DNA of 54,329 bases from Prevotella sp. GTDB taxonomy: Bacteria > Bacteroidota > Bacteroidia > Bacteroidales > Bacteroidaceae. Each line of letters begins with the position of its first letter. The first letter of the stretch is position 1. The stretch spans positions 1,607 to 55,935 of the forward strand of contig JAFLSF010000008.1 in NCBI GenBank assembly GCA_022511045.1. The letters run 5' to 3'. A program made the translations under genes and the position numbers. The notes under the pieces were generated by a model, which saw only the letters and a program-made list of their open reading frames with translations, had not been told where the DNA came from and searched no databases. Below are positions 1-54,329 of the stretch, in pieces.

Positions 1-388
1 GAATCTGGGTATCATTGGCAGTGTATCTTTTGTTGCCTAAATAGTATACACGATAGGCGGTAAATACCTCTCCTGCAGCAGTTCCATCATCAGAGATGGT
101 GAAAGTTGCATTACCATAGTTTGTGGTAAAAGACTCAGTGACAGCTACAATCTTACCTTTAATGTATACAGAGTTTGTTGACTCCTGCTGGTTAAGTGAC
201 TTTGCATAAGCAATAGCATCAGCAGTTGTGTAGGGGTCAGCCTTTGTGCCAGAGCCTGTAGGGTTGAATTCGAATACCTTGTCGCCCGTATTAGGACTGT
301 AGCCGTCTGGCTCGGGTACGTCAGAACATGCTGTAAATGCAAAAGCAGCAATGGCTATTGCAAATAATGATTTAATAGTCTTTTTCAT
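1..388 (-). CDS. Lipoprotein, partial (C-terminus outside window), DUF6359-like
   Basis: Reverse-strand reading from ATG at 388: MKKTIKSLFAIAIAAFAFTACSDVPEPDGYSPNTGDKVFEFNPTGSGTKADPYT...; lipobox-like FTACSD. Confidence 0.7.
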   Translation of the reverse strand, partial: MKKTIKSLFAIAIAAFAFTACSDVPEPDGYSPNTGDKVFEFNPTGSGTKADPYTTADAIAYAKSLNQQESTNSVYIKGKIVAVTESFTTNYGNATFTISDDGTAAGEVFTAYRVYYLGNKRYTANDTQI

Positions 389-423
389 ATTGGATATAGT
401 GTTTTGTTTTTATACTAAGGTTG

Positions 424-1395
424 TTACTCTGCGTCAATGTCTTCAAAATCGCGGATGATAAACTCCCACTCGTCCTTATAGCGCTTGACTACGCCTGTGA
501 CGTTGAATCTTCCTTTAGGCAATTTGTTGGCTGCAAAGTCAGCATAGCTGCTGGTGTAGAGAACTACGGCGCCGCTCTGCTGGGTGTCATACTGCATCTC
601 GTTGAACGACCACGAGGTTGAGAAACCTGGGACAACGAGTGCTGACTCGCCTGGGACGAAGGTAATACCGCTCATGTAGACTTCTGTGTCATTGTCGTAA
701 TAGCCTCCGTCGTGGATGGTGACGCACTTTAAAATGGCCAACTTGCCTTGGTCCTTTTCGAGGTCCCACGTGGTTTTGATGAAACTTCCATTGTAGGTTG
801 AGCAATCGGCAAAGAGTGCTCTCTCTACGGTCTCACCTATGGCAGGGAGTACACCAGCCCATCTGTCTAACTCCTTGCGGGTCAGCTTACGGTCGGTATA
901 GTTATAGTGGTCGTTCCATATTGACAGGGGCATACGGCCTACGCAATTGGTTCCGCTCTTGTCGAGATACTGCATACCAATAGTAGCCTGTTGGCGGTAG
1001 TTTCCAATGTGCAGCCCTTTCAAAGAAACAACAATTTCTTGACCTTCGGGCAGGAAACCAAAGCATCCGCCGTAGTTGATGCCGATGATGATAGCTGCCG
1101 TCTCGTCTTGGAGCGCAATCTCTTTGTACATGTTGCCTGTACGGTCATTGCAGGTTATGTAGCCTTTTATCTGTATGTCGTCTTCAATGACAGCATACTT
1201 GTTTTGTTCGGATGTTTCTGCTTTGTATTTCGCTTTCAGATCGCTGATGGTCATCAACTTTGTGCCATCCACTACAATGTTCGGGTTGCCGTAAGGAGCT
1301 GCCGTAATGTTGGGAGCGTCCCATTTCCCCTCGTCTTGACAAGCGGTAAACAATACTACACAGGCGGCTGCGATAATATATTTCATATTCTTCAT
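424..1395 (-). CDS. DUF5689-like lipoprotein
   Basis: 323 aa ORF with lipoprotein signal (CVVLFTACQD); family recognised from memory. Confidence 0.75.
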   Translation of the reverse strand: MKNMKYIIAAACVVLFTACQDEGKWDAPNITAAPYGNPNIVVDGTKLMTISDLKAKYKAETSEQNKYAVIEDDIQIKGYITCNDRTGNMYKEIALQDETAAIIIGINYGGCFGFLPEGQEIVVSLKGLHIGNYRQQATIGMQYLDKSGTNCVGRMPLSIWNDHYNYTDRKLTRKELDRWAGVLPAIGETVERALFADCSTYNGSFIKTTWDLEKDQGKLAILKCVTIHDGGYYDNDTEVYMSGITFVPGESALVVPGFSTSWSFNEMQYDTQQSGAVVLYTSSYADFAANKLPKGRFNVTGVVKRYKDEWEFIIRDFEDIDAE

Positions 1396-1415
1396 AATTC
1401 GTTTCCTCCTCTGCT

Positions 1416-3953
1416 TTAGAATTTATAAGTTACATTCAGCATACCGTTGATGCCTTGTGCATAGAACTTCTTCGGATTCTTCTGGAAATTGTAGAGGCGA
1501 ATCTCGGAACCTGTTGCGCTGGTGCTCTGTCGGTTCTGTTCCATACCACCTGTACAGATGTCGGTGTTGTTCAGAATGTTGCTAAGCATCAGGTTAATGG
1601 AGATAGAGCGACCTTTCTTGAGGAACATACTTCTACCAATGCTGGCATCCAGCATGAAGCCGCCTTTACCCTCGGCTTGGCTCAAATCGGGGTTGACGCC
1701 GTTGGCCGTCTGGCTATCAACAGTAGACTTGTAGCGTACAACAGGAGAATAGTATAGGTAAATACGGTCGTAGTAGTTACCAATCAGGTCAATGTACCAG
1801 CCCTTGTTATGATAGCTCAAGTCAAGGCTTGCAGCAGAAAGCGGTGTACCGCCCTCGCGCATTCCCTTGTTTAGCACGACGTCGTTTCTGTATTGGCCGT
1901 CTTCTGAGAGCATGTAGACAACGTCGGCATTGTTATTGTATTTGGCTTCGCTGATGGTACCCAGGGCCTTGACGCTCAGCCAATCGGTAACCTTAACGTT
2001 CAGACCTAACTCAACGCCATAATATTCTTTCTGGACACCTGTCATAGAGATGTAAGAGAACGAGTTCTCAATATCTGAGTAAGCCATCGAATATTCGGTA
2101 ATGTCATTCATCTGGTTGTAATAGCCATTCAGACTGGCTTGTAACCAAGAGTTGCTTAGCATATAGCCAATTTCGGCACCGAAAACACGCTCAACCTTGA
2201 GGCCTTTTGCAAAGTCGTTGTTTACCTGCGGAGCTATGAATGCGGTTCTTGCCGTAGGAGACTTAGCTTCGTAGCTGAGGCTCAACACCAGATTGTTACC
2301 GCGACCTAAGTCGACGTTGGCACCAGCCTTAGCACCGCCATCAAGGAAATAAGCTGTACCGCCCTTGCCGTAAGAGTTGTTTGGAGCTAATCCATTACGC
2401 ATCTTACCGTCACGTTGCATAGAAGTGCCACCGATACGTCCGCTAATGAAAGCATGAGAGCCATTTTTTAGACGGGTGGAGTAGCTTGACCACAGAGTCG
2501 CTTTATTGACTAAGATATTGTAGTCATAAGCAAAACGGTCACCCACGCCAATTACCTTGTTGGGGTTGTTCATATCGTACTGAACTTCGTTAGCTGTCTC
2601 GGCATAGGTGCCTACAACGTAAGAGTTGATATTGTGGAAAGTGGTAGCGCCCAGCAGGTCTTCCATCGTTTGATAATGCATACCCTTGTTGGCGGACAGT
2701 GTGACTCCTAAATTTAACTCGTCGCGCTCACTCAGTTTCTTGCTCAAATTGCTGGTCAGATTGAAAGCCAACTGGTCGTCATGATAAGCCTGCAAGTAAT
2801 AAATAGCATCAGCACCTTGCAAGTTAGCATTTTGGTTGGCGTAGTACATGCGGTCCCAATTTATCTGGCGGTTCTCTTTCGAGGCAGACAGATAGTCATA
2901 GGCTGACTGCCAGCTGGCGCGGGCTCCCACAGTATTCTTTACGTTAGGCTCCCAAACATCGTAGAATGCACTCGGCATGCTGCTATAGTAGTCGGGAGCA
3001 GGGTTTGTACCATTATTATAATTAAGACGGGTGCTACTGTACATTTGGTACTTGGCTAAGAAACTAGTCACCAGCTTAGTCTTGTCATCAATCTTGAAGT
3101 CCCACGTTAGCAAAGCGGAAGGAGAGAAACTGTTAACAATACGGGAGCTACGCTTCTTGCCGTCTTGATAACCCCAGTTGGGGTTGTATTGGCGGTCGTT
3201 GGCTATCCAATACATCTCGTCAGTAGATGCTGATTGGGCTGCGCGCTCTGTAGGATTACCCCAAGTAACAAGTGAGACGGAATGGCGGTCGTTGAGAATC
3301 TTCTCAACACCCAGATAGTAACTCAGGGCATTGTAGAAAGTTCCCTCAACGTTGGCTGTCTCCATGTTTGCCCAGCGATAAGTCAGCGCACCAGAGAAAA
3401 TCCAGCCGTCCTTGCTGACACCAGAATTATAGGAGTACATACCACGAACGGTGTAGTTACGATTAGCTCCCGATAGTGACACTCGGTGTCCGGCAGGCAT
3501 GCTGCTGGGGCGGAAGTTGTAATTGTTGGAACCGCCAAGCGCAGTCATTGCGAAGTTGTTGCTTTCAAACGGCAAGACGTGTTCTGCGTTGCGCGTCTGA
3601 TTGTTAAGACCGCCGACAAACGAGAAATTAAACTCGCCGCGCTCTACGTCGTTCACAGGATTGCCATTGATGTACATTTCGTTGTACTTGCCGCCCAATG
3701 CCCTATACTTGAAACGGGCAGCGCTGAAGCGGTAGCCAACCTCACTGGCATAGACGTTGTGGCTGGAACCGACGATGCTGATGGTGTTCAGCGTGTTGTC
3801 GTCTTCGCCCAACTGTGCCTCGGTGAAGGTGAAAGCCGTATCGTCGTCCTCTGCGGCTTTCTGCTGCTCTGTCGCCGTTGTCTTCGTAGTCTGTGCAAAG
3901 GCTACAAACGGAAAACAGAGAGCAATCACAATTAATTTCAGCTCTTTTTGCAT
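1416..3953 (-). CDS. TonB-dependent-receptor-like outer membrane beta-barrel protein
   Basis: 845 aa with signal peptide, plug-like N-terminus, alternating strands, C-terminal ...LNVTYKF. Confidence 0.8.
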   Translation of the reverse strand: MQKELKLIVIALCFPFVAFAQTTKTTATEQQKAAEDDDTAFTFTEAQLGEDDNTLNTISIVGSSHNVYASEVGYRFSAARFKYRALGGKYNEMYINGNPVNDVERGEFNFSFVGGLNNQTRNAEHVLPFESNNFAMTALGGSNNYNFRPSSMPAGHRVSLSGANRNYTVRGMYSYNSGVSKDGWIFSGALTYRWANMETANVEGTFYNALSYYLGVEKILNDRHSVSLVTWGNPTERAAQSASTDEMYWIANDRQYNPNWGYQDGKKRSSRIVNSFSPSALLTWDFKIDDKTKLVTSFLAKYQMYSSTRLNYNNGTNPAPDYYSSMPSAFYDVWEPNVKNTVGARASWQSAYDYLSASKENRQINWDRMYYANQNANLQGADAIYYLQAYHDDQLAFNLTSNLSKKLSERDELNLGVTLSANKGMHYQTMEDLLGATTFHNINSYVVGTYAETANEVQYDMNNPNKVIGVGDRFAYDYNILVNKATLWSSYSTRLKNGSHAFISGRIGGTSMQRDGKMRNGLAPNNSYGKGGTAYFLDGGAKAGANVDLGRGNNLVLSLSYEAKSPTARTAFIAPQVNNDFAKGLKVERVFGAEIGYMLSNSWLQASLNGYYNQMNDITEYSMAYSDIENSFSYISMTGVQKEYYGVELGLNVKVTDWLSVKALGTISEAKYNNNADVVYMLSEDGQYRNDVVLNKGMREGGTPLSAASLDLSYHNKGWYIDLIGNYYDRIYLYYSPVVRYKSTVDSQTANGVNPDLSQAEGKGGFMLDASIGRSMFLKKGRSISINLMLSNILNNTDICTGGMEQNRQSTSATGSEIRLYNFQKNPKKFYAQGINGMLNVTYKF

Positions 3954-4067
3954 AGTTATTATAATTAGTTGTTACATTTGATGCGTACAAAGATACGGAT
4001 TATTTTTGAATAAGATAACTTTTTAAAAGAGAATTTTTAGGTGGGTAATAATTTTCCATGTTTTATA

Positions 4068-4097
4068 TTGTTATATAAAAATAAATGTGTATCTTTG
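4068..4097 (+). promoter_or_regulatory. Bacteroidetes-type promoter (-33 TTG, -7 TATCTTTG)
   Basis: TTG 4068-4070, 19 nt, TATCTTTG 4090-4097 upstream of 4142 CDS. Confidence 0.6.
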
Positions 4098-4141
4098 CAA
4101 AAATATTACTTATACATCTTTTTAAGTTTAATTACTAAATC

Positions 4142-5197
4142 ATGAAAAGACAGCTTATATTACTCTCTGCATTTCTGATGCTGACGGTTTGGGCTCAGGC
4201 TCAAGAAAAGAAGTTTAATGGCTATGCTATTGGGTTCTACAATCTGGAAAACTTGTTTGATACTGAGCACGATGAAGGCAAGAATGACTATCAGTTCCTG
4301 CCCGATGGTAGTTATAAGTGGAACGAACTAAAATATCAACACAAGTTGCATAATATGGCAAAGGTGCTCTCAGAAATGGGAACAGACTTTAAGCCGTTGG
4401 CTAAGACGGGTTGTGCGGTGATTGGTGTTAGTGAGGTGGAGAATGCCCGTTGTATGCGGGACTTGTGTGACCAGCCTGAACTGAAGGCTCACAACTATCA
4501 ATTTGTTCACATAGAAGGACCAGATAAACGTGGTGTTGATTGTGCGCTAATTTATCAGCCCAGCCTGTTCACCGTACGCGATGTAAAATTAGTTCCTTAT
4601 GTCTATGAACTGCCAAAAGATTCTGCTCGTGCTACTCGTGGCTTTTTGACTGTTAGCGGAACACTGGCTGACGAGCATGTGGCTATTATTGTTAATCACT
4701 GGCCCAGTCGTTTTGCGGAGTCTTATTATCGCGAATGTGCAGCTCGGCAGTGTAAGGCCGTTAAGGACTCCTTGCTGCGTGAGGATCCTAATGTGAAAGT
4801 AATTATTATGGGCGATATGAATGACGACCCTACAAATCTCAGTATGATGGAAGGTTTGAAGTGTAAGAGTGAAGTTGATGAAGTTGGTTCCGATGATATG
4901 TACAATCCTTGGTATAACGTGCTTGTGAAAGAGAAACAGGGAACGTTGAAATATGATGGCCGTTGGAACTTGTTCGACCAGATTGTTCTTTCACCAGGTT
5001 TACTGAACCAGCACGGAACACAGGAGTTTTCTACGCTGAAATATTTCAAGCATCAGATTTTCCGTCGTGACTACTTATTCCAGACAGAAGGTAAGTATAA
5101 AGGTAATACTAAGCGTACGCATGCTGGGGGTGTGTGGCTTGATGGCTATAGTGATCACCTGCCTACGGTAGTCTACCTCATGAAAGAGAAGAAATAA
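4142..5197 (+). CDS. Secreted endonuclease/exonuclease/phosphatase family protein
   Basis: Signal peptide; EEP motifs FYNLENLFD, GVSEVEN, NHWPSR, GDMNDDP, SDHLP. Confidence 0.88.
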   Translation: MKRQLILLSAFLMLTVWAQAQEKKFNGYAIGFYNLENLFDTEHDEGKNDYQFLPDGSYKWNELKYQHKLHNMAKVLSEMGTDFKPLAKTGCAVIGVSEVENARCMRDLCDQPELKAHNYQFVHIEGPDKRGVDCALIYQPSLFTVRDVKLVPYVYELPKDSARATRGFLTVSGTLADEHVAIIVNHWPSRFAESYYRECAARQCKAVKDSLLREDPNVKVIIMGDMNDDPTNLSMMEGLKCKSEVDEVGSDDMYNPWYNVLVKEKQGTLKYDGRWNLFDQIVLSPGLLNQHGTQEFSTLKYFKHQIFRRDYLFQTEGKYKGNTKRTHAGGVWLDGYSDHLPTVVYLMKEKK

Positions 5198-5208
5198 TTT
5201 GTTTAAAG

Positions 5209-5823
5209 ATGACTATTATCGGAATTGCAGGCGGTACTGGTTCTGGAAAGACTACCGTTGTCAAAAGAATTGCCAGCGTATTGCCTCCTCATTGTGCGGC
5301 AGTTATTCCTCTTGACTCATATTACAATGATACGACAAGTATGACTGATGAGGAACGCAAAGCTATTAACTTTGACCATCCCGATGCTTTCGACTGGAAA
5401 TTACTTACAGACCATATCAAACAACTTAAAAATGGGCAGGCTGTTGAGCAGCCTACCTATTCATATATCCTTTCGAATCGTTTGCCAGAGACTATCCATA
5501 TAGAACCCAAGCCTGTAATTATTTTAGAGGGTATCATGACTCTGCACTACAAGAAGTTGCGTGATATGATGGACTTGAAAATCTTCGTTGATACTGATGC
5601 TGACGTGCGGCTTATCCGCAACATCCGTCGTGATGTAGTGGAACGTGGACGCACTGTAGATATGGTGCTCAACCGATATGAGCGGGTTCTCAAGCCAATG
5701 CACGATCAATTTATTGAGCCTACCAAGAAATTTGCAGACTTAATAATTCCCTGGGGAGGAGACAACAAAACAGGTATACATATCCTCAAAACTTATATTG
5801 AAGGAATTGTTACGAACGTTTAA
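5209..5823 (+). CDS. udk: Uridine kinase
   Basis: 204 aa; P-loop GIAGGTGSGKTTV, LDSYY, FDHPDAFDW, RRDVVERGR. Confidence 0.9.
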   Translation: MTIIGIAGGTGSGKTTVVKRIASVLPPHCAAVIPLDSYYNDTTSMTDEERKAINFDHPDAFDWKLLTDHIKQLKNGQAVEQPTYSYILSNRLPETIHIEPKPVIILEGIMTLHYKKLRDMMDLKIFVDTDADVRLIRNIRRDVVERGRTVDMVLNRYERVLKPMHDQFIEPTKKFADLIIPWGGDNKTGIHILKTYIEGIVTNV

Positions 5824-6442
5824 TGTATATTCTTTGGAAACAACTATTCTGCTGATACGTCATGGAGAGACTGTGGATAATGCGCTGCAAATTATGCAGG
5901 GGCAGACACAAGGTGAACTGAATGAACGGGGTAAGGAACAGGCTCGCCAAGTGGCAGAACGGTTGGCTGGTGAGCAGATTGATGCAGTTATAGCCAGTAA
6001 TCTGTGGCGAGCTATCCAGACGGCCGAGATTATAGCCACACCTCATGAGTTACCTGTTATGACTACTCCGTTGTTGGCAGAACGTGACTGGGGGTCTTTT
6101 ACTGGACGTTATGTTCCGGACTTGAAAGATGCCATTTGGCCTGATGATATTGAGAGTGAGGATAAACTCCTTGCGCGCGCACGTTCTTTTATAATATATA
6201 TAACAGCAACCTACCCGGGACAAAAAGTTGTGGCTGTTGGTCATGGGATTATCAATAAAGCAATTTTGGCTGTTTATGCTGGTTGCACAATGCGTGAGGT
6301 GCAGCGCATGATGAATGCTGAGGTGCGTATATTAACGACGTCCTCCAAAAGAGCGGCCGCCTTGTGTGCTATGTCCTGCTCCACGAGTACTCCCACTGTT
6401 ACTATGGGAGAGGCTGTTATTACTACGGCCTCCGCCGAATGA
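5798..6442 (+). CDS. Histidine phosphatase (phosphoglycerate mutase-like) family protein
   Basis: LLIRHGETVDN, ERDWGSFTGR, VAVGHG motifs; overlaps udk 3' end by 26 bp and the convergent CDS by 111 bp. Confidence 0.8.
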   Translation: MKELLRTFNVYSLETTILLIRHGETVDNALQIMQGQTQGELNERGKEQARQVAERLAGEQIDAVIASNLWRAIQTAEIIATPHELPVMTTPLLAERDWGSFTGRYVPDLKDAIWPDDIESEDKLLARARSFIIYITATYPGQKVVAVGHGIINKAILAVYAGCTMREVQRMMNAEVRILTTSSKRAAALCAMSCSTSTPTVTMGEAVITTASAE

Positions 6443-7144
6443 ACCCGTATTGTTGCGATTCCCGCTAAATGACCCCTGTGAATGTATAGGAGTACTGCGG
6501 TTATTATTTCTATGGACAGTGGTACGGGTAGAACTGTTACGGATACCGCCTATATGGGAATTCCTGTTAGAAGGTCTTCCTGCGTGGTGATTAGTAGTGG
6601 GGTGTGAAGTTTTGTGATGGTGGAAATCGCCGCGATTCCAGCGATCTAACATGCCGAAATGTGAGCGTCCCACAGGACGGTAGTGAGTTTGTCTGCCATG
6701 ATAGTAACCCATCCCGCCTACAACGTGCCAAGCATGGTTTCCACGATAAGAGGCATAAAAAACAGGGCGACCGAAATAAAAATAATCGCGGTGTGGATAG
6801 CGGAGATATATGCCGAAATGCCAATAACCATCGCTCCAAGTAAGAGGGCGATAAAAATAGGAGGCAGCGCAAAATGCTGACCACTGCCAATCCAGCAGTA
6901 CAAAACTAAGGTCACGATTGCGGCGTTCCCAATAGTTTCCATACACATCATCGTAACTTGTCACTCCCATTAGGTAGTCCAAGTTAATTTCGTAGGCGGC
7001 TTCATATTGTTCGTCAGTGAGGTTTAGCTCGTAAGCCATTTTGTCCGTCAGAAAAAGCGCTTCGTTACGAGCCTGTTCATAATTCATAGCTTTAGCTGTA
7101 ACCAGTGTTAGCAGCATCGTTAGGGTTATTATTGTTTTCTTCAT
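6332..7144 (-). CDS. Secreted low-complexity protein, aromatic N-terminal half, His/Asn/Ser/Gly/Arg-rich C-terminus
   Basis: ORF with signal peptide MKKTIITLTMLLTLVTAKA; C-terminal HHH/NRNN/GGR repeats. Confidence 0.7.
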   Translation of the reverse strand: MKKTIITLTMLLTLVTAKAMNYEQARNEALFLTDKMAYELNLTDEQYEAAYEINLDYLMGVTSYDDVYGNYWERRNRDLSFVLLDWQWSAFCAASYFYRPLTWSDGYWHFGIYLRYPHRDYFYFGRPVFYASYRGNHAWHVVGGMGYYHGRQTHYRPVGRSHFGMLDRWNRGDFHHHKTSHPTTNHHAGRPSNRNSHIGGIRNSSTRTTVHRNNNRSTPIHSQGSFSGNRNNTGSFGGGRSNNSLSHSNSGSTRGAGHSTQGGRSFGGRR

Positions 7145-7273
7145 ACACATAGGATTGGGAATTGATTAACTTCTATTTTGCTGCAAAGTTAAAAAGGCAG
7201 AGATAATATTTCAAAGGAATTCCCCTACTTTTTAAGGGGAAAATCCCTACCGAGTGAAAAAAGATGTTTAAAG

Positions 7274-7305
7274 TTTGGGATATTAGTGGATATTGTGTAT
7301 CTTTG
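7274..7305 (+). promoter_or_regulatory. Bacteroidetes-type promoter of tmRNA
   Basis: TTTG 7274-7277, 20 nt, TATCTTTG 7298-7305. Confidence 0.65.
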
Positions 7306-7326
7306 CATCCGCTAATACTATTACTT

Positions 7327-7723
7327 GGGGTTGACTGGATTTGACAGCAGGCCGAGATGGTACGTAAGCATGCGGAGTGATGATTGTATACTCCATAATC
7401 TATTCAGTCGAACAATTAATTGGCGAAAACACTTACGCTCTCGCTGCCTAAACGAAGTACAGTAGTTTACTGGCTTTATCCCCTTACAAGGTAGGGGGAC
7501 GAGACATCGCTCCAAGGGTGTGGTTCCGAATCTGAGGATTAAGCGGTGCAGGAAAATCGGAAATAGTCATGCGGATACCTTGGCTACATGATGAAATTTT
7601 AGAGGATAAGGATATGATTGGTAGTTCGGGTCTTGTCATGTCACGAAAATGAAGTCCGAAATAAGCATGTAGAAAGCGTATGGTTTCCCTGTTTGGACGA
7701 GGGTTCGATTCCCTCCAGCTCCA
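7327..7723 (+). ncRNA. ssrA: tmRNA (transfer-messenger RNA)
   Basis: 5' GGGGTTGACTGGATTTGACAG and 3' GGGTTCGATTCCCTCCAGCTCCA pair as a tRNA-like acceptor; internal reading frame GENTYALAA* at 7422-7451. Confidence 0.95.
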
Positions 7724-7784
7724 CAATCGATTCGCTTGTATATAGGAATGAAGATTAATATTGCAGCGCATTTATAACCATTGT

Positions 7785-9317
7785 ATGAAAAAACTATTAA
7801 CATTAATATTGTGGTTATGTAGCGTAGTAATTATGGCGCAACATGAGCATTCGTTGTTAGATTCATTGTATTACAGGGGTGAAATACAGACGATCATCTC
7901 GTGTGGAAGTCATACTCCGCTGTGGCTTAATGCTAACCGATATGGATTAAGTTCACTGAAACGGGCTAACGGCTATCTTCGCGGAGCTGTGGAACGACCA
8001 TTATCAATAGATTCCTTACGTCGATGGGGAATAGGTTATGGGCTGGATATGGCACTGGCTACAGGCTTTACTAGTACGTTGGTTGTTCAACAGGCTTATG
8101 GAGAGGTTCGTTGGCTAAAAGGAATATTGACAATAGGTGCCAAGGAACAGCCGATGGAATTGAAGAACTCAGAGTTGTCTACAGGTTCACAGACGTTGGG
8201 CATTAACGCCCGTCCTGTGCCAGAGGTGCGCTTGTCGCTGCCTAATTATTGGACTATTCCTTATACTAAAAAGTGGCTAGCTATTAAGGGACATGTGGCT
8301 TATGGTATGTATACCGACGGTAATTGGCAGAAGGATTTTACACATCGTCAGTCGCGGTATATTGAGCATGCTTTGCATCATACTAAGGCTGGCTATCTGC
8401 GTATTGGTCCGAAGAATATCACTGTGGAATTAGGACTGGAGATGGCGTGCCAGTTTGGTGGAACTTCTTATCTTCCAAACAATGGCAGTGAGGAGGTTTA
8501 TAAGAATGCTCACAATTTGAAAGCTTTCTATCATGCTATGATACCTATGGGCAATGATGTGACGGATGGTGGATGGAATAATGCCGAAGGTAATCATCTG
8601 GGTAGTTGGGTGGCTCGTGTAAATCTTGATTATAAAACGTTTAATCTTGGCATTTATGCCGACCATTTTTTTGAAGACAATTCGTCAATGTTACATATTA
8701 GTTATGATGGTTGGGGCAGTGGTGATGAAGCATGGTCAAAAAAGGATAATCGTTACTTTGTACATTCTTTTAAAGATTGGTTGTTAGGAGTCGAATTGAA
8801 GTTGAAACAGGTGACGTGGCTGAACGATATTGTGATAGAATATATGTATACAAAGTATCAGGGTGGGCCGATCTATCATGACCATACAAAAGCCATTAGC
8901 GAACATATCTGTGGACGAGATAATTTTTATAATCATAACTTGCAAACGGGATGGCAACACTGGGGACAAGTGATGGGTAATCCCCTGTACCGCTCGCCGT
9001 CATACAATGAAGACGGAAAAGTGATGGTGAAGAATAACCGCTTTAAAGCTTGGCATTTAGGTTTGTCTGGTGATCCCATGAATCGCTTGCATTATCGTTT
9101 GTTGATTACATGGCAACGGAGTTCCGGTACCTATGATGAATTATTGCGCGACCCACAAGAAACATTAAATATGATGGGGGAAGCGACCTGTCAGTTACAA
9201 AAAGGCTGGTTGTTGAAAGGTGCTGTGGCATTCGACTCTGGAAAAGTATATGGCAATAACGTTGGTTGCCAACTGACGATAGTTAAAACTGGAATTTTTA
9301 ATCTGAGAAGAAAATGA
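7785..9317 (+). CDS. Capsule assembly Wzi family protein
   Basis: ATG at 7785 with signal peptide; N-terminal TPLWLNANRYGL and beta-barrel-like sequence. Confidence 0.75.
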   Translation: MKKLLTLILWLCSVVIMAQHEHSLLDSLYYRGEIQTIISCGSHTPLWLNANRYGLSSLKRANGYLRGAVERPLSIDSLRRWGIGYGLDMALATGFTSTLVVQQAYGEVRWLKGILTIGAKEQPMELKNSELSTGSQTLGINARPVPEVRLSLPNYWTIPYTKKWLAIKGHVAYGMYTDGNWQKDFTHRQSRYIEHALHHTKAGYLRIGPKNITVELGLEMACQFGGTSYLPNNGSEEVYKNAHNLKAFYHAMIPMGNDVTDGGWNNAEGNHLGSWVARVNLDYKTFNLGIYADHFFEDNSSMLHISYDGWGSGDEAWSKKDNRYFVHSFKDWLLGVELKLKQVTWLNDIVIEYMYTKYQGGPIYHDHTKAISEHICGRDNFYNHNLQTGWQHWGQVMGNPLYRSPSYNEDGKVMVKNNRFKAWHLGLSGDPMNRLHYRLLITWQRSSGTYDELLRDPQETLNMMGEATCQLQKGWLLKGAVAFDSGKVYGNNVGCQLTIVKTGIFNLRRK

Positions 9318-9754
9318 TACAACGGTTTTTATATTTAATAGGTGTATGTTTGATAATGAGTGGTTGTCATACAGTGATTTCAGATAATGGTGATTTGGAT
9401 GGCCTGTGGCAGCAGACAACTATAGAGAATCTACAAACAGGAGTTATAAGCGATGGTCGTGATGTGGGTAGTGGAGTGACTTGGGCTTTTCAAGGTCCGC
9501 TATTGTCTATGCGTGATGGTGCAACGGAGATAATCTATCGCTTTCAAATGGGTGGTGATATACTGAAGGTGTATAATCCCTATTTTTCAGGACGTTTTAC
9601 CGACGTGGCGGATGATATTGCTATTATAGATGCATCGCAGCTCAATGTCTTTGGAGTTTACCAACTGGAAGAATATTTTAAAATATTGCAACTTGATGGT
9701 AGCACAATGATATTGGAGTCATCTCATGTGCGGTTGTCGTTTCGTAAATACTGA
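9314..9754 (+). CDS. Small lipocalin-like lipoprotein
   Basis: 146 aa with lipobox (IMSGC); ATGA overlap with the Wzi-like gene. Confidence 0.6.
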   Translation: MIQRFLYLIGVCLIMSGCHTVISDNGDLDGLWQQTTIENLQTGVISDGRDVGSGVTWAFQGPLLSMRDGATEIIYRFQMGGDILKVYNPYFSGRFTDVADDIAIIDASQLNVFGVYQLEEYFKILQLDGSTMILESSHVRLSFRKY

Positions 9755-9775
9755 TAAGGGAAGGCGTTGCACTAC

Positions 9776-10345
9776 TTAAAATATTTTTCCAGATATGATA
9801 TTTGCGAATGTTCGGAAAAGTATTTTTGCATCCATCCAGAGTGACTGGTGCTCTAAATAATATAAGTCTAACTCCAGCCGATATAACATCTTCTCAAGAG
9901 TGTCAGTATAGCCATTGTATAGAGTAGCATACGAGGTGACACCAGGACGTATCTGATATAACTTTGTGTAACGTGAGTCACACTCCATAATCTGGTTTAT
10001 GTAATACTGTCGTTCCGGGCGATAGCCCACAAATGCCATATCGCCTATCAAAACATTCCATAGTTGAGGTAGTTCATCTAAATGGTGGTCACGCAGGAAT
10101 TTGCCGATTTTCGTTACTCGCTGTTCGCTTTCGTGTTGATAGAGCGCAACACCATCTTTTTCGGCATCCACAACCATGCTACGAAACTTATAAATGTAAA
10201 ACGGCCGTCCTCCTAAACCTATGCGCTCCTGCTTATAGATAGCAGGACCACCACTAATCTTTATGGCCAAGTAGCACAGTAGAATCAGTGGCGAGAAAAG
10301 TATCAGACACAGGGCTGACAGACAGAAGTCTATGGCACGTTTCAT
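9776..10345 (-). CDS. Sugar transferase (bacterial initiating PGT family)
   Basis: KRAIDFCLSALCLILFSP, KFRSMVVDAEKDG, LDELPQLWNVLIGDMAFVGYRPE. Confidence 0.9.
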   Translation of the reverse strand: MKRAIDFCLSALCLILFSPLILLCYLAIKISGGPAIYKQERIGLGGRPFYIYKFRSMVVDAEKDGVALYQHESEQRVTKIGKFLRDHHLDELPQLWNVLIGDMAFVGYRPERQYYINQIMECDSRYTKLYQIRPGVTSYATLYNGYTDTLEKMLYRLELDLYYLEHQSLWMDAKILFRTFANIISGKIF

Positions 10346-11424
10346 TTCTTAGACTTTATCTTTAAGTTGATAGCAATATTTAACATACAATACATCACAA
10401 TATTGACTATAAGAATCATAGTGATTGATAGGGTATGGTAAAGTACATAAGTCAATAGGTTTATAGTGATAATAAATACCAGTATGAGAACTAATGCTTG
10501 GTGTTGGGTTAATCCGGCGCGCATTAATTTGTGGTGGATATGATTCTTGTCGGCATCAAATAAAGGTTGGTGATGGAACAGTCGATAAAAAGTTACTCTG
10601 ACGACATCAGCCACAGGAACAAACAATAATGTTAATGGAACTAACAGGGCCTCTGGGCGTAAAGGCCAGATATAAGGAACGTCCATAGCGCTCTTGATGG
10701 ACAAGAATCCTAATGTGAATCCCAGTGATAGTGATCCGCTGTCACCCATAAATATTTTAGTATTCTTTTCCACACTACCAAACAAGTTAAAATAGAGGAA
10801 AGTTACCAAAGCTCCCATCATGCCTGCTGCCAGTATGGTGTAAGTGTTGGTAAAAACACCATATTGACAGAAATACACTAGAAACCCACCAAGTGCTAAT
10901 AGTGATACACTAGCTGCCAGACCATCAATGCCATCAATAAGATTAATAGCATTGTCTATAAACACGATGACAAAGATGGTGAGCGGAATACCTACCATAG
11001 CAGGCATTTCATAGATGCCAAACAGTCCGTATAGGTTATTTATATACAATCCAGATAGTGGTAAAAGTGTAGCAGCACATATTTGTGCAATAAATTTTGT
11101 AGTTGCACTCAGCCCTATCAGATCATCAATAATACCAGTGAAATACATGATAGCTAATCCTACCAAAAAACTGGTACTCCAAATGGTCAGTGGATGATCT
11201 AAATCTGCATAAAAAGTAATAATAACTAGACATACCGCAAAAGCCAACACCATACTTGGAAAGAAAGAAATACCCCCCATGCGTGGTATAGCATAGGTGT
11301 GGATTTTTCGTTCATTGGGTATGTCGTAGATTTTTTTTCGTTTACAATAATCAAGAATGATAGGAGTAAAGACTACTCCACAAACCATACTTAAAATAAA
11401 GGCAGCAAGTAAATATATTGTCAT
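10342..11424 (-). CDS. MraY/WecA-like undecaprenyl-phosphate sugar-1-phosphate transferase
   Basis: Multi-TM; NLIDGIDGLA, FMGDSGSLSLG, HHKLMRAGL motifs. Confidence 0.88.
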   Translation of the reverse strand: MTIYLLAAFILSMVCGVVFTPIILDYCKRKKIYDIPNERKIHTYAIPRMGGISFFPSMVLAFAVCLVIITFYADLDHPLTIWSTSFLVGLAIMYFTGIIDDLIGLSATTKFIAQICAATLLPLSGLYINNLYGLFGIYEMPAMVGIPLTIFVIVFIDNAINLIDGIDGLAASVSLLALGGFLVYFCQYGVFTNTYTILAAGMMGALVTFLYFNLFGSVEKNTKIFMGDSGSLSLGFTLGFLSIKSAMDVPYIWPLRPEALLVPLTLLFVPVADVVRVTFYRLFHHQPLFDADKNHIHHKLMRAGLTQHQALVLILVFIITINLLTYVLYHTLSITMILIVNIVMYCMLNIAINLKIKSKK

Positions 11425-11656
11425 GTAGTAATCGTCTTTTTACTATATAACTCTAGTAACACATAAAATATTGTACAATGAACTGGAAATATTTGGGTAA
11501 TGAGTAATGAACTAGAGGGTGGCCTAAGCACAGATAATATCCTCTTTAACGTGTAAAGTTCTCATAGCCAATGAGTATTGGTCTCGTTTTAATAAAGGAA
11601 AACAAAAAGATGATAATAGGTACAATACTTTTGATATTGTTACGTTTTAAACACAT

Positions 11657-12418
11657 ATGGCCTATAATGTGAGAATATCAATAGTCACTGCTACATATAA
11701 TAGTGTTAAAACCTTGGGGGATACTATTAAGTCTGTGCAGGAGCAGACTTATGGTGATATTGAATATATTATTGTGGATGGTGGCTCTAACGATGGTACT
11801 CTAGAGCTGATACAACGTTATGAGCCGTTGTTTAATGGCCGTATGAAATGGATTTCAGAGAAAGATGACGGTATTTATGATGCAATGAATAAAGGTATTA
11901 AAATGGCTACAGGCGATATCGTTGGATTTTTAAACTCTGACGACTATTTTACAACAAATGATGTAATAGAGCGGATGGCAGTAACTTTTGATAATAATAT
12001 AGATGCTGTTTATGGTGACATCCATTTTATTCGTAACGGGCAACCTGACAGGTGTATACGTTATTATAGTTCAAAGTATTTCCGCCCCCTATGGCTACGG
12101 TTTGGTTTTATGCCCGCTCATCCCTCTTTCTATTGCCGACGTGAAGTCTATAATAGGGTAGGGCTATATAAAACTGATTACAAAATAGGGTCGGATTACG
12201 AGATGATGGTGCGTCTTTTTATGGTTCATCATATTAGGGCAAAATATTTTCCTATAGACTTTGTTACTATGAGAATAGGGGGGGCAAGTACTCGTAATAT
12301 TAGGAGTCGTCTGCAGCTTATTAAAGACGATGTCCGCAGTTGTCGTGAGAATGGAATTTATACAAATATGTTTTTTATTTGTACAAAATTCCTTTATAAG
12401 ATTTTTGAATTCATTTAG
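11657..12418 (+). CDS. Glycosyltransferase family 2
   Basis: SIVTATYNSVKTLGDTIKSVQEQTY, IIVDGGSNDGT, GIYDAMNKGI. Confidence 0.88.
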   Translation: MAYNVRISIVTATYNSVKTLGDTIKSVQEQTYGDIEYIIVDGGSNDGTLELIQRYEPLFNGRMKWISEKDDGIYDAMNKGIKMATGDIVGFLNSDDYFTTNDVIERMAVTFDNNIDAVYGDIHFIRNGQPDRCIRYYSSKYFRPLWLRFGFMPAHPSFYCRREVYNRVGLYKTDYKIGSDYEMMVRLFMVHHIRAKYFPIDFVTMRIGGASTRNIRSRLQLIKDDVRSCRENGIYTNMFFICTKFLYKIFEFI

Positions 12419-12426
12419 TGTTTTTT

Positions 12427-13503
12427 ATGAAGTTAGTCTATGATAATATAATATTTGGTATTCAACGTTTTGGAGGAATATCAGTAGTATGGCAAGAGTT
12501 GCTAGAGAGAATGCCAAAAATGATGCAAGATATTGCGTATGTTGATATAAAAGCGGAACAATTAGGCAACAACTATTCAAGAGGAAAGTTAATAATTCCT
12601 GCAAACTCTATAGTTCAAACTATCCAATGTCCCAAATTATTACGTTATTTACCTGTCCAACTTTATTCTAAAGAACCATTTTTATTTCATTCTTCCTATT
12701 ATCGTTATTGCACTCATCCTAAAGCTATAAATATTACGACAGTCCATGATTTTACTTATGAATTGTTTGTAAAAGGGTTTAAACAGAAATTACATACTTG
12801 GCAGAAATTCTCAGCGATACGTCATTCTGCTGCGATAGTGTGTATATCTGAACAAACGAAAAAAGATTTATTGAGATTGATGCCTGATATTGATGAAACG
12901 AAGGTAAATGTTATTTATAATGGAGTGTCGGACAAATTTCATGTCCTGAATGAAAAACTAGAAGTACAGTTGCCGTTTACTATTCAATCTTATGTAATAT
13001 TTATAGGACGGCGTGATTTTTATAAGAATTTCGATATAGTTGTTAAAAGTGTTTCAGCTACCTATTTGAATCTGTTAATAATAGGCAGTCCGCTCAATGA
13101 AATAGAAAAGTCATATATAAATAAGTTCTTGTCTCCTCACCGCTATAAATGCATGAGTCAGATTACAGATACACAACTTAACGAATTGTATAATTATGCA
13201 GCGGGGCTAGTATATCCTTCTTCTTATGAAGGATTTGGCTTACCAATCCTTGAGGCTCAACGAGCTGGTTGTCCTGTTATAGCATTGAATGTATCGTCTA
13301 TTCCAGAAGTCATTGGCAAGACACCTCTGATAATGAATAAATTATCAGAGGAAGAATTGATAGTCAAATTAAGGTTGTTAGCTAATTGGGAATTAATGAG
13401 ACAAGTACGCCAGGATGGGTTCTCTAATTCAAGATGTTTCAGTTGGTCAAAAATGGTTGAAGGGTATGCTCTGCTTTATCAAAGGTTAGCGCAAACTATA
13501 TAA
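12427..13503 (+). CDS. Glycosyltransferase family 4
   Basis: VHDFTYE, VIYNGVSDKF, YPSSYEGFGLPILEAQRAGCPVI. Confidence 0.85.
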   Translation: MKLVYDNIIFGIQRFGGISVVWQELLERMPKMMQDIAYVDIKAEQLGNNYSRGKLIIPANSIVQTIQCPKLLRYLPVQLYSKEPFLFHSSYYRYCTHPKAINITTVHDFTYELFVKGFKQKLHTWQKFSAIRHSAAIVCISEQTKKDLLRLMPDIDETKVNVIYNGVSDKFHVLNEKLEVQLPFTIQSYVIFIGRRDFYKNFDIVVKSVSATYLNLLIIGSPLNEIEKSYINKFLSPHRYKCMSQITDTQLNELYNYAAGLVYPSSYEGFGLPILEAQRAGCPVIALNVSSIPEVIGKTPLIMNKLSEEELIVKLRLLANWELMRQVRQDGFSNSRCFSWSKMVEGYALLYQRLAQTI

Positions 13504-14620
13504 TCTCCAAATAGACGAGTAGTCTTTCTATGATTCTCTCCCAATCATAATCTTTCAACTGCTGGGGATTAACAGTAGGTTTCTCACGTATTATATTTAA
13601 TATAGTTTGTTGCCATCTTTTTCTATCATAATCTTCAATAGTGTAAGCTCCATCTTTTCCTTTAGCAACCTCTATCATAGCTGTATTATGAGCAGTTATA
13701 ATAGGACAACCGCATAATAGAGCTTCTAATTGTGGCATCCCAAGTCCTTCCATCAGGGCCGCAGAAACGAAACAATTAGCACAGCAGTAAAGCAAAGCTA
13801 ATTCCTCGTTGTTAATATAACCACAGAAAATGGTAGATTCTTTTGGAAAGGAAGGGGATAGTATAGTGTCTTTTATGTCAGAATTTTTCCACCCTTTACC
13901 ACCAACAACAACTAATTGTATCTCATATTTTTGATATAGTTCAGGGATGATGTTTAGCAAAAACTTTAAGTTCTTTCTTGGTTCCAGAGATCCTACAAAA
14001 AGTATAAATTGATTTTTTATGCCGTATTTTTGTTTTATATTCTGCTGTTCCTCATGTGATAAATCCCTACGATAAAATACTTTGCGGTCTACTGCCCCTC
14101 CTATAAAAATATTTTGACAAAATCGAGTACGAAAATGCTCTTCAACTTTTGAGTTCGTATAGTATGAGTTTGCCCAAATGTAAGTTGCATTTGTGATGGC
14201 TTGCTTAAAACAAAAGATAGTTGCTATTCTATTTGTCCAGGACATTGTGTGTGGCATTTCGATATTGACAACATCATGAACAGTTATGATTGTTTTTGTT
14301 GTTGATGGAATGAAATAAGGTAGATGAGGGACAGGAGTATAATAAAGATCGATATGCAGTTTACGGCATAAATAAGGCACTAATAATTGTAATATAAAGA
14401 TATTTGGTAATTTGCGTGGGAAAAGTGTAGAATAATTAAGTAAAAAAAGATTATCAGAGTGGTAGAATAGTTCAGTTCTACTATCTATCTCTTTTGGAAG
14501 TAATATATAAAAAATATCTGATGGTCTTTGCTTTATCCATTCAGAAATAGCACTTGTAAAAAAGTTTCCAACGCCAGCAGAAAACTTACACCATGAACGT
14601 CCATCAACGAGTATTTTCAT
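13496..14620 (-). CDS. Glycosyltransferase family 4
   Basis: TVHDVVNIEMP, FVGSLEPRKN, MEGLGMPQLEALLCGCPII. Confidence 0.85.
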   Translation of the reverse strand: MKILVDGRSWCKFSAGVGNFFTSAISEWIKQRPSDIFYILLPKEIDSRTELFYHSDNLFLLNYSTLFPRKLPNIFILQLLVPYLCRKLHIDLYYTPVPHLPYFIPSTTKTIITVHDVVNIEMPHTMSWTNRIATIFCFKQAITNATYIWANSYYTNSKVEEHFRTRFCQNIFIGGAVDRKVFYRRDLSHEEQQNIKQKYGIKNQFILFVGSLEPRKNLKFLLNIIPELYQKYEIQLVVVGGKGWKNSDIKDTILSPSFPKESTIFCGYINNEELALLYCCANCFVSAALMEGLGMPQLEALLCGCPIITAHNTAMIEVAKGKDGAYTIEDYDRKRWQQTILNIIREKPTVNPQQLKDYDWERIIERLLVYLEII

Positions 14621-14625
14621 AATAT

Positions 14626-15534
14626 TTATATCTGAATTATAACAAATAATTGTTTAAAGAGTTTCCATTTTTCTGTAATAGAAATATTAGGATTCAACCA
14701 AACACTTTGTCTTAAAATAGGATGTATAATACGATATATATAATACTTCCATTGAGGTTCTGTAAGTCGAAAATATATATACTCACTTCTCTGTTGTCTG
14801 AGAGTATCCCTAAGAAATTTAGAACATTCCTCTTTTTTAGAGGATTCTCCTTCTAAATGAACAATCTGAGGACCATGCATAACGATGTTGTTATATCCAT
14901 GTAACATAAACCTGTGTTCCATCTCGGTTTCTTCAAAATACATAAAAAAAGCTGGATGGAATGATCCACATTCGTCTAATACCTTTCGACTAATAAATAA
15001 GTCAGCTCCAGTCACATAGTCAACCTTCATCCATTTCTCTGGGTAGCTTATATCGGGTAACTTGAATAGATGTAAGCTTTTTAACATCGGAGTCCAGATG
15101 AGTTTTTGGATGTCATCTCTCATTTTGGGAAATTTTCCATAAGAGTGAATAATATTGCCCTGATAGTCCTTTAAATAACATCCTAATGCGCCTATTCTAC
15201 CTTGAAATTGTTTATAAAAGTCATAAAACATCTTTATTGCATTATTCTTAAGCAATGTGTCAGAGTTAAGAAAAAAAATATATTGTCCTCTAGCATATTC
15301 TAACCCTTTGTTATTAGCAGTCCCAAATCCAAGATTTTTACCAGTAGGGATGAATAATATATGTTTGTTCTCAGACAATGCCTCAATAGAACCGTCGGTA
15401 GAACCATTGTCTACAACAATGATTTCATAACTAATACCTTTTGTATGTAAAACAATACTATCAATACATGGCTTAAGGACATGCAATGTATTGTAATTAA
15501 CAATTATAATGGAAACATTTATATTTGCTTTCAT
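14626..15534 (-). CDS. Glycosyltransferase family 2 (rhamnosyltransferase-like)
   Basis: Probable start at 15534 (MKANINVSIIIVNYNT) rather than ORF-track 15648; VDNGSTDGS, NSDT. Confidence 0.85.
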   Translation of the reverse strand: MKANINVSIIIVNYNTLHVLKPCIDSIVLHTKGISYEIIVVDNGSTDGSIEALSENKHILFIPTGKNLGFGTANNKGLEYARGQYIFFLNSDTLLKNNAIKMFYDFYKQFQGRIGALGCYLKDYQGNIIHSYGKFPKMRDDIQKLIWTPMLKSLHLFKLPDISYPEKWMKVDYVTGADLFISRKVLDECGSFHPAFFMYFEETEMEHRFMLHGYNNIVMHGPQIVHLEGESSKKEECSKFLRDTLRQQRSEYIYFRLTEPQWKYYIYRIIHPILRQSVWLNPNISITEKWKLFKQLFVIIQI

Positions 15535-16253
15535 TGTTTGAAGATGGTTTTTATTACTTTCTGGCGCCACAAACCGAATCGCAAACGAATGTCTCGGTAA
15601 AAAATCATAGGAATAGTATCCATGCCATATATTACTTTGGCTGCCCAAGATTGTTCAGCACACCATAATCCGTTGGAGACTCCACCATCTTTTACGAATG
15701 CAATAGGAGTACTAATCTTTAAATATTGTGAAGCAGGAATAGCTAAAAAAAACAACAAATCACTGACAATGTATGGATGGGTAACAATATAGTAGCCATA
15801 TTGTTGATGTAAACTTTTACGATAGATGGCATTTTGGTGATGTATTTCACCTTTTTCCCTGTTTGTTTTATGCAGTTCTCTAGTACCATCATTATGATAT
15901 AAATAAAAGTCGCTGTATATAAATGACTTGCTTTGTGGAATTTCTTGATTAAAGATATTACTAAGTATATGTTCTGATGTAAATATATCACCAGCGTTTA
16001 AACATATAATCCATTCGCCTGTAGCTAAACGCACTCCTTTGTTTAATGCATCATAGATTCCGTTGTCTGGCTCACTAATTAAAATATCTATTTTATCATT
16101 ATAATGTTTTAGCACTTCTGTACTTCCATCTGTACTTCCTCCATCTATTATAATATACTCTTTGTCTGAATAGGTCTGAGAAATGACACTTATTATTGTC
16201 TTTTCCAAATCCTCTTGACAATTATAACAAATAGTAATAATAGATACTTTCAT
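15531..16253 (-). CDS. Glycosyltransferase family 2
   Basis: ITICYNCQEDLEKTI, IIIDGGSTDGSTE, GIYDALNKGV. Confidence 0.87.
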   Translation of the reverse strand: MKVSIITICYNCQEDLEKTIISVISQTYSDKEYIIIDGGSTDGSTEVLKHYNDKIDILISEPDNGIYDALNKGVRLATGEWIICLNAGDIFTSEHILSNIFNQEIPQSKSFIYSDFYLYHNDGTRELHKTNREKGEIHHQNAIYRKSLHQQYGYYIVTHPYIVSDLLFFLAIPASQYLKISTPIAFVKDGGVSNGLWCAEQSWAAKVIYGMDTIPMIFYRDIRLRFGLWRQKVIKTIFKQ

Positions 16254-16333
16254 GCACTATATATCCTTTTTTGTTCTCTATAGTTTCTTCTGCAAAGATA
16301 ATACTTTTTTTTCGAAATTGCATAAAAGATAGC

Positions 16334-17677
16334 TTATATTCTCCAAAAATCTTTTGCCGTTCCATTGAGTATTTTATGGAATTGAAGCATATTTACAAAA
16401 ATACTAGGGGCTGTGCATAAACACATGATAATCATAAACCAAAAGATGCTGTGTGTCTGTTGGGTGACGAACCACTCCAAAGGAATGAAAATAATAGTCA
16501 TGATAGTCATATATAATTGTAAGCGAAGTGCTCCGATGCCATTAAGAAAATAGGAATAGCGCATACTAAGTATTAATAAGTAGATATAAATAGCCATTAG
16601 AATAGTCATTCCGTATGGAACATGACAATTATTTCCAATCCACACTTTATAAAGCCAAGGAGATATTATTACCATTAGTACAAGTAAAAAACCAATGCAT
16701 ATTGACATTAGAGACATCTTTCGATTTGCTTCCCATATCCATGCAATGTCACCACGTTCATAAGCATCGGTAGTTGCATTCCAAAATGGCATGCAAATGA
16801 CAGAAAATAGAGCCATCACTAAGGTAATATAACGGTAAGCGATTTGGTAAGGTGTCACCATCTCTGGGGTGAAGAATTGTGATATTAGAATATTTGCTGT
16901 CATAAATTGGATGATAGCTGCTATTTGTAACCAAAAGAACTTTATCCCAATAGAGCCTAATTCTAAAGATGAATGCAAGTTGACAAATGTAAGAGATGGA
17001 CGTAGGTTAGGGTAGCGATAATAAAATGTATAAGGATAAGCAAGTAAATAAGCCAATAAAGGTGCTGCCGTATTGACAGTAACAATACAAAAAAATGATG
17101 CGTGATGGTTGATGTATAGTAACCAAGTAGCGATCAAAGCAAGGGTTTGGCCAATAGCTATGAGTAAATTGCTGATCGCAGGTAATTGCAAACCCATATA
17201 AATATTTCCAATAAATTTGAGGACAAAGGTCATGCAGACCAATGTTATTGCGCTGAACAAAGCTAAACGAAGTTCAGGGATTTGTTCTGGAATAACGTTT
17301 AATATACTATAAATGTTGACTTTCCAGACAAATATCAGTAAAACAAATAAAATAGGAAAAATAAGACAAATCAACATAGCCGCTGTTGAACTGACAATTT
17401 TACGAGCCTCCAGCCATTCTCCGTGAGCTACATGGGTTGCCAGTCTATTACGTAGTCCGTTACCTAGTCCAATATCCATTTGATCAATCCACACTAAGAG
17501 ACTACTTACGGTAAGCCATACGCCGTTTTGGTAAGCACCTAAACAATTAAGTGTCAAAGGAACCATCAATAATACTACCGCAGCTGACCATCCCTTTAAA
17601 ACCAATGATATAGTGATATTGGCATACAAAAAACGGGAACGTGTATTAGAACAATAATTAGCTGACTGTTTGTTCAT
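16334..17677 (-). CDS. Wzx-like polysaccharide flippase
   Basis: 447 aa, about 12 hydrophobic segments, GLGNGLRNRL motif. Confidence 0.8.
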   Translation of the reverse strand: MNKQSANYCSNTRSRFLYANITISLVLKGWSAAVVLLMVPLTLNCLGAYQNGVWLTVSSLLVWIDQMDIGLGNGLRNRLATHVAHGEWLEARKIVSSTAAMLICLIFPILFVLLIFVWKVNIYSILNVIPEQIPELRLALFSAITLVCMTFVLKFIGNIYMGLQLPAISNLLIAIGQTLALIATWLLYINHHASFFCIVTVNTAAPLLAYLLAYPYTFYYRYPNLRPSLTFVNLHSSLELGSIGIKFFWLQIAAIIQFMTANILISQFFTPEMVTPYQIAYRYITLVMALFSVICMPFWNATTDAYERGDIAWIWEANRKMSLMSICIGFLLVLMVIISPWLYKVWIGNNCHVPYGMTILMAIYIYLLILSMRYSYFLNGIGALRLQLYMTIMTIIFIPLEWFVTQQTHSIFWFMIIMCLCTAPSIFVNMLQFHKILNGTAKDFWRI

Positions 17678-19658
17678 GAGTTGAAATTTGCATTCGGTTC
17701 TGAGTTAGTAAAAATACGATGACACAGAATTCTATAAATAAGATTGCAGTTTGTAGCAAGTTCTCATTGTAAAATTGTATAAGGATTACTTCTACAAGGA
17801 AAGTATATATACAACAATATACGGGAATACCCTGTCGACATTTGGAATATATCCACCCAAAAGTACTACCATATAAAATACCGAAAAATGCTACTCCTCG
17901 CATTCCAAAATCATTGTAGAAAGGTTGCATGATGGTATATACGTTTGTTGGTATAGGAACAAATACAAATTCTTGTAACCTATTTATATATTGGAAATTA
18001 AAGCCTAATTTATTTATATATGGATAGATTGAATTGAATGTGTTAGCACCAAAATTATCTGTAATTGTAATTGTCAATCTGTCAAAAGCAACAATAGGAG
18101 ATGTGACATATATAGCAAAAAAGTCGGAAAAGCTAATCTCCGTTGTACTATTGGCATCTGACCGCATTATATTGAAAAAGAAAAAAAAGACAATTATAAC
18201 AGCCATAGATAGTCCTATAGTTCGTATTTTAATATATTTTTTTTCATATAAAACGAATAGTGTGCCAAGTATCATAATTAAAATACCACTTTTTTCCATC
18301 ATCGCTAACTCAAGCAGCATGTTGGCTATAATACTTATTATGAGTTGCCATTTGGGAATTCGAGGATATAACCATATTGCTACAACAAAAACAGCAAAAT
18401 TAACACCTTGGGTATAATTTAACCAGCCAGCGGTGACATTTTCTTCTAGTATGAGTAGGCGGATATTTAAGAAAATATTGTCCAGATCGAACATACTGAC
18501 TACATCCCAGATGGTTTTTGCATATAGAATAGTCATTAAGATGGAAAGTACAAATAGAAAATGGAATAAATTCATATTGGCATGAACTACTTTCCTAAAA
18601 TCCACTTTATCTCTTATTTGTGGGTTATCAAAAAGCCAATAAGATATGATAGATGTAGGAATAAATGTTATAATCCATAAAATAAGACATTTGATAAATT
18701 TTGGACCGATAGGATAAAGAAAATTGCCTTGTGTTTTGTATAGTAAAAAAACAATACTCCAAATTGCTATGGTAAGTATCCAGGGAGAGAAAATATCGCC
18801 GAAATCTGTAATCAATATTCTCTCTTTCTTGATTTTTATATATTGTTGATAGAAGAAAACAAGAATTAGAGAAATAGAAAGAAAACTAAGGATATAACTT
18901 GCAAGATGTTCATTGGTAGTTTGAGGGACAGAAATGCTTTTTATCGTTACGAATGAATCTACAGTCTTATGTATCAATGCTTCTTTACGAACACAATCAG
19001 TAGTTGCATCTTTATATTCTTTATAAGTAAGATTAAGTTTTCGCCGTAATTCTTCTGCTTTAGTTTTTTCTTGGTAAGCATGATAATTAAAGTGGGAGTC
19101 GAAGTATCCTGTGTATTCTTTCTGTGCTTGCTTATATGCTGATGCAGTCTGAATATATTTTAATTTGGCATTTTCCAAATCAGAACGTGCAATGTCTTGT
19201 CGATAGGATGTAATACGGTGCTGCAGTGTGTGCACAATACTATCAAGTAACTGGGCCGCAATAAGAGCATCTTTATCAGTAAATTGTATGAGGAGTGTGT
19301 TGGTTTTGCTGTGGTATGAATATTCAATGTTGTCAATAATAGTTTCGATGGTGTCCGTAACACCCAAATACTCTCCATATGTCATTTGTTGCTTAATAAG
19401 TTGCATATGTGATATGGAACGGGCAAAGTCTTCTGTCTTTAATAATTGACAATAAATTTCAATATCATTCATGCCTGTATTGGCTCTGATACCAAGCAAA
19501 GATTTGATTCCAATCTTTTTTCCTATTGCTAAATCGGTTTCTCTGTATTCATCACTAATTTTAGTATATGCCGAATACTTTTTAGGTACACAAATCCACA
19601 CTACTATGGCGAGTAGTGTTGCTAAAATGGTGGTGAATATGTATGGATGTTTTTTCAA
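17658..19658 (-). CDS. Wzz-like co-polymerase N-domain fused to Wzy-like oligosaccharide polymerase C-domain
   Basis: 666 aa continuous ORF: TM1 - periplasmic coiled domain - TM2 (about 1-275), then multi-TM polymerase-like region. Confidence 0.75.
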   Translation of the reverse strand: MKKHPYIFTTILATLLAIVVWICVPKKYSAYTKISDEYRETDLAIGKKIGIKSLLGIRANTGMNDIEIYCQLLKTEDFARSISHMQLIKQQMTYGEYLGVTDTIETIIDNIEYSYHSKTNTLLIQFTDKDALIAAQLLDSIVHTLQHRITSYRQDIARSDLENAKLKYIQTASAYKQAQKEYTGYFDSHFNYHAYQEKTKAEELRRKLNLTYKEYKDATTDCVRKEALIHKTVDSFVTIKSISVPQTTNEHLASYILSFLSISLILVFFYQQYIKIKKERILITDFGDIFSPWILTIAIWSIVFLLYKTQGNFLYPIGPKFIKCLILWIITFIPTSIISYWLFDNPQIRDKVDFRKVVHANMNLFHFLFVLSILMTILYAKTIWDVVSMFDLDNIFLNIRLLILEENVTAGWLNYTQGVNFAVFVVAIWLYPRIPKWQLIISIIANMLLELAMMEKSGILIMILGTLFVLYEKKYIKIRTIGLSMAVIIVFFFFFNIMRSDANSTTEISFSDFFAIYVTSPIVAFDRLTITITDNFGANTFNSIYPYINKLGFNFQYINRLQEFVFVPIPTNVYTIMQPFYNDFGMRGVAFFGILYGSTFGWIYSKCRQGIPVYCCIYTFLVEVILIQFYNENLLQTAILFIEFCVIVFLLTQNRMQISTHEQTVS

Positions 19659-19683
19659 AAAGTACTACAACTTATGGTAGTTA

Positions 19684-20748
19684 TTATATATTGATGAATT
19701 GCTCATGGTTTTTCCATGCCAGTATTCCTGTGCGGAGCATGAAACCAAGTAGCATCCATATAATCAGGGAAACAACCTTTGGACGGCTACTATGTTTGAT
19801 AGGTACAGTGGCCCGTTGTATGACGGTAAAAGCGGGGGTGCGCTCTTGAACCTTTGCCAGAGCTAATTGACGTTGCTCAACTACTTGTTGATAGATATTG
19901 TATTTTAACTGCATATCATTTTCAAGGTCTTCCTCTTTCATACGATAACTTTGCAGAATAACCTCTTGGTTGGCATCAGCATAGGCAGCATAAGTCTGGC
20001 GTGCTTTGTCGTATTGTTGGCGTGCGTCAGCATATAATTGGTTCATGTACTCCAAGTCGTTGCGGGCTTTCTTGGTGCGATAGTCTGTAATAGCTCGTTG
20101 CAGGTGGATCTGTACACTATCCGCTACAGTTGCGGCTATCAGTGGATCTTGATCTTCAATGACAATCGTAATGACATTTGTCTTTTTATCTACGGAACAA
20201 TCAATATTACGCGAAATGGTTTTTGCAATATCGTCTTCTTTCTTAGTTAGACGAAAAGGATTCACCTTGTGGCCTGGACCTGGCTCATTATCTGATTTTA
20301 GTTTCTCCATAAGATTAAGAATCCAAGCCTTTGGGTATGCATCTATGGCCAGTTCTTGATGATTCTGTAGATAGTCTTGATAAGTATACTGCTCACCAGT
20401 TTTGTCTTTGGTGACCTTAATAGGGAATAGCCCGACAATAAAATCAGTGGAGCCTACTAAATCTGGGTATATCTCTGGATAGATAGCATCGCCTGTCTGT
20501 CCCATCTTCATATTCATACCTACCATTGAGGCCAGAGAAGATATACTGCCAGAAAAACCATTGCCAGATTCTTCTGGAGCCAATATTACAGTAGACTTGT
20601 AAACTTTAGGCGTTCCGAAAGCTAAGAGTACACCAATGACACCAGCCGTGAGTGAATAGATACAAATCTTACGACGGTCAGTCCAAAGGATTCTGATAAC
20701 CTGTGTAAGGTTAATATTGATTATATTATTGCTTTTGCTTTCTTCCAT
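19684..20748 (-). CDS. Wzz chain-length determinant family protein
   Basis: TM1 KICIYSLTAGVIGVLLAFGTPKVYKSTVILAPEE; C-terminal TM preceded by P-rich segment. Confidence 0.88.
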   Translation of the reverse strand: MEESKSNNIININLTQVIRILWTDRRKICIYSLTAGVIGVLLAFGTPKVYKSTVILAPEESGNGFSGSISSLASMVGMNMKMGQTGDAIYPEIYPDLVGSTDFIVGLFPIKVTKDKTGEQYTYQDYLQNHQELAIDAYPKAWILNLMEKLKSDNEPGPGHKVNPFRLTKKEDDIAKTISRNIDCSVDKKTNVITIVIEDQDPLIAATVADSVQIHLQRAITDYRTKKARNDLEYMNQLYADARQQYDKARQTYAAYADANQEVILQSYRMKEEDLENDMQLKYNIYQQVVEQRQLALAKVQERTPAFTVIQRATVPIKHSSRPKVVSLIIWMLLGFMLRTGILAWKNHEQFINI

Positions 20749-20760
20749 ATTTTACTCTTT

Positions 20761-23385
20761 TTACTTCAACAGGTTAGTAAGAGTTGCACCCATAGTTGCA
20801 ATGGAGGCTGCAGTACTACCGATTGCAAGATATTCAGTGATGCTCATCTTACGATTCATAGCTTTTTGTGGAACAACGATTTCGCAACCAGGGCGAATCT
20901 TTGCGCCATCATTGACTTTGGCCACAGTACCATTCATATATATAATATATGCTTGGTTCTTTTTAGCATAGCGGTTATAGCCGCCAGCCTGATTGATGTA
21001 ATATTTGGCACTCTTACCTTCCATATAGGCTACGCTGTTGGGATACATCACCTCACCGTCAATCTTCACAGTACCGCTATACATTGGAATAAAGATATGG
21101 TCGCCTTCACGAAGTACAATATCAGCATCTCCACCAGGATTGGCTAAAGCTTTGTCAAGCTCAATACCAACATGATAAGTTTCTGGAATTTCTGTAATTT
21201 CCTCCTTGTCAATTGTCTGTGTCATTTCATCAATGGATCGGCTGTTGTTAATAGCTATCTCTTGCATGATACGCTCTTTCTCTTCTTTGCGCATTTTGGC
21301 TAGTTCTTCCAGACGAATGCGCTCGGCTTCATTAACCTTGCGTTCTAATCGGGCTCCTGGGATATAGGCCATATCCGTACCACCTCCTGCACGTTTGAAA
21401 AGGTCGCTCAGACGCTCATTTTTCTTGGTAAGGGTATAAGTGCCTCCAAACATGACCTCACCTTCAATAGTCACATTCTGCTGAGTGACGTAGCCAGGAC
21501 TCTGGCGGACATATACCTCATCGAAAGGCATCAGTTTAAAGGCAGGCTGGCCATCAATTACGAAACCGTCTTTCAACGAGAATTTAAAGGTCTGTGCCAG
21601 AATAGAGTCTGAAGTCAAAGCATTGGGGTTAGAGATGCGGCGAGAGACTAAGACGTTGTGCATCGAGGCATTCTCTTTTAGACCACCAGCCTGTAGAACG
21701 AAATCTTCCAAGGTCTCGTTGTCAGCATACTTATAAGTACCTGGATACATGACCTCACCATGAATGGCGATAGTTTGCTGAACGCGTGACTCTTGCTTGG
21801 TGGGAATGAACAGCACATCTTCGTTCTTCAACGGAATATCGGCTATGATGCCGCTCATGATGCCCTCAATGTCTACGGCTACGACCTCTAAGGTGCGGTC
21901 TGCTTTCATGCGGTGCATAACGGCATGTTGCGTAAAGGCCTCTTCGGTGACGCCTTCGGCATTTTCCAATAGGGTCTTTACACTATAGATGTTCTTGCCT
22001 ATCTGGTACATACCAGGACGGAATACAGCACCTTTCACTTCTACCATGTTTGAATAGCGGGGCAGAATAGAATCAACGCTAACGGAGTCGTTGTCGGCCA
22101 TGTGGAACGAGGCCATGTCGAACTCGTTGACGTTATAGACCGAGTACTGGGAACCAGACTTGCGAACAACACGTACCGACTTGCGGTAAGCATCTCCAGT
22201 AAAACCACCCGCATAGTCAATCAATGTGCCGACGCTCTCGTCCTTTTTCATCTCATAGTACATGGGACGCTTAACCTTACCAGTCACGTTCACCAAGCAA
22301 TCATAAGAGCCTACAACGATAACGTCGTCGTCGCCCAGACGAACATTCCCGCTCAGTTTTCCGTTTAAAATATAGTCATATACGTCAACGGTGCTCACCA
22401 ACTTGTTGTGCCGATATACTTTGATGTTACGCAAAGTACCAATCTCATTGGGACCACCCGCCATATAGAGAGCATGGAATACGGACGAGAAAGCTGATAA
22501 TGTGTAAGTACCAGGAGCCTTGACTTCGCCCATCACATTGACGACGATAGTACGTGTCTGGCCTACCGAAAGGCGAATTTTGGAACTGCTATAACGGGCT
22601 CCCAACTGATTGCGGACACGATTGTTAGCTTGTGCTACCGTCAGCCCAGCCACTTGGATGGGGCCAAAGTCCTCAATGACGATGAAGCCATCGGGGGTGA
22701 CAGTTTCTTGAATACTCTTTTGCGAGGCACCGTAGATGTCGACGAACACCGCATCGCCAGCTCCTAATATATAGTTTTCGGGTGTGGCAATGTTCATGTT
22801 TGGCTCGAAAGTCAAGTCCTCGTTGTTGAAGATGTCGTGTCCGAATATCTTCTTCCCGTCTTTACCTTCTTCTCGCTCCTTGTCTTTCAGATAGTTGCGT
22901 ATAACTTGGCGGTCGTAGATGTCCAAAGAGTCTGGCAGGAAATCATCCAACTCAGCCTTCATTTCAGTAGCATCTTCTTGCAGGTAACGCTTATTCTTGC
23001 CGTATTTGCTCAGCTTATCTTTCTGTTGGTTGCGTTGTTTGGCAAGTCTATCGTCCTTTAGTTTTTCCGTAGAGCTATTTTTCTCTTTACCGTTGTTGCG
23101 GCGCAGACGTTCGTCAATCATTTCGTCGTCCGTCATATCTTTATCTTTGACGGCGCCCAGTCCCTGATTTTTCTGCATACGCTCGGCCTTCTGGCGGACG
23201 CGGCGGATTTGGTCAATAGTGACGCCTTTCTGTATTAACTTGGTGACTATTTCCTGTTGTGACGAGCCAGCTTTCTGCTCCTTCATCACAAATTTGATAA
23301 TCTGGTCGTCCGACATTGACGATTGTGCGCTGATGCTGGTCAAGACAAACATTAGCATGCATAGTGAGAGAAAAACTTTCTTCAT
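20761..23385 (-). CDS. Polysaccharide export protein with multiple SLBB domains (Wza/OPX-like)
   Basis: 874 aa; ENYILGAGDAVFVDIYG, repeated GEVxxPGTYTL units. Confidence 0.9.
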   Translation of the reverse strand: MKKVFLSLCMLMFVLTSISAQSSMSDDQIIKFVMKEQKAGSSQQEIVTKLIQKGVTIDQIRRVRQKAERMQKNQGLGAVKDKDMTDDEMIDERLRRNNGKEKNSSTEKLKDDRLAKQRNQQKDKLSKYGKNKRYLQEDATEMKAELDDFLPDSLDIYDRQVIRNYLKDKEREEGKDGKKIFGHDIFNNEDLTFEPNMNIATPENYILGAGDAVFVDIYGASQKSIQETVTPDGFIVIEDFGPIQVAGLTVAQANNRVRNQLGARYSSSKIRLSVGQTRTIVVNVMGEVKAPGTYTLSAFSSVFHALYMAGGPNEIGTLRNIKVYRHNKLVSTVDVYDYILNGKLSGNVRLGDDDVIVVGSYDCLVNVTGKVKRPMYYEMKKDESVGTLIDYAGGFTGDAYRKSVRVVRKSGSQYSVYNVNEFDMASFHMADNDSVSVDSILPRYSNMVEVKGAVFRPGMYQIGKNIYSVKTLLENAEGVTEEAFTQHAVMHRMKADRTLEVVAVDIEGIMSGIIADIPLKNEDVLFIPTKQESRVQQTIAIHGEVMYPGTYKYADNETLEDFVLQAGGLKENASMHNVLVSRRISNPNALTSDSILAQTFKFSLKDGFVIDGQPAFKLMPFDEVYVRQSPGYVTQQNVTIEGEVMFGGTYTLTKKNERLSDLFKRAGGGTDMAYIPGARLERKVNEAERIRLEELAKMRKEEKERIMQEIAINNSRSIDEMTQTIDKEEITEIPETYHVGIELDKALANPGGDADIVLREGDHIFIPMYSGTVKIDGEVMYPNSVAYMEGKSAKYYINQAGGYNRYAKKNQAYIIYMNGTVAKVNDGAKIRPGCEIVVPQKAMNRKMSITEYLAIGSTAASIATMGATLTNLLK

Positions 23386-23450
23386 ATAGTGGTTCTCGTT
23401 TTGTTCTTTAGTTATACATTATATTATATAATAACTGATTTTTCGCATAT

Positions 23451-24605
23451 TTATTGCAAAGCGGTAAAGAAATTGTGTGCATACCGTTCCTTGCTGAATA
23501 GTTGGGAGCGTTTCAAAGCCGCCTCACTCATTTTTCGGCACTTCTCTGGATGGTGGTAAAGGTCGAGAATTGCCTTTGCTAGGTTATCCGTCAAATGTTC
23601 ATCTGTGTCAACTATGACGGCGCAACTCTTGTCAACCACCTCTGGAATACCTCCTCGGCGGGTGGTGACGAGCGGAAGCCCAGCCGCCAAAGCCTCGACA
23701 CAAGTCAGACCAAACGGCTCGTCCCACGTAGAGGGCAGGGCAGCTACATCAGCTTGTTGCAGGTACTGTCCCATCTTCACATAGTCTACATAACCCGTAA
23801 AAATGATACTCTCTAATCCTTTGGCGGCCTCTTGTAATTGGTGTAGGAAAGACGACGTTGATGTGTGGTTACCTAACGAGGCGCTACCTAATACCATCAG
23901 TCTGATGTCAGTATGCTCTTTCAATTGTCGCATAGCTTGAATGAGTGGTAGTATGCCTTTTTCTGGTATCAGGCGACCCGTGAAGACGATGGTGAACTCC
24001 TTGCGTGGGGAGGAGGACGAGGTGCGGGGCGCAAAGGCCTTTAGGTCGATGCCGTTAAGCACCGTCTTACATTTAGTGTCCTGTACATTGAGGGTGCGGA
24101 CACGACTTGTAATGTAGTTGGAGACGTTCAGAATTCGCCATGCAGCATCATAAATCTGCTGGCAATTCTGTGTTTCGTTGTTCAACAGGTCGTTATGCAA
24201 GTGATATACCAGTCTGGCCTTTGTCGCATCTTTCAGTTTCAACGCATATCCAGGACGATTCTCCAGCACAATAATGTCGTACTTCTGACGGCGAATATCT
24301 CTAAGAGCCTCATTCAGAAAGTATTCAATGGAGTGGTGGTAGTAGCCTTTGCCGTGAGTCAGCTGGTAGAGTTTCCGCTTCAACCTCACCCATAGGCCGC
24401 TGGTCTTGATGTATTTATAGTGGTTCACTTCCGACCGAAGGGCAGGGTGTTGCTCCACGTTTGGGTGCCAAACACTATACACGGTGATGTCGTGTAGCCG
24501 TTTCTGCTCGTTGTCCTCCAGATAGAAGTCCACGAGATTTTCCACCGCCCCGCCTTGTACGGCGGGAACGGGCAAGATTCCAGATGTCAAGACTGCTACT
24601 TTCAT
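23451..24605 (-). CDS. Glycosyltransferase family 4
   Basis: Probable start at 24605 (MKVAVLTSGILPVPAVQGGAVE); FTGRLIPEKG, PSTWDEPFGLTCVEALAAGLPLVTTR. Confidence 0.88.
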   Translation of the reverse strand: MKVAVLTSGILPVPAVQGGAVENLVDFYLEDNEQKRLHDITVYSVWHPNVEQHPALRSEVNHYKYIKTSGLWVRLKRKLYQLTHGKGYYHHSIEYFLNEALRDIRRQKYDIIVLENRPGYALKLKDATKARLVYHLHNDLLNNETQNCQQIYDAAWRILNVSNYITSRVRTLNVQDTKCKTVLNGIDLKAFAPRTSSSSPRKEFTIVFTGRLIPEKGILPLIQAMRQLKEHTDIRLMVLGSASLGNHTSTSSFLHQLQEAAKGLESIIFTGYVDYVKMGQYLQQADVAALPSTWDEPFGLTCVEALAAGLPLVTTRRGGIPEVVDKSCAVIVDTDEHLTDNLAKAILDLYHHPEKCRKMSEAALKRSQLFSKERYAHNFFTALQ

Positions 24606-24609
24606 GACT

Positions 24610-25047
24610 TTACCACACATAGTCCTCAACCTCCGAATCGAATTTGAGAGGCTGGGTCCAGTCGCAATTGCGACACACGTCCTCAATGGTGGCCAGCACG
24701 TCGGGTGGGATAGGGCGCTCGCCACGATGGTATTTATAGTAGGTGGCACGGCAGGACTTGCCTATGAGTTCGTTCTTGATGGCGCGCTCCGTATGGCTCG
24801 GCATATCGTGGTAAAAGCCTGTCATGCCTACGGGCAGGCGCCGTATCTGATTGTCGCGGAAGTATTCGCAAGTGCCGTCCTGACTCTTGGCATAGTAGGG
24901 GCTCACACATGTCGTTGTGTGTTGCTTGGGGTCAGTATATTTGCCCACCTCGTAGCGCAGGCACTGGGCGTGGCGAGGACAATGCTCATTGTAGCAGCAA
25001 AGGTACGTTGCAGCCTTCTCGCGAAACAGTTTTGTCTTGTCTTCCAT
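24610..25047 (-). CDS. Cysteine-rich conserved protein (DUF6078-like)
   Basis: 145 aa, eight-plus Cys/His residues in CxxxxCxxxxxC-like spacing; family name from memory. Confidence 0.6.
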   Translation of the reverse strand: MEDKTKLFREKAATYLCCYNEHCPRHAQCLRYEVGKYTDPKQHTTTCVSPYYAKSQDGTCEYFRDNQIRRLPVGMTGFYHDMPSHTERAIKNELIGKSCRATYYKYHRGERPIPPDVLATIEDVCRNCDWTQPLKFDSEVEDYVW

Positions 25048-25205
25048 TTGTTGAAATATGGTTTTGTGTTTCCATCTGCAAAGGTAATCATTTTGTTTGA
25101 AGTATGCAAACGGGTAGCCTGATATTTTGCCTTTTTTCGCGGATAAACGCCTTGTTGTGCTTCAGTGCAGGCTTCGCAATCCGCAAGAACGGCTTAGGCA
25201 CTGGG

Positions 25206-25352
25206 TGAGGAGTAAGCTCACCATTTGTATACTCCCTGTATACAAGTTGTATACCAGGTGTATACAGTTTGTATATCAGGCGTATACAACTTGTATAGGC
25301 CGTGCATACAAGTGGTATACAACCGCCTCGCAACGATTGACAATACTCCTCA
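25206..25352. repeat. Phased palindromic array, 22-bp (11-bp) period
   Basis: GTATAC-like hexamers begin at 25227,25238,25249,25260,25271,25282,25293,25304,25315 (exactly 11 bp apart); flanking units TGAGGAGTAAGCTCA (25206) and TGACAATACTCCTCA (25338) in the same phase. Confidence 0.85.
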
Positions 25353-25462
25353 CGGCAATTGTCTAATGTCCTTAACATGACTTATCGCACTTATTCCGCC
25401 ATAAAGTAGCACTGCAGAGATGAAAAAAGGAGCAAGTAGTACGGGATATGAGAATTTTTTTG

Positions 25463-25470
25463 TATTTTTG
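25463..25470 (+). promoter_or_regulatory. Bacteroidetes -7 promoter element TATTTTTG
   Basis: TATTTTTG upstream of CDS at 25534. Confidence 0.45.
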
Positions 25471-25533
25471 CACTCGCATTTAAGCACCATGACAAATGCT
25501 GATAGAAGGGTTTAGACGAGCCAAATCCGTTAA

Positions 25534-26652
25534 ATGAAAATACTGTTTCTGATATATCATGGATTCTCTGAAGTGAGTGGAATATCAAAGAAGATTCACT
25601 ATCAGATAAATGGTCTGCGACAACTTGGCCATCAGGTCTTTGTCTGTACATACGACATTAAGGACGATGGGCATAGGGTGAGGTTTATTGACGATAAGCC
25701 CTTACAGGATTTTGGCAATGGACGGCTGGCCGCAATGAGAAAAAGATGTTGTTACGGAGCCGTAGTGAAATTTGCTGTTGAGAACAAGATAGACTTCGTG
25801 TATGCTCGTTCATTCCACAACGCAAACCCTTTCACTATAAGGATGTTTAAGGAATTCAAAAGGGCGGGGATAAAAAGTGTGATTGAGATTCCAACATATC
25901 CTTATGACCAAGAATATAGAGGGTATGGTAAGAAAGACCAGTTGGAGTTGGCTATAGATAAAATCTTTCGCAAAAGGTTGGCAAAGCAGACCGATGCTAT
26001 AGTGACGTTTACGCAAGAAAAAGAAATATTCGGGCAACGCACGATAAGAATATCGAATGGTATTGAATTAGAGGCTATACCTTTGAAGAAGGCTGAGCGA
26101 CAAGTGAGAAAAGAAAGCTTGAACTTCATCGGTGTAGCTGAGGTGCATTATTGGCACGGATTCGATAGGCTCATTGCAGGCATCGGAGAGTATTACAACA
26201 ATGGTGGAACGAGGTCCGTAGCATTTCATATCATTGGAGGAATAGCCGATGAAGATATGCGTGGCTTTACTGGTCTAATAGAAAAATACGGCATTAAGGA
26301 TAAAGTCGTATTTCATGGGCAGAAGTTTGGGAAAGAGCTAAATGCTTTGTTTGAAGATGCAGACTTTGCGGTGGCAAGTCTTGGAAGGCACCGTAGCGGA
26401 ATAACTTATATCAAGACACTCAAGAACCGAGAATATGCTGCACGTGGTCTGGGGTTTATCTATTCCGAGATTGATGATGACTTCGAAGCTAAACCATATA
26501 TATTAAAAGCGGCGGCGAATGACGCGCCTATAGACATAGAGCAAATGATAGACTTTGTGGACCATCTGACTATAACGCCAGAAGAAATCCGTAAGAGTAT
26601 CTATGACTTGACTTGGGAAAGGCAGATGGAAAGAGTTATCAGCGAGATATAA
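25534..26652 (+). CDS. Glycosyltransferase family 4-like
   Basis: MKILFLIYHGFSEVSGISKKIHYQINGLRQLGHQV; RISNGIE; VVFHGQKFGKEL. Confidence 0.75.
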   Translation: MKILFLIYHGFSEVSGISKKIHYQINGLRQLGHQVFVCTYDIKDDGHRVRFIDDKPLQDFGNGRLAAMRKRCCYGAVVKFAVENKIDFVYARSFHNANPFTIRMFKEFKRAGIKSVIEIPTYPYDQEYRGYGKKDQLELAIDKIFRKRLAKQTDAIVTFTQEKEIFGQRTIRISNGIELEAIPLKKAERQVRKESLNFIGVAEVHYWHGFDRLIAGIGEYYNNGGTRSVAFHIIGGIADEDMRGFTGLIEKYGIKDKVVFHGQKFGKELNALFEDADFAVASLGRHRSGITYIKTLKNREYAARGLGFIYSEIDDDFEAKPYILKAAANDAPIDIEQMIDFVDHLTITPEEIRKSIYDLTWERQMERVISEI

Positions 26653-26672
26653 ACAGGCGTGCCCCTTTCTCG

Positions 26673-27671
26673 TTAATGAAAAATAGCTTTCTCAATCCAC
26701 TTGTTGCGGTGTAACAGAAGTGAAAAAAGGTAACCTCCTGTAATTCCTATAATGGTCTGTATGATAGCCGTTACGATGAGGGTAGATTGTTCGGATAAAG
26801 ATTCGCTTGGAATATAACCTGCCAATTGTTTAGCCCAAAGGAGGAAGGGTATCTCAATGCAGAAGATTGTAAGTGAATGGTGTCCGATGTGTTGCAAACT
26901 CCTGCCTATAAAACTATCTTGAAGGAGCCGCGAGAAAGCAACAAGTAATACACTACCAGTGAGAGCGGCAAGGAGATATGTAATGACGGAGGACCCGTAT
27001 AAGCGTACGGAGAGATTGATGTCGTTACAGAATGGTAGGAGGAGCAGATATACTACAATTAAAGGTAATACAATAGGAGCGGGAATCCGCTTGGAGAAGC
27101 AATCGGGGAAGTTTAGGCGAAATACCGTACCTGCATACATGACAATAGCCATAAGAAATGCCGTATCAATGCTCCAAGGAAGGAGTATGGGGAGCGTCTC
27201 CATCATGGCTGTAATGATAAGATACAGAGAGATAATATAGTATTGGTAGCGGGAATGGTAGACTATCAGATAGTATAGCAAGTAAGTCACCACCATGCAA
27301 GTTAAAAACCACATGGGATAATTACCGACAATAAATAAGTTGTAAATGTCTGGTTCCGTTCCAAAGGGGTAGAGACAATAGCGTGAATAGATGACTCCGA
27401 AGATGGCTCGTAAGGAGAAATCGTGAAAATAGAGGATGAGTAGGAGGTTAAAGAATAGGTAGGGCTTGAGCAACTTAATGGCGTGACGTGCAAAGTTGTC
27501 CTTTAGACTCACGCTGATGTTGGAGGATGTGTAGCCAGAACAAAAGAAGAAGACGGGCACGAAGAAAGCTAATGTCGGAAACATCAGTTCTGGATACACG
27601 GTGTGAGAAAGTACTGCAAGAATAATACCCAACCCTTTGGCAATGTCTATGTAGTCAAGTCGTTGCTTCAT
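26673..27671 (-). CDS. Acyltransferase 3 family protein
   Basis: RLDYIDIAKGLGIILAVLSHT, FFFCSGY, multi-TM. Confidence 0.85.
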   Translation of the reverse strand: MKQRLDYIDIAKGLGIILAVLSHTVYPELMFPTLAFFVPVFFFCSGYTSSNISVSLKDNFARHAIKLLKPYLFFNLLLILYFHDFSLRAIFGVIYSRYCLYPFGTEPDIYNLFIVGNYPMWFLTCMVVTYLLYYLIVYHSRYQYYIISLYLIITAMMETLPILLPWSIDTAFLMAIVMYAGTVFRLNFPDCFSKRIPAPIVLPLIVVYLLLLPFCNDINLSVRLYGSSVITYLLAALTGSVLLVAFSRLLQDSFIGRSLQHIGHHSLTIFCIEIPFLLWAKQLAGYIPSESLSEQSTLIVTAIIQTIIGITGGYLFSLLLHRNKWIEKAIFH

Positions 27672-27677
27672 TGTCAA

Positions 27678-28601
27678 TTATCTCATGTGTGTAAGGTGTA
27701 GTCGCCATATCAGATAATCGCGCCATTGAAATAGTTTTGTCATCAGAACTTGGCTTCGGCAATAATAGCGTAATGTCAGATTGACGAATCGTCGCGGATA
27801 GTCGCGCATAGAGTCTGGGGTCACAATGAAGTGTGAGTAATCGGTGATTCTATCTTTCATGAATCCACGATGTTGGAAGTGCGCATAAAGGGATTCCTTT
27901 CTCTCCCATTTTCCGTTATGGTAACGAATCATATAGAGCTTGTTGTCAATATGCTCAAAAAGAACATTCTCCCATCCTCTGTTCAGACTACAAAAGTGAT
28001 AGGACTGCTTAGGTTTGGAAACATTATCAAAGGGTTCCTCCAACCAACAATCTTTTGGTCGGCAATCTTTCCATTTGTCACTACATCCTTGGTGGTCAAA
28101 CTCGTCGAAAAAGGTTATTGAGGATGTTGTGAATGCGTCTTTGTAGCTTTGATAGCCATCGGCTTGTTGCATGAAAAAGGCGTTGGCATCTTGGTCGTTG
28201 CGCAACAAAGTGAGATGTCCCCATCCTAACAAAAACTTGTGTGAAAGAGCTTCTTCAGTAATGAAAGTCCTAATGTCTCCATATACGAGATCCAAATCGC
28301 CGAATCCCCAGAAATCATATCCTTTAATATAGTCTTGTAGAATGTAACCATAGGCCTGCTTATACTCACAAAGTTTATAAGGTCTGTCCAGCACTATGGA
28401 GAAGTCAAACGCTTTTTGAACTATCTGCTGAAAGTCGGAGAACTGCATCTTGTGTACGATGATATTCTTTGCAGGCTCTACGTTAGCATCAGTAAAGAAC
28501 ATAAAGTCAACGGATGGGTTCCGTAAAGCAGAAACACGCCACATCTTATATTGGACTGGAAGAATTCCAAAATACGGGAATATTAGGACAATGGATTTCA
28601 T
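27678..28601 (-). CDS. DUF6625-like putative glycosyltransferase
   Basis: KSIVLIFPYFG, CEYKQAYG, WGFGDLDLVYGDIR. Confidence 0.65.
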   Translation of the reverse strand: MKSIVLIFPYFGILPVQYKMWRVSALRNPSVDFMFFTDANVEPAKNIIVHKMQFSDFQQIVQKAFDFSIVLDRPYKLCEYKQAYGYILQDYIKGYDFWGFGDLDLVYGDIRTFITEEALSHKFLLGWGHLTLLRNDQDANAFFMQQADGYQSYKDAFTTSSITFFDEFDHQGCSDKWKDCRPKDCWLEEPFDNVSKPKQSYHFCSLNRGWENVLFEHIDNKLYMIRYHNGKWERKESLYAHFQHRGFMKDRITDYSHFIVTPDSMRDYPRRFVNLTLRYYCRSQVLMTKLFQWRDYLIWRLHLTHMR

Positions 28602-28604
28602 AGT

Positions 28605-29405
28605 TTAATGATGTAGGCGATTGATAATCTTAATACATAATGTAAGCCATTTGCGAGTTAGAGGTTTCTTTAAAAGCATCATGAGTTTATACATGGTGCT
28701 TTTGTCTAACTGATATAAGACTTCATAGTCCTGAATAGCACCTGAAGGAAGATAACTTGAGATAACCTGTCGATGTTCTTGAAGACGCCTTTCGTTCTGC
28801 TCGGCACTAATGCCGTCTGGTTCTCGGCGGCAAATAATGTCATCAATGAATAGAACGGAACATTGCTCTACGCAAATTTTCTGAATATAGAATTTAACAT
28901 CGGCAACCAGCCTAAATGCTTCATCATAAGGGGAGGCCTCAAATAGTTTACGTCGGAAGAAAGTGCTTTGGTGTGGGAGTGTATGGTGAATGAAAGTCAG
29001 CATAGAGATATATGGTGGTAGGATTGTGGAAAATCCCTGTTGGGTAGATACGTCGAAATGGTAGTCTTTACCTACAATTAGGTCCGTAGTCAGATTCTGC
29101 TCAGCAAGATGTTGAAGAACCTTTTCGTCATAGAAACAATCCCCGGAATTCATGAAATTAAGATAGTCGCCCGTAGCTTTTCGAATTCCTTTATTCATCG
29201 CATTATAGACACCCTTATCTTGCTCTGATACCCAATAAGTAATATGCTCGTCATATTCTTTGAGTATGTCTGCGCTACCATCCGTAGACCCTCCGTCAAT
29301 TACAATGTATTCGAAATCTTGGAAAGTCTGGTGAATTACACTCTCAATAGTCCTCCGTAGTCCCTCTTTATTATTATAATTAACGGTTATAATGGAATAT
29401 TTCAT
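28605..29405 (-). CDS. Glycosyltransferase family 2
   Basis: SIITVNYNNKEGLRRTIESV, YIVIDGGSTDGS, GVYNAMNKGI. Confidence 0.88.
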   Translation of the reverse strand: MKYSIITVNYNNKEGLRRTIESVIHQTFQDFEYIVIDGGSTDGSADILKEYDEHITYWVSEQDKGVYNAMNKGIRKATGDYLNFMNSGDCFYDEKVLQHLAEQNLTTDLIVGKDYHFDVSTQQGFSTILPPYISMLTFIHHTLPHQSTFFRRKLFEASPYDEAFRLVADVKFYIQKICVEQCSVLFIDDIICRREPDGISAEQNERRLQEHRQVISSYLPSGAIQDYEVLYQLDKSTMYKLMMLLKKPLTRKWLTLCIKIINRLHH

Positions 29406-30934
29406 TGCTTTCTTCTGTTTTTGATTCTATAAAGGCTATCTTTGGCACCTTTGGCAAATAGAATGGTTGCCGTTAGGTCAATAGTCAAGAAGAGGAGTGT
29501 ACCGATAATTGCGTATTCTATCCATATCCAGATACTCTGATAGGGATTAACTGGAATAAGGTATAGGGCGTATGTAGCCGATATAAAAGCAAAGGCAGAA
29601 ATCAAATAGTTGCGTAGGACGCCCTTCCAATAAATATTTACAGACTCTTTAAAACCAGATGTAAACAAGTAATAAGGTTTCCATATCACCACAATTGGGA
29701 TGAGACTGGCAATCTTGCCTAATAGTATTCCGACAATACCCCACTTTAGTCCGCAGATGATGGTGACAATAACGTTGATGATAAGTTCAGCCCATGCAGA
29801 CCATACATCAGCGTATAAGCCGTGAGCATAATTAAATGCGTTAACGGAATCGCGTGAATTGGTGATATATATATATAGTATAAGCAGAATAAGAATATTG
29901 TGTTCCATGATATACTCTGCTCCTAACCAATGAGCAATGAATGGCTCTAAAAAATTATATAAAAAGAAACAGAGAATAGCGGCGATAGTATGCTGAATAG
30001 TGGTGTATTCCCAAAATACTTTTAACATCTGTTTTTTGTTGCCCTCAGCCACTAAATTTCCTATACTCGCCCCAACACTGCCCGTGATAGCAGAAAAAAG
30101 GGATATGAGTTTGGAGATAATAATCATATAATTGCCGTAAAATGCAACCATTTTCAGAGATACAAAGAAGAATATGAATAATTCATCGCTCTTTACCAAG
30201 ACAAAATCTTTAATCTTGTGGATGAAGACTTGTTTGGTCTTGGCAATAACTTCTGGGTATTTCCTTAATAGCAGTTTTCCTTGTTTCTTATCTACTTTAA
30301 GCCAAGGATACTCTTTATTGATCTTCCAGTTAAGAATAACGCATCCAATGATGCCAAACAGGAATTCAATGCCAACCCATATATAGAGATTCCGATAGCT
30401 ATAGGCTAAAAGTATCTGCAAAGCTATCTTTAAAAGATTGGCCGATTGCAGGTAAATAGCGACCAGATAGTTTTTCTGGTCTGCCGTGAGCAAGATTTGT
30501 CGGTAATTGATGAAATATCCAATAAGTGAAGATCCCAATAAAGAGTAAAATGAAAAATAAATGATTCCTAATCCTAATGCTGCTTTTGCGAATATAAACG
30601 GAAAGAAAAGGCTAATGATAAAAGCTCCCCCCAAAATGATATATCCAATCCAGTTGTACAAATATCCTAATAACGAGAGAATTTCCTGGACTTTCTCGCG
30701 ATTCTTGGATTGTAGAGGTTTGAAAAGAAAATACCCGATACTAGCAGATATGCCCAATTCGGTTAAGTTAAGGTACCCTAGAATGTTACCTAACGTACCT
30801 GTTAGACCTATAAATTCAGTTCCAAGACAATCTAAAAAGATTTTACGAGAGAAAAAGGCAAGAAAAAGGGATAGGAAGTAAAAAAGCAAATTCACTTCCG
30901 CATTTAGCATGCTTTTATGTACTCGTTCACCCAT
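29402..30934 (-). CDS. Wzx/MATE-like polysaccharide flippase
   Basis: 510 aa polytopic; LGTEFIGLTGTLGNILGYLNLTELGI. Confidence 0.82.
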   Translation of the reverse strand: MGERVHKSMLNAEVNLLFYFLSLFLAFFSRKIFLDCLGTEFIGLTGTLGNILGYLNLTELGISASIGYFLFKPLQSKNREKVQEILSLLGYLYNWIGYIILGGAFIISLFFPFIFAKAALGLGIIYFSFYSLLGSSLIGYFINYRQILLTADQKNYLVAIYLQSANLLKIALQILLAYSYRNLYIWVGIEFLFGIIGCVILNWKINKEYPWLKVDKKQGKLLLRKYPEVIAKTKQVFIHKIKDFVLVKSDELFIFFFVSLKMVAFYGNYMIIISKLISLFSAITGSVGASIGNLVAEGNKKQMLKVFWEYTTIQHTIAAILCFFLYNFLEPFIAHWLGAEYIMEHNILILLILYIYITNSRDSVNAFNYAHGLYADVWSAWAELIINVIVTIICGLKWGIVGILLGKIASLIPIVVIWKPYYLFTSGFKESVNIYWKGVLRNYLISAFAFISATYALYLIPVNPYQSIWIWIEYAIIGTLLFLTIDLTATILFAKGAKDSLYRIKNRRKQ

Positions 30935-30940
30935 TAACTT

Positions 30941-32146
30941 TTAGTTATCGTGAGTAGTATGAATGAAATCAGTGTTTTTACGGTCTATTTTCAAGAGGTT
31001 AAGCACCATCCTCCAGACAAGTATAGGCAGGGAAAGTAATTTGCCAAAGACAGAATGTTTGCGCAATTGTTTGGGGGTAGACACATATAACGACAAACAA
31101 ATAAATAAGAACAGTAACCACCACTTAATACACCACTCACGTGATAATAAGGTAATAATCAATGCCATGAAGAACGTCAATACAATGAGCATAGAGCGAG
31201 GGATGAGTGCCTGCTGGATGGTTTTATCAATAAAATCAATATTGCCTGTTAGAATTGCCTTGGGGATGTAAGGTAACAAAGATAATAGACTTTGTATTTG
31301 AGCAGTCATCCAGCGCAAACGTTGTTTCTGGAAATTGTCCTTATTAGAAACCTTTTCATCGTAGACGTAAATGCCGTCCTCATAGTGGATATATATATTC
31401 TGTTTCAGTAGTAGGGCTTCTAACTCACGGTCTTCACCAGCTGTGGATAGTTTGTATACATTATTACAAAACCACTTGTAATCAAAGCACATACCACTAC
31501 CGATAAGTGCTGATGATAGTCCAATGCGATTATGTGCTTTGCGGAAAATTGTGTTGTTAATCTCCTCACTGACACCGTCGAGCACTGCAATGTTGTTATT
31601 GGAATTCTTTGCACATCGATGGCACTGAATAGCCTTGTATCCTTTAGTACAGGTGTTGTTGAGGCGATCCAAAAAATCGGACTCTACTATATTGTCTGCA
31701 TCCAAGATTACTATGTAATCGTAATCTTCCTCTTTTCCTTTGAAATAATCCATAGCATATTGCATAGCTTTGGCTTTTGAACTTTTCTCGAAAATTGGTT
31801 GTAGTAGAGTGATAGGTAGTTGAGAGAGTTGCTCGTTAGTCTCTGGCTGCATGTGGTCAGAAATGACACATACATGGAAGTTTGCATAGGGATAATATTG
31901 TCCGAGAAAAGTATGGACAGAATTGACAATAACACTGTCTTCATTATAAGCAGGATATAGTATAAGGAATTTGTAGTAGTGTGATTCACTAGTGATACTT
32001 TTTCTCCCTATGTAAGAAGCTAAACGTGATGACTGCTTTTTTCCAAGCATGGAGATAAGTGCAAAGAACAAAATATAGCCTCCCGATGTAGCCAATAAAA
32101 TCCATATTAGGATTTCTATAACGTGAAAGATGTACCAGATAATCAT
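30941..32146 (-). CDS. Processive-type family 2 glycosyltransferase (catalytic motifs intact)
   Basis: ILDADN (DxD), GEDRE, QKQRLRW; C-terminal TMs. Confidence 0.85.
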   Translation of the reverse strand: MIIWYIFHVIEILIWILLATSGGYILFFALISMLGKKQSSRLASYIGRKSITSESHYYKFLILYPAYNEDSVIVNSVHTFLGQYYPYANFHVCVISDHMQPETNEQLSQLPITLLQPIFEKSSKAKAMQYAMDYFKGKEEDYDYIVILDADNIVESDFLDRLNNTCTKGYKAIQCHRCAKNSNNNIAVLDGVSEEINNTIFRKAHNRIGLSSALIGSGMCFDYKWFCNNVYKLSTAGEDRELEALLLKQNIYIHYEDGIYVYDEKVSNKDNFQKQRLRWMTAQIQSLLSLLPYIPKAILTGNIDFIDKTIQQALIPRSMLIVLTFFMALIITLLSREWCIKWWLLFLFICLSLYVSTPKQLRKHSVFGKLLSLPILVWRMVLNLLKIDRKNTDFIHTTHDN

Positions 32147-32147
32147 T

Positions 32148-33314
32148 CTACAGTTTTTTGTTGACGATTTTTTTGAGTTTCATGCCGATAGGCGTTCTCG
32201 ATAATATTGAACTCGCCAGAATGAACGGTACAAGGAAGAAGGTATGGTCCCACTTGTCATCAACCAGATAGTTTGGCGTTGCTAAAGCAAAAATTAGAAT
32301 GATAAGTGCAAAGAGTAACCACCACTTGATGGCTAATGAGAAATAGATAAACGGAATGACAATACTCATTAATATAATGATAGCCATGAGTATCATGCGT
32401 GGAATGAGTAGCCATTGCAGCATTTTATCAATTAGGTCGTATTGATGGTTGATGAGACCACCTGGCAAATAGCGGATATTGCGAAGAATATTGGATAATT
32501 GGGAAACAATCCAGTGTCTATGTTGTCGATTGAAATCCTCAGCCAAACGCTCTTTTTCATCGAATACCATAATATCGTCGAAGTAGTCAATATAAATATG
32601 CTGACGCATCAGCATGATCTCCAATTCTTTATCATCCCATACTGTTTGAACTTTCATGATGTTTTGTTTAAACCAGTTGAAATCAAATGCTACACCCGAA
32701 CGAGCTGTAGCTGACGACAGGCCAAGAACAACATGACCACGACGGAATATAGAGTTGTTAACTTCCTCGAATATAGCACTCAAACGTGCAGGTGCAGTAT
32801 CGTGGTTCTGGGAGACACAATGCATTTGAATAGCCTTGGTACCTGCCGACTCATAAGCTTGATTAACTTGAGATAAAAACTCTGGCTCAACAACGCTACC
32901 TGGGTTTAATATGATGACAACATCATATATTTTAAGTCGTGGTAGATTATTGATAGCCAACTGGAGGGATTTTGCTCTAGAGTTTTTTTGAAAATTAGGC
33001 GTCAATAAAGTAATGGGTTGTTGGGCTAATCGAAAATTACTCATCTCGCCCAGCTGATCTGCAATAACTGTGACATCGAACTGTCGTTGTGGATAAAATT
33101 GCCCTAAAATGGAGGTAACGGTTCGCTCTGTAGCCAATCCATTCTTATATGCTGGTATCAAAATGATGAATCGATTCTCTTTTCGTGTTTTGGGGATTTC
33201 AGTATGGCGGCTGAACATGGATGATAATGCGAAAATGCCCATGTACAACACTGTCATAGATACAAAGATAAACAATGTGAGGTCGGTATAATATAAAATA
33301 TCCCAGAAATTCAT
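32148..33314 (-). CDS. Family 2 glycosyltransferase paralog lacking DxD (candidate pseudo-glycosyltransferase)
   Basis: Colinear with neighbour product but ILNPGS replaces ILDADN and QHRHW replaces QRLRW. Confidence 0.75.
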   Translation of the reverse strand: MNFWDILYYTDLTLFIFVSMTVLYMGIFALSSMFSRHTEIPKTRKENRFIILIPAYKNGLATERTVTSILGQFYPQRQFDVTVIADQLGEMSNFRLAQQPITLLTPNFQKNSRAKSLQLAINNLPRLKIYDVVIILNPGSVVEPEFLSQVNQAYESAGTKAIQMHCVSQNHDTAPARLSAIFEEVNNSIFRRGHVVLGLSSATARSGVAFDFNWFKQNIMKVQTVWDDKELEIMLMRQHIYIDYFDDIMVFDEKERLAEDFNRQHRHWIVSQLSNILRNIRYLPGGLINHQYDLIDKMLQWLLIPRMILMAIIILMSIVIPFIYFSLAIKWWLLFALIILIFALATPNYLVDDKWDHTFFLVPFILASSILSRTPIGMKLKKIVNKKL

Positions 33315-33318
33315 AATG

Positions 33319-34227
33319 TTATGATTTTATAAAGTGATTGACACCGCGAAAGGTTGCTTTTGCCAAATCAGGCCGAGCATTGATGAGGTGTTTGATAATA
33401 TCCTTACTTGCTACAATGGTTATTAAGTAGAAGTAGGATAATAAGCGTGAAACATGATGATTATTGCGTCTGACGAATAGTAAGCGATTACGGGTTATAT
33501 AATATGTTCTCATTGAGCTTTGTTGACCTGTTGACTGGCTCTCTTTATGATAAATTGTGACGGCAGGCTCATACCAAATGTCATATCCAGCACGGCGAAT
33601 CATTAGTGACCAGTCTAGCTCCTCATAATAGAGGAAATAACACTCGGGCATTAACCCTGCTTTCTTTATTGCATCGCGTCTAACAAGCATGGCAGCTCCA
33701 TGAGCATAAGGAGTAGGATGGGGAAGGTTGTATTGTCCATAATCTGTCTCACCAAAGCCAATGGAATGATTACGCAAGGTTATAGGGGAGAGTGGAGTAT
33801 AACCTGCAAACTGAATAGGATTACCATCCCATGAAAAACAGATTTTTGGGCAAATAATTCCAATCTTTGAATCTGCCTCCAACCTTTCTATCAATGGTTG
33901 AAAAATGTTTTTCACTCTTTCTTCCTTATCAATATTTTTTAGATATAATAATGTATCATTATTAAGGAAGAATAAATATTTACCATGTGCTGCTTGAATA
34001 CCAAGATTGTTACCTCCAGCAAAACCAAGATTCTTGCTACTGCGAATAACTGTTATCTGGGGAAAACGCTGCTCTATAATTGTTGCTTCGTCTTCATGAG
34101 AGGCATTGTCTACCACGATTACCTCCATGGATGTGTCTTCTAAAGGTAATGTATTCATCAATGCACAGGTATCTTCTAGTCCGTTGTAATTGATGGTGAT
34201 GACAGATAGCTTACACTCTTGATGCAC
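33319..34227 (-). CDS. Glycosyltransferase family 2
   Basis: LSVITINYNGLEDT, VVDNASHEDE, FFLNNDT, EELDW. Confidence 0.88.
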   Translation of the reverse strand: MHQECKLSVITINYNGLEDTCALMNTLPLEDTSMEVIVVDNASHEDEATIIEQRFPQITVIRSSKNLGFAGGNNLGIQAAHGKYLFFLNNDTLLYLKNIDKEERVKNIFQPLIERLEADSKIGIICPKICFSWDGNPIQFAGYTPLSPITLRNHSIGFGETDYGQYNLPHPTPYAHGAAMLVRRDAIKKAGLMPECYFLYYEELDWSLMIRRAGYDIWYEPAVTIYHKESQSTGQQSSMRTYYITRNRLLFVRRNNHHVSRLLSYFYLITIVASKDIIKHLINARPDLAKATFRGVNHFIKS

Positions 34228-35734
34228 GTTTCTTTTCCAACTTCAGCCGTTCTTTTTCTATTTGTATTGCAAGCAGCTCTTTTTCGTATTCATTCCACTC
34301 GTTTTCTATCCAAGGTAGTACATAAACAATACTCAATCCGCCGTAAAAAATTAGACAATTGGGGAATTGCATTAGAACTTGGTTCCCGTAACCACCTAAT
34401 TGCTGCGATACAAAGGCACAACAAAACCCAGCTCCTATGCCTCGCAAGGATGGGCTCTTAATGCGAAAGAATACAATGCAACAAGCACCTATTAGCATAA
34501 CTGCTGTACAAATAAGGAAGATTGTGATACCGATAACTCCTGTATGAATCCAAATGAATACATACTCAGAGTCGGGTGGTACGGTAGCCATAAAAGTATA
34601 TTTGTTATTAGCAGGAGCATTTTGATATCCAATATGCATACCAATTCCCCAAGGTGCTTCTGCCATATACTTTTTCATAGCTTCCTGATTGATCGAACGA
34701 GTGTTAGCCGATGCGTCATCTTTATTAAAGGCTGAGCGCATACGTCTAATTTGCTGATTGCTATTACCTATAGTAGTAAATGCCAGAAAGAAAAAAGCCA
34801 AACCAAAGAAAATTGTAAATGGAATTGCAATTTTAAAGGATTTGGAAAGGAAAATATATGTAAAAAATCCTGCTATCATACAGGCGATGGCTGTACGTGT
34901 TCCAGATGGGAACATAGCCCAGATACAAATAATACCTGTAATAAGGAAGAATATCTTGTGTTTTTTTACTTTACTATTGATACCAAAGATGATGAAAGCT
35001 ACAGCTGTAGACGCAATACCAATACCAAAGTTAGCAGCATCACTATATATGGAAAAATATCGAGTAAGTGTTCCTGCCTGTAGGATATGGGTAGAGCGGC
35101 CACGAGTTTGAAGCCATGCATTTTCTGCAGCAGTAAAGCCTAAATGTTGTTGTTTCCATACCCAAAAAGCAGCGAAAAGTGCTAAAGCTCCCCAAACATA
35201 TAGATAATTAACAAGAACTTTGGGATTTGTAATATATAATATATATACAATAAAAGCATATAATAGCTGGAATGCCATCATACGGGCGGCTGTATACCAA
35301 CTGCCAATATCAATACCGATGCCACATGTATCGTTAAGGACTTCCAAGGTGCAGTATGCACACCATATGAATAATGCTACTAACATGGCATTGGCTGCTC
35401 TATGGAACTTTGCTTCTTTTACATCAAGTATAGCCAATGCAATGAGAATAATTTCCAGTAGCTCATTATACATAGACATGGGAATTCCGTTAGGTAGACT
35501 AACATTGTGCCACTGGATTATATAATTGATACCCATTAGTGCCCAAAATACATATAGCCGATGTTCGAAAGAGCTGACGGCCAACATGGCTATAATGGGT
35601 AATAAGCAGACTACAGCAAATGCAGAAAATCCAGCAACATTGAACTGGTAAAGTGCTAGCAAAAATAGGAGAAAGAGTAATATTACTCTTCCTCCGTGAT
35701 CCCTAGCGTATGTTTTGAACGCAGTGCTTACCAT
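34211..35734 (-). CDS. O-antigen polymerase/ligase family (Wzy-like)
   Basis: 507 aa polytopic; large loop GIGMHIGYQNAPANNKYTFMATVPPDSEYVFIW. Confidence 0.78.
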   Translation of the reverse strand: MVSTAFKTYARDHGGRVILLFLLFLLALYQFNVAGFSAFAVVCLLPIIAMLAVSSFEHRLYVFWALMGINYIIQWHNVSLPNGIPMSMYNELLEIILIALAILDVKEAKFHRAANAMLVALFIWCAYCTLEVLNDTCGIGIDIGSWYTAARMMAFQLLYAFIVYILYITNPKVLVNYLYVWGALALFAAFWVWKQQHLGFTAAENAWLQTRGRSTHILQAGTLTRYFSIYSDAANFGIGIASTAVAFIIFGINSKVKKHKIFFLITGIICIWAMFPSGTRTAIACMIAGFFTYIFLSKSFKIAIPFTIFFGLAFFFLAFTTIGNSNQQIRRMRSAFNKDDASANTRSINQEAMKKYMAEAPWGIGMHIGYQNAPANNKYTFMATVPPDSEYVFIWIHTGVIGITIFLICTAVMLIGACCIVFFRIKSPSLRGIGAGFCCAFVSQQLGGYGNQVLMQFPNCLIFYGGLSIVYVLPWIENEWNEYEKELLAIQIEKERLKLEKKRASRV

Positions 35735-37917
35735 TACTTTGCGTGTTCGTTCTCTGTTGCTGTCAAACCTAACTGTGACATTCGATAAACAAAGTTACTG
35801 AACTTCGTATAAGGAGGTAATTGGCCAACAAATTCTTCAACAGCATAACGGCTTGCTTCAGTGAGATACATATAAAGAGAGTTTTTATGCTCCTCGTCAA
35901 GCATAGCTTGTACTTCCTTGAGTGCTTTCTGGTCAACGTCTTTCCATGTGCGATTAGCACGTGTAATCATAAGGTTGATGGTTCCCATATTTAATAAAGC
36001 AGGGGAAATAGAGTTGTCATTTAAATTAGGATATTCAATGATAGCTATTTCATCAGGAAGTATGTCTGGACATAAATCTTTAATATCCTTTGCCAAAATA
36101 AATCTGCTATCTTCTGCCAGGAAATCTTCATCATAGGTCAAACGACGTACTTGCAAACCAAGAGAAATCCAATAATTCTCTAACTCCTGAGCCAAAAAAC
36201 TCTTACCATTACCCGAATCGGTGGAAATAAGGTTAAGTACATTCTGCTGTCCTTCTTGAAAATGAGGGAGAAGCGCCTTACTCAACTGTTTCATAGACAT
36301 ATCAGCAATTGTCTTGTTGAAACGACGATAACGTAGATTGCTCTCTTTGGGGAAACAGCCCAATACAGGTATCTTGGTGATGCGCTCTGAACGCATACGA
36401 TCCCGAAGTGTACGATCAAGCATCTCAATGAGTAAGAAGTAAAGTGCTGTGAGCGCAAAAGCCAACATAAATGCTCCTAAAAGTATCATTATACGATTAG
36501 TTGGCTGAGCATTCAAAGGGAACATTGGCGGGTTAAGCACGCGGAGAGTTGCCGTTGACATCTGAAGGTTCTTTTGACGCAAACGAGCTGCATTCAAAGC
36601 TTTCAGCATTTCAATATAATTTGCCTCAATGAAAGCAATATGACGATCCTTACGATCAAGGGTGGCACCAATAGGCGCATAATAGAAATATTGTCTGTCA
36701 AGATTGTCTTTCATTATGTTGGTGGCACTCTCTTCGGCTTTGGTTTTTTCCAAAAGAAGCAATTGTTCTAACCATTTTTGTAACAACTCATGTGCTTTGA
36801 CGCCAGTATCAGTACTATAGATAGATGCTTCAATATCCTTAGTTAATTGGGTTACACGTCCTGTTGCAGTCTGTAGGTCGCGCTGAGCCTTAGCCAATTC
36901 TTCTTGAGATTCATTGTTGTTGCCACCACCCTCACTACTCATTAGACGGAGGTTTGAGATGCGGGATTGAATACGAGATATGTCGCGCACTTGACTTGTG
37001 AACTCCTGATTGGAGCGAATGAGTTGGGCACGATTACCTAACTGGCGTTCCAAATAGTCGAGTAGTGCTTTAGATGAAGTACGATTCAACAGCTGGTCAT
37101 TACGGAAATTCTGCTGTTGAGCCTCCAAAATCGTTAATTGTTTAGTCTGCTCTCCGTAATTGATGATACGTTTAGAGATGTTATAACGGATGAGATCATC
37201 CTCGGCATTGGTCAATATACGCCATAGACGATGTACCTCACGTTCGAAGAATTTAATTACGTTGCCTGTCTCACCAAAACGGATTTGTTGATATTGGCGG
37301 GCAAATACATCATTGAGAATATCCAGCGTATTATAAACAACACCAGCATCGTTACCAGAATAAGCAATGTCAATAATATCACTCTGCGGGAGTTGCAGAA
37401 CTTTTAGTCGGCTGGTAATATTATTGATGCCGAAATAAGGGTGGTAATTTAAGATACTAAATAAAAAATTATCCTGTGAAGGCTTTTCATAAGCCTTTAG
37501 GTTTGAATAAGTTGCTGATTCGCTGTTACGGTTAATAAGGGCCTTGACCTCGGGAGGTACAATAGCGTTTAGTTGGCGATAGTGTTCTGCAGAAATATAA
37601 TTATTGTTCTTATTTGGATTGCCATACATCATACAGCGTGCGAACAAACGAAGAGACACTTCATGGATAGTGTTGTCTGTAGTGATAATTAACATAAGGT
37701 TGGCAATATTAGTTTGAGCGTTGCCACCTACAGAACCGTTACCTCCTTCTAAATTGTATCCCGTTATCATACCTGTGTAGATGGTTGTGTTGGCATCATA
37801 GATACGTTCCATGTTGCGAGTCAAAAACCAAGCTACAATAAGTGCTATCAGAGGTAAAGTAACTAAATACCAACGTATCTTATAAAGGAAACGGACAAAA
37901 TATCTGAACAAATCCAT
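35734..37917 (-). CDS. Wzc-like polysaccharide co-polymerase with degenerate tyrosine-kinase domain
   Basis: Two TMs flanking long coiled-coil, then STDSGNGKSFLAQEL P-loop; no canonical Walker A'. Confidence 0.78.
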   Translation of the reverse strand: MDLFRYFVRFLYKIRWYLVTLPLIALIVAWFLTRNMERIYDANTTIYTGMITGYNLEGGNGSVGGNAQTNIANLMLIITTDNTIHEVSLRLFARCMMYGNPNKNNNYISAEHYRQLNAIVPPEVKALINRNSESATYSNLKAYEKPSQDNFLFSILNYHPYFGINNITSRLKVLQLPQSDIIDIAYSGNDAGVVYNTLDILNDVFARQYQQIRFGETGNVIKFFEREVHRLWRILTNAEDDLIRYNISKRIINYGEQTKQLTILEAQQQNFRNDQLLNRTSSKALLDYLERQLGNRAQLIRSNQEFTSQVRDISRIQSRISNLRLMSSEGGGNNNESQEELAKAQRDLQTATGRVTQLTKDIEASIYSTDTGVKAHELLQKWLEQLLLLEKTKAEESATNIMKDNLDRQYFYYAPIGATLDRKDRHIAFIEANYIEMLKALNAARLRQKNLQMSTATLRVLNPPMFPLNAQPTNRIMILLGAFMLAFALTALYFLLIEMLDRTLRDRMRSERITKIPVLGCFPKESNLRYRRFNKTIADMSMKQLSKALLPHFQEGQQNVLNLISTDSGNGKSFLAQELENYWISLGLQVRRLTYDEDFLAEDSRFILAKDIKDLCPDILPDEIAIIEYPNLNDNSISPALLNMGTINLMITRANRTWKDVDQKALKEVQAMLDEEHKNSLYMYLTEASRYAVEEFVGQLPPYTKFSNFVYRMSQLGLTATENEHAK

Positions 37918-37945
37918 AGTAGCTTATTTTATGTTATAAAGATTA

Positions 37946-38887
37946 TTATTGTTGTGACTTAGCCCTTTTAGAGGCCCTTCTATCGGCCTGTTCTAATTTA
38001 CGGTATTTCTTCTCGTCTTCGGAAGCTGCTTTTCTAATGCTTTTGGCAACAGCCTTGTTTTCTTTCCGAATCTGTTTTTCTGTCATCTCCTCATCATCCA
38101 GTGTAATATCTGTCGTGGTATTGGTGAGGATTGGAGTATGTGTAAGAATCTCCAGCGTGATAATATCGGTAGTAATAGAGGTCTGTAAAGCTTGATATTG
38201 AGATACGACATCAATCTCATGGAGTTTAGTCCATGCAAAGTCTTCAATGCTCATGTTACCTTGATGGAAATCTTCTTGATTTAAGGCACCCGCTCCTTGG
38301 TATGCAGCAGCGGCTTCACCAGAGGTTTTTAAAGCAACCAAATTGTTAGTAATTCTAATATATAGGGTAGCGATCTCTAGTTTCAATTCGTCAAAAGCCC
38401 TGTCCTTTTCAATACGCGCCTTTTCTGCCTCCAGTTTCTTACGATGTACGGCTGCTCTGAGATCCAAGATGTCTTCTAAAGGAACACTGACGTTGACACC
38501 AACATTCCAATAGCTTTGTTCTGAACCCTGAAATTGGTAGATAGTTGTATAACTCTGAGTGGAGTTGTTATTACCCCACATATCAGTCTTTCCGTAGCTA
38601 TAGCTAGCATGTCCATAAACATAAGAGAAGATGTGCCGTTTTTGCTTAGAAACTTCTGCCTGCGCAATCTCTTGAGCCTTGGCCATTGAGAGTATTCGAG
38701 GATTCTGCTTTGCATTCTCATAAAGAACACCAAGTGGCGGAAGGTGGAATGATGAAAAATTGATAGTTTTGTTCTCGCTTGAATCAAAGAATCCAGCACT
38801 GATACCGCTATTGTTGTACTGGGCATGACTCACTAATGCCGTTGTAACAAAGGCGGTGGTAAGGAGGATATGTTTTAAACTCTTCAT
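37946..38887 (-). CDS. TolC-family-like outer membrane protein, half-length
   Basis: Signal peptide; helix - beta pair - helices pattern; DFHQGNMSIEDFAW; basic/acidic C-tail. Confidence 0.65.
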   Translation of the reverse strand: MKSLKHILLTTAFVTTALVSHAQYNNSGISAGFFDSSENKTINFSSFHLPPLGVLYENAKQNPRILSMAKAQEIAQAEVSKQKRHIFSYVYGHASYSYGKTDMWGNNNSTQSYTTIYQFQGSEQSYWNVGVNVSVPLEDILDLRAAVHRKKLEAEKARIEKDRAFDELKLEIATLYIRITNNLVALKTSGEAAAAYQGAGALNQEDFHQGNMSIEDFAWTKLHEIDVVSQYQALQTSITTDIITLEILTHTPILTNTTTDITLDDEEMTEKQIRKENKAVAKSIRKAASEDEKKYRKLEQADRRASKRAKSQQ

Positions 38888-38912
38888 TAGTATGGACAAG
38901 TTTAATAAGGGT

Positions 38913-40121
38913 TTATACGTTTTCTTTTTGGATAAAAGCTGTTAAAGTACGGAATATAATCTTCATATCAAGCATGAAATTATAGGTCTGCCCGTAGGTG
39001 ATGTCCAATTGCTTACGCTCTTCGGCAGACATATTGCCACCTTTTCCACGTTCTTCGACCTGCCAAAGTCCTGTCAGTCCAGCAGGGGCAATAAATCTGT
39101 CAATATGGGCATCAACTGTAAGTTTCTCTGCTTCGTAAAGTGGTAGTGGGCGATTGCCGACAACGGACATCTCTCCCTTGAGAATGTTAAATAACTGTGG
39201 CAGTTCGTCAATACTATATTTGCGGATGAAGCGACCAACTTTTGTGACGCGCGGGTCATTTTCAATTTTGACGAAAGCATTGTTGACATCATCTTCTTTC
39301 TTCTTGCTGAAATCACTCTCTGCCACAACAAAGTCATCGCCAACCAGCATACTCTCCTCGTCACTAAACATCATTTCAGACTCCATGCCCATGCTCATCA
39401 TATCCATTTCAGCTTGTTCGCCTAAAGGAGCAATGATAGTAGTCTTTGCCTCGTCTACCATTTCTTGATGGTCAGCATACTGATTATGGTCTTTGCTCAG
39501 CTCTTTTAGTCTTTGCTCAGCATCCACATACATACTGCGGAATTTTAGAAAATCGAAAACTGTATAGTTTGTTCCCACACGTTTCGACTTGAAAATGATA
39601 GGACCTCTACTTTCCAGACGGATAGCGATAGCAGTTAAAATGAATATAGGGGACAATAGAACGATAGCGATGCAAGAAAACAGAATGTCAAACAACCGTT
39701 TCCATACGGGAATCTTGAACTTCAATATTCCGTATCTTGGAGCCTTGTCATCGAATAGGATATTCTCGCGGTCAGAGATGAATTGTATCTTCTTGTTGAA
39801 ATCTGTAATGGTAGCTCCTGCAATGATGGTGTCGTTGATGCCGCATTTGGTGTAGATGTCCCTTTCTTCAGGAGGCATCGTTTCGGTAATAAGTACAATG
39901 TATACATTGCGGCATTTCTTGCGCAGATAGGTGATTGCCGTAATGTCTTCATTCCGAACACTACGCTCATAAAACACCAAAAAATGTTCATTGGCAACAT
40001 GTTGAGTACATATCTGGGCGGCATCCTTGTAGGCATTGGTCATACGCACCAACTGTCCTGGAATGTATTTTAGACGTTCCTGTGTTTTTGGGTTGTCGCC
40101 TAAGTATACTACACCTATCAT
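38913..40121 (-). CDS. Sugar transferase (PGT) with N-terminal receiver-like domain
   Basis: C-terminal KRLFDILFSCIAIVLLSP, KFRSMYVDAEQ, SIDELPQLFNILKGEMSVVGNRP; N-terminal about 120 aa alpha/beta. Confidence 0.88.
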   Translation of the reverse strand: MIGVVYLGDNPKTQERLKYIPGQLVRMTNAYKDAAQICTQHVANEHFLVFYERSVRNEDITAITYLRKKCRNVYIVLITETMPPEERDIYTKCGINDTIIAGATITDFNKKIQFISDRENILFDDKAPRYGILKFKIPVWKRLFDILFSCIAIVLLSPIFILTAIAIRLESRGPIIFKSKRVGTNYTVFDFLKFRSMYVDAEQRLKELSKDHNQYADHQEMVDEAKTTIIAPLGEQAEMDMMSMGMESEMMFSDEESMLVGDDFVVAESDFSKKKEDDVNNAFVKIENDPRVTKVGRFIRKYSIDELPQLFNILKGEMSVVGNRPLPLYEAEKLTVDAHIDRFIAPAGLTGLWQVEERGKGGNMSAEERKQLDITYGQTYNFMLDMKIIFRTLTAFIQKENV

Positions 40122-40158
40122 ATATTATATAATAATGTATACAACTTCTTTCCTTTTT

Positions 40159-40530
40159 CTATTCGTTAGGAAGGATCTTCTTGACACGAATCTTCAGCTC
40201 CATAGGATTAAACGGCTTTACAATATAGTCTACTGCACCAACCTCCAACAGACGGATGCGCTCGCTGGTAGAGTCCTCGCTTGACAGCATGATAACGGGA
40301 ATATGGCGGAACAACTCATTCTGCTTAATCCACTCCAAAAAATCGTCGCCACGCATCCCCGGCATACGAATATCAGAGATAATGAGGTCGGGAGTGTTGC
40401 CTGCTTGTAACCACTTTACACCCTGTAGTCCATCTGGCAGCCACTGGACGTCATAATCACTCATCAAATAGATAGAGAGCACTTTTGCGATGGTCTCTTT
40501 GTCGTCAAGAATTAGTATTTTCTTCTTCAT
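40159..40530 (-). CDS. Single-domain response regulator
   Basis: KKKILILDDKE, DLIISDIRMPGM, IMLSSED, DYIVKPF; start at 40530. Confidence 0.9.
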   Translation of the reverse strand: MKKKILILDDKETIAKVLSIYLMSDYDVQWLPDGLQGVKWLQAGNTPDLIISDIRMPGMRGDDFLEWIKQNELFRHIPVIMLSSEDSTSERIRLLEVGAVDYIVKPFNPMELKIRVKKILPNE

Positions 40531-40607
40531 ATATGAATAAAATCTTAACAAATATTTGCCTTTTGTTGCACAAGGTTGTTGTGAACGTCCTTGTATTCTT
40601 TGCGATG

Positions 40608-40641
40608 CAAAGGTAAAAAAATATTTTTAATTGTAGTCAAA
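40608..40641 (-). promoter_or_regulatory. Bacteroidetes-type promoter for the leftward polysaccharide operon
   Basis: Minus strand TTTG (40638-40641), 22 nt, TACCTTTG (40608-40615). Confidence 0.5.
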
Positions 40642-40750
40642 TAATAATAAAAAAATGCTGAAAAACTCTAAAAAAGTTGCAAATAAGAAAGAAAAGGAGG
40701 AAATTTGTAGAGTAAAAGAATAAAGCAATATTGTTTAATGAATAACAAAT

Positions 40751-42268
40751 ATGGCAAATAAATATCTTTTAGGCCTTGATATTGGTAGTTCATCTGTCAA
40801 GGCATCATTGGTCAATGTCGACAGTGGGAAGTGTGTCGCATCCGCTTTTTATCCAGAAAAAGAAGCCCCTATTATGGCTCTTAAGGCTGGATGGGCTGAA
40901 CAGAATCCGCAGATGTGGTGGGATAATACTAAATTAGCAGTGAAGAAGGTGATGACAGATGCTCAGGTAATCTCGGAAGATGTGGTTGCTGTGGGCATTT
41001 CGTATCAGATGCACGGCTTAGTTTGCATCGATAAAAAATTGCAAGTCTTACGTCCAGCTATTATCTGGTGCGATTCTCGAGCTGTTTCTTATGGAGAAAG
41101 AGCATTTAGAGATTTAGGAGAAGGATGTTGTTTGAAACATCTACTGAATTCCCCGGGAAATTTTACCGCAGCTAAATTAGCTTGGGTAAAAGAAAACGAA
41201 CCAGATATTTATCATAAGATATATAGAATCATGCTCCCAGGCGACTATATCGCCATGCGCCTTTCTGGCCAAGTCAATACAACAGTCAGTGGCCTCAGTG
41301 AGGGAATGTTTTGGGACTTTAAAAAGAACCGATTGGCTCAGTTTCTACTGGATTATTACGGATTTGACACCTCGTTGATTCCCGATATTGTTCCGACTTT
41401 TGGCCATCAAAGTGAAGTCAGTGCAGAAGCCGCCGTAGAGTTGGGGTTAAAGGCTAATACGCCAATTACCTATCGAGCTGGTGATCAACCCAATAATGCT
41501 TTGTCTTTGAATGTGATGAATCCAGGAGAAATCGCTGCTACAGCAGGAACAAGCGGAGTGGTATATGGCGTATCAGACGAAATCAATTACGATCCCAAGA
41601 GCCGTGTCAATACCTTTGCCCATGTCAATCATTTAATGAAAAGTAAAGGGAAAGAGGCGAAGGATGATACTCGACTCGGGATACTGCTCTGTATCAACGG
41701 TACTGGAATTCTTAATTCGTGGATTCACCAGCATATAACCCCCCAAGTGAATTATGACGAAATGAACGTCATGGCCTCTCTGGTTCCTATTGGCAGTGAG
41801 GGCCTTTCCGTTCTTCCGTTTGGTAATGGCGCTGAGCGTGTGTTGCAAAATCGCGAGGTAGGTTGCTCTATACACGGGCTGAATTTCAATAAACATACTG
41901 AGGCTCACCTGATTCGTGCCGCTCAAGAGGGTATTGTATTCTCGTTCTGTTATGGTATGGAAATTATGCAACAGATGGGAATGGATATTAAGAAGATTCA
42001 TGCTGGCCGTGCTAACATGTTCAAATCACCATTATTCCGCGACACTCTCGCTTCGGTTAGTGGTGCCGTTATTGATGTTTATAAAACGGATGGTGCCGAT
42101 GGTGCTGCAAAGGGAGCCGGTATGGGTGTTGGCATATATAAAGATAGCCACGAGGCCTTTGCTTCTTTGGAGAATTTCGCTCATATTGAGCCAGATGTTG
42201 TCCAGCAGGCTGAATATCAGTCGGCCTATGGACGATGGAAAGAGACTTTGGAACATGCAATCAAGTAA
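40751..42268 (+). CDS. xylB: Xylulokinase
   Basis: FGGY kinase: LLGLDIGSSSVKASLV, AGWAEQNP, MHGLV; followed by xylA. Confidence 0.92.
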   Translation: MANKYLLGLDIGSSSVKASLVNVDSGKCVASAFYPEKEAPIMALKAGWAEQNPQMWWDNTKLAVKKVMTDAQVISEDVVAVGISYQMHGLVCIDKKLQVLRPAIIWCDSRAVSYGERAFRDLGEGCCLKHLLNSPGNFTAAKLAWVKENEPDIYHKIYRIMLPGDYIAMRLSGQVNTTVSGLSEGMFWDFKKNRLAQFLLDYYGFDTSLIPDIVPTFGHQSEVSAEAAVELGLKANTPITYRAGDQPNNALSLNVMNPGEIAATAGTSGVVYGVSDEINYDPKSRVNTFAHVNHLMKSKGKEAKDDTRLGILLCINGTGILNSWIHQHITPQVNYDEMNVMASLVPIGSEGLSVLPFGNGAERVLQNREVGCSIHGLNFNKHTEAHLIRAAQEGIVFSFCYGMEIMQQMGMDIKKIHAGRANMFKSPLFRDTLASVSGAVIDVYKTDGADGAAKGAGMGVGIYKDSHEAFASLENFAHIEPDVVQQAEYQSAYGRWKETLEHAIK

Positions 42269-42308
42269 AAAAGTTAATAAATAATTTACAAACTAAATAA
42301 CATACAAA

Positions 42309-43628
42309 ATGGCAAAAGAGTATTTCGCCTTTACAGGCAAGATTCCTTTCGAAGGACAAGAGAGTAAGAACGTGATGGCTTTCCACTACTATGAGCCAGA
42401 GCGTGTAGTGATGGGAAAGAAAATGAAGGATTGGCTGAAGTTTGCTATGGCTTGGTGGCACACTTTGGGTGGAGCCTCTGCCGACCAGTTTGGCGGTCAG
42501 ACTCGCAGTTACGACTGGGACAAGGCTACCGATCCCATTCAACGTGCAAAGGACAAAATGGACGCTGGCTTTGAGATTATGGATAAATTAGGCATTGAGT
42601 ATTTCTGCTTCCACGATGTTGACCTTGTGGAGGAGGGAGAGACCATTGCCGAATATGAGGCTCGCATGAAAGCAATTACCGACTATGCCTTGGAGAAGAT
42701 GCAGCAATACCCCAACATTAAGAATTTGTGGGGAACTGCCAATGTCTTCAGCAACAAACGTTATATGAACGGTGCATCCACCAATCCTGATTTTGACGTT
42801 GTTGCTCGCGCCATTGTACAGATTAAAAACTCCATCGATGCTACTATCAAGTTAGGTGGCCAGAACTACGTTTTTTGGGGTGGCCGCGAGGGTTATATGT
42901 CGTTACTCAATACCGACCAGAAGCGTGAGAAGGAACACATGGCTACGATGCTCCGTATGGCTCGCGACTATGCTCGCAGCAAAGGTTTCCAAGGCACATT
43001 CCTCATTGAGCCTAAGCCTATGGAACCCTCAAAGCATCAGTATGACGTTGACACGGAAACGGTTATCGGCTTCCTCCGTGCTCACGGACTGGATAAGGAC
43101 TTTAAGGTAAATATTGAAGTGAACCATGCTACGTTGGCTGGTCATACGTTCGAACATGAATTGGCTTGTGCTGTCGACGCAGGCATGTTAGGCAGCATTG
43201 ATGCAAATCGCGGCGATGCTCAGAACGGCTGGGATACCGACCAGTTCCCCATCGACAATTACGAACTGACGCAGGCCATGATGGAGGTTATTCGCAATGG
43301 TGGTCTAGGCAATGGAGGAACAAATTTTGATGCCAAGATTCGCCGCAACTCGACAGACCTCGAAGATCTCTTTATTGCACACATTAGCGGTATGGACGCG
43401 ATGGCTCGTGCGTTGCTTAATGCTGCCGATATTCTTGAGCACTCGGAGCTATCAAAGATGAAGCAAGAGCGTTATGCCTCTTTTGATAGTGGGCTCGGAA
43501 AAGATTTCGAAGACGGCAAACTCTCATTGGAGCAGGTCTATGAGTACGGTAAGCAAGTGGAAGAACCCCGTCAGACTTCCGGCAAGCAGGAGAAGTATGA
43601 GGCTATTGTTGCCCTGTACACCAAATAA
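42309..43628 (+). CDS. xylA: Xylose isomerase
   Basis: FHDVDLV, WGGREGYMSLLNTD, LIEPKPMEPSKHQYD, NRGDAQNGWDTDQFP. Confidence 0.97.
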   Translation: MAKEYFAFTGKIPFEGQESKNVMAFHYYEPERVVMGKKMKDWLKFAMAWWHTLGGASADQFGGQTRSYDWDKATDPIQRAKDKMDAGFEIMDKLGIEYFCFHDVDLVEEGETIAEYEARMKAITDYALEKMQQYPNIKNLWGTANVFSNKRYMNGASTNPDFDVVARAIVQIKNSIDATIKLGGQNYVFWGGREGYMSLLNTDQKREKEHMATMLRMARDYARSKGFQGTFLIEPKPMEPSKHQYDVDTETVIGFLRAHGLDKDFKVNIEVNHATLAGHTFEHELACAVDAGMLGSIDANRGDAQNGWDTDQFPIDNYELTQAMMEVIRNGGLGNGGTNFDAKIRRNSTDLEDLFIAHISGMDAMARALLNAADILEHSELSKMKQERYASFDSGLGKDFEDGKLSLEQVYEYGKQVEEPRQTSGKQEKYEAIVALYTK

Positions 43629-43647
43629 AGAGTACTCCCTCTCAACA

Positions 43648-44715
43648 TTATTGGTATACTTTTGCTTCCCGTTTTCCCTGTAGTACGGCGAGTGCGTTTA
43701 GGGCGAGTGCCTCCATCTCGTCCTCGCCAGGGAAGGTGTAGACGGGAGCCAGAAAACCGATACGGCGGCGTAGCTCGCTGACGATGTAGTCAGAATGAGC
43801 CATGCCGCCTGTCAGTAGGATAGCATCAATATTGCCGCAGAGCACAGCCGCTTCTGCGGCAATATTTTTGGCAATATGGTAGAGCATGGCCTCAACAACC
43901 GTTTGGGCATGCTGGTCGCCCTTGCGAATACGCTCTAAAATCTCACGCATATTGTTAGTGCCAAGATGGGCATTGAGACCTGCCTGACCAGCAATGCGTT
44001 TCAGAAGTTGCTTCTCGCTGTATTTCCCACTGAAACATAAACGGATGAGGTCAGCGGCAGGTAGACTTCCTGCACGCTCTGGTGAGAAAGGACCCTCGCC
44101 GTCCAAAGCGTTGTTGGCATCAATAGCGCGCCCGTGTTCATGGGCTGCAACACTAATGCCACCGCCCAAATGACAGATTATAAGGTTCAAATCCTCGTAT
44201 TCTTTACCTATTTCTCGGGCATAGCGGCGGGCTATTGCGCGTTGGTTCAAGGCATGCCAAATAGCAATACGCGGCATCAGCGGACTTCCACTGATGCGAG
44301 CCAATGGCGACAATTCATCCACTACTCCTGGATCGGCAATAAACGAGCGACAATTGGGAATAGTACTCGCAATTTCGTAGGCTATCAGACACCCTAAATT
44401 ACAAGCATGATTGTGCATGACGCATCCATGCAGCGTATCGTCTAACATTTGTCTGTTAATTTCGTATACACCGCCACTGATGGGCTTGACCAACCCTCCG
44501 CGTCCAATGACGGCATCGAATTCCAATGGGATTCCAGCCTGCTGGAGCTCGTCGAGTACCAGTTGTCGGCGTAGGTCCTGTTGCTCGGTAATGGCGTCAA
44601 AAGGAGCCAGTTCTTCGGCAGTGTGGGTGATGTTACGAAGCAATAACGGCTTCTCGTTCTCGTAGACCGCCATCTTGGTGGAAGTCGAACCTGGGTTTAC
44701 GACGAGTATTTTCAT
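43648..44715 (-). CDS. buk: Butyrate kinase
   Basis: ILVVNPGSTSTKMAVYENE, GRGGLVKPISGGVY, LGGGISV. Confidence 0.93.
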   Translation of the reverse strand: MKILVVNPGSTSTKMAVYENEKPLLLRNITHTAEELAPFDAITEQQDLRRQLVLDELQQAGIPLEFDAVIGRGGLVKPISGGVYEINRQMLDDTLHGCVMHNHACNLGCLIAYEIASTIPNCRSFIADPGVVDELSPLARISGSPLMPRIAIWHALNQRAIARRYAREIGKEYEDLNLIICHLGGGISVAAHEHGRAIDANNALDGEGPFSPERAGSLPAADLIRLCFSGKYSEKQLLKRIAGQAGLNAHLGTNNMREILERIRKGDQHAQTVVEAMLYHIAKNIAAEAAVLCGNIDAILLTGGMAHSDYIVSELRRRIGFLAPVYTFPGEDEMEALALNALAVLQGKREAKVYQ

Positions 44716-44740
44716 GGGTTTAGGCAAATAAGGTAAAAGG

Positions 44741-45571
44741 TCAGATAACGGAGATGGCTAACAGGATGCTGTTGAACTTATCTTCGGCGGAATCGCCGCG
44801 AGAGGGTACGATAACGGGAGCCGAGGTACCACAGAGAATGCCAGCTGTGCGGGCTCCAGCAAAGAGTGTAAGGGTCTTGTAGAAAGTGTTGCCAGCCTCA
44901 ATGTCTGGTAGCACCAATACGTCAGCCTCGCCTCCAATAGGCGAAACGAGTCCCTTGGCTTGCAGGGCTTTCAGACTACAAGCACACTTGACATCCATCG
45001 GCCCGTCGACAATGCAAGGTCCAAACTCGCCATTCTCGGACCGTTGTTTGATGTCAGCATATCCGTCGACAAAAGGAAATTGTTTGCTACCATGCTCGGC
45101 ACAATGGAGTAGGGCGATGCGTGGCTCCCCGATGCCCAACTGATGGCAAATGCGGGCAGCATAGCGAACTTGTTCTATGCGTTGTTCATGTGTAGGGTAG
45201 GGGATAACGGCGGCATCAGTGAAGAACAGCAACTTCTCGTAGGCTGGTATCTCAGCGACAGCAAGGTGTGTCAGCACATGACCCGCAGGCAACAGCCCAT
45301 CTTCTTTGTTTAGCACGGCCCTCAGCAACTGGTCTGTGCCAATGAGACCTTTCATCAGCACATCGGCCTTTCCTTGCCTCACTAATGCTACAGCCTTGGC
45401 GGCGGCCTGCTCGGGGCGGTCGTCTTCTATGTCTATCACGTCGGCAAAGGACTTTGCCCTGTGGAGAGCCTCGCGGGTAGCCTCGTCATGGGCACATATG
45501 GCAGCAATGCGCCGCCGTTGGTTGCCTTGCTGGTAGTGTCGTTCTTTTAGTTCTTCAAAGGTTTTAATCAT
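44741..45571 (-). CDS. ptb: Phosphate butyryltransferase/acyltransferase
   Basis: DVLMKGLIGT, GPMDVKCA, VLVLPDIEAGN; adjacent to buk. Confidence 0.88.
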   Translation of the reverse strand: MIKTFEELKERHYQQGNQRRRIAAICAHDEATREALHRAKSFADVIDIEDDRPEQAAAKAVALVRQGKADVLMKGLIGTDQLLRAVLNKEDGLLPAGHVLTHLAVAEIPAYEKLLFFTDAAVIPYPTHEQRIEQVRYAARICHQLGIGEPRIALLHCAEHGSKQFPFVDGYADIKQRSENGEFGPCIVDGPMDVKCACSLKALQAKGLVSPIGGEADVLVLPDIEAGNTFYKTLTLFAGARTAGILCGTSAPVIVPSRGDSAEDKFNSILLAISVI

Positions 45572-45632
45572 TATTGGTAGTGTGTTTTTTAGTTTTTTCG
45601 GGGATGTCGGATGCCTTATCTTTTTCGGTAGG

Positions 45633-46799
45633 CTATCCTAAACTGGATTTATACCACTCAAAGAGTCGGCGTACGCCCTCGTCGATCTCTACCTTGTGTG
45701 TCCATCCTAAAGAGTGGAGTTTGGACACGTCTATGAGTTTGCGCATCGTACCGTCTGGCTTGGTAGTATCAAACTCCACCGTACCTGTGAAGCCTACGGT
45801 GCTGACTACTAACTCGGAGAGTGCACGAATGGTGAGCTCTTTGCCTGTACCGACGTTGATGTGGCAGTTGCGTATTTCGCCTAATTGTGGTATAGCTCCG
45901 CCGCGACCAACAGCGTGGTTGCGGTCTACGGCACCATCGGTTGAGACACCATAATGAACCGACGAATATTTCTCAATGCCGATAATGTCCTTAAAATCGA
46001 CGTTCAGTAGCACGTGGACGGAAGCATCGGCCATATCTTCGCTCCATAAAAATTCGCGGAGTGGCGTGCCTGTTCCCCATAATACCACTTTATTATTATA
46101 AATGCCATACTTGGCCAACACGCTCAAAATATCGTCACATGATGACGAGCCATTAACTCCCTCGACGGGACGAATGTCAAGGTCGCGTCGGATGGCCAGC
46201 CAGTCATCGTCGTGAATAAGTTTAGCCAGATACACCTTACGCATCATAGCTGGCATGACGTGCGAATTTTCCAGATGGAAGTTATCGTTGGGGCCGTAAA
46301 GGTTGGTAGGCATGACGGCTATGTAGTTAGTGCCGTATTGCAGGTTGTAACTCTCACACATCTTTAGTCCCGCAATCTTGGCAATGGCGTACTCCTCGTT
46401 GGTATACTCCAAAGGCGACGTCAGCAAGTAGTCCTCGCGCATGGGTTGGGGCGCATTTTTCGGATAGATGCAGGTCGAGCCCAAAAAGAGCAATTTCTGA
46501 ACGTTGTGGGCATAAGCCTCGGAGATGACGTTGCATTGCATCTGCATGTTCTGCATGATGAAGTCGGCGCGATAGAGCGAATTGGCCATGATGCCGCCAA
46601 CAAATGCGGCTGCTAACACAACGACCTGCGGACGTTCCTCGTCGAAGAATTGGCGCACGGCCTGTTGGTCTGTTAGGTCCAACTCCTTATGACTTCGCCC
46701 GATAAGGTTGCTATAGCCCCGTTTCTCCAAATTGTTCCAGATGGCAGAGCCCACCAGGCCATGATGGCCAGCAACGTATATTTTGGTATTCCTATCCAT
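45633..46799 (-). CDS. fcl: GDP-L-fucose synthase
   Basis: KIYVAGHHGLVGSAIW, LGSTCIYPKNAPQPM, PTNLYGPNDNF. Confidence 0.93.
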   Translation of the reverse strand: MDRNTKIYVAGHHGLVGSAIWNNLEKRGYSNLIGRSHKELDLTDQQAVRQFFDEERPQVVVLAAAFVGGIMANSLYRADFIMQNMQMQCNVISEAYAHNVQKLLFLGSTCIYPKNAPQPMREDYLLTSPLEYTNEEYAIAKIAGLKMCESYNLQYGTNYIAVMPTNLYGPNDNFHLENSHVMPAMMRKVYLAKLIHDDDWLAIRRDLDIRPVEGVNGSSSCDDILSVLAKYGIYNNKVVLWGTGTPLREFLWSEDMADASVHVLLNVDFKDIIGIEKYSSVHYGVSTDGAVDRNHAVGRGGAIPQLGEIRNCHINVGTGKELTIRALSELVVSTVGFTGTVEFDTTKPDGTMRKLIDVSKLHSLGWTHKVEIDEGVRRLFEWYKSSLG

Positions 46800-46906
46800 A
46801 TTCATACTGGTCGACAAGTTGTTCTGGATGCAAAGTTAAGCCTTTTCCGCGATACCACCAAACTTTTCGTACTTTCATCGCCAACGAATCGGCATTTTGT
46901 TAAACA

Positions 46907-46987
46907 CGAGTATTATTCTTGTCATTTTTGAGCCCTATTCTCAAAGGCGGTGAGGACTATCCTCGTTGCTTGTGAGGCCTATCCTCA
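46907..46987. repeat. Phased palindromic array, 22-bp period
   Basis: TGAGCCCTATTCTCA (46929), TGAGGACTATCCTCG (46951), TGAGGCCTATCCTCA (46973), degenerate CGAGTATTATTCTTG (46907); all 22 bp apart. Confidence 0.85.
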
Positions 46988-46994
46988 AAAAACA

Positions 46995-47027
46995 GCAAGG
47001 TACGCTTCCTAAATGAGCGTACCTTGC
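46995..47027 (-). terminator. Rho-independent terminator of gmd
   Basis: Minus strand GCAAGGTACGCT-CATTTAGGA-AGCGTACCTTGC then TGTTTTTT. Confidence 0.85.
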
Positions 47028-47048
47028 TTGCTTGTTTTTAAATTAGTT

Positions 47049-48134
47049 TTATTCTTTGTCCATCTGTGCTTTGAGGAACAGTTTCTTAACGAATTTCATG
47101 TCGTGTTGCACCATAATCTTCACCAGTTCGGGGAAAGAAGTCTTTTGCGGATTCCATCCAAGCTTAGCTTTAGCTTTGGATGGGTCACCCAAAAGTTGGT
47201 CTACTTCGGCAGGGCGGAAATACTTCGGGTCAACCTCAACGAGCGCTTTGCCCGTAGCCTTGTCATACCCCTTCTCGTCGATACCGTCTCCGCGCCACTC
47301 CAGTTCAATGCCTACCTCGTGGAAGGCCAACGTGGCAAACTCGCGGACAGTATGGTATTCGCCTGTAGCAATGACAAAGTCGTCGGGCTCGGGCTGCTGT
47401 AGGATAAGCCACATACACTCTATATAGTCTTTGGCATAGCCCCAGTCACGCAATGAGTTCAAGTTGCCTAAATAGAGCTTGTCTTGATAACCGAGGGCGA
47501 TGCGGGCGGCTGCCAACGTGATTTTACGCGTGACGAAAGTCTCGCCGCGACGCTCAGACTCGTGGTTGAAAAGAATACCGTTGCAACAGAACATATTGTA
47601 CGACTCGCGGTAGTTCTTCATTATCCAGAATCCATAAAGCTTCGCAACAGCGTAAGGGGAGCGAGGATAGAAGGGCGTAGTCTCTGATTGAGGGACTTCT
47701 TGTACCTTACCATATAGTTCTGAGGTGGAGGCTTGATAAATGCGACAAGTATCTGCCAACCCGCAGATGCGAACGGCCTCTAACAGGCGGAGTACACCGT
47801 TTGCGTCGGTATCAGCCGTATATTCGGGTACGTCGAACGATACTTTAACGTGGCTCTGTGCTGCTAAATTGTATATTTCAGTAGGGCGAACCTCGCCGAT
47901 GACGCGGATGAGGGAAGACGAGTCGGTCATATCGGCCCAATGAAGGTTTACCAGACGGGCTTTCTTCATGTCGCGAACCCATTCGTCCAGATAGAGATGC
48001 TCGATGCGTGCCGTGTTGAACGAGGACGAACGACGCATGAGGCCGTGCACTTCGTAGCCTTTATCAATGAGGAATTCGGCAAGATACGAACCATCTTGTC
48101 CTGTGATACCAGTAATTAAAGCAATTTTCTTCAT
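47049..48134 (-). CDS. gmd: GDP-mannose 4,6-dehydratase
   Basis: [43 protein letters not shown]. Confidence 0.95.
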
Positions 48135-48198
48135 ATTCCTTCTATAATATTATTAGATAATGTGTTTATTCCTTTTATGATATGAGGTCATTTCTGGC

Positions 48199-49269
48199 TT
48201 ACTTGTCCTGTCCTGAAAACTGCTTGATACGCTGTTCCTCGGAGAGTTTGCAAATAAGCAGCGTGTCGTCGTTCTCAGCGACAATGTAGCCATCAAGTCC
48301 TTGAACGACCACTTTCTTCTCCTGCGTGGTGTGTATCATGCAATTATGGGTCTCGAAAAGACTAATATCCTGTCCGATGCAAACATTGCCGTAGAGGTCT
48401 TTCTTGGACTGTTGTTGCAACGAGCCCCACGTACCCAAGTCGCTCCATCCGAAGTCGGAGGGACAAACGAAAATTTCTTCTGCTTTCTCCATAATAGCAT
48501 AGTCGACGCTGATGTTCTCGCACTCGGGGAACAGCTCGTCAATTTTTTCGTGCTCTTGTGGAGTACCGTAGACAGGCAACATGCTCTCGAAAATCTTCGA
48601 CATAGTAGGCTGGTAAATACGGAAAGCATTGACAATAGTATTGACGTTCCAAATGAAAATGCCTGCGTTCCAGAAATAGTTGTTCTTTGAGATATATTGT
48701 TTGGCTGTCTGCAAGTCGGGCTTCTCGCGGAAAGAATCTACGCGGAATATCTCCTTATTGCGTAGCGACTGGGCCGAAAGGTTGGCTTCAATATAGCCGT
48801 AACCCGTTTCGGGGCGTGAGGGCTTCATGCCTAACGTGACAATAGCATCGCTCTCGCTGGTAAACTTCAAGCATTGTGAGATGACGCGACGAAATTCCTC
48901 GGTATCCAATACAATATGGTCGCTGGGCGACACAACGATGTTTGCCTTAGCATCTTTTGACTTGATGCGCCACGAAACATAAGCGATACAGGGTGCCGTG
49001 TTACGGCGACAAGGCTCACAAAGAATGTGGTCGGATGGCATATCGGGCAGTTGTGCAGCCACGATGTCAGCATAGTCCTTGTTGGTTACTACCCAGACGT
49101 TCTCAGCAGGAACGATGGTGGCAAAACGTTCGACGGTCAGTTGCAGCAACGATTTGCCGATACCCAGCACGTCAATAAACTGCTTGGGCTTTTCGTGTGT
49201 ACTCATTGGCCAGAAGCGACTACCTACGCCGCCTGCCATAATAACGAGATGGTTGTTAATCCTGGTCAT
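48199..49269 (-). CDS. manC: Mannose-1-phosphate guanylyltransferase
   Basis: VIMAGGVGSRFWPMSTHEKPKQF, SPSDH, FREKP, WNAGIF. Confidence 0.94.
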   Translation of the reverse strand: MTRINNHLVIMAGGVGSRFWPMSTHEKPKQFIDVLGIGKSLLQLTVERFATIVPAENVWVVTNKDYADIVAAQLPDMPSDHILCEPCRRNTAPCIAYVSWRIKSKDAKANIVVSPSDHIVLDTEEFRRVISQCLKFTSESDAIVTLGMKPSRPETGYGYIEANLSAQSLRNKEIFRVDSFREKPDLQTAKQYISKNNYFWNAGIFIWNVNTIVNAFRIYQPTMSKIFESMLPVYGTPQEHEKIDELFPECENISVDYAIMEKAEEIFVCPSDFGWSDLGTWGSLQQQSKKDLYGNVCIGQDISLFETHNCMIHTTQEKKVVVQGLDGYIVAENDDTLLICKLSEEQRIKQFSGQDK

Positions 49270-49272
49270 ACT

Positions 49273-49899
49273 TTATACTTTCTTTTTCTTGATGTAGGTC
49301 TTGATAATAAAATAGCCGATGGCCACAATGACTAAGGCAATGATGATGAGTTTAATATACTCGGCATATTCTGCAATCTTACTGTCTAACAGCTCCTCGG
49401 GCACAATAGTATGCAGATACCAGCCCAGAACTGCTAAAATGGAGTGCCACACGCTGGCTCCAATTGTTGTGTAGAGCAAGAATTTCCAATAATTCATCTT
49501 GGCCAGTCCTGCGGGTATGCTAATCAAGTGGCGTATTCCTGGTATGAGGCGACCTGTTAGCGTAGCCACAATGCCGTGATCGTCGAAATAACGCTCCGAC
49601 TTTTCCACTTTCTCTTGATTGAGCAGACACATCTTGCCCCATTTGCTGTTAGCAAAGCGATAAATGACAGGACGGCCAACAAAGTAGGCTACCACGTAGT
49701 TGATGCTGGCTCCGATATCTGCTCCGATGGTGGAAAAGAGAATGACCAGCCAGATGTCCAACTCGCCGCTGGCCGCATGATAGGCAGCAGGAGTTACGAC
49801 AAACTCGCTGGGAACGGGAACTACGGTACTCTCCAACAGCATGAGCAGTAGGATTGTGCCGTAATTGAGATTATGGAGGAGGGAAGTGATGATTTGCAT
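49273..49899 (-). CDS. DedA family membrane protein
   Basis: E..VVPVPSE, GRLIPGIRHLISIPAGLAKM. Confidence 0.9.
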   Translation of the reverse strand: MQIITSLLHNLNYGTILLLMLLESTVVPVPSEFVVTPAAYHAASGELDIWLVILFSTIGADIGASINYVVAYFVGRPVIYRFANSKWGKMCLLNQEKVEKSERYFDDHGIVATLTGRLIPGIRHLISIPAGLAKMNYWKFLLYTTIGASVWHSILAVLGWYLHTIVPEELLDSKIAEYAEYIKLIIIALVIVAIGYFIIKTYIKKKKV

Positions 49900-49910
49900 T
49901 TGAGGATTTT

Positions 49911-51350
49911 CTAATTGAATGATTTGCTGTTGATGGCGTTCTTCATGTAGACGTAGTAGTCCCTCACCTCCATGCTTTCTGGAAGCATGGGACCCAATGT
50001 CGCTTTAGCCTCGTTAGGATTCTTCTCGCAAGCTAACTTGAGATAATAGAGAAATTCCTTGGTGTAGCCTAATTCGTAGCAGCACAACGCCATGTAGGAG
50101 TATCCGTCGTTGAAGTCTAACTGCATTTGGTGAATGAGGACGAAGAACTTTTTGAACATCTCGTAGCAGGCGTGAATATAGTGATTGTCAAAAAGGGAAA
50201 TGATGATGCGCAGCAACACGGCAGGTTCGCTGTCAGACTGAACGATAGCTTGTGTAAACGACTGTTCGGCCGCCTCCACCTGTCCGTTCTCTAATTGCAA
50301 GTGACCTCTGATAACCATAATGTCTATATGGTCGCACTTCAGCGTCTCAGTCTTGTCGAGCATCTCCATAGCTTTGTCCAATTGTTTCTGGATGCTGTAG
50401 CAAAAGGCTAACTCTTGATAGAGTTGTGGCAGATAAGGCTCGTCGCCGAGAACCATCTCTAATACCGCTTCCAGCTGCTCGGTGGCTTCCTTGTACTGTC
50501 CTAAACTGGCCAGACAAATGCCTAAGTGGAAAACTCCGTAGTCATCTTCGGGCTCTATTTCAGTATAACGACGAAAATACTTCAGCGCCTCCTCGAAGTT
50601 GCCCAAGCGCACCAGCCCGTTGGCCTTGCTCACCAGTCCTTCTGGGTCATTAGGGTCAATGGCCAGCACAAACTCGCTGCTGTCAATGGCCTCGCTGTAC
50701 TCCTCGTTCATGTATTGTGCTGAGGCCAACGCGTTCCAATACTGCTTTGAGTAAGGGTCGTGGTCTATTAGCTCGTTAAAAAGCCGTTGCGAGTCCTTAT
50801 ACTTGCCCAGTCCAAAAAGGGTTCGGGCCATCAGTTCCTTGAAATCTACGCTGTCGTCGCCTTTCGAGCGAAGCATCCATTCGTAGGCTTTGTCGCTGAC
50901 ACCATAATCTATATATAGGTTGGCGCAGTCGCGGATAAAGTCCTCATACTCGTCTGCGGGTATGGTTAGCCCGTAGTCCCTCAGATAGCGGTCGGCCTGC
51001 TCCGTCTCGCCTTTGGCAATCATGATTTCTGCCCGCAGGTAGTGATAGTCTGGGTCGTCCCGCTTCTCAATGGCATTGGCATATAGGAGGGCTGTTTCAT
51101 ATTCGTTAAATTGAAGAGCCTCGCGAGCCATAAAGACGTTGGGCAGCGTAGCGTTAGGATAGAGTTCTAAAGCGTGATTGACGGCGTCAACAGCCTTTTC
51201 GTGCTCCTCCATCATGTTGTAGTAGTCGGCAATATCCACCAAGTCATCAGCATCCATAAAGGGGTACGAGCCCGACTCTACGGCCGTCTCGTAGTTTTCC
51301 AGCAGTTCGCGGAAATCCTCGCTTTTGAAATACTCTTGGTTGAATTGCAT
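49911..51350 (-). CDS. Tetratricopeptide repeat protein
   Basis: Repeated TPR helices, 479 aa. Confidence 0.85.
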   Translation of the reverse strand: MQFNQEYFKSEDFRELLENYETAVESGSYPFMDADDLVDIADYYNMMEEHEKAVDAVNHALELYPNATLPNVFMAREALQFNEYETALLYANAIEKRDDPDYHYLRAEIMIAKGETEQADRYLRDYGLTIPADEYEDFIRDCANLYIDYGVSDKAYEWMLRSKGDDSVDFKELMARTLFGLGKYKDSQRLFNELIDHDPYSKQYWNALASAQYMNEEYSEAIDSSEFVLAIDPNDPEGLVSKANGLVRLGNFEEALKYFRRYTEIEPEDDYGVFHLGICLASLGQYKEATEQLEAVLEMVLGDEPYLPQLYQELAFCYSIQKQLDKAMEMLDKTETLKCDHIDIMVIRGHLQLENGQVEAAEQSFTQAIVQSDSEPAVLLRIIISLFDNHYIHACYEMFKKFFVLIHQMQLDFNDGYSYMALCCYELGYTKEFLYYLKLACEKNPNEAKATLGPMLPESMEVRDYYVYMKNAINSKSFN

Positions 51351-51361
51351 GATGCCTGCCC

Positions 51362-53101
51362 CTAACTTTTCAGTCCTACGGTCTTGTTGAATACGAGATG
51401 TTCTGGAGTGGAGTCGAGATCAAGGGTGAAATAGCCGATGCGCTGGAACTGCAAGAAGTCGCCAGCCTGCTTCTCCTTCAAATACTGCTCTACATAACAG
51501 TTCTTGACAACCTTTAAGGATTCGGGATTCAGCAGTTCGCGGAAGTCCCGCTCGTCGGCAGAGGGATTCTCGATAGAGAACAGACGGTCGTACAAGCGAA
51601 CTTCAGCCTGTATGGCATCTTGGCAGTTTACCCAATGCAGCGTCTTTCCCTTGATTTTTCGGTCGGCACCAGGCAGTCCGCTACGTGTCTTTGGGTCGTA
51701 AGTGGCATAGATGGTTGTCACATTGCCCTCGGCATCTTTGTCGCACGGATGCTCCTCGTCACATTTTATTATATAGGCGTTCTTCAGACGCACTTCCTTG
51801 CCAGGAGCCAGACGCATAAACTTCTTCTCGGCCACCTCTTGGAAATCGCTACGCTCTATCCATAGTTCGCGGCTGAACGTGACCTTATGTGTGCCGTCGG
51901 CCTCGTTCTCGGGATTGTTCACCGCTTCCATTTCTTCAGTCTGTCCTTCGGGATAGTTGGTCAGCACAAGCCTTACGGGGTCAAGTACGGCGCTGACGCG
52001 GCAGGCTTTCTTATTCAGGTCCTCACGAACGCAAGACTCCAGCAGGGCGTGGTCGTTCAGCGCGTCAAACTTGGTGTAACCGATGGAGTCGACAAAGTTG
52101 CGGATGCTCTGCGACGAATAGCCGCGCCGACGCATACCGCACACGGTCGGCATACGGGGGTCGTCCCAGCCGCAGACCAGCCCCTCATCCACCAACGCTT
52201 TCAACTTACGTTTCGACATGACGGTGTAGGTCAGGTTCAGACGGTTGAACTCTATCTGGCGGGTTCCGTCGTAGTGGCTGAGAATATCGGGGTTAAAGTC
52301 CTTGCGAGTCTCCTCGTCCAATTCGCCCATATATTCGCGCAAAAGGTCTACAAACTTGTCGTACAACGGGCGGTGGGGCACAAACTCCAGCGTGCAGATG
52401 CTATGGGTAACACCCTCAAAATAGTCCGACTGTCCGTGAGCGAAGTCGTACATGGGGTAGGCGTGCCACTTGGTACCCGTGCGGTGGTGGGGAATATGGA
52501 TAATGCGATAGATGATGGGGTCGCGGAAGTGCATGTTTGGATTTGCCATATCTAACTTGGCGCGCAACACCATGCTTCCCTCTATGGCCTCAGGCGTGTT
52601 CATCTGGGCAAACAACTGCAAGTTCTCCTCCACAGGACGGTCGCGATATGGGCTGGGGCGTCCAGGCTGGGTAGGCGTACCCTTCTGCTCGGCAATCTGC
52701 TCAGAAGTCTGCTCGTCCACATAGGCCAGCCCTTTCTTAATAAGCCAGACGGCAAAGTCCCACAACTTCTCGAAATAGTCGGAGGCATAGTAAACATTCT
52801 CCCAATGGAAGCCCAGCCACTTGATGTCGCTCATAATATTCTCCACATACTCCGTATTCTCCTTAGTGGGATTCGTGTCGTCAAAGCGCAGGTTGCACGT
52901 TCCGCCAAACTTTTCAGCCGCACCGAAGTCCATGCAAATAGCCTTAGCGTGTCCAATGTGTATATATCCGTTGGGCTCTGGTGGGAAACGCGTCTGCAAT
53001 CGTCCGCCGTTCTTCCCTGCTTCCAAATCCTCCTTCACAAACTGCTCCACGAAGCTGAGGCTCTTTTTCTCCTCACCCGTCGTCATATTCTTCTCTTCCA
53101 T
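51362..53101 (-). CDS. glnS: Glutaminyl-tRNA synthetase
   Basis: RFPPEPNGYIHIGHAKAICM, RFDDTNP, VMSKRKL. Confidence 0.96.
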   Translation of the reverse strand: MEEKNMTTGEEKKSLSFVEQFVKEDLEAGKNGGRLQTRFPPEPNGYIHIGHAKAICMDFGAAEKFGGTCNLRFDDTNPTKENTEYVENIMSDIKWLGFHWENVYYASDYFEKLWDFAVWLIKKGLAYVDEQTSEQIAEQKGTPTQPGRPSPYRDRPVEENLQLFAQMNTPEAIEGSMVLRAKLDMANPNMHFRDPIIYRIIHIPHHRTGTKWHAYPMYDFAHGQSDYFEGVTHSICTLEFVPHRPLYDKFVDLLREYMGELDEETRKDFNPDILSHYDGTRQIEFNRLNLTYTVMSKRKLKALVDEGLVCGWDDPRMPTVCGMRRRGYSSQSIRNFVDSIGYTKFDALNDHALLESCVREDLNKKACRVSAVLDPVRLVLTNYPEGQTEEMEAVNNPENEADGTHKVTFSRELWIERSDFQEVAEKKFMRLAPGKEVRLKNAYIIKCDEEHPCDKDAEGNVTTIYATYDPKTRSGLPGADRKIKGKTLHWVNCQDAIQAEVRLYDRLFSIENPSADERDFRELLNPESLKVVKNCYVEQYLKEKQAGDFLQFQRIGYFTLDLDSTPEHLVFNKTVGLKS

Positions 53102-53207
53102 AGTTATAAATAATGTGTAATTTGCATGCAAAGTTACAATAATTCCCCCAAAATTACCCCGCTTTCTGCACTTTTTTGCATCAAAATCGAAAAAAGTTGC
53201 AAAAAAG

Positions 53208-53239
53208 TTTGGTAGATTGATTTAAATCAATTACCTTTG
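53208..53239 (+). promoter_or_regulatory. Promoter with FNR/CRP-family-like box in the spacer
   Basis: TTTG 53208-53211, 20 nt, TACCTTTG 53232-53239; perfect palindrome TTGATTTAAATCAA 53217-53230. Confidence 0.6.
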
Positions 53240-53244
53240 CACCG

Positions 53245-53329
53245 TTATCCTGAATACAATCTTTTTACCTTAAAGACTAATACCTATTAGCGATAGATGC
53301 CTTTCATTGTGAAGTGAGGGGCATTTTTT
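53245..53329 (+). ncRNA. Candidate small RNA (promoter to terminator, no ORF)
   Basis: Starts just after promoter; ends in 10-bp hairpin plus T6. Confidence 0.45.
53297..53329 (+). terminator. Rho-independent terminator
   Basis: ATGCCTTTCA-TTGTGAAG-TGAGGGGCAT then T-run. Confidence 0.85.
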
Positions 53330-53410
53330 GTTCTCCTATACTCGTTGGCCGTGAGTCCTATACCCATCGTTTTTGAGTCCTATTCTCGCCGCCCGTGAGT
53401 CCTATTCAGC
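53330..53410. repeat. Phased palindromic array, 22-bp period
   Basis: TGAGTCCTATACCCA (53352), TGAGTCCTATTCTCG (53374), TGAGTCCTATTCAGC (53396), partial unit at 53330; all 22 bp apart. Confidence 0.85.
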
Positions 53411-53432
53411 GTACATATATCTTCGGCAAAAA

Positions 53433-53626
53433 GTGACACAGAATACAGTATACATTTTTTTGAGTCCATTTCCTTATTTTCTGGAAAAACCTTATATACA
53501 ATATTCTATAATATATATATAATATATTATATATATATTATAGTGTTATAACATCCTCTATTCCTTACAAGATAGAGAGCGCTCATTTTCCGACTTCAAA
53601 AAACTGTATTCTGTATTCTGTGTCAC
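53433..53626. repeat. Nested inverted-repeat element (MITE-like candidate)
   Basis: 31-bp arms 53433-53463 / 53596-53626 matching at 29/31; perfect 38-bp palindrome CTATAATATATATATAATATATTATATATATATTATAG at 53506-53543. Confidence 0.8.
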
Positions 53627-53752
53627 GTTCACAAAAGTACTCTCGCTCGAAAAAGTCCAAAATACTTTTGTTTTTCTCCTCGCTTATTCTTTCACCTCTG
53701 ACCTTTAGTCAAGGTAGGCTGCACCTCGAAAATAAAAATAAATACAGATTTA

Positions 53753-53784
53753 TTTTGTATTTCGCTCGGTTTGCACTACCTTTG
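53753..53784 (+). promoter_or_regulatory. Bacteroidetes-type promoter
   Basis: TTTTG 53753-53757, 19 nt, TACCTTTG 53777-53784. Confidence 0.6.
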
Positions 53785-54030
53785 TAGCCGACTCTTGAAG
53801 TCCGAGCCAGACGGGGCGTGGCGGAAGCGTCTGCTCTTGCCCCAGTCAGACAAGGTTTGCGGCTACTCACGCCGTGTTGCGTAAAAGGTTCTGCCCTTGT
53901 TCGCGACAAAGTCGGGAGGGAGAGGGTCACTATATTAGGAAAGCGTTTACAAGCGCTTTGTTCTTGACAAATAGGAATCTCGCAAATTTCTGATGTAGTC
54001 AGAGCATAGCAACGGTAGATGCTCATGGGA
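53785..54030 (+). other. Candidate structured RNA / multicopy Prevotella-type repeat sequence
   Basis: Follows strong promoter; GTAGCCG/CGGCTAC and GACGGGGC/GCCCC(A)GTC pairings; no convincing CDS; translation fragments resemble recurrent hypothetical ORFs I recall from Prevotella. Confidence 0.4.
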
Positions 54031-54069
54031 TGTTATATAGGCTCCCTTGCATTTCATCCATACCCTTAT

Positions 54070-54134
54070 TGTGTCTATATGACACATTCAAGAAAGTGGA
54101 GAAGTAAGTGTATAGGGATTATTATATAGACACA
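54070..54134. repeat. 11-bp perfect inverted repeat
   Basis: TGTGTCTATAT (54070-54080) and ATATAGACACA (54124-54134). Confidence 0.65.
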
Positions 54135-54329
54135 TCGGCGTGGGCTTCGTGTAGTCCAAAACGCTATAAAATCAGTTGCTGAAGAATTGAATGTCCTTGT
54201 GCGTAAACAACTGAAAATAAGGAAAGAATCGGCAAAAACAGAATCTTAAATTATCCTAACAAGACCGCATTTAATTCGGGATGATTGGGAACAGTCTTGG
54301 GAAAATTTCCTAACTTTGTGCTGCAAATT

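Follow-up and report, generated by a model that had tools for sequence, protein, structure and literature searches.

The window, a stretch of 54,329 nucleotides from Prevotella sp. contig JAFLSF010000008.1 (genome G000), carries at 25206..25352 an element of seven 22-bp units in a single register, each unit a 15-mer followed by a 7-bp spacer. It lies between a leftward DUF6078 gene and a rightward glycosyltransferase-like gene, and like all array features below it is given without strand. Read from 25206, the 15-mers are TGAGGAGTAAGCTCA, three copies of TATA-N7-TATA, TATAGGCCGTGCATA, the hybrid TATACAACCGCCTCG and TGACAATACTCCTCA. The core of the element (25227..25320), which we call type A, contains nine GTATAC-like hexamers in 11-bp steps, starting at 25227, 25238, 25249, 25260, 25271, 25282, 25293, 25304 and 25315; of these, six match GTATAC perfectly and the other three differ at a single position. 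The preliminary description had recognized these hexamers and read them as TATA-N7-TATA 15-mers with 7-bp spacers, and this observation is confirmed. Tandem Repeats Finder reported the array at period 22 (score 85) and period 11 (score 60). Dinucleotide shuffling of this intergenic region (500 replicates) never gave a hexamer run longer than 2, against 9 observed, which rules out a chance origin of the array.

The core is bracketed by TGAGGAGTAAGCTCA at 25206..25220, extended by the arms GGTGAG/CTCACC, and by TGACAATACTCCTCA at 25338..25352. As described previously, the two are 132 bp apart and share a 10-bp inverted repeat, in which the 10-mer TACTCCTCAC pairs with GTGAGGAGTA. They also keep the common 22-bp register, and these bracketing TGAG units are more than inverted repeats: they belong to a second unit type, B, which is itself palindromic and thereby accounts for the inverted ends of this copy. 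A hybrid unit at 25316..25330, TATA-CAACCGC-CTCG, forms the junction from type A to type B, and other copies of the element have a B unit in the position equivalent to the left bracket. Outside the array, consensus matches to the -7-like box TAnnTTTG occur at 25463..25470 on the + strand, 110 bp from the array and the sole one before the glycosyltransferase-like gene, and at 25079..25086 on the - strand, 120 bp away, before the DUF6078 gene.

Related arrays in the same genome

A scan of the whole genome (2.14 Mb, 98 contigs) for further copies found 265 forward and 273 reverse matches to a three-hexamer pattern, versus 3 and 3 for a reversed-pattern control. The window array belongs to a set of dozens of such non-coding arrays carried by this Prevotella genome, clearly contrary to the absence of other copies that the preliminary description had named as counting against it. 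Finer statistics come from 419 kb, made up of the window and 20 further stretches on contigs partly picked for holding arrays; in this sample all GTATAC pairs less than 130 bp apart, except one, are separated by multiples of 11 bp, and a lag analysis gave 20-25 arrays at exactly 22 bp versus mostly 0-6 at lags other than multiples of 11. Type B units have the form YGAG-NATAGGC-CTCR with random 7-bp spacers, and they both build arrays of their own and flank GTATAC cores. The two types share one 11-bp register in 67/67 A-to-B pairs, and 38/38 B-to-B distances are multiples of 22.

Two type B arrays lie in the window itself. At 46921..46994, in the gap between open reading frames 45633-46817 and 47049-48134, are three GAG-N7-CTC units at 22 bp (GAGCCCTATTCTC, GAGGACTATCCTC and GAGGCCTATCCTC), and a further array with a 22-bp period at 53331..53419 lies upstream of a glutamyl/glutaminyl-tRNA synthetase gene and is followed by a long TA-rich run (53492-53542). 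A third unit type (CGTACTTTCGT / ACGAAAGTACG) extends the register beside types A and B at two other loci of this genome, L091 (~18600-18700) and L095 (~2430-2520). Several contigs start or stop within arrays, fitting a dispersed repeat.

Alignment of fifteen type A elements, each from a different locus, favored a single register (median best identity over 88 bp 0.81, versus 0.70 in the next register), with cross-locus identity reaching 0.98, and adjacent units inside one element are 0.71 identical. Because elements at different loci resemble each other more than neighboring units do, the copying was of whole elements, not single units. The collections searched contained no similar sequence in phages or plasmids. 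Ends were not uniform among copies, the window copy having its 10-bp inverted pair and other copies ending in varying type B units. The conserved outer motif AAATCCCNAATTT was considered as an element end and rejected, being present at only three places, and inspection by eye found no target site duplication beside the window copy.

Genes were called with a simple script, and by these calls the arrays are nearly all intergenic. The genes beside arrays were unrelated to one another, and none were shared as regulatory targets. Arrays occur in all gene orientations: in genome G042 they were present in 16/27 convergent, 20/89 tandem and 6/30 divergent intergenic regions, and in G000 the corresponding figures were 1/11, 7/49 and 7/16. 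A general preference for convergent genes was therefore rejected, being true of G042 only and reversed in G000, and because the favored orientation differs across species no uniform regulatory role is visible. A TAnnTTTG box was found between array and gene start in 29/33 cases in G042 and 18/23 in G000, which places the arrays mostly upstream of promoters.

The same geometry in other genomes

Among 119 same-genus relatives, the type B pair pattern was matched in a single genome, once and with three mismatches, so the letters of type B are essentially private to this species. The geometry is not private. An exact 22-bp lag peak was also present in unbiased stretches of four relatives, and it persisted in Tandem Repeats Finder output, where indels are allowed. 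The same architecture is thus found in other Prevotella with unrelated motifs: the unit is AAAAGGT-N-ACCTTTT in G010 and ATTTG-ATG-CAAAT in G016, and G042 has about ten motif families at 22 bp, including TTGGACAAACGTGTCCA, TTATACACGTTTGTATAA, GTATCATCAGGGTGATAC and GAAGAGGGCGTTTCTTC. Over 500 kb of G042 there were 61 arrays at lag 22, versus 0-14 at lags not multiples of 22. Two other genomes of the genus, G058 and G065, had few arrays, and four genomes of other Bacteroidales families had none or one. The larger elements of G042 include mirror-image forms, in which reverse-complement flanks in the same 22-bp register surround a tandem-palindrome core (L185:7632-7930, L189:4057-4396, L193:135-330 and L203:2504-2708).

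Arrays with an 11-bp step were met more widely, in samples that were thin or biased toward arrays: GTATAC-type arrays in Prevotella sp. RGIG2070 and RGIG1804, Solitalea, Paraflavisolibacter and Chitinophaga, and 11-bp arrays in other genera of the same family. In the distant Bacteroidota Solitalea, Paraflavisolibacter and Chitinophaga (L053-L084) the GTATAC arrays are intergenic and occupy several loci per genome. Strong 11-bp arrays (GTATATGTTGG... and CTACTCCCTTG...) also occur in G190 (L225, L226), from another genus of the family.

Array turnover could be followed between the related species G042 and G003, in which neighboring DNA is 84-94% identical. One orthologous array of some nine units was ~71% identical and aligned almost without gaps; a second G042 array was absent from G003 between conserved flanks.

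Conserved half-sites and candidate proteins

When arrays were folded at the dyad, symmetry exceeded that of column-permuted controls, and went beyond what tandem periodicity explains, in five genomes. In six genomes with differing motifs, among arrays first filtered to a dyad pairing of 0.5 or more, the identity of adjacent units peaked 4-7 bp from the dyad, was lowest in the spacer and was usually low at the center; the profile was clearest in G042, G000, G010 and G100. These peaks imply a half-site spacing of ~11 bp both within and between units. This is the geometry expected of a DNA-binding dimer that would contact a pair of neighboring major grooves, with such sites recurring at two-turn intervals along the same side of the helix. 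Mismatches read on the gene-sense strand comprised 94 GT and 101 AC, so the wobble signature of a structured RNA is absent. No Rfam family matched above its gathering score, and the only hits were chance microRNA matches far under the cut-off.

Several protein families were considered as partners. Three Lrp/AsnC genes (PF01037) are found in G000, and nearly all genomes have 2-3 copies, equally so where arrays are lacking. An Lrp expansion was rejected as an explanation for this reason, and Lrp is a poor candidate for all motifs because 2-3 copies cannot serve the roughly ten motifs of G042. HU-HIG proteins (PF18291) number 23-30 in each of G042, G003 and G058 and 1-9 in the other genomes searched; they show no consistent link to the arrays, as G000 has 3 copies and G058 has many copies and few arrays. 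The RAYT Y1 transposase (PF01797) had no match in G000 (89% complete), G042, G003, G100 or G106.

Interpretation

The reading that best accounts for these observations, to which we give a probability of about one half, is that the arrays are helically phased, dimer-binding DNA scaffolds with an architectural role, dispersed by copying. Imperfect palindromic dimer sites would stand in a row at a pitch of exactly two helical turns (22 bp), and for that reason the putative dimers would line up along a single face of the helix, where cooperative binding could bend or wrap ~150 bp. Whole elements are copied into new intergenic sites; spacers drift freely, and half-sites and the 22-bp register are retained. 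The window element, situated between divergent promoter-like boxes, would then be a local architectural or topological element, perhaps an insulator or a supercoil or looping anchor, rather than the operator of a single gene. A protein-binding scaffold was among the options of the preliminary description and, if taken to be read from a single face of the helix, is the best supported of them, given half-sites 4-7 bp from the dyads, the 22-bp pitch and a register that holds across unit types. The 22-bp peak in the species' own genome and four relatives, dyad symmetry, half-site conservation and intergenic location beside unshared genes all favor the scaffold reading, as do whole-element copying, the missing RNA signature and the mostly ungapped orthologous array. 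There is also precedent in Lrp-type regulators, which bind clusters of imperfect palindromes whose alignment follows the helical repeat, with centers two or three turns apart, and wrap DNA (PMC2995911). On the other side, about ten unrelated motifs in G042 would require equally many paralogous proteins, orientation preference relative to genes varies by species, and part of the pattern is explained by tandem duplication followed by drift.

The main rival, which we consider rather unlikely as a full account, is a non-autonomous, MITE-like mobile element with a 22-bp minisatellite core, spreading selfishly with no host role. It fits the stronger match across loci in one register than between adjacent units, the 10-bp inverted repeat at the ends of the window copy, and the 23-nt minisatellite inside BrickBuilt MITEs (PMC4596501). 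The MITE with a minisatellite core proposed in the preliminary description is half upheld, in that whole elements are copied between loci. The edges of copies differ and run into 22-bp units of other types, the inverted ends are explained by palindromic type B units, and selfish spread alone leaves unexplained why unrelated motifs in other species have a common 22-bp pitch and half-site profile. The MITE-like reading could also hold as the way in which a scaffold spreads. An improbable alternative is a neutral origin by slippage and palindrome-correcting template switching, in which 22 bp would be a property of the replication or repair machinery and binding would not be selected. Arms that remain complementary despite letter changes between families are as this predicts, as is array gain and loss between related species, but similarity should then be equal across columns, whereas conservation is seen in the half-sites and not in the spacers. 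Types A and B, unrelated in sequence, moreover occupy one register.

Two further explanations we regard as very improbable. Stem-loop-like units, with arms of 4-8 bp and retained complementarity, might be small hairpins of a transcribed RNA element acting in processing, stability or regulation; G-U pairs, however, are not in excess of A-C mismatches, Rfam offers only the chance hits, and TAnnTTTG boxes separate most arrays from gene starts. The preliminary description had also considered a multi-site operator. A classical one controlling the flanking DUF6078 and glycosyltransferase genes would suit the position of the array, which has a promoter-like box about 110-120 bp away on either side, the two being divergent. 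As such the idea is not supported, as the family has dozens of copies beside unrelated genes and a repressor site would be expected closer to its promoter than ~110 bp.

Relation to known systems and significance

A literature search, with most subscription literature outside its scope, found no report of 22-bp palindromic units or helical phasing in Prevotella, and the nearest published descriptions are PINSR and BrickBuilt. PINSR is a 188-bp repeat of Prevotella intermedia and nigrescens with 177-184 copies per genome; like our arrays it is intergenic and restricted to a lineage. It lacks terminal inverted repeats and is partly conserved between strains, and no 22-bp palindromic structure was reported for it, a distinction drawn from its description since the consensus is given only in a figure (PMC4755523). 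The BrickBuilt MITEs of Porphyromonas gingivalis, also a member of the Bacteroidales, occur in 19 copies with a defined leader and tail and a 23-nt unit, AGAYCATARTATCCTCTCRTRTG, and resemble the arrays in being intergenic, dispersed and built of short tandem units; they have inverted ends, as does the window copy (PMC4596501). The arrays do not match this consensus, having period 22 and another sequence, and no palindromic 15+7 units were described. Short intergenic tandem repeats also include the TAACTGA heptamers, found in some Bacteroidetes, but these are direct repeats of 7 bp, most of them immediately before a start codon, and are neither palindromic nor helically phased (PMC4679880). 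Multi-dimer operators of Lrp/AsnC proteins share with the arrays palindromic dimer sites in adjacent major grooves, two-turn spacing and a single face (PMC2995911); the arrays differ in the large number of motifs that a genome can carry and of intergenic sites occupied, with no expansion of Lrp paralogs. REP/BIME sequences with RAYT are likewise dispersed intergenic palindromes, but the arrays keep a strict 22-bp tandem register and, as noted, the Y1 transposase was not found. In TATA-tetrad nucleosome-positioning DNA, TATA steps recur at the helical period; here the step is 11 bp, not 10, and the parallel extends to type A units only.

More tentatively, the arrays may represent an undescribed chromosome-architecture system of Prevotella, perhaps of Bacteroidota more widely, with around a hundred or more intergenic dimer-site arrays in an 11/22-bp register and rapidly diversifying dimeric proteins, in which geometry would be conserved as the recognized sequence turns over. 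If this is right, a genus that is dominant in the gut and the mouth would have its intergenic DNA laid out in helical steps for an undescribed protein. That would open a way into nucleoid organization in the Bacteroidota and provide a possible explanation of lineage-specific repeats such as PINSR. Constant geometry with changing letters would also amount to a natural experiment in the co-evolution of DNA-binding proteins with their genome-wide sites.
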